A stretch of 64,000 bases of DNA, from NCBI GenBank assembly GCA_014859965.1, contig JACZKQ010000019.1, forward strand, positions 62,001 through 126,000, given 5' to 3'. The DNA comes from Phycisphaerae bacterium. GTDB lineage: Bacteria; Planctomycetota; Phycisphaerae; Sedimentisphaerales; Anaerohalosphaeraceae. Under the pieces are notes generated by a model. It saw only the letters and a list, made by a program, of their open reading frames with translations. It did not search any database and was not told the DNA's origin. The position numbers and the translations under genes were made by a program. Below, in pieces: positions 1 through 64,000 of this stretch (positions are counted from its first letter, which is position 1; each line of letters starts with the position of its first letter).

Positions 1-98
1 TGCATCGCCGACTTCTGGCATCCGGCATTTATGCACAAGCCCCATGCGGCCAGGCAGCCAATTACAATCTGCAAGAACCGAGCACCACGACCAGTCAT
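1..98 (-). CDS. Probable lipoprotein, N-terminal fragment (cut by window edge)
   Basis: Only the first 32 codons lie in the window. The product starts with MTGRGARFLQ, followed by a hydrophobic stretch ending in INAGC. This is a basic N-region, an H-region and a cysteine after A-G, which resembles a lipoprotein signal, although the residue at -3 is Asn rather than the usual Leu/Val/Ile. I chose the ATG at 98 because an AAAGGGGG ribosome site lies 9-16 bases upstream. The frame also stays open upstream to an ATG at 266, giving a 56-residue extension, but a promoter-like element overlaps that region. Function unknown. Confidence 0.5.
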   Translation of the reverse strand, partial: MTGRGARFLQIVIGCLAAWGLCINAGCQKSAM

Positions 99-266
99 CT
101 TACGTGCCCCCTTTCCATCATTTAAAAATTGGCGAAATTTACTCGCAATTAACATATCATTGAAATCGCGAGGGTTATCCTCTTTTCTCAGGTTACTTGA
201 ACAGTAATATTCGGCATATAAGGACTTACGGTCAACCTGAAAGGTTTTACATACATCCCAAAACAT
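99..266 (-). other. AT-rich leader upstream of the partial lipoprotein gene
   Basis: This stretch is clearly richer in A and T than the surrounding genes. It reads open in the same frame as the partial lipoprotein gene, so it could be a protein-coding extension starting at 266. Because a -10/-35 pair sits at 267-296, I read it instead as a roughly 160-base 5' leader. No other gene or recognisable riboswitch was seen in it. Confidence 0.3.
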
Positions 267-296
267 AGTATACCTCTGGGAATACCATGATAGCAA
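267..296 (-). promoter_or_regulatory. Putative sigma70-type promoter for the partial lipoprotein gene
   Basis: On the minus strand TTGCTA (291-296) and TATACT (267-272) are separated by 18 bases. The -10 matches the consensus at five of six positions and the -35 at four of six. It lies just downstream of the terminator of the preceding cytochrome gene, where a new transcription unit would be expected to begin. Confidence 0.35.
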
Positions 297-358
297 GGTG
301 GCAAGCCCAAAAAAGATGCCCCGCCCCAGCTTGGTGACCTGTTAAACCCCGTTATGAG

Positions 359-397
359 AAAAAAAACCGGCCTGGGGCTGTTTTCTCCTCAGGCCGG
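359..397 (-). terminator. Rho-independent terminator of the cytochrome gene
   Basis: CAGGCCGG (390-397 on the plus strand) and CCGGCCTG (367-374) form a perfect 8-bp stem. In the minus-strand direction the stem is followed by eight T residues (366 down to 359). It lies 37 bases after the stop codon of the tetraheme cytochrome gene. Confidence 0.85.
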
Positions 398-433
398 GTC
401 CAGTTGTCTAAAATATGCGTGAAAGATGTTCCG

Positions 434-1180
434 TTACTTGATATGGCACGTCTTGCACAGGGCACCGTAATTTAGCTCATAACTCTGTGCAAGATAGTTC
501 AGGCCGGCTCTTCGGGCGCTGTAGGTCAGGCCCCACTGGATTCCCGGAATATTGACCAGGTGCGGAATGCTCAGTTCAAACTCGCCCGAACCGGGAGCCG
601 TCACCGGCTTTCCTTCACCATCCAGTATCGGGTTGCCGCCCGCGTCGTATTGCGGCACAGCATCATTATCCCACTGAACCAGTTGCCCATGAAGCCCCTG
701 GAGGTGGATATCGTGGCAGCTCTGGCAATTCACATAGCCCTTGGTCGCACTGAGGAGGTCGTCACGAATGGTACCGCGGCCATGTACCACGTTACTGGGG
801 CTGGCTTCAGGGTGCAGCTCTGGATCCTGCGCCGCCGCCATGGCATAAGAGAATTCAATGGGATGCGTTCCGCTCAGATCGCCGCCGGCACTGTTGATTG
901 TGTGGCTGCTGCCGTCCGTCGCGTCGTGGCAAGCCAGACAGAGCAATGTGGGCCCCTCAGGGTCGCCCGGCGTGGCGTCCATGGTTTCGCTGGAGTAATT
1001 CGTCCAACTCGTTTGCGTAGTCATAGTCCCGCTCCACAGCGGCATGTCCGTCATCTGCTGCGCTTTGTGGGGAATGTGACAGGAGTCACAATCATAAGTC
1101 GAGCTGCTCTCAATGCTGTGGAAAGCCATCAGCGGCGCCGCAATACCGACAAGCGATACCAACAAGAAATACTTTTTCAT
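434..1180 (-). CDS. Secreted tetraheme c-type cytochrome
   Basis: A 248-residue protein with a Sec signal peptide (MKKYFLLVSL, cleavage near residue 20). It has four CxxCH heme-binding motifs at about residues 31-35, 81-85, 152-156 and 242-246. The last is almost at the C-terminus (CKTCHIK). Additional histidines could serve as distal ligands. It should act outside the cytoplasmic membrane in electron transfer. The start is supported by GGAGG seven bases before the ATG. It lies 144 bases downstream of the HzsA-related gene on the same strand, with a hairpin between them, and has its own terminator. The two probably form one redox unit. The electron donor and acceptor cannot be read from the sequence. 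Confidence 0.85.
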   Translation of the reverse strand: MKKYFLLVSLVGIAAPLMAFHSIESSSTYDCDSCHIPHKAQQMTDMPLWSGTMTTQTSWTNYSSETMDATPGDPEGPTLLCLACHDATDGSSHTINSAGGDLSGTHPIEFSYAMAAAQDPELHPEASPSNVVHGRGTIRDDLLSATKGYVNCQSCHDIHLQGLHGQLVQWDNDAVPQYDAGGNPILDGEGKPVTAPGSGEFELSIPHLVNIPGIQWGLTYSARRAGLNYLAQSYELNYGALCKTCHIK

Positions 1181-1248
1181 TACCTTACCTCCGAAACTGT
1201 GGTTCTATTTACCGGGTACAGACTTCCGCAATCCAAACCCACCTGATA

Positions 1249-1267
1249 GGCAGGCACGATGCCTGCC
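1249..1267. other. Perfect intergenic hairpin between the HzsA-related gene and the cytochrome gene
   Basis: GGCAGGCA and TGCCTGCC form an 8-bp perfect stem with a three-base loop (cga on the plus strand). No T-run follows on either strand, so it is not a standard intrinsic terminator. In the minus-strand transcript it would lie after the first gene's stop and about 70 bases before the cytochrome start, where it could stabilise or partly attenuate the mRNA. Confidence 0.5.
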
Positions 1268-1324
1268 GAAACACTCTTCATTAAAAACATTATTTCCGAT
1301 ACTTGCCTGACGCCGGATCGTACA

Positions 1325-4210
1325 CTATTCGAGCGTAGGATAAACGATTTCGCCGCGCAATTGCGCTTCCCCGCCTTCTTTCTCATAAACGCCGTAGAAC
1401 AGCGAACAGGAGTCGAGCCACACGCGGATGCGGTGCACGTCTTCAGGGGGCATTTGCAGGTCATGGTGGCCCTCCTGCAGCATCGCATGCAGTTTCGATG
1501 CACGGGCCCCGAAGTTGCCCGGAATCGTTCGGTGCCGATCCCCGTAGCTCCAGAACCCGAACTTCGGCGCAAGACTGAAATACGAGGCATACCACTTCTG
1601 GCGTCCCTTAACGATGACTTCACTGTCGAGTCGCGGCGCCTTGTCGGCGTTCTTCTGATGGCAGGACACGCAGTGTCTATCCAGCACCGGCTGCACCAGC
1701 CTCGGATAACTAAACGGATTGGTGCCGTCGACATCCGGCACGGGAATGGACGGCGGCCGCCGCATCGCGATGGGCGTTTGCTTCGCAAGGCCCGGCGCGC
1801 GATGTCGAGGCTCGTGACAGCCCTGACAAACAAGACGCTCGCCCGGCTGAACATAGGTTGCCGAACGCATGGATTGTACCGCCAGCCCGTCGGCATCCAA
1901 CGCCTGGAAGAAAAGTTCTTTTTGTGCCGGAACCGTAAAGTGTGCACTGCCGTCCGCTTCCACCGGCACGGTACCCAGAACGTACCGCGCAAGCACCACG
2001 GAGTCGCCCGCGGTCGGCTCGCGCAATGCCGTTTCGTGCGGCGGCTCGCCGGAGGGTACCGACATGGGAATGATCTGGAACACGCGCAGGGCCGTGACCT
2101 TGATATCTTCGGACCAGGGCGTCAGCGTATCGTAGACATTGACCAGGGCAAGCGTGCCCTCCGCGGGAGCTCCGGAGGCTGCGCGCTCCGATTGCTGCGG
2201 AACTATCGCCGGCCGAGGTGTCGCGCGCAGCGGCGTGGGGTTTTGGCTTGAGATTTCGGGATCGCGGTAGATCAATTCCCTGTTGCCGAAGACGTCCAGC
2301 AGGTAAATGCCATAATCGCCGCGGACGTACGCCTGGCCTTGTCCGCCCATGCCCGGCCGCATCCCCGCATCATAAGCCACCAGATAGTACTTTTCGCTCA
2401 GCGGCCACGGGGTCCCGTAGACCTGGGCACCGCCCTGCGTCTCGGGGAAATCGACCTCAGGAGTAAGCCGTTTCACCGGGGCCATCGCGTCGTCGTCCTC
2501 CACCCGCGGATCGATGATAACAAGCGAACCAAAGGCCTGACCATGGTGCGGCGCGCCGGTCGCAACCATCCGCCGCGAATCGGGAATTGCGCGGACGTCC
2601 AGTTCCATGTCCGCACGCACCTCCCGCGGCGCGAAGTTGCCGTGCAAGGCGCGGGCGTCGCGCCCGTCCGGGCTGGTCAGCCACGGGTGGTGGGCCGTAC
2701 ACCCATGTCGGTCAACATAGTCCCACCGTGTGTAAACGATCATGCCGTCATTGGTCACACTGGGGTGCCATTCATTCGTCTCATGCGGGCTCAGGCACAG
2801 GATGTCGGTCCCATCGGAGTTCATGTCGTAAAGCGTATAGGTCGGACACACCCGCCCGCACCGCAGATAGCCCCCCCGCCGCTCGGTGATGAAGGCGATT
2901 CTGCCATTGGGAAGCCAGCAGGGATCGAAATCGTTCCACGTACCGTCGGTCAACTGCTCCAGGTCCGTGCCGTCGATGTTCACTCTGAAAATATGGTACG
3001 ACCGCCCGGCCGCCCAGTGACCGCGGCTCGGATCGGTATGGTAGCGATGCTCGGTGTCGCCCTCGCATTCGACATACGCGAAAGCAACCGTGCGGCCGTC
3101 CCAAGAAAGGTCCGGCGACAGAAACGAGCCGCTCTGGAGTTTCGTGCCCATGAGACGGCCTCTCTGCACGACGGAATCGCCCGTGATATTGCGCAACTGC
3201 GGCTCGGCCCCGAACGGATCCGAAAGAACGAAGAGCCCGCCGCCCGGCAGCACGTTGATACCGTAATACTGATCGCACATGTGATTGAAAGTCGCGCGGT
3301 GCCGCTTCAAGAGCAGCATCTTGTCGAAATTGAGCAGCGGATTTGAAAATGCAATCCTGCGCCGAAGTTGGACGGCTGCCTTGAACAGTTCGAATCGCTG
3401 TTCGAGTTCGCTGTAATCCGCCTCAAGGCCTCTTTCGCCAAGCGCCGCCCATGCTTGCCGAAGGCTCGCCAGATCGGGGGCGTCAGGCATGTCGGCCAAA
3501 TCATCCAGCAGCACCCCGGTGCGGCGAAGCACCACGTCCGCCGGATCGCGGTCGCTCTCGCAAATCAGTGACGCCGCATGGAACGTCTGGTCCGCATGGC
3601 TGTTGATGCGGCGCCGATTTTGAATATCGCGGCGAAGCGTTTCATACTCCCATTCGAGCTCGCTCTTCGGGTCGGCGATGATCATGCCGGACGACTCATT
3701 GGCACGGAAGGCCGCATTGGGCGACAGGATGCGCAGTTCTGCGACCGAAGTCCAGGCCCTGCCGTTAACCTCCGAAAGAGCGCGAAGCCTGACGTATCGC
3801 CCCGATACGGCCGAGGCCAGTTTGATCGTGTTCTCGCCGTCGCGCTTCTCAAATCTGCCCTTCATCACGGGCCGGCCAAAATCCTTCTTGTTGTCTGAAA
3901 TGTAGAACTCGAAATCGGCGATGACGCCGTTGTTCCCGTCGCTTCGCGGCACGTATGCAAAGCCCTCGATCGAATAGACCCCGCCCAGATCGATCACCAG
4001 ATCGTGCGGATGGACCGGTTCGCCCGCGCCAAACCACGTATGCCACATCGTCTGTAAATCGCCATCCATTGCGCGGTGGCTTTCGTACCCAGGCGCCTCA
4101 CTGTCGGCGGCGGTCTTGACTGTAACCATCTTGACCTGCGCGCAGGCGAGGGCGGCGGTGAACAGAACCACCCAGATAACACAACTGATCGTTCGACGGG
4201 CATTGTCCAT
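1325..4210 (-). CDS. HzsA-related secreted diheme cytochrome with discoidin and TolB-like propeller domains
   Basis: A 961-residue exported protein. After a signal peptide comes a discoidin (F5/8 type C)-like domain at about residues 30-165, then a helical segment. A TolB/WD40-like propeller follows, with repeats such as DPCWLPNGRIAFIT and HPSVTNDGMIVYTRWDY. The C-terminal domain has two heme motifs, CQGCH at 795-799 and CVSCH at 847-851. This order matches the proteins named HzsA-related after the hydrazine synthase alpha subunit. The anammox HZS-alpha N-terminal heme site is absent, since the N-terminus here is discoidin-like. These relatives also occur in non-anammox Planctomycetota, so this is not evidence of hydrazine synthesis. 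GGAAGGA precedes the ATG. The next gene downstream is a tetraheme cytochrome, a plausible redox partner. Confidence 0.8.
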   Translation of the reverse strand: MDNARRTISCVIWVVLFTAALACAQVKMVTVKTAADSEAPGYESHRAMDGDLQTMWHTWFGAGEPVHPHDLVIDLGGVYSIEGFAYVPRSDGNNGVIADFEFYISDNKKDFGRPVMKGRFEKRDGENTIKLASAVSGRYVRLRALSEVNGRAWTSVAELRILSPNAAFRANESSGMIIADPKSELEWEYETLRRDIQNRRRINSHADQTFHAASLICESDRDPADVVLRRTGVLLDDLADMPDAPDLASLRQAWAALGERGLEADYSELEQRFELFKAAVQLRRRIAFSNPLLNFDKMLLLKRHRATFNHMCDQYYGINVLPGGGLFVLSDPFGAEPQLRNITGDSVVQRGRLMGTKLQSGSFLSPDLSWDGRTVAFAYVECEGDTEHRYHTDPSRGHWAAGRSYHIFRVNIDGTDLEQLTDGTWNDFDPCWLPNGRIAFITERRGGYLRCGRVCPTYTLYDMNSDGTDILCLSPHETNEWHPSVTNDGMIVYTRWDYVDRHGCTAHHPWLTSPDGRDARALHGNFAPREVRADMELDVRAIPDSRRMVATGAPHHGQAFGSLVIIDPRVEDDDAMAPVKRLTPEVDFPETQGGAQVYGTPWPLSEKYYLVAYDAGMRPGMGGQGQAYVRGDYGIYLLDVFGNRELIYRDPEISSQNPTPLRATPRPAIVPQQSERAASGAPAEGTLALVNVYDTLTPWSEDIKVTALRVFQIIPMSVPSGEPPHETALREPTAGDSVVLARYVLGTVPVEADGSAHFTVPAQKELFFQALDADGLAVQSMRSATYVQPGERLVCQGCHEPRHRAPGLAKQTPIAMRRPPSIPVPDVDGTNPFSYPRLVQPVLDRHCVSCHQKNADKAPRLDSEVIVKGRQKWYASYFSLAPKFGFWSYGDRHRTIPGNFGARASKLHAMLQEGHHDLQMPPEDVHRIRVWLDSCSLFYGVYEKEGGEAQLRGEIVYPTLE

Positions 4211-4303
4211 GACGGCTTCCTTCCATGCAGCGCGAAATTGAACCGGCCAACTCTCGCTGCGGCTTGATTACGTCGCACGCACAGCCGCAGCATGCTGACA
4301 TAT

Positions 4304-4332
4304 ATAATACACCGAAACAGCACTAAATTCAA
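4304..4332 (-). promoter_or_regulatory. Sigma70-type promoter of the HzsA-related gene
   Basis: On the minus strand TTGAAT (4327-4332) and TATTAT (4304-4309) are separated by exactly 17 bases. They match the consensus at four and five of six positions. The predicted transcript would begin about 85 bases before the ATG at 4210. Confidence 0.55.
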
Positions 4333-4621
4333 GGGTTGCCTCGAAAATGATCAGTGTAACACCTTAAGACCCCCGCACCAATGACTGCCCGTTTTTCGAC
4401 GGAACCGGAAAGCCGTCGCACACGTTCTGGTTACGTAAGGCACTTGCAGGCCTATGCCCCACAGGACGATATGCATTATCGCTATCCGCAGCGAACGCGA
4501 GCCGAAACGGGGCAGCAGTGAAAGGTGCTGGATTTTCGTGGATGGAACAGTGATCTGTGCCGATCAGTATACGATGTTGCATCCAATTGTTGGACCCATC
4601 CAGCCTCTTCGGAAGGATGCT
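4333..4621. other. Divergent intergenic region upstream of the metal-efflux operon
   Basis: No gene is convincing here. The frame of the efflux gene is open upstream, but its signal peptide and ribosome site place the start at 4622. A short inverted repeat, TGATC (4551-4555) and GATCA (4562-4566) with six bases between, lies next to TATACG (4568-4573). It could be an operator over a weak -10, but five-base arms are too short to be sure. No metalloregulator gene is adjacent. Confidence 0.3.
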
Positions 4622-6040
4622 ATGAAAAAACTAACGACAACCGCTATCGTCTTAGCGGCGATGATTGGCGGGTGCGGAGGCGAAAACCACCGGGCCGATG
4701 CGGCTCGACGCAAGGCCGTCGCATTACGGCCCGCGACTGCAACAATGCGTCCCTCGCAGGAAAATTTTTCCCGGCCGGTGCTGCCCGAACTGGACGAGTC
4801 CTCGGACCTGCCCGATTACCTGGCGTATGCCGCACTCAACAACGCAGGCCTGGAGGCGGCGTTCAATCAGTGGAAGGCGGCCCTCGAACGCATACCGCAG
4901 GTCAAGGCTCTGCCCGACCCGCGATTCACCTACGGTTACTTCATTCGCGAGGTCGAGACCCGCGTCGGCCCGCAACGGCAGAGCTTCGCCATCGCACAGG
5001 CCTTTCCGTGGTTCGGCAAACTGGCTCTGAGAGGCGACTTGGCGGCCGAGGCGGCGAACGCCGCCCGGAAGAGGTATGACGCAGCCAAGCTGAGACTCTT
5101 CCTCGAAGTCAAGGACGCCTGGTACGAGTATTATTATCTTGCCCGGGCCATCGCCATTGCAAACCAGAACATGCAGCTGTTGCAGCATCTTGAAGGCGTC
5201 GCCCGGAGCCGTTACAAGGCAGCCGCCGCTGCACATCCGGATGTGATTCGGGCCCAGGTAGAGTTGGGTAAAATTGACGACCGTTATCGGACGCTGCTGG
5301 ACTTGAGAGAGCCGTTGACGGCGCGATTGAACGCGGCGCTGAATCGCCCGGTGGATCTGCCCATTCCGATGCCAAAGCAAATTGCTGCACCACCCGTCCA
5401 ACTCACAGCACAGGACCTGCTGAACACATTGGCCGACTCGAACCCCGAACTGGAAGCCATGGACTTTGAGATCGCCGCCCGCCAGCGCGATATCGAGTTG
5501 GCAAAAAAGGAGTATTATCCGGACTTTCTGCTCGGTGTCAGCATTATTGATACCGGCGAAGCGGCGATGCGCGACGTGTCGGACAGCGGGCAGGACCCCG
5601 TCCTTGCGTCCGTGTCGGTGAATATTCCCATCTGGCGCGAAAAATACGACGCCGGCGTACGAGAAGCACGCCTGCGGCATCAGGCGGCCCGGCGCCAGCG
5701 TACCGAAATGGCCAATTCGCTGAGTTCGCAATTAAAAATGAGCCTCTACCGTTTCAGGGACGCTGAGCGCAAAATCAATTTGTACGGGAGCACGCTTGTG
5801 CCCAAGGCCGAGGAGGCCCTCAGAGTGACCGAGAGCAGTTACCGCGCGGGAACGGGCATGTTCACAGATCTCGTCGACGCACAGCGGATACTCTTGGAAT
5901 TCGAACTGGATTACGAGCGGGCGCTGGCCAATCGTGCACAAAGCCTGGCGAAACTGGAAATGCTCATCGGACAGGAAATTGGTTTGCAAGGGAACCCGCC
6001 GCCGGGTCCAAACGTTGAAGAGAATGCTGGCGACGAATAG
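4622..6040 (+). CDS. TolC-family outer-membrane efflux lipoprotein (CusC-like)
   Basis: A 472-residue outer-membrane factor for a tripartite metal exporter. The N-terminus MKKLTTTAIVLAAMIGGCGG is a lipoprotein signal ending in a cysteine at position 18 or 19. This fixes the start at 4622, and AAGGA lies just upstream. The rest shows the long amphipathic helices of the outer-membrane efflux protein family: two repeats rich in Ala, Gln, Arg and Glu, one near NNAGLEAAFNQWKAALER and one near SSYRAGTGMFTDLVDAQR. It is the first gene of a three-gene unit with the adaptor (gap 53 bases) and the RND pump. This order is typical of Cus/Czc heavy-metal efflux. The exact metal cannot be determined. Confidence 0.9.
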   Translation: MKKLTTTAIVLAAMIGGCGGENHRADAARRKAVALRPATATMRPSQENFSRPVLPELDESSDLPDYLAYAALNNAGLEAAFNQWKAALERIPQVKALPDPRFTYGYFIREVETRVGPQRQSFAIAQAFPWFGKLALRGDLAAEAANAARKRYDAAKLRLFLEVKDAWYEYYYLARAIAIANQNMQLLQHLEGVARSRYKAAAAAHPDVIRAQVELGKIDDRYRTLLDLREPLTARLNAALNRPVDLPIPMPKQIAAPPVQLTAQDLLNTLADSNPELEAMDFEIAARQRDIELAKKEYYPDFLLGVSIIDTGEAAMRDVSDSGQDPVLASVSVNIPIWREKYDAGVREARLRHQAARRQRTEMANSLSSQLKMSLYRFRDAERKINLYGSTLVPKAEEALRVTESSYRAGTGMFTDLVDAQRILLEFELDYERALANRAQSLAKLEMLIGQEIGLQGNPPPGPNVEENAGDE

Positions 6041-6093
6041 CTCGCGACGTATTCACGGGCACGCCTCACTGGTAAAACCGGTTTCCTTAGGTA

Positions 6094-8472
6094 ATGAATA
6101 TGAAAGCAACCATGAGAACCATTTCCGGATTTTGCCGGCGGCACAGGTTTATCCTGCTCGTAATCGCGGCGTTGATCATTGGCTACGTGTTGGGCGGGCT
6201 GCGGCAATCGCCCATCCATGATCACGACGCGGACGCCCCCGCACATGCGGCCGAGCAGAACGATCAGGTATGGACGTGTTCGATGCACCCGCAGATTCGT
6301 CTTCCCAGACCCGGCCTGTGCCCTATCTGCCACATGGATCTCATTCCCTTATCTGTGACTGATACCGGCGGCCTCCGCGAACTGGTCGTCAGTGAAGAGG
6401 CCGCCCGCCTCATGGACATTGAGGTCAGCCCTGTCGAACGCAAATTCGTCACTGCCCAGGTCCGCATGGTCGGCAAAATAGACTATGACGAGACCCGACT
6501 TGCCTACATCGCCGCCTGGGTGCCGGGGCGGCTGGACCGCCTGTTTGTGGACTATACCGGCGTAACGGTTAAAAAAGGCGACCACATGGTCTCGCTCTAC
6601 AGCCCGGAACTCATCAGCGCCCAAGAGGAGCTTTTACAATCGCTCGCGGCGGTCAGGAATATCGAGGGGTCAGATCAGGAGATGATGCGCCGTCTTACCA
6701 ACGAAACCGTCAAGGCTGTGCGTGAAAAACTGCGGCTCCTCGGGCTCACCGAGTCCCAGATCGCGGAGATCGAAAGCACCGGCAAGGTACGGGACCACAT
6801 GACGATCAACGCCCCGACCGGCGGCATCGTCATTCAAAAGAATGCCGTCGAAGGCATGTACGTGGAAACCGGCACCCGCATCTACACGATCGCCGATTTG
6901 TCAACCGTATGGGTGAGGCTCGATGCGTATGAATCCGACCTGGACTGGCTGCGTTACGGCCAGCAAGTACAGTTCACGACCGTCTCGTACCCGGGATCGA
7001 TCTTCCGCGGGGTCATCAGCTTTATCGACCCGGTGCTCGATGAAAGAACCCGGACAGTCAGGGTTCGCGTGAATACGGATAATCCTGACGGCAGGCTCAA
7101 GCCGGGCATGTTCGTCAAGGCGGTCGCGGATTCACGGATCGCAGCCGGCGGACGCGTGATGGATGCCGACATGATCGGCAAGTGGATATGCCCCATGCAC
7201 CCCGAGGTCGTTAAGGACGAACCCGGACAGTGCGACATCTGCGAAATGCCGCTGGTTACCACGGAATCTCTGGGGTACGTCGGCGAAGCGCCCGACCCGG
7301 CCGACAAGCCGCTGGTGATCCCCGCCTCGGCCGCGCTCGTTACGGGAACACGGGCAATTGTATACGTTAGACTCGCCGATACCGAAACCCCGACCTTCGA
7401 AGGCCGCCAGGTACTGCTGGGCCAGCGAGCCGGCGATTCTTATCTCGTGCGCAACGGGCTGCAGGAAGGGGAACTGGTCGTCACCAAAGGGAACTTCAAG
7501 ATCGACAGCGCCCTGCAGATCAGCGCCAAACCGAGTATGATGACACCGGATGTAACGTCCGGCGCAGTTCACGATCATGGGCATGGGCATGGGCATGGGA
7601 CGGTCATGCCGGACACCGAAGATGCGGCGCCCGGCGCCGCTGTACTGCCGCCGCTGGCCGCATATCAGGTCAGGGGCGTCATGGCGGCCGCCGCGGACGT
7701 TCGCCGGGCGCATCAGGAGCAGGACCACGCCGAAACCCGTGCCGCCTTCGGCCGGTTAGCCGAGGCGCTCGACGCGGTCGACGCATCACTCCTTACAGGT
7801 GACGCACACAATCTCTGGACGGAATACCGGATGAGGCTGAGCAATGACGCCGTCGAGGGCGCAGAGGCCCAAACACCGCAGGACCTTGAGCGGGCCGTAC
7901 GGTCGCTGCGGCAGAACATCAATGCCATGATCGGCAGATTCGGCTTGAGAGAGGAACCCCATAGACACCCTGACATGATCGTCCCGCATGTATTCCGCGG
8001 TCAATTAAAGTCCCTGTTCGATGCCTATATAGACATGCAGACCGCGCTGGCCAACGATGATGCTGACAGCGCCAGGGCGGCGGCGCAAAATATTCAGAAA
8101 CGGCTCGCCGAAGTCGATGCGGAATTGCTGCCTGCCGAGTCGCGCCCGGCATGGACAAAGACGGCAGGCGACATCGCAAAGAGTCTCAGCGAACTGAACG
8201 GGCGGCGGGGAATCGAAACACTGCGCGAGGACTTCTATCCGCTCAGCGAATCGATGATCGAAACCGCGCGCCGGTTCGGCGCACCCGGCGACCAGCCGCT
8301 CTACGTTGCGTACTGTCCCATGGCTTTCGACAATGCCGGCGCGCCATGGCTGCAGTCGCGGACCGAGATACGAAACCCCTATTTTGGCGATATGATGCTC
8401 CAATGCGGCGAAATCAGGGAAGTCATCGGCCCCAGGCCCAATCGGCACAAGGAACACGGGACTCATGACTGA
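6094..8472 (+). CDS. RND efflux periplasmic adaptor with two heavy-metal-binding domains (CusB-like)
   Basis: A 792-residue membrane-fusion protein, roughly twice the size of E. coli CusB. An N-terminal membrane anchor (residues about 18-36) is followed by a heavy-metal-binding domain with the pattern CSMHP...CPICHMDL (about 60-83). The hairpin/lipoyl/barrel core follows. A second metal-binding domain, CPMHP...CDICEMPL (about 364-390), is inserted before the last core strands. A His-rich run HDHGHGHGHG lies near 492-501. The last 290 residues look like two diverged DUF3347-type helical domains ending in YCPMAFDNAGAPWLQS. The Cys, Met and His pattern suggests Cu(I)/Ag(I), or another soft metal, handed to the pump. 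The ATG at 6094 has a weak ribosome site, and M3 or M7 are possible alternative starts. It overlaps the pump gene by eight bases. Confidence 0.9.
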   Translation: MNMKATMRTISGFCRRHRFILLVIAALIIGYVLGGLRQSPIHDHDADAPAHAAEQNDQVWTCSMHPQIRLPRPGLCPICHMDLIPLSVTDTGGLRELVVSEEAARLMDIEVSPVERKFVTAQVRMVGKIDYDETRLAYIAAWVPGRLDRLFVDYTGVTVKKGDHMVSLYSPELISAQEELLQSLAAVRNIEGSDQEMMRRLTNETVKAVREKLRLLGLTESQIAEIESTGKVRDHMTINAPTGGIVIQKNAVEGMYVETGTRIYTIADLSTVWVRLDAYESDLDWLRYGQQVQFTTVSYPGSIFRGVISFIDPVLDERTRTVRVRVNTDNPDGRLKPGMFVKAVADSRIAAGGRVMDADMIGKWICPMHPEVVKDEPGQCDICEMPLVTTESLGYVGEAPDPADKPLVIPASAALVTGTRAIVYVRLADTETPTFEGRQVLLGQRAGDSYLVRNGLQEGELVVTKGNFKIDSALQISAKPSMMTPDVTSGAVHDHGHGHGHGTVMPDTEDAAPGAAVLPPLAAYQVRGVMAAAADVRRAHQEQDHAETRAAFGRLAEALDAVDASLLTGDAHNLWTEYRMRLSNDAVEGAEAQTPQDLERAVRSLRQNINAMIGRFGLREEPHRHPDMIVPHVFRGQLKSLFDAYIDMQTALANDDADSARAAAQNIQKRLAEVDAELLPAESRPAWTKTAGDIAKSLSELNGRRGIETLREDFYPLSESMIETARRFGAPGDQPLYVAYCPMAFDNAGAPWLQSRTEIRNPYFGDMMLQCGEIREVIGPRPNRHKEHGTHD

Positions 8473-11400
8473 ACGTATCCCAGAACTGACGCCCGAACAG
8501 AGATCGCCCATCGGCCGATTTATAGGCGTATGCCTCAACAACAGGCTCGTCGTCTTTCTGCTCTTGATCTTCATCGTTTTGTGCGGCATCTATGTCGCAC
8601 CGTTCGACTGGAACCTCGGCGGCCTGCCGCGAAATCCCGTCGGCACCGATGCGATCCCCGATATCGGCGAAAACCAGCAGATCGTCTTCACCGAATGGAT
8701 GGGCCGGTCACCGCAGGATGTCGAGGACCAGGTCACCTATCCTCTGACCGTTTCGCTGCTGGGGATCCCCGGCATCAAGACGATCCGAAGCAACTCCATG
8801 TTCGGCTTCTCCAGCATTTTCGTCATCTTTGACGACGATATCGAATTCTACTGGTCGCGAAGCCGCATCCTCGAAAAACTCAATTCCCTGCCCTCGGGGA
8901 CGCTCCCCGAAGGCGTACAGCCTGCGCTAGGACCCGACGCCACCGCACTGGGCCAGATATTCTGGTACACCCTTGAAGGCCGCGATCCGGACGGCGAACC
9001 GGCCGGCGGGTGGGACCTCGAAGAACTCCGCACCATTCAGGACTGGTACGTGCGGTACTCGCTTCTCTCGGCAGGCGGCGTCAGTGAAGTCGCCTCCGTC
9101 GGCGGTTTTGTAAAGGAATACCAGGTCGATGTCAATCCCGACGCCATGCGGGCCTACCGGGTCACCCTGCCCGAGGTATTCGCGGCTGTTCGGGGCAGCA
9201 ACATAGACGTCGGCGCCAAGACGATAGAAATCAACCGTGCCGAGTACTTCATCCGCGGCATCGGCTTCATCAAGCGCATCTCCGACCTCGAAGACAGCGT
9301 CATCAAAGTCAACGAAAACGTTCCGGTGCTCGTCAGGCACGTCGCAAACGTCACGCTCGGACCCGAGCTGCGGAGAGGCGCGATCGATAAGAGCGGCGCC
9401 GAGGCCGTCGGAGGGGTGGTGGTAGCGCGCTTCCGCGAGAACCCGCTGGCGGTCATCAGGAACGTCACACACAAAATCGAGGAGATTGCACCGGGCCTGC
9501 CTGCCAAGGCGATCATCGATTATTCGCACGTTTCACCCGAGCAACTCAGGACGTACGCCGAAGCCAACGGCTTTACGGCGTACGCCGACGCCGCCCTGAA
9601 TCAGCAGGGCTGGCTCGATCATCTCCGATCCACCTCCCGGAGCGAGTGGCCCGACTGGGCGAATATAAGCCAGGTCGCTGTCGTTCCGTTCTATGACCGG
9701 ACCGGCCTGATCTACGAAACACTCGGTACGCTGAACGAGGCGATAACGCACGAGATTCTGATCACAATCGTCGTTATCATCATCATGATCATGCATCTGC
9801 GGAGTTCCGCCTTCATCGGCGTCGAAATACCCGTTGTCATTCTCATGACCTTCGTCGTGATGAAGATGTTCGGCGTCGACGCCAATATCCTCGCCCTGTC
9901 CGGCATCGCCGTGGCTATCGGTACGGTCGTCGACATGGACATCGTAATGTGCGAAACCATACTGCGCCACCTGGACGAGGCCCCTCCCGACGAGCCTCGC
10001 CTGCAAGTCGTCCACAGGGCGGCAAGCGAAGTCGGCGCCGCGGTCCTCACAGCCGTGATCACCACCATGGCCGCGTTTCTTCCGGTGTTCACGATGGTCG
10101 GCCCCGAGGCCAAGCTCTTCAAACCGCTGGCCTTTACGAACATCTTCACGCTCCTGTCTTCGATCACCATCACCCTGACGATCCTGCCGTCGGCGGCACT
10201 GGTGCTCTTCTCCTATCGATTCACAAGCAGAACGCTCAGGCGCGGCTTCTACGCACTCGTCAGCCTCGTCGGCGCAGTCCTTCTCATCTATGGTCTCCGG
10301 GAGCGGTCGAGTCTTATCTTATTTGCCGCCCTCGTGATCATCGCCTTCGGCACATACAATTTCGTCCAGCACCGGCTTCCCTCCATCATCAATCGAAGCG
10401 TGCCGTGGTTTAGCAACGTGCTGGTCCTTCTGTTCGTTGGATTCCTGCTGACGCGTTTGTGGGAGCCCCTCGGCCCCCAGGTCGGCCTCGTGCGCAATCT
10501 CATCTTCGTGGGCCTGATCGTCGGGGCGTTGCTCGGCTTCTTCCGCCTGTTCCGAAGGTTTTATCCACAGATTCTGGGCTGGTGCCTCGACCACAAACGC
10601 ATCTTCCTCTCACTGATTGTGCTCATCGTACTGGCGGGCCCCGTCGTCTGGTTAGGCTTCGGCCGCACGTTCTCCTGGATACCCGCCGGCGCCGAAACAA
10701 TGGGTATCGACCGCCAGACCGTACGGTCAACCTCCTTCTGGATGCACGCCGAACAGAAGTTCCCCGGCCTCGGCCGTGAGTTCATGCCGCCTCTCGATGA
10801 AGGGTCGTTCCTCTTCATGCCCACGACGATGCCCCACGCCTCCATAGGCGAAGCATTGGATGTGCTCCGTATGCAGGACATGGCTTTCAACGCAATACCC
10901 GAAGTGGAAAACGCCGTGGGCAAGATCGGCCGCGCCGAAAGCCCACTCGACCCGGCCCCCGTCTCCATGATCGAGACGGTAATCAATTACAAATCCGAGT
11001 ACATTATCGACACGAGCGGTCGCCGTCTCACCTTCAAATTCGACAAGGCCAACAACACCTTCATCCGCGATGAAAACGGCGATTTGATAGCCGACCCCAA
11101 AGGACTGCCCTACCGCAAGTGGCGCGACCACATACGCTCCCCAAACGATATCTGGACCGAAATCGTCAAGGCCGCCGACATTCCCGGCACCACGTCGGCC
11201 CCCAAGCTCCAACCCATCGCCGCCAGAATTGTCATGCTCCAAAGCGGCATGCGGGCCCCGATGGGTGTGAAGATCAAAGGACCGTCCCTGGAAGCCATCG
11301 AAAACACCGGGCTCGCTATCGAGCGTTTCCTGAAGACCGTCCCCGGCGTAATGGCAGACGCGGTATTCGCCGACCGCATCGTAGGCAAGCCCTACCTGGA

Positions 11401-12481
11401 GATTATACCCGACCGACAAGCCCTGGCCCGCTACGGAATCGCCATCCGCGACTTCCAGGATGTCGTCGAGGTCGCCATCGGCGGCGCACAAGTCACCACC
11501 ACCGTTGAGGGCCGGGAAAGGTTCCCCGTCCGCGTGCGGTATGAACGCGAACTGCGGGATCAGATCGAAACGATCCGCCGCATACTGGTGCCCGGCGCAG
11601 CCGAAGTCCAAATCCCGCTGGAACAAGTGGCCCGCATCGAATACGTCGCCGGCCCCCAGGAGATCAAGAGCGAGGACACCTTCCTTGTCGGCTACGTTCT
11701 GTTCGATAAGCTGGACGGCCATGCCGAAGTCGACGTCGTGGAAAACGCCCGCGCGTACCTCAACGAAAAGATCCGCACGGGCGAGCTTGTCATACCGCCC
11801 GGCGTCAATTACACGTTTGCGGGCAATTACGAAAACCAGGTTCGTGCACAAAAGACCCTGGCGGTCGTGCTGCCTCTGTCGCTGTTTATCATTTTCATCG
11901 TCCTGTACCTCAAATTCAAGTCCACAATGACGTCGTTGCTGGTCTTCACCGGCATCATCGTCGCCTGGTCCGGCGGCTTCATTTTAATCTGGCTCTACGG
12001 CCAGGACTGGTTCCTCGATTTCGCCGTCTTCGGCGTCAACATGCGAGACCTCTTCCAGGTGCACACGATCAATCTCAGCGTCGCTATCTGGGTCGGTTTC
12101 CTCGTCCTGTTTGGAATAGCCTCCGACGACGGGGTGGTCATGGCCACCTACCTCGAACAGTCGTTCCGCGGAAACCCCCACGACACGCCCGCAAAGATCC
12201 GCGAAGCCACCATCGCAGCAGGCAAACGCCGTATCCGCCCCTGCCTGATGACTACCGCCACAACCCTGCTCGCCCTCCTGCCGATCCTTACTTCCACCGG
12301 GCGCGGCTCCGATATCATGGTCCCCATGGCGATTCCATCCTTCGGCGGCATGACAATCGAAATCCTGACGATGCTCGTCGTCCCGGTCCTGTATTGCCTT
12401 ATTCAGGAGCGGCGGCTTAAAGCGCGTTTGCAGCGCAATGCCGCCGGCCCGGCGAACGCCCCGGCCGCAGCCGACGTATAG
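8465..12481 (+). CDS. Heavy-metal efflux RND pump (CusA/CzcA family), enlarged
   Basis: A 1338-residue inner-membrane proton/metal antiporter, about 300 residues longer than E. coli CusA (about 1050). Typical features are the N-terminal segment around GENQQIVFTEWMGRSPQDVE, the TM4 motif AIAIGTVVDMDIVM with the proton-relay Asp, and a C-terminal GIASDDGVVMATYL motif. In that last motif Asp residues stand where CusA has Glu. The extra length lies mostly after TM6, where several additional hydrophobic helices occur (about residues 590-740), and in the second periplasmic loop. Similar enlarged CusA proteins exist in Bacteroidetes and relatives. The ATG lies inside the end of the adaptor gene, implying translational coupling. 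Together with the two upstream genes it makes a complete tripartite exporter. Confidence 0.93.
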   Translation: MTERIPELTPEQRSPIGRFIGVCLNNRLVVFLLLIFIVLCGIYVAPFDWNLGGLPRNPVGTDAIPDIGENQQIVFTEWMGRSPQDVEDQVTYPLTVSLLGIPGIKTIRSNSMFGFSSIFVIFDDDIEFYWSRSRILEKLNSLPSGTLPEGVQPALGPDATALGQIFWYTLEGRDPDGEPAGGWDLEELRTIQDWYVRYSLLSAGGVSEVASVGGFVKEYQVDVNPDAMRAYRVTLPEVFAAVRGSNIDVGAKTIEINRAEYFIRGIGFIKRISDLEDSVIKVNENVPVLVRHVANVTLGPELRRGAIDKSGAEAVGGVVVARFRENPLAVIRNVTHKIEEIAPGLPAKAIIDYSHVSPEQLRTYAEANGFTAYADAALNQQGWLDHLRSTSRSEWPDWANISQVAVVPFYDRTGLIYETLGTLNEAITHEILITIVVIIIMIMHLRSSAFIGVEIPVVILMTFVVMKMFGVDANILALSGIAVAIGTVVDMDIVMCETILRHLDEAPPDEPRLQVVHRAASEVGAAVLTAVITTMAAFLPVFTMVGPEAKLFKPLAFTNIFTLLSSITITLTILPSAALVLFSYRFTSRTLRRGFYALVSLVGAVLLIYGLRERSSLILFAALVIIAFGTYNFVQHRLPSIINRSVPWFSNVLVLLFVGFLLTRLWEPLGPQVGLVRNLIFVGLIVGALLGFFRLFRRFYPQILGWCLDHKRIFLSLIVLIVLAGPVVWLGFGRTFSWIPAGAETMGIDRQTVRSTSFWMHAEQKFPGLGREFMPPLDEGSFLFMPTTMPHASIGEALDVLRMQDMAFNAIPEVENAVGKIGRAESPLDPAPVSMIETVINYKSEYIIDTSGRRLTFKFDKANNTFIRDENGDLIADPKGLPYRKWRDHIRSPNDIWTEIVKAADIPGTTSAPKLQPIAARIVMLQSGMRAPMGVKIKGPSLEAIENTGLAIERFLKTVPGVMADAVFADRIVGKPYLEIIPDRQALARYGIAIRDFQDVVEVAIGGAQVTTTVEGRERFPVRVRYERELRDQIETIRRILVPGAAEVQIPLEQVARIEYVAGPQEIKSEDTFLVGYVLFDKLDGHAEVDVVENARAYLNEKIRTGELVIPPGVNYTFAGNYENQVRAQKTLAVVLPLSLFIIFIVLYLKFKSTMTSLLVFTGIIVAWSGGFILIWLYGQDWFLDFAVFGVNMRDLFQVHTINLSVAIWVGFLVLFGIASDDGVVMATYLEQSFRGNPHDTPAKIREATIAAGKRRIRPCLMTTATTLLALLPILTSTGRGSDIMVPMAIPSFGGMTIEILTMLVVPVLYCLIQERRLKARLQRNAAGPANAPAAADV

Positions 12482-12545
12482 CAGTAACGTTTGCATTAAA
12501 TGTGCGGCCGATGGAACCGAACAACCAACGAAAACGTTTAGATAA

Positions 12546-13118
12546 GTGAGCAGAACAGCGGCAACAAACAGTCCGGTGAGCACGTTCGAAGCAATTGCAA
12601 TGCCGCACCTCGACGCGGTTTACCGCACAGCTTACGCGCTGTCGGGCCGAAGCGATACCGCCGACGATCTGACCCAGGCCGCCCTCTTAAAGGCGCTGGA
12701 GCACTTCAGCTCGTTTCAGGTAAATACGAATTGTAAGGCATGGCTGCTGCGGATTCTGCGCAACATCTGGATCGACCGGCTCCGCAGACTCAAGACGGCC
12801 GGACCGCAGTTGCCGCTCGATGAAGCGCTCGTCGGTGAGGCCCCGGAAATAGCCGAAAGTGTATGGTCCGATGCACACGACCTGCTCGAAAACTTCTCTG
12901 ATGAACAGGTCATAAAGGCCCTCGCCCAGCTCGCCGTCGAGCAGAGGCTTACACTATATCTCGTGGATGTCGAAGGGCTCGGCCACGAGGAAGTTGCCGA
13001 GATCACCGGCGTCGCCGTCGGCACCGTCAAGAGTCGAACAAGCCGGGCCAGGGCGACGCTCAAGAAGTGCCTGGCCGCGCGTGCGAACGAAATGGGCTGG
13101 GCGGGAGAACGAAGATGA
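12546..13118 (+). CDS. ECF-subfamily RNA polymerase sigma factor
   Basis: A 190-residue sigma factor of the extracytoplasmic-function type. Region 2 is seen at about residues 20-85 (DAVYRTAYALSG, ADDLTQAALLKALEH, CKAWLLRILRNIWIDRLRR). Region 4 is at about 125-180 with the helix-turn-helix GLGHEEVAEITGVAVGTVKS. Sigma region 3 is absent, as expected. The reported start is a GTG with no strong ribosome site; a second GTG at 12576 would shorten it by ten residues. It begins 64 bases after the RND pump, and its stop overlaps the ATG of the anti-sigma gene (ATGA), so the pair is translationally coupled. Control of the metal-efflux genes by this pair is possible but only inferred from position. Confidence 0.92.
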   Translation: MSRTAATNSPVSTFEAIAMPHLDAVYRTAYALSGRSDTADDLTQAALLKALEHFSSFQVNTNCKAWLLRILRNIWIDRLRRLKTAGPQLPLDEALVGEAPEIAESVWSDAHDLLENFSDEQVIKALAQLAVEQRLTLYLVDVEGLGHEEVAEITGVAVGTVKSRTSRARATLKKCLAARANEMGWAGERR

Positions 13119-13888
13119 TCCACCTTACCGATATAGAATTCGAAGATATCATGGCAGGCGCCGCCGCCGAGTTCGAGAACCTGCACCTGCTCCAGTGCGC
13201 CCTGTGTCGCGGCCGTCTCGCCGAAAAACAAGCAATTGCAAGCCGCCTGCAAAAAGCATTTGCCGAAGTACACGTTTCCGCGGCTCTCGCCGAACGCATC
13301 GCCCTGCAAACCCGCGCCCCCGCCGTACAACAGCCGCAGGCCGCACCGCCCAGGCGCCGCCGTTTCGCCGCACATTGGCGCAGTTGGGCCGCCGCCGCAT
13401 CCGCAGCGGCCGCCTTGATCATCGCCGTGCCGCTCCTCGTCTATTTCACCACGCCTGCGCCCGCCCTTGCGGCCCTCGCCGACATCCACCACCACAATAT
13501 GTCTGAAACCGGCGACTTCGTCAGCGAGACCGACCCCGCCATACTCGCGGCACACTTCAGGGAGCACCTCGGCTTCAATCCCCGCCTCCCCGAACCGAAT
13601 CACGGCCTCGCCCTGCGCGGCTGCTGCGTCCGGCGGTTCCAGGGCGACATCGCGGGCAGCTACGTCGTCGCCACCCCGCAGGGCGTCATGACCGTCGTCG
13701 TCGTCCGGCAGACCCCCCAGGCGATGGGCATCACGGACCGCGTGCAGCGCAATGGCCAGGTCTACTGGAAAAGTGCATTCGCCCTCTCCAACATGGTTTC
13801 CGTCAGGATCGGCGAATACTCCTACTGCGCCGTTGGCGAAGTCTCCCACAACTACCTCACGGACCTCCTCGCCCGCCTCCTCGACTGA
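13115..13888 (+). CDS. Membrane anti-sigma factor with zinc-finger (ZAS-like) motif
   Basis: A 257-residue protein starting at the ATG that overlaps the sigma-factor stop; a GAGAACGAAG purine-rich site precedes it. An HxxxCxxC motif (His24, Cys28, Cys31) marks a zinc-containing anti-sigma domain at the cytoplasmic N-terminus. A single membrane segment lies at about residues 83-106 (WAAAASAAAALIIAVPLLVY). The extracytoplasmic C-terminal part holds a Cys-Cys pair (GCCVRRFQG) and the sequence VVATPQGVMTVVVVRQTP, which may sense a metal or redox change. It should hold the upstream ECF sigma factor inactive at the membrane until a signal arrives. The sensing chemistry is not determined by the sequence. 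Confidence 0.85.
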   Translation: MIHLTDIEFEDIMAGAAAEFENLHLLQCALCRGRLAEKQAIASRLQKAFAEVHVSAALAERIALQTRAPAVQQPQAAPPRRRRFAAHWRSWAAAASAAAALIIAVPLLVYFTTPAPALAALADIHHHNMSETGDFVSETDPAILAAHFREHLGFNPRLPEPNHGLALRGCCVRRFQGDIAGSYVVATPQGVMTVVVVRQTPQAMGITDRVQRNGQVYWKSAFALSNMVSVRIGEYSYCAVGEVSHNYLTDLLARLLD

Positions 13889-13924
13889 ACGCCCCCGCCG
13901 GCGCTCCAGAAGTGATTGCTGGCC

Positions 13925-13953
13925 TTGACACCACGGCGCCAAAATAATAAAGT
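13925..13953 (+). promoter_or_regulatory. Sigma70-type promoter of the PHP-domain gene
   Basis: A perfect TTGACA (13925-13930) is followed after 17 bases by TAAAGT (13948-13953), which matches the -10 consensus at four of six positions. It lies about 60 bases before the ATG at 14014. Confidence 0.5.
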
Positions 13954-14013
13954 AAAGTGTGCCGCCAACAAAATGCTGCCGTGCAGAACGAATGTTAAGA
14001 CAGGTAAAGAACC

Positions 14014-15003
14014 ATGGATAGAAGATTATTTCTGGCAACTACCGGCGTTATAGCAACACATGCCGCCATTCGCCCCCTCGGCATCGCCGCACAATCACCC
14101 CCGCAAGACCACCCGCAACTGACCCCCGTCAACCCCTTCGAACAAGAAGGTCAATGGTACAAAGGCGCGTTTCACGTCCACACCACCACCTCGGACGGGG
14201 ACGTCGACGTGCCCACACGAATCGCCGAATATCGAAACCTCGGCTACGCCATCGTCGCCGTGACAGATCACTGGAAGACCAACGACCTCAGCGGCTTTTC
14301 CGATGAGAGGTTTCTTGCGATAAGCGGCATGGAGGCGCACCCGCGGACGGGCACCGGCGCACCCGCCCATCATCTCGTCTGCCTCGACCTCCCCCATCCC
14401 TTCGAACTCGACAGAAATCTCCCCGCCCAGGAACTCGTCGACAGGGTCATCGCCGCCGGCGGCAAAATCATCTACGCCCACCCTTACTGGACGGCCCACA
14501 CCATCGAGGAAATGTCCGAGATCAGCGGCTTCATCGGCGTCGAGGTGTTCAACGCCGTCTGCCAGGTCAGGTGGGGCAAGGGCTTCGGCAACGTACATTG
14601 GGACCAGGCCCTCAATAAGGGAATGATGCTTGCCGCAATGGCAACCGATGACGTCCACAGCAGCAAAGAGATCAACAACGGCTGGACAATGATTAAAGCC
14701 CCCGGCCTCGGCAAATCCGAAGTCATGGAAGCCATCTCCAAAGGCAGTTACTACGCCTCCTGCGGCCCGACAATTGACGACTTCCGCATCAAAGACGGCG
14801 TCGTCAGCATTCAGTCCTCACCCGCATCGCAGATCCGTTTCCAATTCAACGGTGCAGGCGCCGGCCGAGTCTTCAACGCCGAAGAAGGAAAAACAATCCA
14901 GGCCGCACACTGGAAACTCGCCGCCAGTCCCCCCAAATGGATCCGCGCCGAGGTAATCGACATACGCGGCAGATATGCCTGGACAAACCCGCTCCGCACG
15001 TGA
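14014..15003 (+). CDS. Exported PHP-domain metal-dependent phosphoesterase-like protein
   Basis: A 329-residue protein with an RRLFLA signal that resembles a Tat signal (two Arg at residues 3-4). The PHP domain follows. Its metal ligands are visible as HVHTTTSDGD (His54, His56, Asp61 region), TDHW (Asp85, His86), GMEAH, YAHPYW and DDVHS. PHP proteins usually bind two or three divalent metals and hydrolyse phosphoesters. A C-terminal beta-rich segment of about 80 residues, from IDDFRIKDGV onward, resembles a small ligand-binding sandwich. A secreted location means the substrate is probably extracellular or periplasmic, but it is unknown. The gene has its own promoter and is not obviously part of the sigma/anti-sigma operon. 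Confidence 0.85.
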   Translation: MDRRLFLATTGVIATHAAIRPLGIAAQSPPQDHPQLTPVNPFEQEGQWYKGAFHVHTTTSDGDVDVPTRIAEYRNLGYAIVAVTDHWKTNDLSGFSDERFLAISGMEAHPRTGTGAPAHHLVCLDLPHPFELDRNLPAQELVDRVIAAGGKIIYAHPYWTAHTIEEMSEISGFIGVEVFNAVCQVRWGKGFGNVHWDQALNKGMMLAAMATDDVHSSKEINNGWTMIKAPGLGKSEVMEAISKGSYYASCGPTIDDFRIKDGVVSIQSSPASQIRFQFNGAGAGRVFNAEEGKTIQAAHWKLAASPPKWIRAEVIDIRGRYAWTNPLRT

Positions 15004-15058
15004 ACCAAAAGCAAAACAGAAACATTAGATTACGTCGCCGCATACAGGTGCTTGCATT

Positions 15059-15165
15059 GTGAAGATCGTGGTGCTGGATGGCTATACGCTCAATCCGCAG
15101 GACTTAATGTCCGGGCCTTTGTCGCCGGTACATTGCAGAACGTGGTAAACGGTGTGATGGGCTGA
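15059..15165 (+). pseudogene. Internally deleted relic of a D-2-hydroxyacid dehydrogenase (glycerate dehydrogenase type)
   Basis: From the GTG at 15059 the frame reads MKIVVLDGYTLNPQDL, the typical first residues of this NAD-dependent dehydrogenase family. At about 15104 the frame changes, and from 15106 to 15165 a second frame reads NVRAFVAGTLQNVVNGVMG and then stops. That is the typical C-terminal end of the same family. Nearly all of the roughly 320-codon gene between these ends is missing, including the Rossmann domain and the catalytic residues. The two halves are in different frames, so no product is expected. The match to both ends comes from family knowledge and was not confirmed by alignment. 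Confidence 0.7.
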
Positions 15166-15212
15166 TGCCGGCCTGGACACGTGAATTGCTGTCAGGCGGT
15201 CTGGCGGCGCAT

Positions 15213-15233
15213 AAAAAAGCCCTTGTTCAGGGC
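15213..15233 (-). terminator. Rho-independent terminator of csrA
   Basis: On the minus strand GCCCT and AGGGC form a stem with a five-base loop (219-233 region), followed by six T residues (218 down to 213). It lies 47 bases after the csrA stop codon. Confidence 0.8.
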
Positions 15234-15279
15234 GTGAAAATTAATAGCAAATGGGCTCTCCCCCTGCCGATGCAAGTTC

Positions 15280-15528
15280 TCAGTCGTCGGTCCCGGTCTT
15301 GGCCTCTTTGGACGCTCGGTCGTTTGGCTCGGCTTCGCCGGTGTCTTCCCGTGTCTTCTGGGCCTTTTCCCGCTGAATGGCATCGTAAATTTCTTTGCGA
15401 TGTACGGAAATGCTCCGGGGTGCGTTTATCCCGAGGCGCACCTTGTCGCCTCTTACGTCAACAATGGTAATTTCCACATCATCACCAATGATGATCGACT
15501 CGTCCTTCTGTCTGCTTAGAACCAACAC
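15280..15528 (-). CDS. csrA: Carbon storage regulator CsrA (RNA-binding translational regulator)
   Basis: An 82-residue homodimeric RNA-binding protein that blocks ribosome sites carrying GGA motifs. The conserved core is at residues 1-60: MLVLSRQKDESIIIGDDVEI, followed by VRLGI and APRSISVHRKEIY, the last holding the RNA-contacting Val-His-Arg. The start is a GTG at 15528 with AGGAG nine bases upstream, which gives the invariant MLVLSR beginning. The longer frame to 15600 would add 24 residues not found in this family. The C-terminus carries about 20 extra charged residues (EDTGEAEPNDRASKEAKTG). No flagellar genes adjoin it. A candidate small RNA lies upstream on the opposite strand. Confidence 0.95.
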   Translation of the reverse strand: MLVLSRQKDESIIIGDDVEITIVDVRGDKVRLGINAPRSISVHRKEIYDAIQREKAQKTREDTGEAEPNDRASKEAKTGTDD

Positions 15529-15593
15529 GTTTTCGGCTCCTTCTTTTGCTGGCCTGTCAACTGGATTCGCCGGGTATACTCTTCCGGACGCGG

Positions 15594-15623
15594 TTGACAC
15601 TCTCGACTAACCTATGTTATACG
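15594..15623 (+). promoter_or_regulatory. Orphan sigma70-type promoter facing away from csrA
   Basis: A perfect TTGACA (15594-15599) is followed after 18 bases by TATACG (15618-15623), four of six matches. It points to the right, away from csrA, and no plus-strand gene follows before a terminator at 15706-15741. Confidence 0.4.
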
Positions 15624-15629
15624 TACTTG

Positions 15630-15741
15630 TCGGCCACTCGTGGGAAAAAAACCGCGCAATTCACATTCCCTGCAACTGCCGGCCTATATCTTTTCGGCCA
15701 TTTCCGGGGGGGCAAGTAATCGTTTTCCGCCCCTTTTTTTT
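15630..15741 (+). ncRNA. Candidate small RNA between csrA and the membrane-protein gene
   Basis: A transcript starting just after the promoter at 15594-15623 and ending at the terminator T-run at 15741 would be about 110 bases. It holds no convincing reading frame. It contains GGGAAAAAAACC and a GGCC-flanked hairpin, and ends in a G/C stem with eight T residues. It shows only one or two GGA-type sites, so a CsrB-like sponge role is not well supported. The call rests only on the promoter-terminator pair. Confidence 0.35.
15706..15741 (+). terminator. Intrinsic terminator of the candidate small RNA
   Basis: GGGGC (709-713 region) pairs with GCCCC (729-733), and two outer G-U pairs are possible. 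Eight T residues (15734-15741) follow directly. The loop is 15 bases. No annotated plus-strand gene ends here. Confidence 0.5.
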
Positions 15742-15857
15742 ATCAAGACCCTGTTATGGGACAAATAGCAACGTAACTCTTTGGCTTACAAGCACTTATG
15801 ACCACCAGTCCAAAGCAAAAAGAAAGTCAAAAAAACCGCCCCTTTCCCCTTCAGGCC

Positions 15858-16778
15858 CTACTGGCCGTGTTTTCGCCAATACAGGAACTTAATAGCCACC
15901 CAGTATCCAGCCACTGCCCCGATAACACCGAAAGCAACAAACTGGATCGGCAGGACTGCACAAACAGACCGCGAGAAAAAGGCCTCCGGCCAAGCCTCAA
16001 TCATATGGGCCAGCACATCAGGCTTTGCCGACAGCCAAATACCATAGTACGCCAAGGCACATGAAGCGGCAGCGGGTACAATGTATGAAACATCGAGAAA
16101 CCGCTTCACGACAAATGCCGCCAGACCGAACGAAACGACCACCGCAAAGGCGATTTGGGCCCGCCCCGGCTGGCCGACCACCGAGCCTAATTCGCTGTCA
16201 AACATCCGTACGTCCTGGGCGAAAATACCCATGGCAAACAGGGCAATCACAAACGCGGCGATGCCCGCGGTCACCAGGTTTAAGGGATTTCGTGTATTGA
16301 CGTTTCCTATGTCCTCATTCTTAACCGGCTTTGTGGCGGGAACGAGCCAAGCAGCGGCTTGTACGCCGGCAAAACCCACCGCGACAATGGCGATCCAGAG
16401 GAGAGATTCCCATTGCATCCCCGCGAAAGCCTTCTCCCGCAAAGCAAGGGTGCCTTCGGCGCTGACATCCATATTGATCCGCAACAGCGATGCCATGCTT
16501 CCGCTGCGGACGGCCCACATAGCAAGACCTGCCGGGGCGGCGAGCACGGCGATATCCGCACCATAAGGCCAGGCCGCGAAGTACGCAAGAAATCCTGCCG
16601 CGAAGGCGAGTGCTGCAAAAACCACCCCGTCCAAAACGCTGATATCACCTGCCTGCACGGTGATCGCCCCATGGGGCACACTCGGCGCAACCAAAGGCCA
16701 GGCCGCGATTCCGATGAGCAGCAAGCCCGCCCCCATCGCCGCGGCGAGTCGAAGTTTCATAACCCACGTCAATTCCAC
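15858..16778 (-). CDS. Polytopic membrane protein of unknown function
   Basis: A 306-residue protein with about eight hydrophobic segments (for example MGAGLLLIGIAAWPLV, VIALFAMGIFA and PAAASCALAYYGIWL). There is one soluble loop near residues 95-125 and a basic C-terminus (YWRKHGQ). No catalytic motif or known domain is recognised. The start is a GTG at 16778 with AAAGGG six bases upstream; an internal ATG at 16760 is the alternative. It follows the helicase gene by 86 bases on the same strand and could be cotranscribed with it. It may be a lineage-specific planctomycetal protein. Confidence 0.7.
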   Translation of the reverse strand: MELTWVMKLRLAAAMGAGLLLIGIAAWPLVAPSVPHGAITVQAGDISVLDGVVFAALAFAAGFLAYFAAWPYGADIAVLAAPAGLAMWAVRSGSMASLLRINMDVSAEGTLALREKAFAGMQWESLLWIAIVAVGFAGVQAAAWLVPATKPVKNEDIGNVNTRNPLNLVTAGIAAFVIALFAMGIFAQDVRMFDSELGSVVGQPGRAQIAFAVVVSFGLAAFVVKRFLDVSYIVPAAASCALAYYGIWLSAKPDVLAHMIEAWPEAFFSRSVCAVLPIQFVAFGVIGAVAGYWVAIKFLYWRKHGQ

Positions 16779-16864
16779 GGTTTACCCTTTCCCGCAAACT
16801 GGTGACAGTAACTTGGGCCCCCAATATCGTCAAGCAAATTCCATCGGGCCGGTGCTTTTTGTTG

Positions 16865-19006
16865 CTATGCCTCGGGCCGGGTCAACTTTGCATACTTCAG
16901 CATGAGGGATTTCGTTTGTCCCGAATTGAAACGCACCACGACGACACTGTCGTCGCCCATATCAACAAATTCCTGCACACGTCCCAGTCCAAATTTGCTA
17001 TGTGCCACAAGCTCATTTGTTCGGAACAGTTCCGTCTGTGTATCGCCATAGTCATATTCCGGTTCGCTGGCCAGCGAGGGCTGGTGCTCAAAAACGGATT
17101 CCTGGGGATAATAGCCGATCTCGAACAGGAAACTGGACGGCGTCGTCCGCAAAAATTGCCCGCGCACCACGCGATGACGGGCATAACTGATATGCAGCCG
17201 AGACCGGGCACGCGTCATTCCGACAAAGAAGAGCCTGCGTTCCTCTTCGATGTCCTGGCTGAATTCGAGACTTCTCTCGTGGGGCAGGATGCCTTCCTCA
17301 AGGCCGATAATGAAGGCAGCGTCGAATTCCAGGCCTTTGGCCGCGTGCAGCGTCATGAGCGACACTTTACCGCTTTCCGGCTCGTATGCATCCGTATCGC
17401 TGTACAATGCGATGCTCTGGAGGTAGTCTGCAAGTGAAGCGGCTTCGGCGTGCTCATCATACATCGCCGCGGAATTGATCAGTTCGCCGATGTTCTCGAC
17501 GGCCGCTTCTTCGCGTTCACCTCCGGCTTCGAGGGCCGCGGCCATACCGCTGTCCTGAAAGATCCGTTCCATCAGCGGGGCTACAGGGCCTGCCATGTCC
17601 TTTCTAAAGCCCTCGATCAGGTGTACGAATGCGACGATCCTGGCCTGCGTCGCCCGGGTGATCGAGTCGATCTGCTCGACATTTCGGGCGGCCTCATACA
17701 GGGACACGCGCGTGCGCTCCGCAAACGCACTGATGCGCTCGACGGTGGTCTTGCCGATGCCCCGCTTATGGCTGCCCATCGCCCGTTCGAATGCCACGCC
17801 GTCGTTGGGATTGACGATCACCTTGAGATAACTGAGTATATCGCGAATCTCTTTGCGCGAGTAGAATTCAACGCCGCGGATGACCTGATACGGGATCTGC
17901 CGCCGTACAAACGATTCTTCGATGAGCCGGCTCATGGAATTGACGCGATAGAACACGGCGATTTCGCTGCACTCAACGCGATCGGCGATGACGGCCTTTA
18001 CCTGGTCGGCGACCGCCTCCGCCTCGGCTTCGGCATCCGAATAGGCCTTTATCTCCACCTCCTGGCCGGCAGGCCGCGTGGGGATCAGCCTCTTGGGTTT
18101 TCGGTGCACGTTATTGGCGATGAGCTTGTCCGCCAGATTCAGAATGTTGGGTGTGCTGCGGAAATTTTCTTCCAACTTCACCACTACGGCATTGGGGTAG
18201 TCCTGCTCGAACGCCAGGATGTTGGCGATGTCAGCCCCGCGCCACTTATAGATCGACTGGTCGGGGTCGCCCGTCACACAGATGTTTCCGTGCTCCAGAG
18301 CGATGCCTTTTGCAATCTGGTACTGGGCGTGGTTGGTGTCCTGGTACTCGTCCACAAGCAGGTATCTGAAGCGATCTCCGATCTCCTGTCGCACGTTCGG
18401 ATTGTCGCGCAGCAGAAACGCGGTGCGCGTCAGCAGGTCGTCAAAATCCAGCGCGTTATTGTCGGCCATGATCTGCTGATAGGCCCGGTAGGTCCGCGCG
18501 ATGATCTTCGAGGCGTAATCATCGGCCCGCGATTCGAAGGTCTCGACGTCTTCGAGATCGTTTTTCAAACGTGAGATAGAAGCCAGCATGCGGCCCGGCG
18601 TAAAATTGCCCGTATCCACATCACAGGACTTGATAGCCTCTTTCATGCATCGTGTCTGGTCGCTGGTGTCGTAAATGCTGAAATTGGCGGTAATGTGGGC
18701 TTCATGCGCGTACTGCCGCAACAGACGAACACATAACGAGTGAAACGTACTGATGTGAACGCCGCGGACGTGGGCCAGGTTGCCGACGCGGTCGCGCATC
18801 TCCTCGGCGGCCTTGTTCGTGAAGGTAATCGCACATATATTGTAAGGCCGAATGCCCCGTTCGATAAGGGCCGCGATACGACTTGTGATCACTCGCGTTT
18901 TTCCGCTGCCGGGACCCGCCAGGACGAGAAGTGCCCCGTCCGCATGGTAAACCGCCTTCTTCTGACTCTCCGTCAATTGCTCCGCTGCAAATACTTTGTA
19001 TGACAT
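16865..19006 (-). CDS. UvrD/PcrA-type superfamily 1 DNA helicase
   Basis: A 713-residue 3'-5' helicase for repair and replication restart. Motifs appear in order: Walker A AGPGSGKT (about 30-37), motif Ia ITFTNKAAEEM, motif II VDEYQDTNHAQYQ, motif III TGDPDQSIYKWRGAD, motif IV LEENFRST, motif V LMTLHAAKGLEF and motif VI VGMTRARSRL. The C-terminal tail (KFGLGRVQEFVDMGDDS...) matches the small Tudor-like RNA-polymerase-binding domain of PcrA/UvrD. The first codon of the longest frame is TTG. The ATG one codon later, at 19006, is preferred, with a weak ACAGG site. Length and motifs fit PcrA/UvrD better than Rep, but the sub-family is not certain. Confidence 0.93.
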   Translation of the reverse strand: MSYKVFAAEQLTESQKKAVYHADGALLVLAGPGSGKTRVITSRIAALIERGIRPYNICAITFTNKAAEEMRDRVGNLAHVRGVHISTFHSLCVRLLRQYAHEAHITANFSIYDTSDQTRCMKEAIKSCDVDTGNFTPGRMLASISRLKNDLEDVETFESRADDYASKIIARTYRAYQQIMADNNALDFDDLLTRTAFLLRDNPNVRQEIGDRFRYLLVDEYQDTNHAQYQIAKGIALEHGNICVTGDPDQSIYKWRGADIANILAFEQDYPNAVVVKLEENFRSTPNILNLADKLIANNVHRKPKRLIPTRPAGQEVEIKAYSDAEAEAEAVADQVKAVIADRVECSEIAVFYRVNSMSRLIEESFVRRQIPYQVIRGVEFYSRKEIRDILSYLKVIVNPNDGVAFERAMGSHKRGIGKTTVERISAFAERTRVSLYEAARNVEQIDSITRATQARIVAFVHLIEGFRKDMAGPVAPLMERIFQDSGMAAALEAGGEREEAAVENIGELINSAAMYDEHAEAASLADYLQSIALYSDTDAYEPESGKVSLMTLHAAKGLEFDAAFIIGLEEGILPHERSLEFSQDIEEERRLFFVGMTRARSRLHISYARHRVVRGQFLRTTPSSFLFEIGYYPQESVFEHQPSLASEPEYDYGDTQTELFRTNELVAHSKFGLGRVQEFVDMGDDSVVVVRFNSGQTKSLMLKYAKLTRPEA

Positions 19007-19357
19007 CAACCTGTCCGTCTAATCCTTTATTTGACCCGTTTGCCGATCAGCCATACGCCCCCGCATTTCAGGCGGGAATCGCTTCGGCTGATCCATCCGT
19101 TCACTACGCCAGGCCACGACTTTTGCTCTTCGTGCGATGGGTGTATCTTCAGAGGCGCCCTTTTGGTACATCGGAAATCCCCGCCCGCCGTCCTCGGCAA
19201 TGCTTGCAGTAACTCGAACTCGTGCACCGGGCTCCAGATGAGACACCTGGCCTACAGGGCGCAGTATAACACAGGTTTACACCGCCGTCTGCCGGAATTT
19301 GGAAGAAATGCGACCACGTGCAACACGTCGTGCGTGTCCTGTCAGCAGTCCCGCTAA
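19007..19357 (-). other. Intergenic region with an extended -10 promoter and a possible small ORF
   Basis: This 351-base stretch separates the helicase gene from the 582-residue membrane-anchored protein. On the minus strand TG-T-TATACT (19263-19271) is an extended -10 without a good -35. It would drive a transcript toward the helicase gene. Two overlapping small frames follow (19027-19227 and 19019-19246). No terminator was found. Confidence 0.35.
19027..19227 (-). CDS. Possible small protein upstream of the helicase gene (66 residues, unknown)
   Basis: A GTG-initiated frame with GGAG about five bases upstream, reading MHEFELLQALPRTAGG and ending GVWLIGKRVK. Its third codon positions are richer in G and C than those of the overlapping 75-residue frame (19019-19246), so it is the better of the two candidates. 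It has no recognised domain and may simply be leader sequence. Confidence 0.25.
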   Translation of the reverse strand: MHEFELLQALPRTAGGDFRCTKRAPLKIHPSHEEQKSWPGVVNGWISRSDSRLKCGGVWLIGKRVK

Positions 19358-21106
19358 TCAGGACGCAGGCGCCTGGCTTTTGTTTTCTTCAAAACGCCGC
19401 CTGAACACATCTTCCTGTTGAATGAGCTTCTCGAACAGGTCCGGCCGGTCCAGCTTTATCCGCCCCATCAGTCGCAGTTTCAGGTCCTCGGGATAAAACG
19501 GATCTTCCATGAAGTCGCGAAGAGCCACATATCGGATGATATCGAAAGACGGCAGCGCCGTGCGCATGCCGTCGGCCATCTCCGTTTGATACAAATCGTG
19601 GACGTCTTTGGCCCATCGCTCCAGTCCCGACGCCTCGTCGTCGTTTCTCACCGCAAAGCGAAAATATGCTTCGCGCAGCGTCATGGCGATCAACTCTGTC
19701 GCGTCCTTACCTCCGACGCGATCCAGTTCTTCGGCGATACGCCTGCGTACAAACGAAATCAGCGGCACGTTGTACTCTTCCTGCGGGTAGCGCCGCCGCA
19801 ATTCGGCAAGAACAGTGGCGGCCTTCGCCTGCTGGCCCGCCTGATAGAATGTCAGAACAGCGTTGATGAGCATGTTGCGATGGCCGCCGCGGACGGCCTT
19901 CGGATTGCTCTTTTCAAGCTCTTCGTATTTTTCGATCCGCTTGATCCATTCCTGGTTGCACGTGTCAAACATCGCCAAATCCGGTCGAACGAACACAGCG
20001 GGCCCGTAGTCCGGCACCTCATACATGATCAGCCGGCCGGTACGGTAAAGACTTTGCAGAGCGTGGAATACGATGCGATCGGTATTCTTTTCGTCGACCG
20101 AATAGGTTCCGGGCTTGCCCGCTGTTTCGAGGCCTTTCTGGGCCCAGTACATGGCGTGCACGTCGGGATGCTCCCAGTTGAGCGGCCCGTGATCATTGGG
20201 GTCGTGCATGGGTGTGGGGCCATATCTGTCATTGAGCCGGATCATCAGATCAATGTCGAGCTTCCATACGCTGCGTAACTGGTATGCGCGGGCAAAAACA
20301 TCGAATTGTCTCAGGGTCTCGGTGTCCCGCCAGAGATTAATCACCTCGTGTGCCTGAGGTGCAAAACGCCCCGGGTTCTGTCGGAGGGAAAGGTAATTTT
20401 TGACCAGCTTTTCGTCATCGGAAAGAGCCGGATCCGTCTGCCTGAGGGCGTCAATGAACGCCGTCATCCGGGCATCGGCCTTAAGCGCGCTGAGCGTAGA
20501 GGGCGCCGCGGCCAGATCGGCGAATTCTTCCTTGCTTTTGTCGCCTAACAGCGGACGCATCGCCAGCGCCAGTTCGCGTTTGTAATACATGTGGCAATCG
20601 TCTGACACGCCGCCGATCTTGTGCTGAAAGATCCAGGCCAGCGACCTGTAAAGGATAATACTGTGCGGGTTTTTTTCAATACCCTTGTCGCGTATCAGTT
20701 CATAGCCGTTTCGCACCCACCGCCACCGTTCCTCGGGCTGGGTATTGGGAACGGCCACGGAGATGTTGTAAGCCATGTTCCATCCATGGAAATCCCATAC
20801 CGCCGCAAACCGCGGCTGAAGCACGGTGATCCATTCGGCCAGTTGTTTGGCGTCAAAGAATTGCCCTTCGTCCTTGAGCTTGTCGGCGCGCATCCAGAGG
20901 ATATCCACCACCAGACCGCGAAAGGCCCCCATTGCGACGGTAGCGAAGGCGAGCGACGGCGGCGCATTCTCCAGAGGCTCATTGCTGACGAGATTCATGG
21001 CCTGTCGCGCCTCGTGGATGCCGTCCAGCCGCGTTGAGGCCGCCAACAGCAGCCCAACCGCCGCAATCCCGCATACTGCACAAATCATTGTATCACGAAA
21101 ACGCAT
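19358..21106 (-). CDS. Membrane-anchored helical (TPR-like) protein of the ABC operon
   Basis: A 582-residue protein with one N-terminal membrane segment (MICAVCGIAAVGLLLAAS). A long, mostly helical region follows, with repeats resembling tetratricopeptides, for example FFDAKQLAEWITVLQPRFAAVW and FYQAGQQAKAATVLAELRRR. The sequence GAFRGLVVDILWMRADKLKDEG near residues 58-79 looks strongly conserved in style, but I cannot name the family. The gene follows the ABC permease by 14 bases and is last in the co-directional run that begins at 30182. It is likely a periplasmic or membrane scaffold working with the ABC exporter. Function is inferred from context only. Confidence 0.7.
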   Translation of the reverse strand: MRFRDTMICAVCGIAAVGLLLAASTRLDGIHEARQAMNLVSNEPLENAPPSLAFATVAMGAFRGLVVDILWMRADKLKDEGQFFDAKQLAEWITVLQPRFAAVWDFHGWNMAYNISVAVPNTQPEERWRWVRNGYELIRDKGIEKNPHSIILYRSLAWIFQHKIGGVSDDCHMYYKRELALAMRPLLGDKSKEEFADLAAAPSTLSALKADARMTAFIDALRQTDPALSDDEKLVKNYLSLRQNPGRFAPQAHEVINLWRDTETLRQFDVFARAYQLRSVWKLDIDLMIRLNDRYGPTPMHDPNDHGPLNWEHPDVHAMYWAQKGLETAGKPGTYSVDEKNTDRIVFHALQSLYRTGRLIMYEVPDYGPAVFVRPDLAMFDTCNQEWIKRIEKYEELEKSNPKAVRGGHRNMLINAVLTFYQAGQQAKAATVLAELRRRYPQEEYNVPLISFVRRRIAEELDRVGGKDATELIAMTLREAYFRFAVRNDDEASGLERWAKDVHDLYQTEMADGMRTALPSFDIIRYVALRDFMEDPFYPEDLKLRLMGRIKLDRPDLFEKLIQQEDVFRRRFEENKSQAPAS

Positions 21107-21120
21107 AGCCTTACGCCTGT

Positions 21121-22488
21121 CTAAACAACCGTCTTGGCAATCTCACGATTGCTGAATATCCACATACCAATTACCGTCAACAAGGTCGCCTTGGCCAGCA
21201 CCATGATGGCGCCGACCTGCGCCAGAAACGACCATGTGAGCAGACGGCCCATAACCATAAACCGCGTTGGACTATATTCGCCGTCCAGCCGCGGCAGCAT
21301 CCACACCACCGGTTTCAGCGTGAATGTGTACACCATATTGCCCAGAACGCCAAGAGACTCGATCGATTCGCCCACGAACCCGCTGACCATGCCGACCAGA
21401 AAGACGACCATCGTCAGCAGAAACGCCACGGGAAACGATAGCCACGTCGACGCCGAGACGCCCAACGCTGCAAGAAACGCCAGGCGAAACCCGACCAGCA
21501 GGACCGCCCGCATATAATTGCCCGTGAAGGTTCCCGCGCGGTAAAGCAACTCGACTTCCTGCGGAATGACGGTGGTCTCGTTCAGACTCGTGTTGTGAAA
21601 GACCACCCCGACATACCGGTCTTCGGCGATGACTCTTGCGGGCACCTCGATTTCCAGCATCGTGCGCGTTACATCGGATCGGGTCACACGGGCAATAGGC
21701 GTTTTCCAGCCTCCCAGGCCCCGCTCTACCTGGCGATTGTCGCCCACGTCCCACACGCCATGAACCTTGTCGTCCACCGGCGTCGCGGCCACTTCGTATT
21801 TGAACCGGACGAACAGCGTGTCGTCGGGATCGCGCACCCGCACGTTGTGAAACTCCCAGACTTTTCTGGCGTTCACCGGAACCGACCTCGCAAGCATCTT
21901 CTGATGTGCTTTCAATTCCGTAAGGGCCCGTTGCACCGTCATGTCCTGCGGGAGTTGGTCCGAGCCTTTCAGTTCCCTGTAAATTTTCCATGCCCGGCTT
22001 TCGATCTCATCCTCATCTTCCGGGTCCGTTAAGCCCGCCCGGGCGGTGAAGAACTCATCCCTCGCCTGCTTCACCTGGGCATCGGGCGCATCGGTCAAGT
22101 GCGGGATCAGAATCGTCAGCCCATAAATCAATGCCGCAAAGACCACCAGAAGCGCAGCGTCCAGAATCAGAATGCCGCACAGTTTGCCCAAGAGGATCTT
22201 GCAGCGACTGATGGGTTTGGTGACGACGAGAAAGATATGCTTGCGCCGCAAATCATTGCTCAACGTATAGGTCGAGATCGCAATCGTCAGGATGCACAAC
22301 AGCATCATCATAAGCGATAGACCGTAGCTGACGAAGGTCTGCAGCTTGCCCTGGAGCGTTCCGTCGCCGACGAGAATCGTGCTCATCAAAGGCAGAAGAA
22401 CCAGCAGCAGAATGACCACGACCCCGGCGACTTTCATCCGAAGGGCCTGGGCGATCGTATTGCGTGCAACAGCCCAGATGCTATGCAT
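21121..22488 (-). CDS. ABC-2-type transporter permease with large extracytoplasmic domain
   Basis: A 455-residue permease. The start is taken as the ATG at 22488 (MHSIWAVARNTIAQALRMKV), which overlaps the end of the ATPase gene by eight bases (ATGCATAG). A longer frame to 22539 would run inside the ATPase gene. The first membrane segment is followed by two more before a soluble loop of about 200 residues. Further membrane segments follow near the C-terminus (LVGFRLAFLAALGVSA, FPVAFLLTMVVFLVGMVSG). This layout matches the ABC-2 export permeases. It pairs with the upstream ATPase and the downstream TPR-like protein. The substrate is unknown. Confidence 0.85.
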   Translation of the reverse strand: MHSIWAVARNTIAQALRMKVAGVVVILLLVLLPLMSTILVGDGTLQGKLQTFVSYGLSLMMMLLCILTIAISTYTLSNDLRRKHIFLVVTKPISRCKILLGKLCGILILDAALLVVFAALIYGLTILIPHLTDAPDAQVKQARDEFFTARAGLTDPEDEDEIESRAWKIYRELKGSDQLPQDMTVQRALTELKAHQKMLARSVPVNARKVWEFHNVRVRDPDDTLFVRFKYEVAATPVDDKVHGVWDVGDNRQVERGLGGWKTPIARVTRSDVTRTMLEIEVPARVIAEDRYVGVVFHNTSLNETTVIPQEVELLYRAGTFTGNYMRAVLLVGFRLAFLAALGVSASTWLSFPVAFLLTMVVFLVGMVSGFVGESIESLGVLGNMVYTFTLKPVVWMLPRLDGEYSPTRFMVMGRLLTWSFLAQVGAIMVLAKATLLTVIGMWIFSNREIAKTVV

Positions 22489-23734
22489 CGTCTTTGTCTC
22501 CCGCGCGATCGGGATTGACCGTTTCCGTACGTCCGTCATCGCTTTCCGAGCGGCCGATCAGTCCCTCCAATACGTCCCGCTTGACGGTCTGTGTGTGATC
22601 CTCTCCACCTCCGGCATCGAGAGACTCCTGCGGGGCGACCGTCTCGGTTCGCGGGCCGCCAAGCCCGGCGTTTGCAAGCCGCTCCAGCAGATCGGTGTCG
22701 GGTTGCGGTTCGACTGTCCGGGGCTCACTTTTTTCCGTGTCGGCCTGCTGGGGCTTATGGATCTGGGGCGCGCCAGCGGCGACCAGCTCGTCGAGAATAT
22801 TTGGTTTTATGGATTGGTCTGTCAGGAACTCCCCTATTTTCGTGGTGCTCAACGCCCCACTGGTGGCCTGGCCCTGCTCCTGGGCCGCCGTTACCGTGCG
22901 AATAAAGAACTCTTCGAGCCGGTCCATGGGCGAGCTTATGTCGCACCGCGACTGCTCGCGTTCGATGATCTGCCGTATCTGCTGCAGGGCGGCGGTGCTG
23001 ATCTGGCCGGTGACAATCTGCTTCTCTTCGCGGTGCCGCAGCAGTGATTCCACCGTCCCTTCCACCTGCATTCGGCCGCCGTAAAGAATACTGATCCGGT
23101 CGCAGACGTCCTCCACGTCGGCAAGGAGGTGACTGCACAGCAGAATTGTCTTGCCCCGGCGCGCCAGGTGCACGAGCAGATCCTTGATCTGGCGGGTTCC
23201 AATCGGGTCCATGCCGCTGGTGGGCTCATCGAGGATCAACAGCTCCGGATCGTTGATGAGCGCCTGGGCCAGGCCGATACGTCGGGCCATACCCTTGGAA
23301 AACGTGCCGACGGCGCGGTTGGCCATGCCCGTCAAGCCCACCATTTCCAGCAGAGAATCGATGCGCGATCTGCGGATTTTGGCGGGAATTCCAAAGATGC
23401 GACCATAGAAATCAAGCGTTTCGCGTGCCGTAAGATACCGGTACAGATAGGAATCTTCCGGCAGGTAGCCGATGCGTTCGTTGATCCGCGGGTCGCGTCC
23501 GTTGCCGCCCAGAAGAAAGGCCGCACCCTTGGTGGGGTGCAGAAGACCTAAAAGCATCTTCAGGGTGGTCGTCTTGCCCGACCCATTCGGACCTAAAAAG
23601 CCGTATATTTCATTGTGCCGGATCTTCAGATCGAGTTTATCGACGGCGATCACCTTGGCGCGGCCCCACCAGTCTCTGAATATCTTTGTCAAAGCGATCG
23701 TTTCGATCGCGTATTCACTGCCTTCCACTGCCAC
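22481..23734 (-). CDS. ABC transporter ATPase with repeated C-terminal tail
   Basis: A 417-residue ATP-binding subunit. Its nucleotide-binding domain spans residues 10-245: Walker A GPNGSGKT (48-55), signature FSKGMARR (145-152), Walker B LLILDEPT (165-172) and H-loop SH (201-202). This is typical for ABC-2 exporters. The remaining 120 residues are unusual. Short helices ILDELVAAG (313-321), LLERLANAG (349-357) and VLEGLIGRS (388-396) alternate with Thr-rich motifs RTV, TETV, TQTV and TETV (339-341, 363-366, 381-384, 403-406), in an acidic low-complexity setting. The tail may dock a partner or be phosphorylated. The gene overlaps the permease gene and follows the metal ATPase by 62 bases. Confidence 0.9.
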   Translation of the reverse strand: MAVEGSEYAIETIALTKIFRDWWGRAKVIAVDKLDLKIRHNEIYGFLGPNGSGKTTTLKMLLGLLHPTKGAAFLLGGNGRDPRINERIGYLPEDSYLYRYLTARETLDFYGRIFGIPAKIRRSRIDSLLEMVGLTGMANRAVGTFSKGMARRIGLAQALINDPELLILDEPTSGMDPIGTRQIKDLLVHLARRGKTILLCSHLLADVEDVCDRISILYGGRMQVEGTVESLLRHREEKQIVTGQISTAALQQIRQIIEREQSRCDISSPMDRLEEFFIRTVTAAQEQGQATSGALSTTKIGEFLTDQSIKPNILDELVAAGAPQIHKPQQADTEKSEPRTVEPQPDTDLLERLANAGLGGPRTETVAPQESLDAGGGEDHTQTVKRDVLEGLIGRSESDDGRTETVNPDRAGDKDDA

Positions 23735-23796
23735 GGCTTAACCTCGCAAATACATCCGTTTTGCTGACCAACACGGCGTCCGATGCGCTCGCGCCC

Positions 23797-25740
23797 CTAC
23801 GTTTTTTGTTCCTCATGCACATCCAGCTCTTCGCCGAACCGCACAAGGCGTGCACTGTTGAAGATAACGACGACTGAGCCGGCGAAGTGAAGCACCGCCG
23901 CCAGGACGATATGCACCAGACCTGCCGCCGAAGCGGCGACGCCTGCGATAATGAAGATGATTCCGAAAAACAGATTCTGATTGATCACGGCGCGGGTCTT
24001 GCGCGACAGCCGCATGAGAAACGGCAGCCGCCTCAAGTCGTCGCTCATCAGGGCGATCGACGCCGAATTGATGGCCACGTCGCTTCCAGCGGCCCCCATT
24101 GCAATGCCGAGGTCTCCGGCGGCCAGGGCCGGCGCGTCGTTGATGCCGTCGCCCACCACGGCGACAGTGTGGCCGTCGCGGCGAATGCGCTCGACCACGG
24201 CCAGTTTGTCCTGGGGCAGACAATGGGCCTTGAAGTCGGTGCAGCCCAGCTCCGCGGATATCCGGTTAGCCACCTCGCTGCGGTCGCCCGTGAGCATGGT
24301 GATTCGCTTGACCTTGGCGTCGAAGAGTTCCGCGACCGCCCTGCGGGCCTCGGGCCGGGACTTGTCCTGCATGCCCACCCAGCCGATACACTTATCGTCA
24401 CACGCCACATACAGCGTGCTGAAGCCCTGATCTTCGTGCAGCGACGGATCGCGCACAATGCTGACATCGATGCGGTGCTCCCGCAAAAACGTATCGCGGC
24501 CCACCAGCACCCGCGTGCCGTCGACCATCGCCGAAACACCCTTGCCCGGCGTCTCGCGGAAATCCTGAGGATCCCAGAACGGCACGTTGGCCTCCTTGGC
24601 GAGGCGGTTGAGGGCGCGGGCCGCAGGATGCTTGCTCATGCGCTCCGCCGACGACGCCAATGAGAGCATTCTCGCCGGCTCGACGCCCGGCGCCGGCTCC
24701 ATCTTGGTCACATACAACTGGCCGGTCGTCAGGGTTCCCGTCTTGTCGAATACAATCGCCGTGATCCGCCCGGCCACCTCCAGAAGAGAGACGTTCTTGA
24801 TCAGTACGCCGAGCCGTGCAGCCGCCGAAAGGGCCGCCACCATTGCCGTCGGCGTCGCCAGGATCAGCGCGCATGGACACGAGATCACCAGTGCGGCGAT
24901 CGAACGGTTGAGGTCCTTCGTAAAAAACCAGATGATCAGCGTGACCATCAGGATCGTCGGAATATACCACTGCACGTATTCATCGATGATCCGCGTAATC
25001 GGGAGCCGGGTTTTCTCGGCGGCCATGATCAGAGACTGCACCTTGCCCAGTGTCGTATCCCCGCCCGCCTTCGTTACGCGAAGCACCATCGCTCCGGTCA
25101 GGTTCGTCGTACCCGCAAAAACCTGCATTCCCGGCACCTTATCGACCGGCAGCGATTCGCCGGTGATCGTCGCTTCGTTAACCGTACTGATGCCGTCGAC
25201 GATTTCACCGTCGGCAGGGACGTTGTCGCCGGGGCGCACCCGCACCAGGTTCCCGGGCTGAAGGTCGCTGACCTTGACTTCGTGTTCGGCGCCGTCTTCG
25301 GCGACGAGGTTTGCGACCGTCGGCGTCAGCTTGATCAGCGATTCGATCGACGCGCGCGCGCCCAGCGCCGTTCGCGTTTCCATCAGTTCGCCGAGAAGCA
25401 TAATAAACGCGATCAAACCCGCCTCGACGTACTGACCCGTGGCAAACGCGGCCACAATCGCCAGCGCCACCAATTCATCCATGTGCATATGTCCGCGGAG
25501 CATGCACCGAATCGCATGCCAGACGACCGGCACGCCGAGCAGCACCGCCCCGGCCATTGCGCACAACTGGGCCGCCGCGCTATCCCTGCCGTAAAACAGC
25601 GGTGCGATCACACTGTTAAGGAGAAGGACACCGCCGGCGAGCGTGCCCAAGAGCGCCATGCTCACGCGAAACTGCCGACCGCGGGTGCGTTCGTGCTCGC
25701 TGAGTTCGTGTTCCTTGAGATTCAGATGCTTATGCGCCAT
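23797..25740 (-). CDS. P1B-type heavy-metal transporting ATPase
   Basis: A 647-residue metal pump lacking an N-terminal HMA domain; the N-terminus is instead rich in His and charged residues (MAHKHLNLKEHELSEHE). Visible motifs are TGES (193-196), the membrane CPC (288-290), DKTGT with the phosphorylated Asp332, SKHP (369-372) and GDGINDAP (530-537). The last membrane helix carries HFAGSVVVIFNSARL (618-632). That position is HEG[GST] in the Co/Zn-type P1B-4 pumps and a DxG motif in Zn pumps, so the metal cannot be assigned. It should move a soft or transition metal out of the cytoplasm. It sits 16 bases after an HflK-like gene within the seven-gene run. Confidence 0.92.
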   Translation of the reverse strand: MAHKHLNLKEHELSEHERTRGRQFRVSMALLGTLAGGVLLLNSVIAPLFYGRDSAAAQLCAMAGAVLLGVPVVWHAIRCMLRGHMHMDELVALAIVAAFATGQYVEAGLIAFIMLLGELMETRTALGARASIESLIKLTPTVANLVAEDGAEHEVKVSDLQPGNLVRVRPGDNVPADGEIVDGISTVNEATITGESLPVDKVPGMQVFAGTTNLTGAMVLRVTKAGGDTTLGKVQSLIMAAEKTRLPITRIIDEYVQWYIPTILMVTLIIWFFTKDLNRSIAALVISCPCALILATPTAMVAALSAAARLGVLIKNVSLLEVAGRITAIVFDKTGTLTTGQLYVTKMEPAPGVEPARMLSLASSAERMSKHPAARALNRLAKEANVPFWDPQDFRETPGKGVSAMVDGTRVLVGRDTFLREHRIDVSIVRDPSLHEDQGFSTLYVACDDKCIGWVGMQDKSRPEARRAVAELFDAKVKRITMLTGDRSEVANRISAELGCTDFKAHCLPQDKLAVVERIRRDGHTVAVVGDGINDAPALAAGDLGIAMGAAGSDVAINSASIALMSDDLRRLPFLMRLSRKTRAVINQNLFFGIIFIIAGVAASAAGLVHIVLAAVLHFAGSVVVIFNSARLVRFGEELDVHEEQKT

Positions 25741-25756
25741 ATCCTGATTGCCTCAA

Positions 25757-27109
25757 CTACCTGGTTTGTGTCTTCTCTTTTTCTTTCTTAGCCTCGTCGA
25801 GCCGCTTCTTTTGCAGCGTCGGGTCCGGGTTGATCTGCACGCGGATCTCCTTATCCTTGCCGCCGTAAGACGGCTGAATGAAGAACTTCTCATCCGCCTT
25901 ATTCAGGACCTCTTCGATCGCGTCCTGGTATATCTGCTGGACCACCAATTTCGGGTATTTCTGGTATTCGGGCAGCAATTTGGCCAGGTAGTCTGCGTCG
26001 GACTTTGCCTTTTCGACTATATGGGTTCGGTAGGCCCGCGCCTCGGCCAGTTGCTCCTGGGCGGTTCCTGCCAGTTGCGAAAGATAGAAATCGCTGTTCT
26101 GCTCGTGCGCCTGCCTTTGTTCTTCAGTGAGATCGGCCTCATTGAGGGCCTCCCGGATCTTCTTGAGCCTGGCGAGTATTTGCGGCGCCTGGGCACCGCC
26201 GGCTTCGCTCAGGATGCGGTCGCGGTGACTCTCCGCCTCCAGTCTCGCCTGCGCGGTGCGGTTTGTCGCACCTACCGAATCATTGAACTCGCGATTGACC
26301 TGTCGCGGCCACGTGATCTTCGGCATCTGGAATGCGTCGATGGCGATGCCGCTGTCGATCTGATCGAGCTTCGCCCGCAACCGCCTTTCAACTTCCCGTG
26401 CGATACGATCATCGGAAACAATCGCTTCATCGATCGTGTAGTTCACCATTGTCGCCACAACGGCTTCGCCCACCATCGCTTCCAGGAGCGGGTCGACTGT
26501 TTTGGAAACCACGTCGAGGAAGTCCTGTCCGGGCGCCGGCGCATCGTAATAAATGTTCCGGAAGAACCGTTCTATATCTACGATTTTATAAGTCAGTTCG
26601 CATCGGGCATGCACGATGCTGTAGTCCGATTCGCCGGCCCCCTGCGAACTGTCGTTGCGCGTAATACAGTAGCCGTCTTTCTTCGGGTCGAGCGTCGGCC
26701 CGCCGGTGTAACCGCTCGCCATCCCGAGCTTTTCCTGCTCCGTCTCAGCATACCAGAACGAAGGGAGCACGAGCCTCTGCACCTTCGTGACGGGGATGCG
26801 TACGATTTCACTGATCGGCTCGGGCCACGCCCAGTGAAGGCCGGGGCCGAGCACCTGACGCACGTCCCCCTCCCTTGTGCGGAAGTCTCGAATCCTGCCA
26901 AACTGAAGCACAAGGGCATTTTCGTCTTCCTCCACACGGAATATTCCGGAGGTGACGAAGAGCACCACCAGTACAGCCATGATGATCTTCAATATGAAAA
27001 AGCTGTGTTTCAGGGCCCTCGCCAGGAATTCACCGGCAAGGTCGGCCTCGCCGTGCGCCTGTATCGCCGAAACGTCGCCTTCGGTCTGCTCGATATCTTT
27101 GTCCGTCAT
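25757..27109 (-). CDS. HflK-like SPFH (band 7) membrane protein
   Basis: A 450-residue single-pass protein. A membrane segment at about residues 38-60 (FFILKIIMAVLVVLFVTSGI) is followed by the SPFH domain, which starts with FRVEEDENALVLQFG and includes LGPGLHWAWPEP. A long coiled coil at about 240-400 comes next (NRTAQARLEAESHRDRILSE and beyond). The C-terminal tail is charged (KKRLDEAKKEKEKTQTR). HflK with HflC forms a membrane cage around the FtsH protease in other bacteria. Here it is the third SPFH gene in a row, after the HflC-like gene (73-base gap) and directly before the metal ATPase. Its partner protease is not encoded in this window. Confidence 0.85.
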   Translation of the reverse strand: MTDKDIEQTEGDVSAIQAHGEADLAGEFLARALKHSFFILKIIMAVLVVLFVTSGIFRVEEDENALVLQFGRIRDFRTREGDVRQVLGPGLHWAWPEPISEIVRIPVTKVQRLVLPSFWYAETEQEKLGMASGYTGGPTLDPKKDGYCITRNDSSQGAGESDYSIVHARCELTYKIVDIERFFRNIYYDAPAPGQDFLDVVSKTVDPLLEAMVGEAVVATMVNYTIDEAIVSDDRIAREVERRLRAKLDQIDSGIAIDAFQMPKITWPRQVNREFNDSVGATNRTAQARLEAESHRDRILSEAGGAQAPQILARLKKIREALNEADLTEEQRQAHEQNSDFYLSQLAGTAQEQLAEARAYRTHIVEKAKSDADYLAKLLPEYQKYPKLVVQQIYQDAIEEVLNKADEKFFIQPSYGGKDKEIRVQINPDPTLQKKRLDEAKKEKEKTQTR

Positions 27110-27182
27110 CTGAACTTCAACCTTTGAACTCTTTCAGGATTTCTCTGCCGATTCCGGGCAGCCGTCGCCTTTCGCCGAAGCG

Positions 27183-28091
27183 TTATTTCTGCCCGCCCGA
27201 CTTGCCGCTTCCGAGGTCCGGGGCGCTTTTCAGCAGCCCCATGGGCTCCGTTTCCGCCCCGAGCACAATGGTGGTCTTTTCCTTGAGTATCTTGCGCAGC
27301 GCCTCGATATCGCGCAGGAACATGGCCAGTTCCTTGTTGTCCTCCAGCATTTTGTAGTAACCGGCGGCCTCGGCATCGCCGCTGCCGCGGATCGCCTTGG
27401 CCTGTGCTTCCACGATCGCCAGAAGTTCTTTTCGCTTCGATTCGGCGTCTTTGCGGATCTTGCTGGCCTCGGCGTCGCCGTCGGCAATGATCTTCTGGGT
27501 GATGCGCAGGCGGTCGCTCTTCATGCGTTCAAACACGTCCTGGGTGACTTGCTCGCTGATGCCCAGACGCCGGATGCCCGCCGTGCGGATTTCGATGCCG
27601 TACTCTGCCGACGCGTGCGCGCTGACCTTTTCGGCCATTTCCGCCTCGATCGCCTCCAGCTTGATCAGCTTTGGATCCGAGTTGACGAAGTCGCTGAAAT
27701 AATACTTGCCGATCACCGAATTCTGAGTGTTGCGCAGCAGACTCGACAGGACCTTCTCGGCCCCTTTGTTGTCCTTCACCGATCCGAGGAACTTCAGGGG
27801 GTCGTCGATGCGCCAAACCACGTAGCTGGTCACCGTAATCGGCTCGCCGCCGCGCGTTGTCGTATCCTCCAGGACCGTTTCATACAGGTAGCTTCGCCGA
27901 TCGAATCGCCGAATGACATGGATCGGAGGCGGCCACCGGAAATACCACCCGGGTTCCATCACCGTGCGGCGAGGTTCGTTGAAGAACGTCACCAGTTTCA
28001 TCTCGGTTTCGCGCACCTGGAACGTAAACAGAAACAGCCCCAGGACCATCAGAATGATTACTATAAACGTCAGTACCCACACATTTTTCAT
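27183..28091 (-). CDS. HflC-like SPFH (band 7) membrane protein
   Basis: A 302-residue protein with an N-terminal membrane segment (VLTFIVIILMVLGLFLFTF). The SPFH domain (EMKLVTFFNEPRRTVMEPGW) follows, with the pattern ADGDAEASKIRKDAESKRKE and GSGDAEAAGYYKMLEDNKEL that marks HflC proteins. It is expected to pair with one or both neighbouring HflK-like proteins in a membrane ring. AGAGGG lies upstream of the ATG. It sits between the two larger SPFH genes, 39 bases after the first and 73 bases before the third. Confidence 0.88.
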   Translation of the reverse strand: MKNVWVLTFIVIILMVLGLFLFTFQVRETEMKLVTFFNEPRRTVMEPGWYFRWPPPIHVIRRFDRRSYLYETVLEDTTTRGGEPITVTSYVVWRIDDPLKFLGSVKDNKGAEKVLSSLLRNTQNSVIGKYYFSDFVNSDPKLIKLEAIEAEMAEKVSAHASAEYGIEIRTAGIRRLGISEQVTQDVFERMKSDRLRITQKIIADGDAEASKIRKDAESKRKELLAIVEAQAKAIRGSGDAEAAGYYKMLEDNKELAMFLRDIEALRKILKEKTTIVLGAETEPMGLLKSAPDLGSGKSGGQK

Positions 28092-28130
28092 TTCAGTCTT
28101 GCCCTCTTGTCACTGATTCGACGGGTTTGC

Positions 28131-30182
28131 TTATTGGTGTCTCCGAATGGCCTCCAGGGCCTCCGTATTCATGTCCAGCAGATCCGGCGTCTGCTGTTGC
28201 TGCAGATCGATGATGTACACTTCGCTGTCGCCGGCTTCGGCGATCACCACGTATTTGCGAATGCCGGCAAGTGTTTCCTCCAGCATCGCCAAACGCAGTT
28301 CATGCGGGAATATCGTGTTTGCCTCGCTGTAAGCCTTGAGTTGGCTCTGGTAGCGTTTGCCTGTAGCTTCGGCAAGGATCACTTTTTCGAAGGCGTCGCT
28401 GGTCGCCGTGCTGAGCGTTCGGAATATTTCGCCACTGGACTTCTGAATCGCAGCGCTCAACTCCTCACCGAGCGTTTCGGCGTCCGGGTTGCCGGTTTCC
28501 TTGGCGCGCTGATAACGCCGCGCCAGATCGTAGAGTTTGTTGGCCCGCTCGACATCGCCGCCGGTCAGCGATATCAGCACTCGGTTCTGATCGGCCTGGG
28601 CAGCCATGATGGCCGCGTACTTCTTCTGAACGGCGCCGATAACCTGCTGGTAAGTCTTCGCCACATCCTTATCGGGCGGCGGATGAACGCCCTCCAGACC
28701 CAGATAGACGATCTCCACGCCAAGGCCTGCCTCATCGACCTGCCGCCCGATTTCCCGGGTCAGAAATGCCCCCGCTGTTTCGCGCCCCGCGCCGAGTATG
28801 CTTTGCCGGCTGCTGTCATCGTCGTCGCCATACGTTTCCACCTTGGCGCTGGCGGCATACTTGACCAGTTCACGGTAGCATATCGCGTGCAGCATTTCGC
28901 GGGCATCGACGTGATTGTAGACGTAATCTTTCAGGTTCTTGATGCGGTATTGCACCGGCACGGCGGCAACCACCAGGCTGACCGGCGCGCCGCTCCTTAC
29001 GCCGGCGTCTGTTTCGGCCGCAACCAGCAATTTGTCTTCTTCTTTGTAGTGCTTCTCGCCCCACAACAGCGGTTCACGGCTGTCCACATGCTCGTCTTCC
29101 ATCTCAAAGCCGATGTTGACCTGCTGAATCCGCTCGGTGTCATAAATCCGGGCTACGTCGAAGGGCCACGGCCACTTCAGTGAGAACCCAGGCCCCGCCA
29201 CCCGGCTGAACGACCCAAGCCGCTCGACCAGCGCCTCCTGCCCCGGTTCGACCACCAGAATGCTGCTCAGCAGATACAAGGTGACTATGCAGAACAGAAC
29301 CAGGGGAAGAATCGCCTCTTCGAGAAGTTTGTAGAACCACGTCTGGGAAACTTTGAATCCGAACTGGTAATCGATAGCGCTGGCGAAGGTGTGCAGAATG
29401 CCGCCGGGCTCACTGACCATGCCCAGGAGGCGGCTGTCGAAGGCGCCGCGGCTGTATTGGCCCGCAATACGAGGACGGTAAATATCCAGAACGACATTGA
29501 GTGCCGTTTCTGCCCCCAATACGATCATCAGGATTGGAATGACCCATGCCAGAACAGAGATCATCAGATCGAGTTTGAAGTGATACAGAGTCAGCCCGAT
29601 CGCGACCAGAAATGCCAGGACAGCCGAACTCAAGAGGTAGCTGCCGCCCGCTCTGAGCGGCTTCCATTCCGGCTGGGCGCTCATGCCGACGGCGTAACGA
29701 GAAAGCAGAAAGCTGATAAACGCCACGGCCACCATCAATACCGCCGCAAGATAATTGGCCGACAAGACTTGTTCCTCAGTTTGCCGGATGCCCCCCAGAA
29801 GGAGCCAGCCCAATGTGATCTGGTAGACGGCAATAAGCACCGCAAATACCGGCACAAACCATTTTTCGAGGAGTTTGAGCCGCTGCTGCGCCACGGCGAA
29901 CAACTGCCCGCGCTCGGCATCCGCCTGAAAAATCGTCTCGCTTCGTTTCGCCTGCGCGAGCTGGGCGATGTCCAATTTCTCCTGCTCGGCCAGACTGCGC
30001 TGGTGAAAAAGAAGAACCAGCACAAACCAGATCAGGCCGCCGCCCAGAATCTGCCAGCTCAGGGCCACAGCCGCCCATGAGCCGTTATAGGCTGCAATGA
30101 CAAAAACCGCCACAAAGAACAAGACGCTGAGCACCAAGCTGAGGATCGCCACCTGTCTTGCCCGCTTCGAAGATAACTTCAT
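28131..30182 (-). CDS. SPFH (HflK-like) protein with about seven N-terminal membrane segments
   Basis: A 683-residue protein. Residues 1-320 hold about seven hydrophobic helices (ILSLVLSVLFFVAVFVIAAY through LPLVLFCIVTLYLLSSILVV). An HflK-like SPFH domain then starts at VEPGQEALVERLGSF and includes AGPGFSLKWPWPFD, followed by a coiled coil. Ordinary HflK has a single membrane pass, so the polytopic N-terminal half is an expansion seen in some PVC-group proteins. It is the first gene of the seven-gene co-directional run. It probably defines a membrane microdomain with the other two SPFH proteins. No start alternative is better than the ATG at 30182. Confidence 0.82.
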   Translation of the reverse strand: MKLSSKRARQVAILSLVLSVLFFVAVFVIAAYNGSWAAVALSWQILGGGLIWFVLVLLFHQRSLAEQEKLDIAQLAQAKRSETIFQADAERGQLFAVAQQRLKLLEKWFVPVFAVLIAVYQITLGWLLLGGIRQTEEQVLSANYLAAVLMVAVAFISFLLSRYAVGMSAQPEWKPLRAGGSYLLSSAVLAFLVAIGLTLYHFKLDLMISVLAWVIPILMIVLGAETALNVVLDIYRPRIAGQYSRGAFDSRLLGMVSEPGGILHTFASAIDYQFGFKVSQTWFYKLLEEAILPLVLFCIVTLYLLSSILVVEPGQEALVERLGSFSRVAGPGFSLKWPWPFDVARIYDTERIQQVNIGFEMEDEHVDSREPLLWGEKHYKEEDKLLVAAETDAGVRSGAPVSLVVAAVPVQYRIKNLKDYVYNHVDAREMLHAICYRELVKYAASAKVETYGDDDDSSRQSILGAGRETAGAFLTREIGRQVDEAGLGVEIVYLGLEGVHPPPDKDVAKTYQQVIGAVQKKYAAIMAAQADQNRVLISLTGGDVERANKLYDLARRYQRAKETGNPDAETLGEELSAAIQKSSGEIFRTLSTATSDAFEKVILAEATGKRYQSQLKAYSEANTIFPHELRLAMLEETLAGIRKYVVIAEAGDSEVYIIDLQQQQTPDLLDMNTEALEAIRRHQ

Positions 30183-30338
30183 CTGGTATTTCCCGCGACC
30201 ACGAACAATTTTGAATCAAAACTTGTATACTGACGATATCTTTAACCAAATCAACGCTTTACAAGCGTGGAACGGAGCACTATAACAATATCACCCAGGC
30301 AAGAATAGCCCCAACCTACTGGTGACAAGGAAAAAACC

Positions 30339-31304
30339 GTGATACAAAAACTGATCGTTATCGCAAGAAATACATTTACCGAGGCCATCCGTCAGCCTGT
30401 TTACTTCGTGATTATCGCTTTCGCACTGTTTTTGTTCGTCATGAGTCCCTCGGTAACTATGTATACTCTGGACGAAGATATCAAGCTTCTCAGAGAGATT
30501 GGCCTTAGTACGCTGTTTCTGTCGGGTTTGTTCATAGCAATATTTTCGGCAACTGGCGCCGTAACTGAAGAAATTGAAACCCGAACAATTACGACGGTTT
30601 TATCAAAACCCATCGGCCGACCGACTTTTCTCGTAGGCAAGTTTCTGGGGATTACAGCCGCTGTGGCGCTGGCCCACTACATCTGCACTATCGCCCTGCT
30701 GATGATTATTCGCCACGGGGTTTTGGAATCGGTATCGGATACGCATGACTGGCCGGTCATCGTCACCGCACTGGTGGTTCTGACTGTTACGTTACTTGTA
30801 ACCGCCTTTTTAAACTACACTTACGACTGGCCCTTCGGGGCAACAGGCATCGTTAATCTGGCGATTCTGTCCACGCTTGGAATCTTTTTTTTGACGGTTG
30901 TCGACAAGGAATGGAAGCTGAATCCGGCCGAGAATCATATCGAGCTGTTTGAGATATACGGTTCCATTTTGCTTTTCATGGCCGTCATCATTATCGTTGC
31001 TTTGGCCGTCATGTTTTCCACGCGCATGAATCTCGTTTTAACACTGGTCTGCTGTACGTCAGCATTCCTTATCGGTCTTATTAGCGATTACATGTTCGGA
31101 CGATTTGCAGAGACCGCGCTTTGGGCGAAGGTCGGGAAGGTCATTGTGCCGAACTTTCAGGTTTTTTGGATCAGCGACGCCATCTATGAAGGCGCTGCCG
31201 TGCCTGCCAGGTATCTCCTTATAGGGGTGGTCTATGCCGTGCTCTACTCGGCCGGCATCCTTATGTTAGCCATCGCGTTCTTCCAAAAACGCCAAGTGGG
31301 ATGA
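30339..31304 (+). CDS. ABC-2-type transporter permease without an adjacent ATPase
   Basis: A 321-residue permease with six or more membrane segments. It starts with the typical MIQKLIVIARNTFTEAIRQP and contains EEIETRTITTVLSKPIGRPTFLVGKFLG, the hallmark loop of ABC-2 permeases. Initiation is at a GTG with AAGGA about eight bases upstream. It is transcribed away from the SPFH operon, and a TATACT element sits about 100 bases upstream. No ATPase gene adjoins it, so it may share the ATPase at 22481-23734 or one elsewhere. The substrate is unknown. Confidence 0.85.
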   Translation: MIQKLIVIARNTFTEAIRQPVYFVIIAFALFLFVMSPSVTMYTLDEDIKLLREIGLSTLFLSGLFIAIFSATGAVTEEIETRTITTVLSKPIGRPTFLVGKFLGITAAVALAHYICTIALLMIIRHGVLESVSDTHDWPVIVTALVVLTVTLLVTAFLNYTYDWPFGATGIVNLAILSTLGIFFLTVVDKEWKLNPAENHIELFEIYGSILLFMAVIIIVALAVMFSTRMNLVLTLVCCTSAFLIGLISDYMFGRFAETALWAKVGKVIVPNFQVFWISDAIYEGAAVPARYLLIGVVYAVLYSAGILMLAIAFFQKRQVG

Positions 31305-31441
31305 TTTGATCGACCGGGTCAGCCTCGCGCAACGCACTTCATACATGAGCTTAAGCGAGTACCCTTAGGCGGCAGGGGCACCATGAATCGGCCATGTGGA
31401 AAGAAATGGCACATCGCATACCATCTGGTTGGTATTTCGGG

Positions 31442-31894
31442 TCAAAGCACGCGGATGAGTGCTTTTTCGTCGCAATGGTCCTGCTTTGAACACTTTGCGC
31501 AATCGCTCCACACCTTCATGGGCAGGCTGTCGACATCCACGCGGGCGAAACCGACCTTTTCGAAAAATGCAGGCTCCAAAGTAAGCGTGAAAACGCGCCG
31601 GACGCCGAGTTCATGCGCCTTCGCCACGGCGGCCTCGACGAGGGCCTTGCCGACCCCGGTGCCCACGCGATCTTTAACAACCGCCAGAGACTTGATTTCT
31701 GCAAGATCGGACCAGACAACCTGCAAGGCACAACAACCCACGACAGTTCCGGCCTCTTCTGCAACCTTGAAAATTTGCAGCCGTTCGTACACATCCGCAA
31801 CCGAGCAGAACAGCATCCGGTCCAGCTCGGCGTAGTACGAAATAAGGGTGCTTATCGCCTCGGCATCACTCGTTTTGGCATTTCGTATGTTCAT
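31442..31894 (-). CDS. GNAT acetyltransferase resembling short-form N-acetylglutamate synthase
   Basis: A 150-residue GNAT-fold enzyme starting MNIRNAKTSDAEAISTLI. The acetyl-CoA loop is VKDRVGTGVGKALVEA. The C-terminus LPMKVWSDCAKC...CDEKALI resembles the Cys-containing ending of the small ArgA-like N-acetyltransferases that make N-acetylglutamate for arginine synthesis in delta-proteobacteria and relatives. The assignment is by pattern memory and should be read as probable. The ATG at 31894 is chosen over an in-frame one at 31945, because the fold begins at once and a TATAAT-like element lies just upstream. Other arginine genes are not in the window. Confidence 0.75.
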   Translation of the reverse strand: MNIRNAKTSDAEAISTLISYYAELDRMLFCSVADVYERLQIFKVAEEAGTVVGCCALQVVWSDLAEIKSLAVVKDRVGTGVGKALVEAAVAKAHELGVRRVFTLTLEPAFFEKVGFARVDVDSLPMKVWSDCAKCSKQDHCDEKALIRVL

Positions 31895-31958
31895 TTCGGG
31901 ATTATACCTGCACTTAGGGGGTTTTACACAAACTTTTTGCGGCAATTTCGGCCCATGG

Positions 31959-33143
31959 TCACAAGCCGAGGGCCTTCCTGGCTTCGGCGAATTGGTCTAC
32001 GGCGAAATCGATATCCTGTTTGGTATGCGCGGCGGATATTTGCGTTCGGATTCGGGCCTGTCCCCTGGGAACAACAGGATAGAAGAAGCCGACAACGTAA
32101 ACGCCTTTTTCCAACAGCAGTTCGGCCATCCTTTGTGCAAGGACGGCGTCGCCGAGCATGATCGGCACGATCGGGTGCTCGCCATGAACGATATCGAAGC
32201 CGATTCCAGCAATCTTCTTTCTGAAATAACGGGTGTTCTCGCGGAGCGTGTCGCACAACAGGGTCGACGCGGACAGCATCTCGAATACCTTCAGTGAGGC
32301 GGACACAATGGTTGGCGCGACCGTATTGGAGAACAGGTACGGCCGGCTCCGCTGGCGGAGCAATTCGACGATTTCTTTGCGTGCTGCGGTATAACCGCCG
32401 CTTGCGCCCCCGAGGGCTTTGCCCAGCGTTCCCGTAAGGACGTCGATTCTGCCCATGACGCCGCAGTGTTCATGGGTGCCTTTGCCGTGGGCACCGAGCA
32501 CGCCGACCGCGTGGGAGTCATCTACCATGACTAAAGCGTCGTATTTTTCGGCAAGATCACAGATCTGGTTTAGTTTTGCGATGTGGCCGTCCATGGAGAA
32601 AACGCCGTCGGTAGCTATCATACGGAAACGAGCGGAGTGCGCCTCTTTGAGCTTTGCTTCGAGATCGGCCATATCATTGTGGCTGTAGCGGTATCGCTGG
32701 GCCTTGCACAGACGGATGCCGTCAATAATGCTGGCGTGATTGAGCTGGTCGCTGATAACGGCGTCCTCGGACCCGAGAAGCGTCTCGAAGAGTCCGCCAT
32801 TGGCGTCAAAGCAGGAGGAGTACAGAATGGCGTCCTCGACGCCCAGGAATGCGGCAATTTTTTCTTCCAACTGTTTGTGGATAGTCTGCGTGCCGCAGAT
32901 GAAACGGACCGAGGACATGCCGAAGCCCCATTGGTCGAGACTTGCTTTTGCGGCTGCAATCACTTCCGGATTATCCGACAGGCCAAGATAGTTGTTGGCG
33001 CACATGTTGAGTACTTCGCGACCGCCGGCTACGGTGATGTGCATGCGCTGCGGGCCGGTAATGACCCTTTCGGCCTTGTACAGGCCCGACTCGGTGATCT
33101 CTTTAAGCTGGTCGGCTATAAACGGCCGCATTGTCGTGTACAT
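31959..33143 (-). CDS. kbl: Glycine C-acetyltransferase (2-amino-3-ketobutyrate CoA ligase)
   Basis: A 394-residue PLP enzyme of the alpha-oxoamine synthase family. It interconverts glycine plus acetyl-CoA with 2-amino-3-ketobutyrate plus CoA in threonine breakdown. Diagnostic segments are [66 protein letters not shown] and the PLP-lysine motif [12 protein letters not shown]. Length and sequence fit Kbl rather than BioF or ALA synthase. AGGAG lies eight bases before the ATG, and a promoter at 33207-33235 precedes it. The usual partner tdh is not beside it. Confidence 0.93.
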
Positions 33144-33206
33144 ACTTCGGCTCCTTGCCAGGCATTCCTTGCATGCCCAGGGCCCACAGCACCCGAAGGC
33201 GACGAC

Positions 33207-33235
33207 AGTTTACCGCCGCGGGTCACGGCGTTCAA
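33207..33235 (-). promoter_or_regulatory. Sigma70-type promoter of kbl
   Basis: On the minus strand TTGAAC (33230-33235) and TAAACT (33207-33212) are separated by 17 bases. Each matches the consensus at four of six positions. It lies about 65 bases before the kbl ATG. Confidence 0.4.
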
Positions 33236-33270
33236 GGGTGCATGTTGGATTCTGCGCAAGGTACGACGCG

Positions 33271-34095
33271 TCAGGGTTTATCGCCGCGATCCTTCGCCCA
33301 GACATGGGTCAACTCGGCGCCAAAGTACAAGACCATGGCACTGTAATAGACCCAGAGAACGAAAAGAATTATGCTTGCCATGAACCCGTACATTTGCTCC
33401 GTTTGGGAATACCTGAAGTAGATTCCGATCGCTACCTGGCCCACTATGAACAGGATGGTGGTGACAAGGCTCCCGCCGCGGATCTGCTTAAAGGTGAGTT
33501 TTGCGTCCGGCACAAACATGAACAGATAGGTGATGAAGAAGTAGACGATGGCAAAAGCCGCAGCGTAGTGCAGCAGATCGAAGAGCCACGAGGGCGCTCC
33601 GACCGTCCTCACAACATAGCTCAGCGCGAAGGAAACGATCAGCAGACCGATCACCGCGACCGCCACCGCAACGACGGTCAAGAGAAGCTTGCCCTTCGTT
33701 TTGAAAAAGGTCTTCACCTTCTCTTTGGTCGCCATCTGACGTTCCTCAACATCAAACATGTGGTTGAGTCCTCTTTGCAGGTGGCCGACCAATACGGTAG
33801 CGCCTATCAGAAGGACAACGATGCCCATGATGGATGAGGCGCGGCCGCCGTACGATTCCGACCTTTCAAACATGGCGCCAAGGATGTCTGCAACATTCTT
33901 GCCGACAAAGTCCTCCACGAAGCCCAGTATCTGGTTGCTTGCGGCTTCGCCTCGCATAAATATCCGTACAATGAGCAAGACAAGGCTGAGAAAAGGAATT
34001 AACGACAAGAGAGCGTAGAACGCCAGCGCGGCAGCATGCGTCATGGCGTTGTCATCCTTGAATTCTTTCCACGTCGTCTTAAGCAGTTTTTTCAT
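33271..34095 (-). CDS. YihY/BrkB-family membrane protein
   Basis: A 274-residue protein with about six membrane segments. It includes the family pattern near the N-terminus (DDNAMTHAAALAFYALLSLIPFLSLVL) and GLNHMFDVEERQM...KVKTFFKTKGKLLL, which is characteristic of YihY/BrkB proteins. The function of the family is not settled; older RNase BN annotations are wrong. The ATG at 34095 has GGAGG seven bases upstream and is preferred to one five codons earlier. It lies on the same strand as kbl, upstream of it, with kbl's own promoter between. Confidence 0.88.
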   Translation of the reverse strand: MKKLLKTTWKEFKDDNAMTHAAALAFYALLSLIPFLSLVLLIVRIFMRGEAASNQILGFVEDFVGKNVADILGAMFERSESYGGRASSIMGIVVLLIGATVLVGHLQRGLNHMFDVEERQMATKEKVKTFFKTKGKLLLTVVAVAVAVIGLLIVSFALSYVVRTVGAPSWLFDLLHYAAAFAIVYFFITYLFMFVPDAKLTFKQIRGGSLVTTILFIVGQVAIGIYFRYSQTEQMYGFMASIILFVLWVYYSAMVLYFGAELTHVWAKDRGDKP

Positions 34096-34411
34096 ATTGC
34101 CTCCGCACACACATTCACTTCGTCCGTTTGCAGTTCACCGCGCAGAGCCGTTCGCCTGTGGTCATTAATGCCCCCTTGGGTTTCGCACAGCACATCGGCT
34201 GTTTGTACCGGAACATTAAGGAAATTTGAGTGCGGCGGCTCGTCGCTCGCATGGTACGGCAAGCGGTTTCCCCGCCAGGCAAAATGTTCTTATGAACGAG
34301 CGTCCGAATGGTCGATATCTGGATGCCGTCGATATGGCGGCGGTTTGTGACGTGATCGACCGGGGTGAAGGTTTACTAACGAAACATTATTCATGATCGG
34401 GAGGCTTGTTT
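34096..34411. other. Divergent intergenic region before the Cys-rich small gene
   Basis: It contains the ribosome site of the YihY/BrkB gene on the minus strand and, on the plus strand, a 34-codon frame at 34292-34396 just ahead of the Cys-rich gene. No clear -35/-10 pair or terminator was found. Confidence 0.3.
34292..34396 (+). CDS. Possible 34-residue small protein upstream of the Cys-rich protein
   Basis: An ATG frame reading MNERPNGRYLDAVDMAAV and ending GLLTKHYS, which stops 15 bases before the next start. It could be a leader peptide or first cistron of the Cys-rich gene. It has no clear ribosome site, and no family is recognised. Confidence 0.25.
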   Translation: MNERPNGRYLDAVDMAAVCDVIDRGEGLLTKHYS

Positions 34412-34567
34412 ATGTGTCAGAAATGTGGATGTACGCCTTGTGCCGTGTGCGGGATGGAGATTGAGGACGGCGTTTGCGTGGGGTGCGGGCTGCCTGCGGA
34501 AGAATGCATGTGCGACGAAGAGGCCGGTGACGAAGAAATCGAAGAGGAGGAAATCGAAGAGGATTAA
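34412..34567 (+). CDS. Cysteine-rich small protein with acidic tail (probable metal-binding)
   Basis: A 51-residue protein. Nine cysteines occur in the first 34 residues (positions 2, 5, 7, 10, 13, 22, 25, 32 and 34), in pairs such as CQKCGC, CAVC, CVGC and CMC. A run of Glu, Asp and Ile (EEIEEEEIEED) follows. The pairs suggest two zinc-ribbon-like knuckles. GGGAGG lies about seven bases before the ATG, and a strong terminator follows 42 bases after the stop, so this looks like a real, separately transcribed gene. It could chelate zinc or another soft metal or serve as a small adaptor. Function unknown. Confidence 0.75.
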   Translation: MCQKCGCTPCAVCGMEIEDGVCVGCGLPAEECMCDEEAGDEEIEEEEIEED

Positions 34568-34609
34568 CTCGGTATCGGCAGTTTTAGTTGAACCGGGATA
34601 TCAGACTCT

Positions 34610-34637
34610 GACGGCGCGGCTGCGCCGTCTTTTTTTT
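34610..34637 (+). terminator. Rho-independent terminator after the Cys-rich gene
   Basis: GACGGCGC and GCGCCGTC form an 8-bp perfect stem with a four-base loop (ggct), followed by eight T residues. It isolates the Cys-rich gene from the downstream symporter. Confidence 0.9.
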
Positions 34638-34728
34638 GCGCAAACATGAAGCCGTATTTGCCCCGCAAGCATACACAGGCTATACTCAGCCGGCGTTTCG
34701 ATGGAAAACACTCGCGAAAGGGTAAAGC

Positions 34729-36063
34729 ATGTGGAAGCTGTTTGCGTGGTATTTTCGAATTTCGCTGATCATGCGCATACTGGTTTGCCTCGCGGCGGGC
34801 GCCGCGGCCGGGGGGATGTTGTGGGCGGCGGCACAATCAGGCGCAGGGAATCAGGCCGCGAGCATCCTGCGGGTGATCGAGCCGTTCGGCACAGTTTTTG
34901 TTCACATGTTGAAGATGATTGTAATTCCGGTTGTTTTCTTCTCGCTTGTTTCGGGAGCGTCTCATCTGGCGGTGGGCCGGTTCGGCCGGGTGGGTCTGAG
35001 GGTGATCGGGTGGTACCTCCTGTGCTCGCTCATCGCGGCGGTGGTTGGGGCCTGCCTGGCGATGCTGATTAATCCTGGCAGCGGCGCCGACCTTGCAGAA
35101 TGGCAGGCTATGGCGCAGGCAGCGGAACCGGCCCCTGTGACGGCGGCGCCAGCAATCAGTGGGACGGCGGCATTAGCGCAAATGGTGTATCGCATGTTTA
35201 CCAACCCGTTCGAAGCGCTGGCGACGGGCAACTTTCTGCCGATCATCGTGTTTTCGATATTGTTCGGGCTGGCGGTGCGGGTATCCATGGAGCGGGCCGC
35301 CAGCAAAGAAGATTCCGACCGGCTGGCAGGCCTCATGGGGATAGTGGAGGCGTGCCGCGATGCGATGTTCCGGCTGGTGGGATGGATCCTGGAGTACTCG
35401 CCGGTGGGAGTTTTTGCGCTGACGGCGGTCAACTTTGGACGGTACGGGCCGGCCATCGTGGGGCCGTATGTGAGCGTGACGATAGGCGTGGTGGCCGGCA
35501 TTGGCGTCATGGTCCTGTGCATCTACCCGGGACTTATGTTGGCGACGACGCGTCGCAATCCGTTCCCCGTACTGGGGCGCATGAAGGAGGCGATGATCAT
35601 GGCGCTGGTGACGCGGAGCAGCGCAGCGACGCTTTCGGTTTCGATACGAACGGCCGAGGAGCGGTTAGGTGTGCGGAACGAGTTGGCCGGGTTTTCTCTG
35701 CCACTGGGGTCGACGATCAACATGGACGGCGTCTGTGTCCACCTGCCGATGTTCGCCGTTCTGGCAGCCAACATGTTCGGCATCCAACTCAGCGTTTCCG
35801 GGCTGGCAGTGCTGGTGATTACGACAGTTTTGGCGTCGATCGGCGCAGGCGGCGTACCGGGGGGCAGTCTAATGCTGCTGTTCGTCATTTTGGAGACGAT
35901 GGGGCTTCGTCCGGAGCAGGTGGCGACGGTAGTGGCCTTGGCGCTGGGCATCAACCCCATTCTGGACATGTTCGAGACTATGAATAATGTCACCGGCGAT
36001 CTGGTATGCACCTATGTTGTAGCTGAAAATGAGCACCTGATCGGCGAGGCGGACATCGGATAA
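34729..36063 (+). CDS. Dicarboxylate/amino acid:cation symporter (DAACS family)
   Basis: A 444-residue secondary transporter. Family hallmarks are NPFEALATGNFLPIIVFSI, the HP1 serine-rich motif TRSSAATLSVSIR, the TM7 motif LPLGSTINMDG and the HP2 motif SIGAGGVPGGSL, then the Asp/Asn-containing NPILDMFETMNNVTGD. These residues bind Na+ or H+ and the carboxylate substrate in GltP, GltT and DctA. The Asp-Asn pattern would accept glutamate, aspartate or C4-dicarboxylates, and the sequence alone does not decide. It has 8-10 membrane segments and lies on the inner membrane. It starts just after the Cys-rich gene's terminator, so it has its own promoter. Confidence 0.93.
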   Translation: MWKLFAWYFRISLIMRILVCLAAGAAAGGMLWAAAQSGAGNQAASILRVIEPFGTVFVHMLKMIVIPVVFFSLVSGASHLAVGRFGRVGLRVIGWYLLCSLIAAVVGACLAMLINPGSGADLAEWQAMAQAAEPAPVTAAPAISGTAALAQMVYRMFTNPFEALATGNFLPIIVFSILFGLAVRVSMERAASKEDSDRLAGLMGIVEACRDAMFRLVGWILEYSPVGVFALTAVNFGRYGPAIVGPYVSVTIGVVAGIGVMVLCIYPGLMLATTRRNPFPVLGRMKEAMIMALVTRSSAATLSVSIRTAEERLGVRNELAGFSLPLGSTINMDGVCVHLPMFAVLAANMFGIQLSVSGLAVLVITTVLASIGAGGVPGGSLMLLFVILETMGLRPEQVATVVALALGINPILDMFETMNNVTGDLVCTYVVAENEHLIGEADIG

Positions 36064-36310
36064 TACGTCGCGTGCATGGCTGTTCGGGCGTGTGGGGGTC
36101 AGAAAAAATGCGCACTGGATGCACATCGCCTCTGCATGAAATGTCGATCTACCGCGACCGGACGCGCCCTGCATCCAATCACCGGCGGCCTAACCATTTG
36201 GAAACAAGTCACTTATGTCACGCTCCCCTTCCTGGCACGGTCATTGCGAATGGTATTGCAGCGTTCGAATCGCAGTGAAATGTAGTGTCCTGGGTTTGGA
36301 AGGAAGGACA

Positions 36311-37387
36311 ATGACGGCGGCAAGTCGAGTGATTGGAGTGCTCTGGGTGGTGGCGGTCCTGGCCGGACCGGCTGCACAGGCAAACAGAAGTGACGAACCC
36401 GGCACTGTGGTCATGCAGGCATTTGAACTGAGAATGGCCGGGCAGGTCGACGAGGCCAAACGGCTGCTCGAGACGGCTGTTGACGCAAACCGGGCAGATG
36501 CGGCAGTACAATTTGAATTAGCGCGAGTCCGTTTCTACACCATCTTCACCAATACGGACGGCGTCAACCTGGGTCCCGCGCAGAAGGCGATTGAAAAAGC
36601 CATTGCCATCGACGGCGACAATCCCAGGTATCACTTTTGGGCAGGCAAGATCGCGACCTACTACGGCATACAGAAGATGCACGGCGTTTTGAGCCGCCTC
36701 GAAATGCCCGGGCAGATGAACAAAGCCATAAAATCATTCGAGCGTGCAGTGGCATTGCAACCGGATTTCCATGAAGCGAGGGTGGACCTGATGGGCTTGT
36801 ATGACCGCCTTCCCTGGTTTGCCGGCGGCAACAAGTCGAAGGCGCGGCAGCAGCTACATAAATTGGAACAATTGGACCCGGTGTACGGCGCAAAGGCGCG
36901 ATGCGAAATACAACCCCGGAAGACCAGCGCCGAAAAGATCGCCATCTGGCAGAAGGTTGTCGACGCGCATCCGGACAATGCCGGCGCACATGCCGGGCTG
37001 GCCGGCGCGTACATGCAAAATGACGGGGCGCAGGCCGCCGACACGCAGTATGCCGTTGATCATTTGAACAGAGCGATCGAACTGGATGCGTCATACTGCA
37101 CCGAACTGCTGAATCTGGCCCGGTATTATGCACAGGCAAGAGAACACGATAAGGCCGAAAAGGCGATCCGGCGGTTTGTGAATTTCGACCCCGCGCCTCC
37201 GGTGGCCTTGCGTGCAAACGGGCTGCGGCAGTTGGCTCGGATCAAGAAGGCCCAACAGAAGCCCGACGAAGCGAAGGCGCTGCAGGCGGAAGCGGACGAC
37301 CGACGGAATGGGAGGTTCACCCGCTGCCCCCGGCAGACCTCTACAAGGCTCCGGTCAAACCATTACGACCGTGAGGGTTTGCCTTGA
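36311..37387 (+). CDS. Exported TPR-repeat protein, probable C-terminal frameshift
   Basis: A 358-residue protein with a Sec signal peptide (MTAASRVIGVLWVVAVLAG...AQA). The start is fixed by GGAAGGA just upstream. At least five tetratricopeptide-like repeats follow (for example AFELRMAGQVDEAKRLLETA, KAIKSFERAVALQPDFHEAR and LNLARYYAQAREHDKAEKAI). These form a helical protein-binding solenoid, probably periplasmic. The last 30 residues turn Arg-rich and unlike the rest (RRNGRFTRCPRQTSTRL). From about 37300 another frame reads EWEVHPLPPADLYKAPVKP and stops at 37374, which looks more natural. A one- or two-base indel near 37300 is likely. No function is assigned. Confidence 0.8.
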   Translation: MTAASRVIGVLWVVAVLAGPAAQANRSDEPGTVVMQAFELRMAGQVDEAKRLLETAVDANRADAAVQFELARVRFYTIFTNTDGVNLGPAQKAIEKAIAIDGDNPRYHFWAGKIATYYGIQKMHGVLSRLEMPGQMNKAIKSFERAVALQPDFHEARVDLMGLYDRLPWFAGGNKSKARQQLHKLEQLDPVYGAKARCEIQPRKTSAEKIAIWQKVVDAHPDNAGAHAGLAGAYMQNDGAQAADTQYAVDHLNRAIELDASYCTELLNLARYYAQAREHDKAEKAIRRFVNFDPAPPVALRANGLRQLARIKKAQQKPDEAKALQAEADDRRNGRFTRCPRQTSTRLRSNHYDREGLP

Positions 37388-37436
37388 CGGGGAATTTTGT
37401 GTATAATAGGAAGGGACGGGACGGAAAGGCGAGCAC

Positions 37437-37916
37437 ATGAGATATCTGTTATTGGTCATAGCGATCGCGGGATTATTGTTAACGGCAGGCTGCGCGAGCC
37501 AACGGCAGCAGGCGTACCGATGGCAGTATCGGGCCGGCACGATGTACGAGTACAACAAGCTAATTGAAGCCTACAATGCCGAGAGCGGCAATCCACCTCC
37601 CCTGCCGCCCCTTTCAGATGTGCCGGGGGAAGGCAGTTGGGTAAAGGTGCCGCTCCGGGACGACGCGGTGGTGGTCTATGACGAGTACCATCCGCACGGC
37701 CGGGTCGTGATTGTGGACGATCCCTACTACACCGATTGGTATCATCCGCGGACGTACGTCGGGACGTCTTATTTCTACAGCCCGCAACGGCGTTACCGGG
37801 GCAGCAGCATTTCCGTAGGCTTTGGGTTCGGCTCTCCCGGCCATTATCACGGGCCTTTCGGGCCTCCTTATGGACACTTCGGCCGCTCGGGTTACGGCGC
37901 TGGCCGCCGGCGGTGA
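37437..37916 (+). CDS. Small lipoprotein with Tyr/Gly/His-rich C-terminus
   Basis: A 159-residue lipoprotein with signal MRYLLLVIAIAGLLLTAGC and a clear LTAGC lipobox. The mature part carries WVKVPLRDDAVVVYDEYHP and many Tyr, His, Arg and Pro residues. It ends in a low-complexity GFGFGSPGHYHGPFGPPYG stretch. No known domain. AAAGG lies about seven bases before the ATG. It follows the TPR gene by 49 bases and may be cotranscribed with it. It is probably anchored to the outer or inner membrane facing the periplasm. Confidence 0.75.
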   Translation: MRYLLLVIAIAGLLLTAGCASQRQQAYRWQYRAGTMYEYNKLIEAYNAESGNPPPLPPLSDVPGEGSWVKVPLRDDAVVVYDEYHPHGRVVIVDDPYYTDWYHPRTYVGTSYFYSPQRRYRGSSISVGFGFGSPGHYHGPFGPPYGHFGRSGYGAGRRR

Positions 37917-38284
37917 TGGACTGTCACGGGGGGAGAGTTACACGTCCGAGTTGGCTCTGATGTGCGCGACGAGTTCGTCGACCTGGCAAAAAGCCAGCCG
38001 TAATAAACGGCGAGTCTGCGGGGATATTCGACAGATCGGCGCCAATGATCGTTCTGTTGCGGTTCACGGTGGTTCCTTTCGGGCCCCAAGCAAGCGGCGC
38101 TCGGACGGGGCTGTGATTATGCCGAATACTCCGCGAAGGCAACGTCGCTTCGCAGAATACCCGCATGAGCATTTTCCTTGACCTGCCCGACCGATGCTGA
38201 TTAAATAGGCTGGATATGCATTTAATACGCAAACAGATGCAGTATTGCGTGAGAATTCACCACTAATAGAAAGGATAATGCGGG
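37917..38284 (+). other. Intergenic region upstream of the aminotransferase gene
   Basis: No gene is convincing. Directly after the lipoprotein stop the same frame reads on for 27 codons (ending VRDEFVDLAKSQP), which may be chance. A promoter is proposed at 38178-38206. No terminator is seen. Confidence 0.3.
38178..38206 (+). promoter_or_regulatory. Sigma70-type promoter of the aminotransferase operon
   Basis: TTGACC (38178-38183) and TTAAAT (38201-38206) are separated by 17 bases, with five and four of six matches. The transcript would start about 70 bases before the ATG at 38285, which is preceded by AAAGGATAA. Confidence 0.45.
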
Positions 38285-39469
38285 ATGAAGGTCAGCAAGC
38301 GGGCACAGGCCGTGCCGCCGTCGGCGACGATGGCCGTGACGACCAGAGCCAATGAGATGAAGGCGCAGGGCATTGATGTGGTGGGATTTGGCGCAGGTGA
38401 GCCGGATTTTGACACGCCGGATTATATCAAGCAGGCGGCAATCGACGCGATACAGGCCGGCAAAACAAAATATACGGCGACATCCGGGACAATCGAGCTG
38501 CGGAAAGCCATTGCGGACAAGTTGAAGCGTGAAAACAAGTTGACGTATACCCCCGAGCAAATTATCGTGAATATTGGGGCCAAGCACTCGGTGTACGAGT
38601 GTATGCAGGCGGTTCTGGACCCCGGCGACGAGGTCATACTGCCGACGCCCTACTGGGTGACGTATCCCGAGGCGGTCAAACTGGCCGGAGCGACGCCGGT
38701 CGTCGTGCGGACACAGAGCAGCAATGGTTACAAACTCACACCCGAGCAGTTGAAGGCGGCGACGAATGATAAGACCGCGCTTCTCGTCCTCAATTCGCCA
38801 AACAATCCGGGGGGGTTCTCGTATACACCAGACGAACTTGCCGCATTGGCCAAGGCCCTTGAGGGCACCAGGATTATGGTTCTTTCTGATGAGATTTACG
38901 AGAAACTCATATATGGCGACACCCGTTTCGTAAGTTTCGCCTCACTGAGCGAGGATGCCTACCGACGGACGTTGACGGTTAACGGCCTGAGCAAGGCATT
39001 TGCGATGACCGGATGGCGGCTGGGTTACACGGCCGGCCCGCTGGACGTCATCAAAGCAATGGGACGGCTGCAGGACCACATGACCCAGAACCCGGTAACG
39101 TTTGCACAATCGGCGGCGGTTACGGCCTTGAACGATACGAGCGACGCAGTGGAAAAGATGCGTATCGAATTTGAGAAACGGGGCGTTTATATTCATAAGC
39201 GGCTCAATGCGATCAAGGGCGTCGCCTGCGACAAACCCACGGGTGCGTTTTATGCGTTTCCTGATGTTTCGGCGCACTACGGCCGAACGATCGGCGGCGC
39301 GGAGATCAACGGGAGCCTGGACTTTGCGTCGGCTCTTCTGGAGCAGGCGCAGGTAGCGATTGTCCCGGGCGAGCCCTTCGGCTGCCCCGAGAATGTACGT
39401 TTGAGTTTTGCCTGCTCAATGGCACAGATTGAAAAGGGTCTCGACAGGATCGAGAAATGGCTGAGTTGA
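38285..39469 (+). CDS. Class I PLP-dependent aminotransferase (aspartate aminotransferase type)
   Basis: A 394-residue PLP enzyme close to bacterial aspartate aminotransferases of the Ib subgroup. Motifs are GFGAGEPDFDTPDYI, KTKYTATSGTIELRKAI, the NSPNNPGG loop (cofactor-binding Asn), SDEIYEKL (Asp and Tyr of the cofactor site), the PLP-lysine motif NGLSKAFAMTGWRLGY, and the C-terminal substrate Arg in NVRLSFACS. It should transfer amino groups between aspartate, or another dicarboxylic or aromatic amino acid, and 2-oxoglutarate. It overlaps the next gene by 13 bases, so the two are probably coupled. Confidence 0.93.
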   Translation: MKVSKRAQAVPPSATMAVTTRANEMKAQGIDVVGFGAGEPDFDTPDYIKQAAIDAIQAGKTKYTATSGTIELRKAIADKLKRENKLTYTPEQIIVNIGAKHSVYECMQAVLDPGDEVILPTPYWVTYPEAVKLAGATPVVVRTQSSNGYKLTPEQLKAATNDKTALLVLNSPNNPGGFSYTPDELAALAKALEGTRIMVLSDEIYEKLIYGDTRFVSFASLSEDAYRRTLTVNGLSKAFAMTGWRLGYTAGPLDVIKAMGRLQDHMTQNPVTFAQSAAVTALNDTSDAVEKMRIEFEKRGVYIHKRLNAIKGVACDKPTGAFYAFPDVSAHYGRTIGGAEINGSLDFASALLEQAQVAIVPGEPFGCPENVRLSFACSMAQIEKGLDRIEKWLS

Positions 39470-41751
39470 CGGAGAACGGAACCAGACATTCTATTCTCAG
39501 AATTTGGACGGCGGCAGCGCTCTGGGCCATGATCGCCATCTTCGCGGGTCACGCATGCACACACATGGTGGCGGCCGGCGATACGTGGGTGGCGATGGCG
39601 TGCGGGCGGCACTTCGTGGAGCACGGGGTCGACACGGTCGAACCGTTCAGCTTTAATTCGCATAAGGCGGGCCCTACGCAAGCCCAGTTGGAGAGGTTTC
39701 CGGAATGGACGCGGCCGATCATCCAGAAGATTCATCCGACTGGATGGATTAACCAGAACTGGCTGACGCACGTGATTTTTTATCGTATGGCCCAGGCGTT
39801 TGGGACCGATGGGGATTACGACTACAACGCCTTGGTCTACTGGAAGTTCGGCGTGACGTTTTTGTGCGCGGTGTGCGTCTACTATATCGGGCGGGTCATG
39901 GGTGCAAGCGCGCCCTGGGCGGCGGCGGGAGCCTGTTTCGCCGTTTTTGTGGGGCGGACCTTCATTGACATAAGGCCAGCGGTTTTTTCGAATGTGCTGG
40001 TCGCAGCGTACCTGCTCATTTTGGTGCTTGCGACCTACAGAAACTTTCATTATATCTGGCTGATCGTGCCGCTGCTGGTCTTCTGGTGCAACGTTCACGG
40101 CGGGTACGTCTATGCCTTTATGATGCTTGTGGTCTTTGCGGGGATTCATTTTGTTACGATTCCCTTCAGGAAAGTGTTTCCGAGCATAGGGTTTAAGGGG
40201 GTGCTGCACACGGCGGGCGCCGGCCTTGTCGCGTTTCTGGCAATGCTCATCTTCAACCCGTTCCACCTGACCAACCTCACGCATACGTTCGAGATCAGCA
40301 TTTCGAAACACGCTGAATCGTGGCGGACGGTGAACGAATGGCACGGGGCTTTCGAGTGGAACAATCCGGTGGGCGAGGAGACGGCATTTCTCGTCATGTT
40401 TATTCTGATGTTCGCGGCGATGGGCTTGTGGATAGTGGCAATGACGCTCAGGCCGCGGGTTGAGACAAGGCGGCGGGCACGGGGCAATGGCGACCCGATC
40501 CCGGGCACTTTCGAGTGGCCCAAGGTCGATCTGGCTTATATCGCGATTGCAATCTATACGGTTTCCATGGCAGTCAAGATGCGGCGGTTTATTCCGCTTG
40601 CGGGAGTAGCGATGTGCCCGCTGATGGCGCTCTTCCTGGACCATGCTGTCAAAATGATCGGCGCGCGGGTGCAGTTTAACCGGACGGGTCGACTGGACTT
40701 GCCTGCCCTGCCGGCCAGACTGCGGTGGGCGGTCCCGGCGGGATTCACCGTAGCGGCGGTTCTCCTCGGAACACTTTGGGGAGCGCGTTATAAGCATGTT
40801 TATCTCGACCCGTGGGCCAACGACGACGTGCGGGACTCTGTCTTCATGCGAATGACGGCATCGAATATTAAGCCGTTTGAAGTATGCTGGTTCATCCGCG
40901 AGAACAACCTCAGCGGCCGTATATTCAATCACTGGACAGAAGGCGGCGCCGTGGCATTCGGTCAACACCCGGATGAAAAGACGGGTGAGATTCCGCTGAA
41001 GCTGTTTATGGACGGTCGTGCACAGGCGGCTTACAATCATGACAAGTTTAAGCTGTGGCAGTATATTAAGAGCGGGGGCCCGCAGGTTCGCAGCGCATTT
41101 CTGGCTAAACGCAAGCTTGCGTACCCCGATTTCGAGAAGATCGGCGCGTGGATCGACGCCCAGTTGAAGGAACACGACGTGTGGGTGATTCTGATGCCGG
41201 TCAATGAGATCAATTCCGATTTCATGATGGGCATGCAGACGCAGACAAACTGGCGCACGGCTTACATGGACAATTACCAGTTTCTTCTGATCAACAAGGA
41301 AACGCCGCAGGGACAGCAGCTTTTGGATGACATACTCAACCAGAAGGCCCGGTTTCCCAATGATTTTTCGAAGGAGCTGACGCTGGCCAAGAACCTGCTG
41401 GCCTTCAGGGATGAGGCTTTGTCGCGCCGCGGGCTGGAGCACGCGATAAGGTCGTTCGAAGTCGACAACTCTCAGGCCCCGATGCAGTTGCTGGTACACG
41501 ATGCGGCCATGCGGCATGCACATCTGCGGGCGGCGGCGACCGCCTTTATTGTCTCATACCTGGACCGTTTCATAAGCAATAAGCATGTGTACGCGACCCA
41601 GGGGGGCTATACGAAGAAGCTGGTCGCGGCGATGATCGCAGCCAACTATCTTGCGGGAACCCCGAATCCGGAGTACAAAGAGAAGTACGGCGGCCTTGAC
41701 GAACTGTACAAGGAAGAACAGCAGCGTATTGGACAAAAAGCAAGATGGTAA
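39457..41751 (+). CDS. Large polytopic membrane protein, possible GT-C-type glycosyltransferase
   Basis: A 764-residue protein with about ten membrane helices in the first 450 residues and a soluble C-terminal third. The N-terminal periplasmic loop after helix 1 holds GDTWVAMACGRHFVEHGVDT and GWINQNWLTHVIFY. This resembles the acidic first loop and layout of GT-C transferases that use polyprenyl-phosphate sugars, but no single motif proves it. The ATG lies within the end of the aminotransferase gene, and the stop overlaps the start of a GT2 enzyme that could make a polyprenyl-phosphate sugar donor. That neighbour supports a role in envelope or protein glycosylation. Confidence 0.7.
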   Translation: MAELTENGTRHSILRIWTAAALWAMIAIFAGHACTHMVAAGDTWVAMACGRHFVEHGVDTVEPFSFNSHKAGPTQAQLERFPEWTRPIIQKIHPTGWINQNWLTHVIFYRMAQAFGTDGDYDYNALVYWKFGVTFLCAVCVYYIGRVMGASAPWAAAGACFAVFVGRTFIDIRPAVFSNVLVAAYLLILVLATYRNFHYIWLIVPLLVFWCNVHGGYVYAFMMLVVFAGIHFVTIPFRKVFPSIGFKGVLHTAGAGLVAFLAMLIFNPFHLTNLTHTFEISISKHAESWRTVNEWHGAFEWNNPVGEETAFLVMFILMFAAMGLWIVAMTLRPRVETRRRARGNGDPIPGTFEWPKVDLAYIAIAIYTVSMAVKMRRFIPLAGVAMCPLMALFLDHAVKMIGARVQFNRTGRLDLPALPARLRWAVPAGFTVAAVLLGTLWGARYKHVYLDPWANDDVRDSVFMRMTASNIKPFEVCWFIRENNLSGRIFNHWTEGGAVAFGQHPDEKTGEIPLKLFMDGRAQAAYNHDKFKLWQYIKSGGPQVRSAFLAKRKLAYPDFEKIGAWIDAQLKEHDVWVILMPVNEINSDFMMGMQTQTNWRTAYMDNYQFLLINKETPQGQQLLDDILNQKARFPNDFSKELTLAKNLLAFRDEALSRRGLEHAIRSFEVDNSQAPMQLLVHDAAMRHAHLRAAATAFIVSYLDRFISNKHVYATQGGYTKKLVAAMIAANYLAGTPNPEYKEKYGGLDELYKEEQQRIGQKARW

Positions 41752-42485
41752 TGAATGCTTCTCTCCACCCCGACGATTCCGGTCTCGGCCGGTGTGAGAT
41801 CAGTGTATTTTTTCCCTGCCACAACGAAGCAGCAAGCGTGGAATCGCTGGTGCGCAAGACCATTGGCGTCCTGAATGAAGTCGCCTCCGATTATGAGATT
41901 ATTATTGTTGACGACGGCAGCACGGATGAGACACCGGCGATTGCCGATCGGCTGGTTGACGAACTTGCGGCAGTGAAGGTGGTCCACCACCCGACGAACC
42001 TCGGCTATGGGGCGGCGCTGCAGTCGGGTTTCAGGGCAGCGACAAAGGAGTGGGTATTTTACACCGACGGAGACGCCCAGTTCGATGTCGAGGAATTAAA
42101 AGGCATTCTACCGCTCGCAGGGCAGTACGATATTGTGAGCTGTTACCGCCTGAATCGGCAGGAGGGCTGGCGGAGGCGTTTGAGTGCATTCTGCTGGAAC
42201 CGGCTGGTCGGCCGGGTATTTCGAATGCGCCTGAAAGACGTGGACTGTGCATTTAAGCTGTACCGCCGTGAGATTTTCGACCGGATTGAAATGCAGAGCC
42301 AGGGCGCCTTGATCGATGCGGAAATACTGGCTCGGGCGCTGCGCAAAGGCTACACGATCGGACAGGCGGGCGTGCGGCACTATCCGCGAAGGTCGGGAAG
42401 GTCGTCGGGCGGCGATCCACGGGTAATCCTGCGTGCGTTTCGAGAACTGCTGCAATTACGCGGCGAGATTTTGCGTGATGGATGA
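41745..42485 (+). CDS. GT2 glycosyltransferase (dolichol/polyprenyl-phosphate mannosyltransferase-like)
   Basis: A 246-residue GT-A-fold enzyme. It has VFFPCHNEAASVESLV, the nucleotide-sugar motif IIIVDDGSTDETP, HPTNLGYGAALQSGF, the metal-binding DGDAQFD and a conserved DVDCAFKLYRR. Without C-terminal membrane helices it resembles soluble DPM1-type enzymes, which transfer a hexose from a nucleotide to a polyprenyl phosphate. It overlaps the upstream membrane protein by seven bases and the downstream alanine racemase by four (ATGA). Tight coupling suggests these genes serve one envelope pathway. The actual sugar is unknown. Confidence 0.9.
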   Translation: MVMNASLHPDDSGLGRCEISVFFPCHNEAASVESLVRKTIGVLNEVASDYEIIIVDDGSTDETPAIADRLVDELAAVKVVHHPTNLGYGAALQSGFRAATKEWVFYTDGDAQFDVEELKGILPLAGQYDIVSCYRLNRQEGWRRRLSAFCWNRLVGRVFRMRLKDVDCAFKLYRREIFDRIEMQSQGALIDAEILARALRKGYTIGQAGVRHYPRRSGRSSGGDPRVILRAFRELLQLRGEILRDG

Positions 42486-43639
42486 CCATGAAACTTTATC
42501 GCGGCCATGCCCTGATTCGACCGGATCTGCAGGCGCACATCTATTCGAGAGCGCTTCTGAATAACGCAATGAACCTGAAGCGGCTCTGTGCGCCCGGAAC
42601 ACGTTTCTGCGCGGTGGTGAAGGCCAATGCGTATGGGCACGGCCTCCATGAGGTGGTCAACGTTCTCCAGGGCGCGGACGTGGACTTCTTTGCAGTTGCG
42701 AGCTTCTACGAGGCGATCCACATCGCCGAAATGGTGCATCGCCAATCGATCCTGATTCTTGAGCCGCTGATTGAGGGTGCGCCGCCTGACCAGGTTTTTG
42801 CGTGCGCCCATTACGACCTGCACTGTGTCGCGGCGTCACTGGAAGCGGTGACGTACGTTGCCGGCCTGCTGGCGGGCGGCATTCAGGTGCTGAATCTGCA
42901 CCTGAACGTGGAGTCGGGTATGGGGCGCTGCGGTGTCGAGGAGGCGTGCGCGGCGGAGATGATCCGGCGGATCGACGCGTGTCCGAATCTGCGTCTGGCC
43001 GGCATATATACGCATTTTGCGACGGCGGACGAGGACGATCATTCGTACGCCCGGGACCAGTTGAAGCGTTTCAACGGTTTCCTCGATCGCATGCACCTGC
43101 GGGCGCGGCCGGATGTCCTGGTGCATGCGGCCAACAGCGCCGCAACGATCAAAATGCCGGACGCACATTTCGACATGGTGCGGTGCGGAGTGAGCCTTTA
43201 CGGTTATTACTCAAGGCCGATGGCCAACGCGCCGGTGCGGCTGGAGCCGGCGATGAAACTGCAAGCGCCCATTACGCAGCTCAAGCGGATCGCGGCGGGA
43301 GAATCGGTGAGTTACGGACGGTCGTTCATGGCGCCGCGGGACACGACGGCCGCGATTATTCCACTGGGCTATGCGGACGGCTACCGGCGGTGTTTTTCGA
43401 ATCGGGCGGTGATGAAGCTGGGCGAGCACATAGCGCCTGTGATCGGACGGGTGTGCATGGACCAGATCATCCTCGACGTGACCGACGTGCCGGGTGTGCG
43501 ATTAGGTCAAATAGTGACGGTGATCGATTCGGACCACGACTCCCCTTGCGGAGTGTACCGGCTTGCGGAACTCGCCGATACGATTTGTTACGAGATTCTG
43601 ACGTGTGTGCATGCACACGTAAACCGCATCGTGCACTAA
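42482..43639 (+). CDS. alr: Alanine racemase
   Basis: A 385-residue PLP enzyme making D-alanine for peptidoglycan. The PLP-lysine lies in CAVVKANAYGHGLHEV near residue 41. HLNVESGMGRCGV, YTHFATADEDDHSY, RCGVSLYGYY and GYADGYRR follow. The C-terminal catalytic Tyr region and GRVCMDQIILDVTDVPG are the standard Alr signatures. Length is normal. The start at 42482 overlaps the GT2 stop; the second ATG at 42488 is equally possible. It supports the idea that this operon makes cell-wall material, in a phylum where peptidoglycan was long disputed. Confidence 0.93.
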   Translation: MTMKLYRGHALIRPDLQAHIYSRALLNNAMNLKRLCAPGTRFCAVVKANAYGHGLHEVVNVLQGADVDFFAVASFYEAIHIAEMVHRQSILILEPLIEGAPPDQVFACAHYDLHCVAASLEAVTYVAGLLAGGIQVLNLHLNVESGMGRCGVEEACAAEMIRRIDACPNLRLAGIYTHFATADEDDHSYARDQLKRFNGFLDRMHLRARPDVLVHAANSAATIKMPDAHFDMVRCGVSLYGYYSRPMANAPVRLEPAMKLQAPITQLKRIAAGESVSYGRSFMAPRDTTAAIIPLGYADGYRRCFSNRAVMKLGEHIAPVIGRVCMDQIILDVTDVPGVRLGQIVTVIDSDHDSPCGVYRLAELADTICYEILTCVHAHVNRIVH

Positions 43640-43734
43640 ACCCGCTTGTTGCCTCGGTGCACTTAAGTGGTGCAGAAGCCGTATTGTGAAATCAGGGAGG
43701 AAGATGCCGGGCGCAGGCCGGGAGTCAAGAGAAT

Positions 43735-45705
43735 ATGGAAACCAGAAAAGTCAATCTGTTCGTCTACGGATCGCTGCGGGACGCTTCGGTCTTTCAGTCG
43801 GTGTGCGGACTTCATTTCACGGTGCGGCCGTCGCGCGTCGAACGCAGCATTCTGTTAGCCGAACTTGCGCTGCTGGCCAATTATCGGCGCGTAAGCCCCG
43901 ACAATGTCTATTTTTACGCGGTGCCGGACGCATCTGCAAAAATCGAAGGGTTTGTGATCTATGACGTACCGCCTGCGGCGATGGCGGAAATCGACCGGTA
44001 CGAGGGACATCTCTACGACCGGGAAACGGTGCATGTGAACACCGCGGGCGGCCTGGTCGAGGCTCAGGCGTATCTTGCCAGCCCGAAGACGATGAAGAAA
44101 CGCTTCGGGGACCGTTTTCACGTGAACCTGATTCATGAATTGTGGCTGCGAAAACGGATCGAACTTTTTTTTCAGACGCACACCCGGCCCGGCGAGGAAT
44201 CGCCTGACGCGGACGTCGAGCGAAGGGCGCGGCGACAACTGTTGGGCACGACGGAGCGCGACCTCGTCGTGAGCCACCTGCGCAGCGACGTTGTCAGCGA
44301 CTACTACCTGGAACACGAGCTGGACCGGCCGTATCAAAGCATCCGGCATTTGTATAGTGAACCGGAGGCGGCGCCGTTCATCGACAATTACCTTGCGCTG
44401 GTCGTCAAGCAAGTTGTGCTCAATCAGTTCGAACACATCCTCCAGTCACGTTACCGCTACGAGTTGGACCGGCTTTATCCGTCGCGGCGATTCTACACGC
44501 GGTCGGCAAGCGTACTGGCGGCACTGCGAATGATCAATGCGAACACAGCCGCCGTTCAGATGATGCTGCGGCGGTGCCTGGAGACTATGCCTTCGGGGGA
44601 TCGCTACGATTTGATCGATTACGTCAAGTACGGCGTGGCGGCGGCGGAGAGTATCTTTGACTCGCGAATGGCTTCCAGTGAAATCGAGCGCATCCGGGCC
44701 AACGCACAGCCCGGCCTGGTTCCTATGGGGGCGGAACTGGAATTGAGCAACCTCGGCTTCAGGGCCATCGACGCAAACAGCCAGAAGCAGGAGGTGATAT
44801 TCGACGGGTTCAAGTATTTCAGCGATTTCGGCCTGGACGTCTTGACATGGAAGCTGGGCGGGTATGTGGATGACCATACAGGCCGGTCGGGCCCGCGTCG
44901 GCGAGGATTCCTGGAACTGGCGCCGGGACGGCTCAATACCGCGGGGGAGATTTCCAAGCCCGCCACCGGGGACCCCTGGCTGATGAACCAGTTGATCCGG
45001 GAGATCGCATTGTTTTATCCGGTGCGGCCCCACTCGCTGCATCTGTCGTTTCAGATCATGCGGCATCGCGCCCTGAACCGCAAAGTCCTGCCGCTGAGCT
45101 TTGTCAAGTGTCTGCTGGCGCTGGGCGGCGGCACACAAACGAACGCCATGGGCCGCCTATGGATTTCGCGTATGCAGCACGACGAAATCGAGCAGAACAT
45201 CTACGGCGAGGAACTGGTCTTCTCTCGAATCAGCAAGCGTTCGTTTCAATTGAGCCGCGACGAAATCGGCGAGAAATCGGCGATGCACGGGGCCAGTTAC
45301 GTACAGCAGTACAAGTTTATCCGCCTTGATCCGCGGGCCAACTACGAGCCGCTGATCATGGCGCTCAAGGGATTACAGTTTGCATACAACCCGGCCGATT
45401 ATCTGACGGCACAGCAGTTGGCGTCCAGCCGCAGACTGCGGAGGCAATACGATGAGTTGAAAGAATGGTCGGCAAACCCGACCGAGATCAGCCGTGGTTC
45501 ACGTACACGGTTCGTGGAGACGATTCGGGCGGGTCTGCTCCAGGAGGCCCACAGGCGGCCGTACCACCAACTGCATTACATCGACTGGGCGGTCGGGGCG
45601 GTGGATATTCAACTTCGGCTGTTCAATAAGCAGATCGAGCACCCGCCCGCCGCCGAATCGGAACCGGACGCCGACACGAACTCCTTCAAACTGCACCAGC
45701 CCTGA
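43735..45705 (+). CDS. Fusion of gamma-glutamylcyclotransferase-like and putative ligase (GCS/amidoligase-like) domains
   Basis: A 656-residue cytosolic protein with no signal peptide. Residues 5-120 form a GGCT/AIG2-like domain: LFVYGSLRD is the YGSL substrate loop, and IDRYEGHLYDRETV holds the likely catalytic Glu. A helical linker of about 200 residues follows. From about residue 328, GAELELSNLGF, FLELAPGRLNT, GEISKP and HSLHLSFQI (near 432) follow in an order like the ExE, E-[IL]-x-[ST]-xP and HxH motifs of the glutamate-cysteine ligase and amidoligase fold. The fusion would join a gamma-glutamyl-bond-breaking domain to a bond-forming one. The ligase assignment is inference; the cyclotransferase is firmer. 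It starts 95 bases after alr. Confidence 0.6.
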   Translation: METRKVNLFVYGSLRDASVFQSVCGLHFTVRPSRVERSILLAELALLANYRRVSPDNVYFYAVPDASAKIEGFVIYDVPPAAMAEIDRYEGHLYDRETVHVNTAGGLVEAQAYLASPKTMKKRFGDRFHVNLIHELWLRKRIELFFQTHTRPGEESPDADVERRARRQLLGTTERDLVVSHLRSDVVSDYYLEHELDRPYQSIRHLYSEPEAAPFIDNYLALVVKQVVLNQFEHILQSRYRYELDRLYPSRRFYTRSASVLAALRMINANTAAVQMMLRRCLETMPSGDRYDLIDYVKYGVAAAESIFDSRMASSEIERIRANAQPGLVPMGAELELSNLGFRAIDANSQKQEVIFDGFKYFSDFGLDVLTWKLGGYVDDHTGRSGPRRRGFLELAPGRLNTAGEISKPATGDPWLMNQLIREIALFYPVRPHSLHLSFQIMRHRALNRKVLPLSFVKCLLALGGGTQTNAMGRLWISRMQHDEIEQNIYGEELVFSRISKRSFQLSRDEIGEKSAMHGASYVQQYKFIRLDPRANYEPLIMALKGLQFAYNPADYLTAQQLASSRRLRRQYDELKEWSANPTEISRGSRTRFVETIRAGLLQEAHRRPYHQLHYIDWAVGAVDIQLRLFNKQIEHPPAAESEPDADTNSFKLHQP

Positions 45706-45715
45706 GACCTTCTAA

Positions 45716-46648
45716 TCACAGAAGTTCGTCAATTTTGGCGGTCAGGCGTTTGACGTGCTGAACGGATTCGGCGAAGGCGGTTTTTTCATCATTATTGAGG
45801 TCGAGTTCAATGACCTTTTCGACACCCTTAGAGCCGAGCACGACGGGCACTCCGACGAAGGCGCCGCCCACGCCGTATTCCTTGTCGCACCAGGCGCAGC
45901 AGCTCATGACGGACTTCTTGTCCTTAAGGATGGCTTCGGCCATTTTAACGGCGCCGGCGGCGGGCGCATAGTAGGCGCTGTAGCCGAGGAGGTTGACGAT
46001 TTCAATGCCGCCGTTTCGCGTGCGGTCGATAAGCGCGGCGATGCGGTCGGCATCCATCAGTTCGGTCAGCGGTATGCCCGCGACCGCGGTGTATCGGGGC
46101 AGCGGCACCATGTCGTCGCCGTGGCCGCCCATGAGCACGCCGGCGATGTCGCCGCAGCTTACGCCGAGTGCTTCGGAGATGAAGTATGCGAATCGGGCGC
46201 TGTCCAGGGCGCCAGCCATGCCCATGATGCGATTTGCGGGAAAGCCGGTTGTGCGGGCAGCGGTGTAAACCATGGCGTCCAGGGGATTACATACAACGAT
46301 CACGAATGCCTCGGGGCATTGTTCCGCGACGTGGCGGCAGACGGACTGGACAATTTTTGTGTTCTTGGCGACCAGGTCATCGCGGCTCATGCCGGGCTTG
46401 CGGGCCAGACCGCTGGTGATAATGACCACGTCGGACCCGGCGGCGGCCTGCCAATCGACGGCGCCGCTGACGCCGCAGGAGAAAGGATAGACACCCGCGG
46501 ATTCGGATATATCCAGGGCCTTGCCGGCGGCAAAGCCCTCAATAATATCCACGAGAACAACGTCACCGAGGTCACGCCCGGCGGCGATATGAGCGGTGGT
46601 AGCGCCCACGTTGCCCGCACCTACGACGGTTATTTTCTTTCGCGTCAT
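45716..46648 (-). CDS. mdh: Malate dehydrogenase (LDH-like type)
   Basis: A 310-residue NAD-dependent enzyme of the lactate/malate dehydrogenase superfamily. The nucleotide loop is VVGAGNVGATTAHIAA, with the NAD-selecting Asp in DVVLVDI. Other motifs are ITSGLARKPGMSRDDL (substrate Arg residues), VVCNPLDAMVYTA, MGMAGALDSARF and the catalytic His in MGGHGDDMVPL. The Arg in the substrate loop fits malate rather than lactate. GGGAG precedes the ATG. It ends ten bases from the convergent end of the fusion gene. The product interconverts malate and oxaloacetate in the TCA cycle. Confidence 0.92.
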   Translation of the reverse strand: MTRKKITVVGAGNVGATTAHIAAGRDLGDVVLVDIIEGFAAGKALDISESAGVYPFSCGVSGAVDWQAAAGSDVVIITSGLARKPGMSRDDLVAKNTKIVQSVCRHVAEQCPEAFVIVVCNPLDAMVYTAARTTGFPANRIMGMAGALDSARFAYFISEALGVSCGDIAGVLMGGHGDDMVPLPRYTAVAGIPLTELMDADRIAALIDRTRNGGIEIVNLLGYSAYYAPAAGAVKMAEAILKDKKSVMSCCAWCDKEYGVGGAFVGVPVVLGSKGVEKVIELDLNNDEKTAFAESVQHVKRLTAKIDELL

Positions 46649-46711
46649 TTCGCTCTCCCAAAAACATCGTCTTTATTTGTTTGCCGTGACCTGTCGATTG
46701 CCGGAATTGCC

Positions 46712-47704
46712 TTATCGCCCGGCTACCGTGAGTTTCACGACCAGTTGTTCGATCGCCACGCTGCACGCACCGCCGCCCGTCTTGGTCTGGTAGTCGATTT
46801 GCGCCAGGCAGCAGATGATCCCCGCGATCTGTTCGAGGGTCATCCGCGAAAGTTGCCGGAAAAAGCGTTCCGTGTCGCCAAAGATGCGTAATTGCTGCAT
46901 CGCCTGCCGGGGGCTTGCACCGCCGGCCAGAAGCACCTTGGCGGAAAACATTTTTCGGAGGTGGTAAGCGAACGCGCCCACGACCGTGTATTCGGCGCTC
47001 TTATCGCTGGCAAACATATTGCGCAGCCGCTGGAGCGCGCCGGTCAGGTCGCCGGCGGTCACGGCGTCGATGACGGCAAATGCATTGAACATGCGGTTGT
47101 GACCAATGAGCGTGTGCACGTCCTCGGCGGTGATGGCCTGCCGGTCGCCAACGTACATGGCGAGTTTGTCGACCTCGCTTGCAATGCGGCCGGGTTCGTC
47201 GCCGGCCAGTTCGACGAGGAGCCGCGCAGTCGCCGACGCAAGCTTCTTGCCATGCTTTGTTTCGGCGCAGCGGGCGGCGAACTGGGGCAATTCCCGGGCC
47301 TTGATGTCAGCAACGTCGAGCAGCTGGCCGACGTCGGGAAGTTTTTTTGCCAACCGCGTAGTTTTCATCCAGGTGCTCACGGTCATGACCAGCACACCGC
47401 AGGAGCTCGGTTTTTCAAAGTAGTTTTCGAGCTGCTGGCGATACGCGGAGATAAAGGGATCGGCATCCTTGATGAGGACAACGCGCTTTTCGGCAAGGAA
47501 CGGCAGCGTGCGGAGTTCGTCGAGAACGTCGGCAATAGCAGCCTGCTCGGCCGGCGGCTGGTAGAGCGCCAGCGGCCGCTGATCAACCGGCAGCAGCCGA
47601 TCTAACAGGGCTTCACATTCTTCGCCAACGAGGAACGGGTCCTTTCCGCAGATCACGTAAATACCCGGGGCTCTCTTTTCAGGTTTTGCGGCCTTGGCGG
47701 TCAT
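46712..47704 (-). CDS. holA: DNA polymerase III delta subunit
   Basis: A 330-residue clamp-loader subunit. The N-terminal AAA+-like fold starts at GIYVICGKDPFLVGEE and includes RVVLIKDADPF. The C-terminal helical part carries LAMYVGDRQAITAEDVHTLI and HLRKMFSAKVLLAGGASPRQAM, typical of HolA. The start at 47704 is set by GGAGG five bases upstream; the frame is open further but runs into gyrA. Divergence from the E. coli protein is normal for this family. It lies 16 bases after gyrA and is likely cotranscribed. Confidence 0.88.
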   Translation of the reverse strand: MTAKAAKPEKRAPGIYVICGKDPFLVGEECEALLDRLLPVDQRPLALYQPPAEQAAIADVLDELRTLPFLAEKRVVLIKDADPFISAYRQQLENYFEKPSSCGVLVMTVSTWMKTTRLAKKLPDVGQLLDVADIKARELPQFAARCAETKHGKKLASATARLLVELAGDEPGRIASEVDKLAMYVGDRQAITAEDVHTLIGHNRMFNAFAVIDAVTAGDLTGALQRLRNMFASDKSAEYTVVGAFAYHLRKMFSAKVLLAGGASPRQAMQQLRIFGDTERFFRQLSRMTLEQIAGIICCLAQIDYQTKTGGGACSVAIEQLVVKLTVAGR

Positions 47705-47720
47705 GCGTCCTCCGGGAGTG

Positions 47721-50294
47721 CTACTGCTCCTTACCAAGGTCTTCCTCAATGGGACCTGTTGTATCAGCACCGGCGGCGCCTTCATCTTCTTCAACGGCGG
47801 CGAGGCGTTCGACCGCGACCAGTTTATCGCCTGCATTGAGCTTGATGAGCCTTACGCCGGCGGTGTTTCGCCCGATTTCCCGGACCTCTTCGAGGCCGGT
47901 GCGCATGATGAGTCCGTGAGCACTGATCAGCATCAGCTCGTCATCGTCATGGACCGGCTTCATGGCGACCACCTTGCCGTTGCGGGCGGTGGTCTTGATG
48001 TTGATGAGTCCAACACCGCCGCGGCTCTGCACGCGGTAATCGTCGATGCTGGTGCGTTTGCCATGGCCGTTTTCGCAGACGGTCAACAGGCTTCCGCCCG
48101 GCTCGACAATGACCATGTCGACAACCTGATCACCGGAGCGAAGCTTAATGCCGATCACGCCGCGGCTGGCACGCCCCATTGAGCGAACGTCGTCCTCGTT
48201 GAAGCGGATGGCCATACCGTCACGGGTGCCGAGGATGATTTCGTCGTGCCCACTGGTGACGGCGACACCGATGAGATCGTCGTTAGGATCGAGCCTGATG
48301 GCGATAACGCCGTTGGCCCTCGGGTTGCCGTAGGCGGACAGGACCGTCTTCTTGACGACACCGTTACCGGTCGCCATGAGAAGCTGGCGTTCGTCAAATT
48401 CGCGCACGTTGATGATGGAGGTGATCTTCTCGTCTTTGAGCTGGAGAAGATTGACGATATTTCGGCCCATGCTCTGGCGGGACATATTGGGGATGTTGTA
48501 TACACGGAGCCAGTGACAGATACCTTTGCTGGTGAAGATGAGAAGGTAATCGTGCGTGCAAGCGGTGAACAGGTGTTCGATGAAATCGCCTTCTTTGGTG
48601 CTCGAACCGATGACGCCCTTTCCGCCGCGACCCTGCTTGCGATACGTGTCGATGGGCATGCGTTTGATGTAGCCGCTATGGCTGATTGTCACCAGGACCT
48701 CTTCTTCGGCGACAAAGTCTTCGATATTGAATTCGACGGCCTCTTCCGTGATAACGGTACGACGCGCGTTGGAGTACTTCTCTTTGATTTCGTGGACGTC
48801 CTCGCGGACGACGTCAAGCTGCAGGTCACGGCTGGCCAGGAGGGCCTCATAACCTTCGATCTTCTCGCTGAGTTCCGCGTACTCCCGGGCAAGCTTTTCT
48901 ATTTCAAGGCCGGTTAGGCGCTGAAGCTGCATGGTCAGGATGGCGTCGGCCTGAGGGCCGGTGAGAAACTGGTCCGCAGACTTGCGTTCGTCGAGAAAAC
49001 GCTCCGGCAGAAGCTTTTTGAGGGTGGCGACTTCCGGCAGCCGCAAGGCCTTTGCCATCAGGTTGAGCTTGGCGGTCGGGGCGTCCGGCGAGGCCTTGAT
49101 GATAGCGATGATCTCGTCGATGTCGCTGACGGCCAGGATCAATCCTTCAAGGATGTGAGCGCGATTTCTGCACTTTCGCAGCAAAAAACGCGTCCGCCGG
49201 CGGATGACGTTGAGCCGGTGGTTAATATACAGCTTGAGCATCTGCTTGATATTGAGCGTCTCCGGCCGGTTATTGACCAGTGCGACGTTGTTGATGGCGA
49301 AGGTGGTCTGTAGCGGCGTAAAACGCCAGAGCTTGTTGAGCACAACGTTGCTGTCGGTGTCTTTCTTGAGTTCGATGACGATACGCATCCCCTTACGGTC
49401 GGATTCGTCGCGGACGTCGGAGACCTCGGCCATCTGACCGTTGCGGACGCAATCGGCGATCTTGGAGACAATCGTGGTCTTGACGACCATGTAGGGAATC
49501 TCGGTGAAAACGATGGCTTCTTTCTTCTTGTGTTCCTCGATATGGTATTTGCCCCGCACGCGGAGGTGCCCGCGTCCGGTGACGTAGGCGTCAAGAATGC
49601 CTTTTCGCCCGCAGATAATGCCGCCGGTAGGAAAATCCGGTCCGGGCAAGCGTTCGAGAATGTCCTTGAATCCGCATTCCGGGTCGTCGAGCATCAATAA
49701 CAGCGCATCGCAGGCTTCGGCGACATTGTGCGGCGGCAGATTGGTCGCCATGCCAACGGCGATTCCGCTGGCGCCGTTGACCAGGAGGTTGGGAAATTTG
49801 CTGGGCAAAACGATGGGCTCCTGCCGCGTCTCGTCATAGTTGGGCACGAAGTCTACAGTGTCGAGGTTCAGGTCGTCGAGCATCTCGACGGCCGCGGCGG
49901 TCATGCGGGCCTCGGTGTACCGCATAGCGGCGGGCGGGTCGGCGTCAATGCTTCCGAAGTTGCCCTGCGGATCGATCAGGGTGGTGCGCATGTTCCAGTC
50001 CTGGCCCAGCCGGACAAGCGTTCCGTAGGTTGCCTGGTCGCCGTGCGGGTGGTAGTTGCCGCTCGTGTCACCAACGATCTTGGCACATTTTCGGTGCTTG
50101 GAACGCGGGCCCAGGTTGAGGTCGTTCATGGCGACGAGAATTCTTCTTTGTGAAGGTTTCAGGCCGTCGCGCACATCGGGCAGGGCGCGAGAGACGATGA
50201 CGCTCATCGCATAATTCAGATACGAATTCTTCATCTCCTCGAGAATTCGCATGTCTTCAAAATGTTCTACCGGTCGTTCTTCCGATTCTGCCAT
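47721..50294 (-). CDS. gyrA: DNA gyrase subunit A
   Basis: An 857-residue type II topoisomerase subunit. It has the breakage-rejoining domain ([22 protein letters not shown]), the active-site Tyr in AMRYTEARM, a coiled coil, and a C-terminal beta-pinwheel with a GyrA-box variant QGRGGKG. That box favours gyrase over topoisomerase IV. The start is placed at the ATG at 50294, where GGAAG lies about ten bases upstream; an ATG eleven codons earlier (50327) has no ribosome site. The quinolone-resistance region reads HGDQATYG, with Gln and Gly where E. coli has Ser83 and Asp87. Neighbour: holA downstream. Confidence 0.95.
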
Positions 50295-50505
50295 ATCGCC
50301 TGTGCTTCCATAACCCGAATGAGCCATCCATAAGTGCGGTTATGCTCTAAAAACCGCGTTTTTTTGCAGACCGTAATTTACACTGCCACAGGGTCAAAGT
50401 CAACGTAAAGGCATGGTTTTCGCATATTAATTTGCAGGCGGATACAGACCTTCGGGGGCGGCTTGCGGACGACAATTATGCACAGCCGCATCTCACAGAC
50501 GCCTG

Positions 50506-51576
50506 TTACAGGGCGCGATCTTGCGGCTGCTCCGGCCCGCCCTCTTCATCGCCTTCGGGGCCGGCAACACGCCTGGGCAGGTGGGCGCCGAGGACGTGAA
50601 TGATAATCCCCGGCAGCGAGCCCAGCAGAAACATCGCCCTCTGGCAGATGGCCAGGACGAGGGCGTTTTCGGCAGTAACTCCCGGCAGACGAGTGAAAAG
50701 GAATACTATGCCTCCCTCCAGTATCCCGGCTCCCGCCGGGCTGATGGGAATCGCGCCGAGGACCCAGGCGATCGGAAAAAAGACGAAGTAATACTTTAGA
50801 GGAATCGGCAGTTGCATGGATTCACCAATGAGCCAGAAACCGACAATCGGCAGCGACTGAGCGACGAAAGTCAGCGCCACGGCGGCCAGCAGGCTCAGAG
50901 GCTTCGTGGCATAGTGGCGAATACCGATCAGAAGACGCTCGACCCGCGTCCGGACCGACGCCCAGGCAAGATGAAGTTTCCGCCGCGTGTTCGGGTGCAG
51001 CAGGAGCCCTGTGACAACGAAGATGAGGGCAGCGGCGCCCAAGCCAATGTGCGGGTGGTAGCGATAAATGCGCGCGATCAGCACACGGTCCAGTGAGAGA
51101 TTGAATTCCGGGGTCCCCTCCGGTACGGGAAACAGAAAGCCGAAGGCCGCCGCCATAAGAATGAGCGAGCTCAAGCCGATTAGACGGTCTACAACAACGC
51201 TAAACGCGGCCTCCAGACGCTTGTGCGTATGCCGGGTAATATACCACGCCCGCAGCAGATCGCCTCCAATAGAGCTGATAAGGACATTGTTATAAAACAT
51301 GCCGAGATAGTGAACCTTCGCGCATGCGTGCAGGGCGATCCGGACGTGCTGAGCCCGCAGCAGCAGCCACCATCGCAACGCCATCACGAGGTTGGCTAAC
51401 ATAAAGAGGACGATCGCCGCGATAAGAGCCAGCGGGTTTAGCCGTGCAAAGGCGTTCTTGAGCGCACCGATGTTCCAGTCACCGAGGTAAAAGAGCAGGC
51501 CGATGGCCGACAGCGCTACGGCGATACGGATAATGATTGACAAGCGAGGTGTTCGTGCCTTATTGGCCTGCGTCAA
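50506..51576 (-). CDS. Lysylphosphatidylglycerol synthase-like transmembrane (flippase-type) protein
   Basis: A 356-residue membrane protein with eight or more hydrophobic helices. It has the signature of the LPG_synthase_TM family (YLGDWNIGALKNAFARLNP near the start, LGMFYNNVLISSIGGDLLRAWY and PISPAGAGILEGGIVFLF). It has no C-terminal synthetase domain, so it is a stand-alone membrane part, related to flippase-like proteins. Initiation is at a TTG (51576) with AAGGA eight bases before it; no ATG is suitable. It is transcribed away from hisI. The lipid handled is unknown. Confidence 0.85.
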   Translation of the reverse strand: MTQANKARTPRLSIIIRIAVALSAIGLLFYLGDWNIGALKNAFARLNPLALIAAIVLFMLANLVMALRWWLLLRAQHVRIALHACAKVHYLGMFYNNVLISSIGGDLLRAWYITRHTHKRLEAAFSVVVDRLIGLSSLILMAAAFGFLFPVPEGTPEFNLSLDRVLIARIYRYHPHIGLGAAALIFVVTGLLLHPNTRRKLHLAWASVRTRVERLLIGIRHYATKPLSLLAAVALTFVAQSLPIVGFWLIGESMQLPIPLKYYFVFFPIAWVLGAIPISPAGAGILEGGIVFLFTRLPGVTAENALVLAICQRAMFLLGSLPGIIIHVLGAHLPRRVAGPEGDEEGGPEQPQDRAL

Positions 51577-51597
51577 CGGCGTTTCCTTAAAAATGGC

Positions 51598-51627
51598 TTG
51601 GCATAGCGGTCGGAAATCTGCTACAGT
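51598..51627 (+). promoter_or_regulatory. Sigma70-type promoter of the hisI operon
   Basis: TTGGCA (51598-51603) and TACAGT (51622-51627) are separated by 18 bases, with five and four of six matches. It sits in the 89-base divergent gap before hisI. Confidence 0.4.
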
Positions 51628-51665
51628 AATTACGTAAATACTATCAGAAAATCGGAGATTGTGAA

Positions 51666-52082
51666 GTGGCGGCAGGGAAAAAAATTGAGGAAGGTTTGGA
51701 TTTTGAGCCGAAATTCAGTTCTGACGGGCTGATCACGGCGATTGCACAGGATGCGCAGACCGGCGAGGTGCTGATGGTGGCGTACATGAACCGCGAGGCA
51801 ATGGACCTGACCTTGGAGACGGGGCGGGCCGTGTATTTCAGCCGGTCGCGACAGAAACTCTGGCGCAAGGGCGAAGAATCCGGACACGTGCAGCGCGTGG
51901 AACGGGTGCTGGTCGATTGCGATCAGGATTGTTTGGTCCTTAAGGTGCATGTTGACGAGGGGCAATGCCACGTGGGTTATCAGTCATGCTTCTATCGTTC
52001 GGTGAAACCGGGAACTAAGGCAACACTGGAGTTCGTGGCCGAGAAGGTGTACGACCCGGCCCAGGCATACAAGAAAACGTAG
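51666..52082 (+). CDS. hisI: Phosphoribosyl-AMP cyclohydrolase
   Basis: A 138-residue histidine-pathway enzyme that opens the purine ring of phosphoribosyl-AMP. It is a stand-alone HisI without the HisE pyrophosphohydrolase. The core motifs are all present: MVAYMNREAMDLTLETGRAV, YFSRSRQKLWRKGEESGH, the Zn-binding CDQDCLVLKVHV and CHVGYQSCFYR. The start is a GTG at 51666. Other his genes are not nearby. It is 54 bases before the DUF1080 gene. Confidence 0.95.
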   Translation: MAAGKKIEEGLDFEPKFSSDGLITAIAQDAQTGEVLMVAYMNREAMDLTLETGRAVYFSRSRQKLWRKGEESGHVQRVERVLVDCDQDCLVLKVHVDEGQCHVGYQSCFYRSVKPGTKATLEFVAEKVYDPAQAYKKT

Positions 52083-52136
52083 GTGGGCGTTGCCCCACCG
52101 CAACAACAAAACGCAGGCGGATGAAAGGGCAGAAAA

Positions 52137-52889
52137 ATGAAGAAGGTACTGGTGATGATAGCCGTCGCAGCGGCGGCCGGCTTGTGGACGTACATGGCGC
52201 ATCAGGCAAAGGCCGCTGACAGCGGAGCGACCGAAGCCGCCTGCGAAACACCCGCCTTTGTCTCGCTGTTTAACGGCAAGGACCTCACAGGCTGGGTGAA
52301 CGTTAACACAGCCGAGGATACGTGGAGCGTCCGGGAGGGGCTGTTGATCTGTAAGGGCCAGCCCATCGGGGTCATGAGGAGCACGCGGCAATACGAGAAC
52401 TTCATCCTCGAAGTGGAATGGAGGCACATGGAGGCCGGCGGCAACTCGGGCATGTTCTTGTGGAGCGAGCCGGTGCCGCCGCAGGGCCAGCGGTTGACCC
52501 GCGGCGTTGAAGTGCAGATGCTTGAGTTGGAGTGGGCTGTGCAGCACAACCAGACCGATGATTACGTTCACGGCGAGTTGTTCGGCACCATGGGTTTGAA
52601 GGTGGTCCCCGACAACCCGCGCGGTGTTCGGAGCAAGTCCATTGAAAAACGCTGCAAGGGCAAGGGCCAGTGGAACAAGTACACGGTGGTCGCTGTAGAC
52701 GGCGTTATGAAGCTCGCGGTCAACGGTAAATTCGTCAACGGGATCAGTAAGTCGGAATGCAAAAAAGGCTACATCTGCCTCGAATCCGAGGGTGCAGAAA
52801 TCCATTTTCGCAATCTCCGCATTCTCGAATTGCCGCCGGGAATCACACCGCCTGAAATGACTGCGACGGTAGCCGAATCGAAGAACTGA
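52137..52889 (+). CDS. Exported DUF1080 (3-keto-disaccharide hydrolase-type) protein
   Basis: A 250-residue protein with a signal peptide ([26 protein letters not shown]). A single DUF1080 lectin-like domain follows: [51 protein letters not shown] and the C-terminal [11 protein letters not shown]. Such proteins are abundant in Planctomycetes, and some members act on oxidised disaccharides. AAAGGG lies before the ATG. It sits between hisI and hemC, a mixed set of genes that may simply share a transcript. Confidence 0.88.
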
Positions 52890-52917
52890 CGATTTGGACT
52901 GGAAATTAAAGGCACTC

Positions 52918-53850
52918 ATGAAACAGATTCGCATAGCGACGCGCGGAAGCCGGTTGGCGATGGCGCAGTCGGAGTATATCAAGCGCCGCATTGAGGAGAT
53001 CGCCCGGGGCGTGGAGGTGGTGCTCGTCACAATCAGCACGAAGGGCGACCGCGATCAATCCGACTTTCTTTACAAGTCCCAGTCGGTCGGCTTTTTCACA
53101 TCTGAGGTGGAGACCGCCCTGCTGGACGGACGTGCCGACGTGGCGGTTCACAGTCTCAAGGACCTGCCCACCACGTATGCCGAAGGGCTGGTGGTGGCGG
53201 CGATTCCGAGGCGCGAATCGACGGCCGACGTGCTGGTCGCGCGGGGCGGCGTGTCATCGCTTGCTGACCTGCCGACGGGAGCCTCCGTAGGTACATCGAG
53301 CCTGCGGCGGATCGGGCAGATGAAACACCTGCGGCGGGACCTCAATAGTGTGCCGCTCAGAGGCAATGTGGAAACGCGGGTGAGCAAGGTGGAATCGGGC
53401 CAGGTGGATGCGATTATCCTGGCGGAGGCGGGGCTCAATCGCCTTGGCCTGTCAGGCAAGATTTCGGCCGTCCTGGACTGCCGGACCTTTCCCACGGCGC
53501 CCGCACAAGGGGCGCTTGCCGTTGAGATTCGGGCGGACGACGCGGCGCTGGCTGAACACATAGCCCAGATAGACGATCGTGACACTCGCATCGCGGCCGA
53601 AGCGGAGCGGGGGATACTGGCGGCGATGCACGGCGGCTGCAGTATTCCGTTGGGGGTTTGGAGCCGCGTCGAAGAAGACACGATTACTCTGGAGGGTACT
53701 ATTTCTGATGTAGATGGAAATGTACGCATCCAGCGGAATGGGTCGGCCCCGGTGCAGGAGGCGGCAGATCTGGCCCGCAAACTGGCACAGGATCTGCTGG
53801 ACGGAGGTGCACGCACGATACTGGCACGAATACGCCAGGAGAAGAGGTAG
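52918..53850 (+). CDS. hemC: Hydroxymethylbilane synthase (porphobilinogen deaminase)
   Basis: A 310-residue enzyme that polymerises four porphobilinogens in heme synthesis. Diagnostic segments are IATRGSRLAMAQSEYI, ISTKGDRDQSDF, FTSEVETALLDGRADVAVHSLKDLPT, GTSSLRRIGQM, VPLRGNVETRVSKV and the dipyrromethane-cofactor Cys in AAMHGGCSIPLGVW. The ATG at 52918 with AAAGG upstream is preferred to a TTG at 52894. It starts 28 bases after the DUF1080 gene. It fits the c-type cytochromes seen elsewhere in the window. Confidence 0.95.
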   Translation: MKQIRIATRGSRLAMAQSEYIKRRIEEIARGVEVVLVTISTKGDRDQSDFLYKSQSVGFFTSEVETALLDGRADVAVHSLKDLPTTYAEGLVVAAIPRRESTADVLVARGGVSSLADLPTGASVGTSSLRRIGQMKHLRRDLNSVPLRGNVETRVSKVESGQVDAIILAEAGLNRLGLSGKISAVLDCRTFPTAPAQGALAVEIRADDAALAEHIAQIDDRDTRIAAEAERGILAAMHGGCSIPLGVWSRVEEDTITLEGTISDVDGNVRIQRNGSAPVQEAADLARKLAQDLLDGGARTILARIRQEKR

Positions 53851-53941
53851 CCGTTTTCGAGGCTCCAACTCGCTTTTGTCGCTCCCCCGCCCAGGGCCAC
53901 AGGACCTGACAAAATGCCGTTGATACCAGTCGAGATATGTT

Positions 53942-53970
53942 TTGCTTTTGCGGAGCCAATGCGGTACAAT
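53942..53970 (+). promoter_or_regulatory. Sigma70-type promoter of the PIN-TRAM gene
   Basis: TTGCTT (53942-53947) and TACAAT (53965-53970) are separated by 17 bases. The -10 matches at five of six positions, the -35 only at three. It lies about 70 bases before the ATG at 54040. Confidence 0.35.
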
Positions 53971-54039
53971 CAGCTATCATACATTATATAGTGTTGGGGA
54001 TTATAGTCGTATTTGGCATATGGTCCGAAAGGTCTTATC

Positions 54040-55125
54040 ATGATCATCTATTTTATCCGCGCCATTTTCATTGTCACTATCGCCGCCTTCTTATTTGTCA
54101 GCATCAATCAGAGCGCCGACATGCCCGGCGGTGAAGGCGAACAGGATGTGATGGCCATCTTTATCACGGGGATGGCAATCGCCGCCACTGTCATCGCGGT
54201 GGACTGGCTCACCCCGAAGAAGTCGCTCAATTCGTTGGCGGGCATCTTTTTCGGATTGATGATCGGCATATTCATAAGTTGGGCGATGACGCCCGTATTG
54301 ACGATGGTCGACGACCTCTATTTTCGTATGAGTCCCAGCGCCATGCGCATCGCCAAATGGATTATGGGCGTATGCATCTGCTATCTGACCACCAGTCTTG
54401 TCATCCGAACCAAGGATGATATGCGCTTTGTGATCCCTTACGTGGTGTTCTCGCGGCAGACCAAAGGTTTGCGGCCTCTGGTGCTCGATACGTCGGTCAT
54501 TATCGACGGCCGCATCGCCGACATTGCCCAGACCAGACTCTTTGACTCACCACTGATCATCCCCCGCTTCGTTCTTAATGAGCTTCAGCTTATCGCGGAT
54601 TCACCGGATAAGATGAAGCGTAATCGCGGCCGGCGCGGACTGGATATCCTCAACAAAATGCAGACCAGCTCCATCGTCGATGTCAAGGTGGACGACACGC
54701 CGCCGCCGGGACTCGAGGCCACGGCCGGCGTCGACCATAAGCTGGTGGCGTTCACGAAGAACTGCGACGGTCGTCTCGTCACGAATGACTATAATCTTAA
54801 CAAGGTCGCCCAGCTTCGCGGCGTCGACGTCGTCAACATTAACGACCTCGCCAATGCCCTGAAAACGGTTACACTGCCCGGCGAAACCATGCAGGTCAAG
54901 GTTATCCGCGCGGGAGAGGAGGCCCAGCAGGGAATCGGCTATCTCGACGATGGCACCATGATTGTGGTTGAAGAGGGGCGAGGCCATATCGGCGAAACCA
55001 TCATGTTTTCCGTGACCAGTGCCCTTCAAACATCGGCCGGGCGAATGATCTTCGGCAAGTTCGAACGCGTCCTGACAGCCGCGCGAAACAGCGCACCCCG
55101 AAACAATTACGTCGCGAAAACGTGA
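54040..55125 (+). CDS. Membrane PIN/TRAM-domain protein (YacL-like)
   Basis: A 361-residue protein with four N-terminal membrane helices. A PIN domain follows at about residues 145-280, with acidic metal-binding residues in LVLDTSVIIDGRI, LIIPRFVLNEL and CDGRLVTNDYNLNKVA. A C-terminal TRAM domain comes last (LPGETMQVKVIRAGEEAQQG, VVVEEGRGHIGETI). PIN domains are metal-dependent RNases, and TRAM binds RNA or tRNA. This matches the YacL family, which is membrane-tethered and not part of a toxin-antitoxin pair. The ATG at 54040 has AAAGG upstream and is preferred over a TTG nine codons earlier. Confidence 0.9.
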   Translation: MIIYFIRAIFIVTIAAFLFVSINQSADMPGGEGEQDVMAIFITGMAIAATVIAVDWLTPKKSLNSLAGIFFGLMIGIFISWAMTPVLTMVDDLYFRMSPSAMRIAKWIMGVCICYLTTSLVIRTKDDMRFVIPYVVFSRQTKGLRPLVLDTSVIIDGRIADIAQTRLFDSPLIIPRFVLNELQLIADSPDKMKRNRGRRGLDILNKMQTSSIVDVKVDDTPPPGLEATAGVDHKLVAFTKNCDGRLVTNDYNLNKVAQLRGVDVVNINDLANALKTVTLPGETMQVKVIRAGEEAQQGIGYLDDGTMIVVEEGRGHIGETIMFSVTSALQTSAGRMIFGKFERVLTAARNSAPRNNYVAKT

Positions 55126-55176
55126 CAACGGAACAGCCGCGATGCGTGCTGTTATACTTGACCATCGGGAGGAATA

Positions 55177-55884
55177 GTGAATCAGTGCAAGACGATGGAG
55201 GAAACTGACACCCGGCCGGATCGAGGCCGCTTGATTCCCACAATTGTGGTTGTTATGCTTGTTATGTGCGGTGTACTTGCGGTCGGCTGGTTGGTACACT
55301 GCAGTTCCCTGAAAAACAGCAATCAGAAATTCATTACTGCGAACGACAAATTGGACGAAACCAATCAATTGCTCCGGCGGGAAGCTGCCAAACTGGAAGG
55401 CCGTCTCGCTTCAATCACTGATCAGGCGGCTCGAACAACTGACGAGTTGATGGCCATGAACCGCACCCTCGGAGACACAAATGAGGCACTCGCCGCTGAA
55501 GTCGCCGGCATTCGAAAAAACATTGAAACGAGGGCAAACGAAAACCTTAAGCTCATCGACCTGATCACTCAGTTGCACGAAGATGCCCGCCGCCGGACTA
55601 CCGAATCGGCAAAATGGATTGAGGAACTCACCCAGGCGACTGTGAAACTGACTGACGACGCGATTGCGGCCAACGCGCGCCTGGACGGACTCGTCGCGCA
55701 ATTGCAGGCAAAGACCGACGAAGCCGCCGAACAGGCTATTCGTATTAACACATTGGTTGAGATGGTCGCGCGACTGCGCGTGCTCGCCGGCCTGACTCCC
55801 GAGCGTCAGAAGGCCGCGCCGCCGCCTGCGGAACAATCCTTTTTCACCGATCCCAACTCCGGCGCGCCGGAGCCGCCGGCCTGA
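55177..55884 (+). CDS. Single-pass coiled-coil protein of unknown function
   Basis: A 235-residue protein with one membrane helix at about residues 20-42 (LIPTIVVVMLVMCGVLAVGW). A long coiled coil then runs from about 48 to 205, rich in Asn, Ala, Glu and Thr with heptad spacing (NDKLDETNQLLRREAAKLE, DDAIAANARLDGLVAQLQAK). The tail is Pro- and Ala-rich. Initiation is at a GTG with GGGAGG four bases upstream. It follows the PIN-TRAM gene by 51 bases. It may organise the envelope or bind a partner; no family is recognised. Confidence 0.75.
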   Translation: MNQCKTMEETDTRPDRGRLIPTIVVVMLVMCGVLAVGWLVHCSSLKNSNQKFITANDKLDETNQLLRREAAKLEGRLASITDQAARTTDELMAMNRTLGDTNEALAAEVAGIRKNIETRANENLKLIDLITQLHEDARRRTTESAKWIEELTQATVKLTDDAIAANARLDGLVAQLQAKTDEAAEQAIRINTLVEMVARLRVLAGLTPERQKAAPPPAEQSFFTDPNSGAPEPPA

Positions 55885-55938
55885 ACGAGGTTAACTGCCC
55901 GCCGAAACAGATGATCCGTGCATCCTTGAGCGCCATTA

Positions 55939-56414
55939 TCACCCGGCCCCGCACGATCTACCGCCATGCTCCATGGGACAGGACCGGCCTAAAAGCGGTT
56001 TCTTCCACCATACCCTGCCATCAGAAATGCCCAAGGCCGTCACATGCGATTCGTCGGCCAAGACCACGGCATTCTTGCACACTGCAGCCGCCACGCTCTG
56101 CGCACAATCGTGCTGCCAACTTGCCCCATCCGGCGAGATAAGTGCGGTTGCGGTTTTCACGCACTCGCGGGATAATACACCACTCTGGCGTCGTTTACCC
56201 ACGTCACATCGACCTCGCCGGTCGTAAAGTGGCGTGGGGAAATCGTGCGGTCACCCTTCCATTTTGCAGGGCACTGGCGTGAAGTTATCACGTCCGATAT
56301 TGCAGCTTTTTTGCGATTGTGCGATTTTGAATAAAGGTGCTCCGTCCGCAAATATCCGTTGTGCGCATGCCTGCGACGAGTTATGCCTGCAAAAAACAGC
56401 AAAACGGCCGCCAC
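55939..56414 (-). pseudogene. Possible decayed beta-propeller-like ORF
   Basis: On the minus strand one frame (56414-56157) begins MAAVLLFFAGITRRRH, a signal-like start, and ends VDVTWVNDARVVYYPASA. A second frame (56202-55939) reads NAVVLADESHVTALGISDGR followed by VWWKKPL, which resembles a blade of a PQQ-type beta-propeller. The two frames could be one gene broken by a frameshift near 56160. This is suggestive only, and an origin as chance open frames is not excluded. Confidence 0.25.
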
Positions 56415-56449
56415 ACCAAAACATCGATGCTAAAGCTCCAACCTGATTC

Positions 56450-56482
56450 AGCCGCTATGTGCCGTGCGGTGGCATAGCGGCT
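56450..56482. other. Ten-base-pair perfect inverted repeat upstream of cheW
   Basis: AGCCGCTATG (56450-56459) and CATAGCGGCT (56473-56482) form a perfect stem with a 13-base loop. Neither strand has a T-run after it, so it is not a canonical terminator. It lies about 170 bases before cheW. Confidence 0.5.
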
Positions 56483-56652
56483 CCATGAGTCGCCTTTCCA
56501 CCCTGACCATGTTGCATGCGGCAAGCAATCACGCAGCACAGCCGGCCAGACAAGAAAAGAGCACCCATGAATAGATACGCATTGGCAGCCCCAGCCTCAC
56601 TGCCGCATCGGCGGGCCACAAACATGTTATCAACGCATTGAAAGGTACAGTT

Positions 56653-57198
56653 ATGACCGACACAGCAACACCCAAGGTCAAGGGCAGCTCGCTTGTGGAC
56701 AAGGAGGGCAAGTACCTCACGTTTGCCCTGGCGAACGAGGAGTTCGGGCTGGAAATTCTCAAAGTGCGCGAGATCATCGGCTACATGGATATCACCGCCG
56801 TGCCGCGTATGCCCGCGCACGTCAAAGGTGTGATCAATCTGCGCGGCCAGGTCATCCCGGTCGTCGACCTCCGGACGAAGTTCGGCATGAACACCGCCGC
56901 AACCACCGAACAGACCTGCATCATCGTCGTCGAGATTGCTCAGGAAGGCCGCGCGTTCAACACCGGCATCGTCGTCGACCACGTGCAGGAAGTACTCGAC
57001 ATCGCCGGCGAAGACATTGAAGAGTCGCCGCACTTCGGCGCCGCCGTCAACACGGATTTTATCCTCGGCATGGGCAAGATCGCAAATTCCGTGAAAATAC
57101 TGCTGGACATCGACCGCGTGTTGGCGGCCGACCCTCTGGATTCACTGAATACCGACCAGAAAGCCGGGATCCCCACGGAGCCGCTTGAGAGCGTCTGA
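56653..57198 (+). CDS. cheW: Chemotaxis coupling protein CheW
   Basis: A 181-residue adaptor linking chemoreceptors to the CheA kinase. The CheW fold is complete: YLTFALANEEFGLEILKVREIIGY, VPRMPAHVKGVINLRGQVIPVVDLR and TGIVVDHVQEVLDIAGEDIEE. The ATG at 56653 with AAAGG upstream is preferred to a TTG at 56638. It is followed by a porin gene (86-base gap) and an MCP, and no cheA, cheR or cheB is nearby. The product is cytoplasmic and works in polar receptor arrays. Confidence 0.95.
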   Translation: MTDTATPKVKGSSLVDKEGKYLTFALANEEFGLEILKVREIIGYMDITAVPRMPAHVKGVINLRGQVIPVVDLRTKFGMNTAATTEQTCIIVVEIAQEGRAFNTGIVVDHVQEVLDIAGEDIEESPHFGAAVNTDFILGMGKIANSVKILLDIDRVLAADPLDSLNTDQKAGIPTEPLESV

Positions 57199-57284
57199 CC
57201 GATCACGGGCGCTTTCCCGGCAGACACGCCTTGACCCCTGAACACTGCAACGGCAAACAGTCAATGGATTTTTGGAGAACAGAC

Positions 57285-58637
57285 ATGAAGGTTCAAGTAT
57301 GGTCCGCGATGATCGTGCTGTCCATAGTGTGGATGGCCCAGGTGTGCCCCGCGGCGGGCAATGACGCGCTGCAGCAGGAAAATATGGAGCTGCGCAGCAG
57401 AGTGGACAAACTCGAAATGCAACTGAATGAAATAAAGGCGCTGCTGCAGAAGGACACCGCGCGATCCGCGCAGCCGCAGTTGAGCGATGATGAACTCAGC
57501 AAGATCGCCACAATGGTCCGCCAGAGTCCGGGCGGCAAGAGCCCGGTGCTGTCGGGTCTGGACGTGGAGCTGTACGGCTATATCAAGCTGGACGGGTCGT
57601 ACGATACCTCTCGTACAAACCCCGGCAATTACGTCACGTGGGTTGACTCTGAAGCAACCAACAAGGATGACGATGAATTCAACGTGACCGCCAATCAGAC
57701 GCGTCTCGGGCTCAAAATTCGCGGCCCTCAGGGGGACGGCTTGAACCTCAGTGGAAACGTTGAGGTGGATTTCTACGGGACCGGGGCGGCTGAGAACAAA
57801 GCCGGCCTGCTGATGCGCCATGCCTATATGCTTATGGACTGGCCCGAAGAGCGTTTCAGCATCTTAGCCGGCCAAACATGGGACGTGTTCTCACCTTTGA
57901 ATCCTAACACGTTGAATTACAGCGTGCAATGGTACTCGGGCAACGTTGGTTACCGCCGGCCGCAGTTGAGGCTGACTAAGGGCTTCATGCTCGGCGACGA
58001 TATTGACATAACTTTGGCCGGTGCGATCGCGCGAACCATCGGCGACTCGCACTTCATGGGACCGGCGGTTCCTGAAGCAGGCGAGGACTCGGGCAAGCCG
58101 GTTTTCCAGGCACGTGCAGGTCTGACTTTCCCGTCATTGCTCGGCTACAAGAACACGGCAGTTGGTGTTTCCGGCCATTGGGGCGAAGAGGAATTCGATA
58201 CGAGCATTGCCGGCGGTCACTCCGACGTCGAGACATGGTCTTTTAACGTCGATCTCTCACAACCCGTAAATGAGTGGTTGACCATCAACGGCGAACTCTT
58301 CACAGGTGCGAATATGGATGCTTACATGGGCGGTATCGGCCAGGGCATCAATGATTCGGGCAAAGGAATTCGCAGCAAGGGCGGCTGGATAGCGGCATCC
58401 CTGGGCCCGTGGGATAAGTGGGCATTCAACGTGGGCCTCGGTATCGACGACGTGAACCGTGATGACGCCGATGCAAACGACCGAACTTACAACCGTTCCA
58501 TCTTCGGCAACGTGCTGTATTCCATCAATAAGAATACACAAGTTGGCTTCGAACTGACCCGATGGGACACCAAACGAAAAGGCCAGCCGGACGCCGACAA
58601 TCTCCGCGCCCAGATGTCCCTCATCTACAAGTTTTAA
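57285..58637 (+). CDS. DcaP-like trimeric outer-membrane porin
   Basis: A 450-residue outer-membrane protein. The signal peptide [20 protein letters not shown] fixes the start at 57285, with GGAG seven bases before it. A short N-terminal coiled coil follows ([21 protein letters not shown]), and then a 16-strand-type beta barrel with alternating aromatic residues ([34 protein letters not shown], ending in LIYKF). The terminal Phe is the usual outer-membrane sorting signal. This is the layout of DcaP-family channels, which pass negatively charged solutes such as dicarboxylates. It is encoded between cheW and an MCP, which suggests a shared ligand. Confidence 0.85.
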
Positions 58638-58674
58638 TCATCTAACTCAATGCGTTAAGCATAAGGAAGAAGAA

Positions 58675-60837
58675 ATGTTCAGACACATGCAATTGCGTAC
58701 GAAACTGCTCGTTGTAGGCATCCTTGCAACGATTTTGCCGATGCTGATCGTTTCGGCAGTGATTTATGTCAGAAACCTTAAAATGGTCGAGGTCGCCAGC
58801 CAGGAAAGCTCGAAACTGGCTTACGCCGATCTGGAGCACATTGCAAAGAATCTGTATGGAACCTGCAGGAGTCAGGCCGAGTTTCTTCAACAGCATATCG
58901 ATCGCAGCCTTTCGGCCGCCCGTCAGGTGCTGAATGAAAACCAGATTTCAGTGGCTTCAGACACAATGCGCTGGGATGCCGTGAACCAGTTCACAAGATC
59001 CAGCACGCGCGTTGAACTGCCCAAAGTCACGTTCGGCGACCAGTTGGTCGAGCAGAACGCCGACCCCAGTATCGCCTCCCCTCTGGTGGACAGGGTCTCC
59101 CGCTTGACCGGCGCCACCTGTACGGTATTCCAGCGTATGAACCCGGCCGGTGACATGCTCAGGATCAGCACAAACGTCCTCGGAGCCGACGGCAAACGCG
59201 CCATCGGAACCTACATACCCAGCGTCAACCCGGGAGGCCAGGAAAACCCGGTCGTCGCCGCTGTCATGAAAGGACAAACATACACCGGCAGGGCCTTTGT
59301 GGTCAACCAATGGTATTTGACCGCCTACGAGCCGATCTATGATGACAACAGACAAGTAACCGGCATGCTGTATGTCGGTATACCTCAGGAGTCTTCCACG
59401 ATTCTTCGTGAAATGATCATGGGCATTGAGGTCGGAACGACCGGATACGTCTATGTGCTCGACTCGACGGGCAAGTACGTCATTTCACATGGCGGAAAAC
59501 GAGACGGCGAAGACCTTTCCCAAGCCAAGGATGCCAAGGGCGAACTGTTCATCCAGAAAATCTGCCAAAAAGCAGTGACCCTCAAATCCGGAGAACTGGC
59601 TGAGCAACGGTACTTCTGGCAAAACGCAGGCGATCCGGCGCCTCGCGAGAAGGTCGTGCTTGTGACCTATTTTGAGCCGTGGGACTGGGTAATCGGAATC
59701 GGCTCGTACGTGGAGGAGTTCTTTGAAGCCAAGAACCAGGTTGCAGCGATAGGCCGAAGCAACATCATTGTGCTCTCGGTCATCAGCGCAGTGTCCTTGC
59801 TGGTCGCCATATTAGTCTGGTTTTTTATAGCCACGGGGCTGTCCAGAAGCATCACCGGAATCGTAGACCGCCTTACCTCCAATGCCGAACAGGTCGCGGC
59901 CTCTTCTGGCCAGGTCTCCGCCGCCTCGCAGTCATTAGCCGAAGGCGCAACGGAGCAGGCGGCAGGCCTGCAAGAGACATCGTCTTCGCTTGAAGAGATG
60001 GCCTCGATGACCAAGCAGAACGCCGACAATGCACAACAGGCCAACACATTGGCCGGCGAGGCGAGCAAGGCCGCCGATAGCGGCAATGAAGCCATGGACC
60101 GTATGAATGCGGCGATTCAGGACATCCAAAAATCTTCCAACGAAACGGCTAAGATTATCAAGGTTATCGATGAGATCGCGTTTCAGACAAATCTGCTGGC
60201 GCTGAATGCCGCAGTTGAAGCTGCCCGCGCGGGTGAGGCCGGCAAGGGCTTCGCCGTGGTCGCTGAAGAGGTCCGAAACCTGGCGATGCGTTCAGCGGAA
60301 GCCGCAAAGAACACCTCCGCCCTGATTGAAGAATCGGTCAAGAACTCAAAGAACGGCGTCGACATTGCCGCAGAAGTCGGCAAGGTGCTGGAAGAGATCG
60401 TCGGAAGCATCGGCAAGACCACCAGCCTGGTAAGTGAGATCGCCGCAGCCTCGCAGGAGCAGGCTCAGGGCATCGACCAGGTCAATGTCGCCGTCGCCCA
60501 GATGGACAAGGTAACCCAGCAGAACGCCGCCAATGCCGAAGAAAGCGCAAGCGCTTCGGAAGAACTCAGCGCCCAGGCCGAACAGATGAACCAGATCGTG
60601 AGCGAACTGTCGGCCCTCGTTGGCGGCAGCCATGCAGCCCGCCGGGCGAGCAGCGCGAGAACCCCGGCGCGGCGCCAGTTGGCCGTGTCTGACCATACGT
60701 TCCACCAGATCGCAACACACAAAAAGGCGGCGGCCCCTTCCACATCCGGAAGACCCTCGGCAAGAGCATCCGCAAAAAGCTCGCCCGATAAGGCGATTCC
60801 GTTTGATGACGAGGGTTTTGGCGACTTTAACGCCTGA
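58675..60837 (+). CDS. Methyl-accepting chemotaxis protein with Cache domain, apparently lacking HAMP
   Basis: A 720-residue receptor. An N-terminal membrane helix is followed by a large extracytoplasmic double-Cache domain (Cache3-Cache2 type) at about residues 35-355, including [34 protein letters not shown] and [16 protein letters not shown] second membrane helix follows ([20 protein letters not shown]). The signalling domain starts almost at once, with its tip motif [35 protein letters not shown] split over about 505-540. No clear HAMP domain lies between. The C-terminal tail ends [11 protein letters not shown]. It forms an operon with cheW and the porin and ends at a strong terminator. 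Confidence 0.93.
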
Positions 60838-60866
60838 TCACACAATGTCCGTTCAGTCTATTCGAA

Positions 60867-60900
60867 CCCCGGACAGTCCAAGAGGCTGTCCGGGGTTTCT
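60867..60900 (+). terminator. Rho-independent terminator of the cheW-porin-MCP unit
   Basis: CCCCGGACAG (60867-60876) and CTGTCCGGGG (60886-60895) form a 10-bp perfect stem with a nine-base loop, followed by TTTCT. It lies 30 bases after the MCP stop. Confidence 0.85.
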
Positions 60901-60966
60901 CATGCAAGCCTCTCTCTTTTCTAATTCCCCCGGCGCTTCCGCCTCTCTTCCGATGCCCGGAACGCT

Positions 60967-60994
60967 TTGTTTTCGCAGCAGAATTTGCTATAAT
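60967..60994 (+). promoter_or_regulatory. Extended -10 promoter of the unknown protein/ABC operon
   Basis: A perfect TATAAT (60989-60994) is preceded by TGC (extended -10) and, 16 bases before, by TTGTTT (60967-60972). It lies about 70 bases before the ATG at 61064. Confidence 0.6.
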
Positions 60995-61063
60995 CGTCAA
61001 TTCTGAGCCTGGCCGGCAGTTCATGTCCGGCCTCGCAGTTTCTGATACAATTTTGAGGTCTCC

Positions 61064-62302
61064 ATGAGCCTGCTGAGTCGTCTTATCGGCTTACCCACAT
61101 TTATTTGCCTTTTGGCCGGGGCAGCAGTTGCCTGCCGGTACAACGTCCGCGATGTCGGTTTCGTGGACCTTGGCGTCGACACCTGCACTCTCTTTGCGCT
61201 CGTCGATAGTGAATCTTCGCCAGCCATGCTCGCCGACTTCAAAGCTGCCATTTCCGAGGCATTTAGCGAAACGGATATTCGCAGCGAACTGATTAACACG
61301 GCTGACGACCCCGGCCATCCGGCCGTCAGTCTGGCCGAAACCGCCGGCGTGACCTCGCCCCCGGCAGCATTGTTCGTCGCGCCCGACGGCCGATTTCGCA
61401 CGTTCACATTCGCCTCTGAAGGCGCGACATCCAGGACGACACTGGCAAGCCGCCTGGATGCCCTTGCCAGTTCCCCGCTTCGAAACCAGATCGCCGAAGC
61501 CTGCGCCGCAAGATATGCCGTGGTCTTAATCATCGAAGGTCCGGACGCCCAGGAAAATGCTGCCGCGATAAGTGCCGCCCGCGCCGCCACGAAGTTCATG
61601 ACCGAGCACCTGAACTTCCTCCCCAAGCCGGTCGCCGCAGGGCCCCTCACCCTGACGCTCGCCCGCGACGCATTTGAGCTGGAAGAACTGCTCCTCTGGT
61701 GCCTTAATCTCGCACCTGAACAAATCCTCCGTCCGCACGCGGCCATCTTCTACGGCCGGGCACGGCAAATCGGGCCTGTTCTAAAAGGCGACGAGGTCAC
61801 CGAAAACATGCTCGCCAACATCCTCTCGCTCATCGGCGCTGACTGCGAATGCGGCCTGGACCGGCGATGGATGGAAGGTCCGCTGCTGCCCGCAAAATGG
61901 TCGACCGAGACGAGGGCCCGGCTTGTTAAGTCACTCGGCTTCGATCCCGACAGCCCTATGGTCAAAATGGAAGTCAGCATGATCCTCAGAAAAGGCGCGA
62001 TGTCGTCCGGCCGGTGGGACGTCGCCGGACTCGGCAGCGTGCCCTACGGCTATCAGGAAATCGTCATAGACTTCGATGACCCTAAGGCCCCTGCCAACGA
62101 GTCAATGATAACCCTCGCCGACGAGTCTCTCGTCAGGAAGGCTCCGCAGTCCTCACTGCCGCCCGAGAATGCCTCTCGGCCCGGCAGGAACACCGGCGAA
62201 TCTTTGCCCTTTGCGGCAGCGCTGGCCCTGCTGGCCGGTTGCGGCGCCGCGGTTGTCGGGATCGGAATAGCGATATACTGGCGGGCACATTTGAGAGCAT
62301 AG
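61064..62302 (+). CDS. Secreted/membrane protein of unknown function, partner of an FtsX-type ABC transporter
   Basis: A 412-residue protein. An N-terminal signal (LPTFICLLAGAAVACRYNVRD) with a Cys could make it a lipoprotein. The middle has a thioredoxin-like alternation of strands and helices (CTLFALVDSESSPAMLADF, PPAALFVAPDGRFRTFTF), but no CxxC pair sits in the active position. A C-terminal membrane helix closes the protein (FAAALALLAGCGAAVVGIGIAIYW). It directly precedes, and lies on the same strand as, the FtsX/MacB-type permease and its ATPase, so it may be the periplasmic component of that exporter. No family name is assigned. Confidence 0.65.
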   Translation: MSLLSRLIGLPTFICLLAGAAVACRYNVRDVGFVDLGVDTCTLFALVDSESSPAMLADFKAAISEAFSETDIRSELINTADDPGHPAVSLAETAGVTSPPAALFVAPDGRFRTFTFASEGATSRTTLASRLDALASSPLRNQIAEACAARYAVVLIIEGPDAQENAAAISAARAATKFMTEHLNFLPKPVAAGPLTLTLARDAFELEELLLWCLNLAPEQILRPHAAIFYGRARQIGPVLKGDEVTENMLANILSLIGADCECGLDRRWMEGPLLPAKWSTETRARLVKSLGFDPDSPMVKMEVSMILRKGAMSSGRWDVAGLGSVPYGYQEIVIDFDDPKAPANESMITLADESLVRKAPQSSLPPENASRPGRNTGESLPFAAALALLAGCGAAVVGIGIAIYWRAHLRA

Positions 62303-62343
62303 GGATTCGCCGGGTCAACTCGAACCACCACTGGAAAACTGCC

Positions 62344-63489
62344 ATGCACATAGCGAAACTCATTGTTAAAGAAATCCTGCACAGGAAAACGCATTTCCTC
62401 CTCGGCCTCGTGGCGGTGGCAGCGGCCGTCGCCCTCGTTGTCGCGTTTGTCACCACGGCCGCGGCGGGCAACCGTGAAACCGCCCGCCTTATGCTCAAGA
62501 CCGGCTTCAACCTGCGGATCATCCCCGCCGATGCCGATATGAACCGTTTTCTCATCAACGGTTTCTCAGACCGCACCATGCCGGCCGGGTACCTCGACAC
62601 GATGGCCCGGCAGGAAGGCTTCTCTTACAATCACCTGCTCGCCAGCCTTCAGCAGAAGATCGCCTGGCGCGGCATGGAGGTCATCCTGACGGGCCTGGCC
62701 CCGGAGGTCTGCCCGCCCGACCGCAAGAAGCCGCCGATGGTCTTCGAGGTCAAGCGCGGCACCGCCTATATGGGAAGCGTGCTGGCCGAGGCGCTCGATA
62801 TCAAAAAAGGCGATGCCATCGACGTCAACGGCACAATGCTCGAGATCGTTCAATGCCTGTCGCCTTCGGGAACTCTCGACGACATCCGCATCCAATGCCA
62901 TATCGCCGATGCGCAGACCATCCTTAACCTTCCCGGCCGCATCAACGAAATCCAGGCCGTCGACTGCCTCTGCTTTGTGCCGACCGACGACCCGCTGGCC
63001 ATCCTCAAAGACGAACTCGCACGTGTCCTGCCCGAAGCCCAGGTCATCCAGATCGCCCGAATCGCCGAGGCCCGCAACCAGCAGCGGCGCATGGTCCAAA
63101 GTTACCTCGCCTTCATCATGGCCGCCGTCATCGTCGTCGCCGGCGCGTGGATTGGCCTCCTCGCCATGCTCAACGTCCGCCAGCGCCAATCCGAGATCGG
63201 CATCATGCGGGCCATCGGCTACCGCGCGGATTACATCGCCGCCCTGCTCCTTGGAAAGGCCGTGCTCATGGGCCTTGTTGGGGCACTCATCGGGTTCACA
63301 GTCGGCTCGGCCCTGGCCGTGGTGTTTGGCCCGGACATTTTCAAGGTCACCGCCAAAGCCCTCAAGACCGACTATGCGCTGCTCTTATGGTCGCTCATCG
63401 CCGCGCCGGCCTTCGCCGCCGTCGCTAGCTTCATCCCCGTCATGCGGGCCGTCGCACAAGATCCGGCCGACACACTCAGGAAGGAATAA
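62344..63489 (+). CDS. FtsX/MacB-type ABC transporter permease
   Basis: A 381-residue permease starting MHIAKLIVKEILHRKTHFLL. It has four membrane helices: one near the N-terminus, then a soluble extracytoplasmic domain of about 220 residues, then three near the C-terminus. The conserved FtsX-domain helix is NVRQRQSEIGIMRAIGYRADYI. The C-terminus FIPVMRAVAQDPADTLRKE matches LolC/MacB permeases. The start at 62344 is chosen because the frame upstream lies inside the preceding gene. The ATPase starts one base after its stop. These permeases use mechanotransmission to move lipoproteins, peptides or other molecules in the envelope. Confidence 0.88.
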   Translation: MHIAKLIVKEILHRKTHFLLGLVAVAAAVALVVAFVTTAAAGNRETARLMLKTGFNLRIIPADADMNRFLINGFSDRTMPAGYLDTMARQEGFSYNHLLASLQQKIAWRGMEVILTGLAPEVCPPDRKKPPMVFEVKRGTAYMGSVLAEALDIKKGDAIDVNGTMLEIVQCLSPSGTLDDIRIQCHIADAQTILNLPGRINEIQAVDCLCFVPTDDPLAILKDELARVLPEAQVIQIARIAEARNQQRRMVQSYLAFIMAAVIVVAGAWIGLLAMLNVRQRQSEIGIMRAIGYRADYIAALLLGKAVLMGLVGALIGFTVGSALAVVFGPDIFKVTAKALKTDYALLLWSLIAAPAFAAVASFIPVMRAVAQDPADTLRKE

Positions 63490-63490
63490 C

Positions 63491-64000
63491 ATGCTTCGTC
63501 TCGAAAATGTCACGAAGACGTACCGTACGCGAAATGGAACGTTCAATGCGCTGGACGACGTCAGCCTGCACATCGAAGCGGGCGAGTTCGCCGTCATCCG
63601 CGGCGCCAGCGGCTGCGGCAAGACCACCCTGCTCATGACGTTTGCCGGCATGCTGCGGCCCACGCGCGGCACCGTCCTTTTCGGAGATCGGGACCTCTAC
63701 CGCATGGGATCCGCGGAGCGGGCTTGTTTCAGGGCTCAGAACCTCGGCTTCGTCTTCCAGATGTTTCACCTCGTACCCTACCTCAGCATCGCCGAAAACG
63801 TCCTGCTGCCGGCCGCCGCCGCGGGCCTCGCCGACCCCGGAACCCGCGCAGCCGAACTCATCGACAAACTCGGCCTGGCCTCCCGCCGCCATCACGACCC
63901 CACGCAACTCAGCGCCGGCGAAAAACAGCGAACCGCCGTCGCCCGGGCCATGCTGAACGAACCCCGCGTCATCCTCGCCGACGAACCCACCGGCAACCTC
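63491..64000 (+). CDS. ABC transporter ATPase (MacB/LolD type), cut by window edge
   Basis: The first 170 residues of an ATP-binding subunit are present. It has MLRLENVTKTYRT, Walker A GASGCGKTT, Q-loop FVFQMFHLVPYLSIAENVLL, signature LSAGEKQRTAVARAM and Walker B VILADEPTGNL at the very end. The order and the ENVLLP and EPTGNL sequences match the LolD/MacB sub-family that pairs with FtsX-type permeases. AAGGA lies five bases before the ATG. The remaining 50-60 residues lie beyond the window. Confidence 0.9.
   Translation, partial: MLRLENVTKTYRTRNGTFNALDDVSLHIEAGEFAVIRGASGCGKTTLLMTFAGMLRPTRGTVLFGDRDLYRMGSAERACFRAQNLGFVFQMFHLVPYLSIAENVLLPAAAAGLADPGTRAAELIDKLGLASRRHHDPTQLSAGEKQRTAVARAMLNEPRVILADEPTGNL

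Follow-up and report, generated by a model that had tools for sequence, protein, structure and literature searches.

The window analysed here, a stretch of 64,000 nucleotides, contains an operon on the forward strand in which genes for an aminotransferase, a GT-C-like membrane protein, a GT2 glycosyltransferase and an alanine racemase, with short overlaps among these four, are followed by a last gene that encodes a fusion protein (Table 1). The membrane protein was read as GT-C type on the basis of its topology rather than of a family match. Although it has neither a Pfam nor an NCBIfam model, 153 of 159 genomes from the order contain homologues of it. A 748-residue open frame on the minus strand (39277-41523) runs antisense to its gene and is probably a shadow frame and not a gene. 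With regard to the GT2 protein, the nearest NCBIfam model is ArnC (2e-23), all NCBIfam models scoring under their cut-offs.

Table 1. Coordinates of the fusion gene, its domains and putative functional residues, and the neighbouring genes. Positions refer to the window unless a locus is given; fractions are counts in the 93-row alignment.
Feature	Position	Strand	Remarks
Aspartate-type aminotransferase	38285..39469	+	NF004769, E 2.5e-119, under its cut-off
GT-C-like membrane protein	39457..41751	+	764 aa; about 9 TM segments by prediction; matches no family model
GT2 glycosyltransferase resembling the polyprenyl-phosphate type	41745..42485	+	PF00535, E 4.2e-30
Alanine racemase (alr)	42482..43639	+	TIGR00492, E 1.6e-88
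Whole fusion gene	43735..45705	+	656 aa: GGACT cyclotransferase, conserved helical middle region, predicted divergent carboxylate-amine ligase domain
GGACT/AIG2-like gamma-glutamyl cyclotransferase domain	43756..44085	+	Residues 8-117, PF06094
YGSL substrate-binding loop (Y11-L14)	43765..43776	+	Y11, G12, S13 93/93; L14 92/93
Predicted catalytic Glu E90, YEG motif	44002..44004	+	Invariant, 93/93
Middle helical region	44095..44709	+	Residues 121-325; contains GDRFHVNLIHELWLRKRI within 121-210
Predicted carboxylate-amine ligase domain, glutamine synthetase/GCS/Pup ligase fold	44710..45654	+	Residues 326-640; predicted structure
GhExE signature G332-A-E334-L-E336, core strand 1, putative Mg/ATP	44728..44742	+	G332, E334, E336 93/93
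D379, acidic residue of core strand 2	44869..44871	+	93/93; model strand 377-380
E394, acidic residue of core strand 3 (FLELAPGR)	44914..44916	+	93/93; model strand 391-395
E405 of GEISKP, alternative strand-3 acidic residue	44947-44949	+	Mostly E, D in some
HSLHLS, core strand 4 (H433, H436, S438)	45031..45048	+	H433, H436 93/93; 438 is S in 88, T in 5
R479, arginine preceding core strand 5	45169..45171	+	93/93
R498 to R502, arginines of core strand 5	45226..45240	+	R498 85/93, R502 91/93; strand 497-503
Q525-Y-K527-F-I-R530, core strand 6	45307..45324	+	Q525, K527, R530 93/93; strand 522-528
Gene pieces in genome G371	L094:6172-7269 and L095:5155-5772

The first-pass annotation had described the last gene as a cyclotransferase joined to a ligase-like domain, from the motifs YGSL, YEG, GAELEL, GEISKP and HSLHLS, all of which were found in the translation. 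The two-domain observation was upheld, the cyclotransferase half by Pfam and by full-length homologues and the ligase half by its predicted fold. The open reading frame is a real gene, since a search of 59 related genomes returned homologues that were mostly full length and 53-72% identical, a profile search was positive in 119 of the order's 161 genomes, spread over 60 of 84 genera, and both halves are covered by 92 distinct full-length homologues, which together with the query form an alignment of 93 rows. Residues of catalytic type do not vary in this alignment, and in the genomes of the order the profile search found nearly always a single copy per genome. In one genome (G371), the gene is split into two pieces lying 0.8 Mb apart, which correspond to residues 1-151 and 194-642. 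This reflects either a rearrangement or an assembly fault, the latter being considered because the genome is a single contig at 59% completeness.

The N-terminal half belongs to the GGACT/AIG2-like family (PF06094), which includes mouse and human GGACT and BtrG. Its match to the Pfam model (E 2.3e-14) reached 54.4 bits against a cut-off of 22.8 bits, and all 20 aligned fusion members examined in this way matched the same model. When the full-length profile was compared with PDB sequences, plant AIG2-like proteins were the only matches (E about 1.5e-4). The catalytic site of mouse GGACT includes Tyr7, Gly8, Thr9, Leu10 and Glu82 (PMC2954230); the YGSL loop is the counterpart of the first four of these residues, and E90 is taken as the counterpart of Glu82 from the family pattern, the fold model being poor in the N-terminal half. 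Loss of the catalytic glutamate, which had been raised as a possible objection, was not observed in any of the 93 sequences, and Y94 is nearly invariant as well. In contrast to the usual members of this family, which are small stand-alone proteins, the domain is here part of a fusion.

The C-terminal half matched no sequence model in Pfam, NCBIfam or the PDB, and matches in PHROGs were confined to the GGACT part, with none usable for the ligase half. The Pup ligase/depupylase family (PF03136) was absent from the matches of 35 members at E-values up to 10, and neither GCS2 (PF04107) nor Amidoligase_2 (PF12224) matched the ligase half, genome G000 being devoid of matches to either model. Local hhalign comparisons, made with shallow alignments from the same phylum, were not significant for GCS2, for the Pup ligase family or for Amidoligase_2, the last yielding a fragment of 22 columns. 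Matches to Thoc2 spanned 23 residues at a best E-value of 0.003, below the cut-off, and were dismissed as chance. On sequence grounds, the ligase half thus falls outside PafA/Dop, GCS2 and Amidoligase_2, as none of their family models matches it, and the earlier guess that this ligase family has no name was borne out. Given that no sequence-profile comparison was significant, the assignment of this half is based on its predicted model (pLDDT 77) and on its motifs.

Structures were predicted from family alignments for the full-length protein (pLDDT 68) and for the isolated domain (pLDDT 77, pTM 0.82). In structural alignments, the isolated-domain model was closest to PafA and Dop (both Z 14.3), with which it superposes over 252 and 238 residues at 3.9 and 3.7 A, respectively, followed by glutamate-cysteine ligase (13.3), YbdK (12.8) and glutamine synthetase (about 11). 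Among the matches listed (50 rows), all belong to this superfamily, with Z between 10 and 14; they comprise PafA, Dop, glutamate-cysteine ligase (alone or within bifunctional glutathione synthetase), YbdK and glutamine-synthetase-type chains. Foldseek also placed PafA first (E 3.4e-5). Residues 327-646 of the full-length model gave a similar picture, with Dop at Z 12.5, PafA at 12.2, YbdK-type at 11.9, bifunctional glutathione synthetase at 11.5 and glutamate-cysteine ligase at 10.1, whereas the first unrelated chain appeared only at Z 6.8. Global TM-scores were modest (about 0.4), which is in line with a distant member, and a viral structure library returned one weak nameless match and a phage amidoligase at E 0.016. 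An unrelated C-terminal fold had been considered as a possible refutation, but the predicted model is of the carboxylate-amine ligase type. Together with the motifs, this leads us to call the C-terminal half a predicted divergent member of the carboxylate-amine/ammonia ligase superfamily.

Iyer, Burroughs and Aravind defined this superfamily by six strands and their motifs, including GhExE (PMC2588565), and these motifs were compared with the 93 aligned sequences. The fusion resembles the PafA/Dop/GCS1/GCS2-YbdK/GS superfamily in its predicted fold, which extends over about 235-256 residues, and in the GhExE signature, the acidic residues of strands 2 and 3, the histidine of strand 4 and the arginines around strand 5. 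The predicted fold and the GhExE signature are thus present, whereas two minor motifs deviate. In strand 4, H436 is invariant and the third position is S or T (HxS/T), compared with [HD]x[NH] in the superfamily and [HQ]x[NH] in PafA. In strand 6, where the usual motif is Ex[RK]x2D and that of PafA is [QH]x4D (PMC2588565), the first two positions of Q525-x-K527-x2-R530 fit and the final D is replaced by R; the glutamine, found where glutamate is usual, recalls PafA, which has Q or H there. The ordered series GAELEL, GEISKP and HSLHLS reported earlier is present, but GEISKP is possibly not the motif of core strand 3, as the model points to E394. E405 of GEISKP sits just after model strand 3 (391-395, GFLELAPG) and is possibly an alternative to E394 as the acidic residue of this strand; a weak, non-significant profile alignment to Amidoligase_2 pairs GEISKP with YELVTPP. 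Beyond these motifs, the fusion ligase differs from the superfamily in that it has no sequence match to any member family and in that it sits behind a cyclotransferase and a helical region.

This helical region has no significant match in Pfam or the PDB and belongs to no known family, and part of it has low confidence in the full-length model. Its residues 121-210 (44095-44364) are nevertheless the most conserved stretch of the protein, with a mean pairwise identity of 0.74 compared with 0.55-0.66 elsewhere (0.63 in the GGACT domain and 0.66 in the ligase core, in the 93-row alignment), and the segment GDRFHVNLIHELWLRKRI within them is nearly invariant. Conservation of this degree would be surprising in a plain linker, and residues 121-210 probably contribute to an active site or to an interface.

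The fusion was matched in 39 of the 59 related genomes and was found in four families, namely the window's own (f1), f3, f6 and f7; it was not found in families f2, f4 and f5, either in the 59-genome or in the 161-genome search. A phylum-wide draw of 294 genomes gave six matches, all from the window's own family. A pattern scan of species genomes yielded 118 relatives; among the matches listed (80 of 118), those with titles naming an organism beyond "uncultured bacterium" were from Planctomycetota, often Phycisphaerae or Sedimentisphaerales. Viral contigs and plasmids contained no relatives of the fusion. Across 343 genomes of the phylum, the GGACT model matched in 88, and the ligase profile gave nothing convincing outside the order. 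Five of the largest GGACT frames outside the clade (456, 672, 1589, 404 and 356 aa) were read as candidate fusions and rejected, because in each a stand-alone GGACT domain forms the end of a long GC-rich frame that is open by chance. On these grounds, the fusion looks specific to this clade within the sampled genomes, other phyla being covered by the pattern scan alone.

The gene order around the fusion is widely kept. Among 40 loci, the GT2 cluster was found in 37, the GT-C-like cluster in 36 and alr in 14, the latter in f1 and f3, where it lies directly upstream of the fusion; in f6 and f7 (e.g. L068 and L069), alr is missing from this position and the fusion directly follows the GT2 gene. 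In seven loci of f2 and f4, the aminotransferase/GT-C/GT2/alr cassette is intact without the fusion, which is thus a conserved follower of an older cassette and not a required part of it. The envelope link is therefore weaker than proposed earlier: the neighbours are conserved across loci, but the cassette occurs without the fusion in two sister families, so that the link is only circumstantial, a lead. The neighbours point to no substrate.

Ligases of this superfamily use ATP to phosphorylate a carboxylate and then pass the acyl group on to an amine, and the cyclotransferases cleave a gamma-glutamyl amide through attack by its own alpha-amino group, which yields 5-oxoproline. Computation supports the domain content and the predicted fold and shows that residues of catalytic type are conserved; from these we infer the enzymatic activity, the glutamate substrate, the nature of the amine and the action of both halves on one bond. 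We consider it probable that the protein is a bifunctional gamma-glutamyl-amide enzyme, in which an ATP-dependent ligase and a matching cyclotransferase serve to protect and deprotect an amine or to turn it over. A shared gamma-glutamyl amide would be the simplest reading of the fusion. The ligase domain would bind Mg-ATP on a saddle-shaped sheet through E334, E336, D379, E394 and H436 and would phosphorylate a carboxylate group, that at the gamma position of free glutamate being the likeliest; attack of an amine on the acyl phosphate would then give a gamma-glutamyl amide. In the GGACT domain, the same glutamyl unit would, with the help of E90, attack its amide bond through its own alpha-amino group and release 5-oxoproline and the free amine. 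Such a pair could operate as a protect/deprotect or turnover device, as in the butirosin or gamma-glutamyl-polyamine pathways. Against this reading stand the lack of a significant sequence-profile match for the ligase half, the deviations in strands 4 and 6, and neighbours that give no hint of a substrate; moreover, opposed activities in one chain would amount to a futile cycle unless they are regulated or act on different substrates.

Different substrates are at the centre of the reading in which each domain has a molecule of its own, the ligase serving, for instance, to decorate the cell envelope with peptides or aminosugars and the GGACT domain having another role, and the two are fused for co-regulation alone. 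The way the fusion regularly follows the GT-C-like and GT2 genes, and alr as well in f1 and f3, is consistent with it, as is the wide substrate range of the GGACT family. We nonetheless regard it as rather unlikely: as the cassette persists without the fusion in f2 and f4, the pathway of the cassette does not require the fusion, and the two domains have matching chemistries. Somewhat less likely still is that both halves break bonds, the ligase fold hydrolysing as Dop does and the GGACT domain clearing the gamma-glutamyl remnant, which would make the protein a scavenger of isopeptides of the gamma-glutamyl type. Dop, a hydrolase of Pup isopeptides with the same fold, does tie with PafA as the best structural match, and strand 6 carries a glutamine as in PafA-type enzymes, but hydrolysis of the Dop type is an exception in the superfamily, and no member of the Pup ligase family was found in the 40 relatives searched, so that Pup conjugates are not expected as substrate. 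A link to pupylation was rejected for the same reason, and a Pup-like protein tag is unlikely and fits poorly, because the cyclotransferase can act only on a glutamyl unit whose alpha-amino group is free.

The protein could also replace glutamate-cysteine ligase and, with its cyclotransferase, run a thiol or gamma-glutamyl cycle in organisms without GCS2, as might be suggested by the presence of glutamate-cysteine ligase among the best fold matches and by the near absence of GCS2 from the order (5 of 159 genomes). GCS2 is, however, rare whether or not a family has the fusion, so the two show no complementary pattern, and GGACT-type enzymes prefer gamma-glutamyl amines. With GCS2 rare in the whole order, a replacement of glutathione synthesis is not indicated, and we consider this explanation very improbable. 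We give equally little credence to the ligase domain being a catalytically dead regulator or a binding scaffold for the cyclotransferase. The deviations from the commonest motifs in strands 4 (HxS/T) and 6 (Q for E) would be in keeping with a dead domain, but PafA likewise has Q or H in strand 6, and the putative metal and ATP residues are invariant in 93 sequences at a mean domain identity of about 66%.

The preferred reading of a ligase paired with a cyclotransferase has precedents in separate proteins. In butirosin biosynthesis, BtrJ adds a gamma-glutamyl group that the GGACT-family cyclotransferase BtrG later removes; BtrJ is an ATP-grasp ligase and thus, unlike the fusion, does not have the glutamine synthetase fold. 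The pairing also has precedent within the superfamily, as genes of an uncharacterised ligase family share neighbourhoods with an Aig2-type cyclotransferase (PMC2588565). The same two chemistries are genetically linked in these pairs, which consist of two genes in Firmicutes, whereas the present case is one polypeptide with a helical region in Planctomycetota, and the Amidoligase_2 model fails to match its ligase. The pairing of an amidoligase with an AIG2-type cyclotransferase is accordingly known; what stands out here is that the two are fused, that the ligase is divergent and that the protein is strongly conserved across four families of a single order. A literature search returned no paper on such a fusion, an earlier mention being possible in the 2009 amidoligase survey by Iyer and colleagues.

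More tentatively, the protein might represent a single-polypeptide gamma-glutamyl cycle that places a reversible glutamate tag on an amine, an enzyme that would define the clade of Sedimentisphaerales-type Planctomycetota, with a ligase of an undescribed family and with the near-invariant middle region (GDRFHVNLIHELWLRKRI) as a third functional part coupling or switching the two active sites. As the two domains are fused, a single purified protein and two point mutants would be enough to test directly whether they share a substrate. In four families of a bacterial order that has been little studied, most members have retained the fusion. Should the proposed function be right, the superfamily responsible for glutamine, glutathione precursors and Pup conjugates would gain an unnamed family, and a single protein would unite the forming and the breaking step of gamma-glutamyl chemistry.
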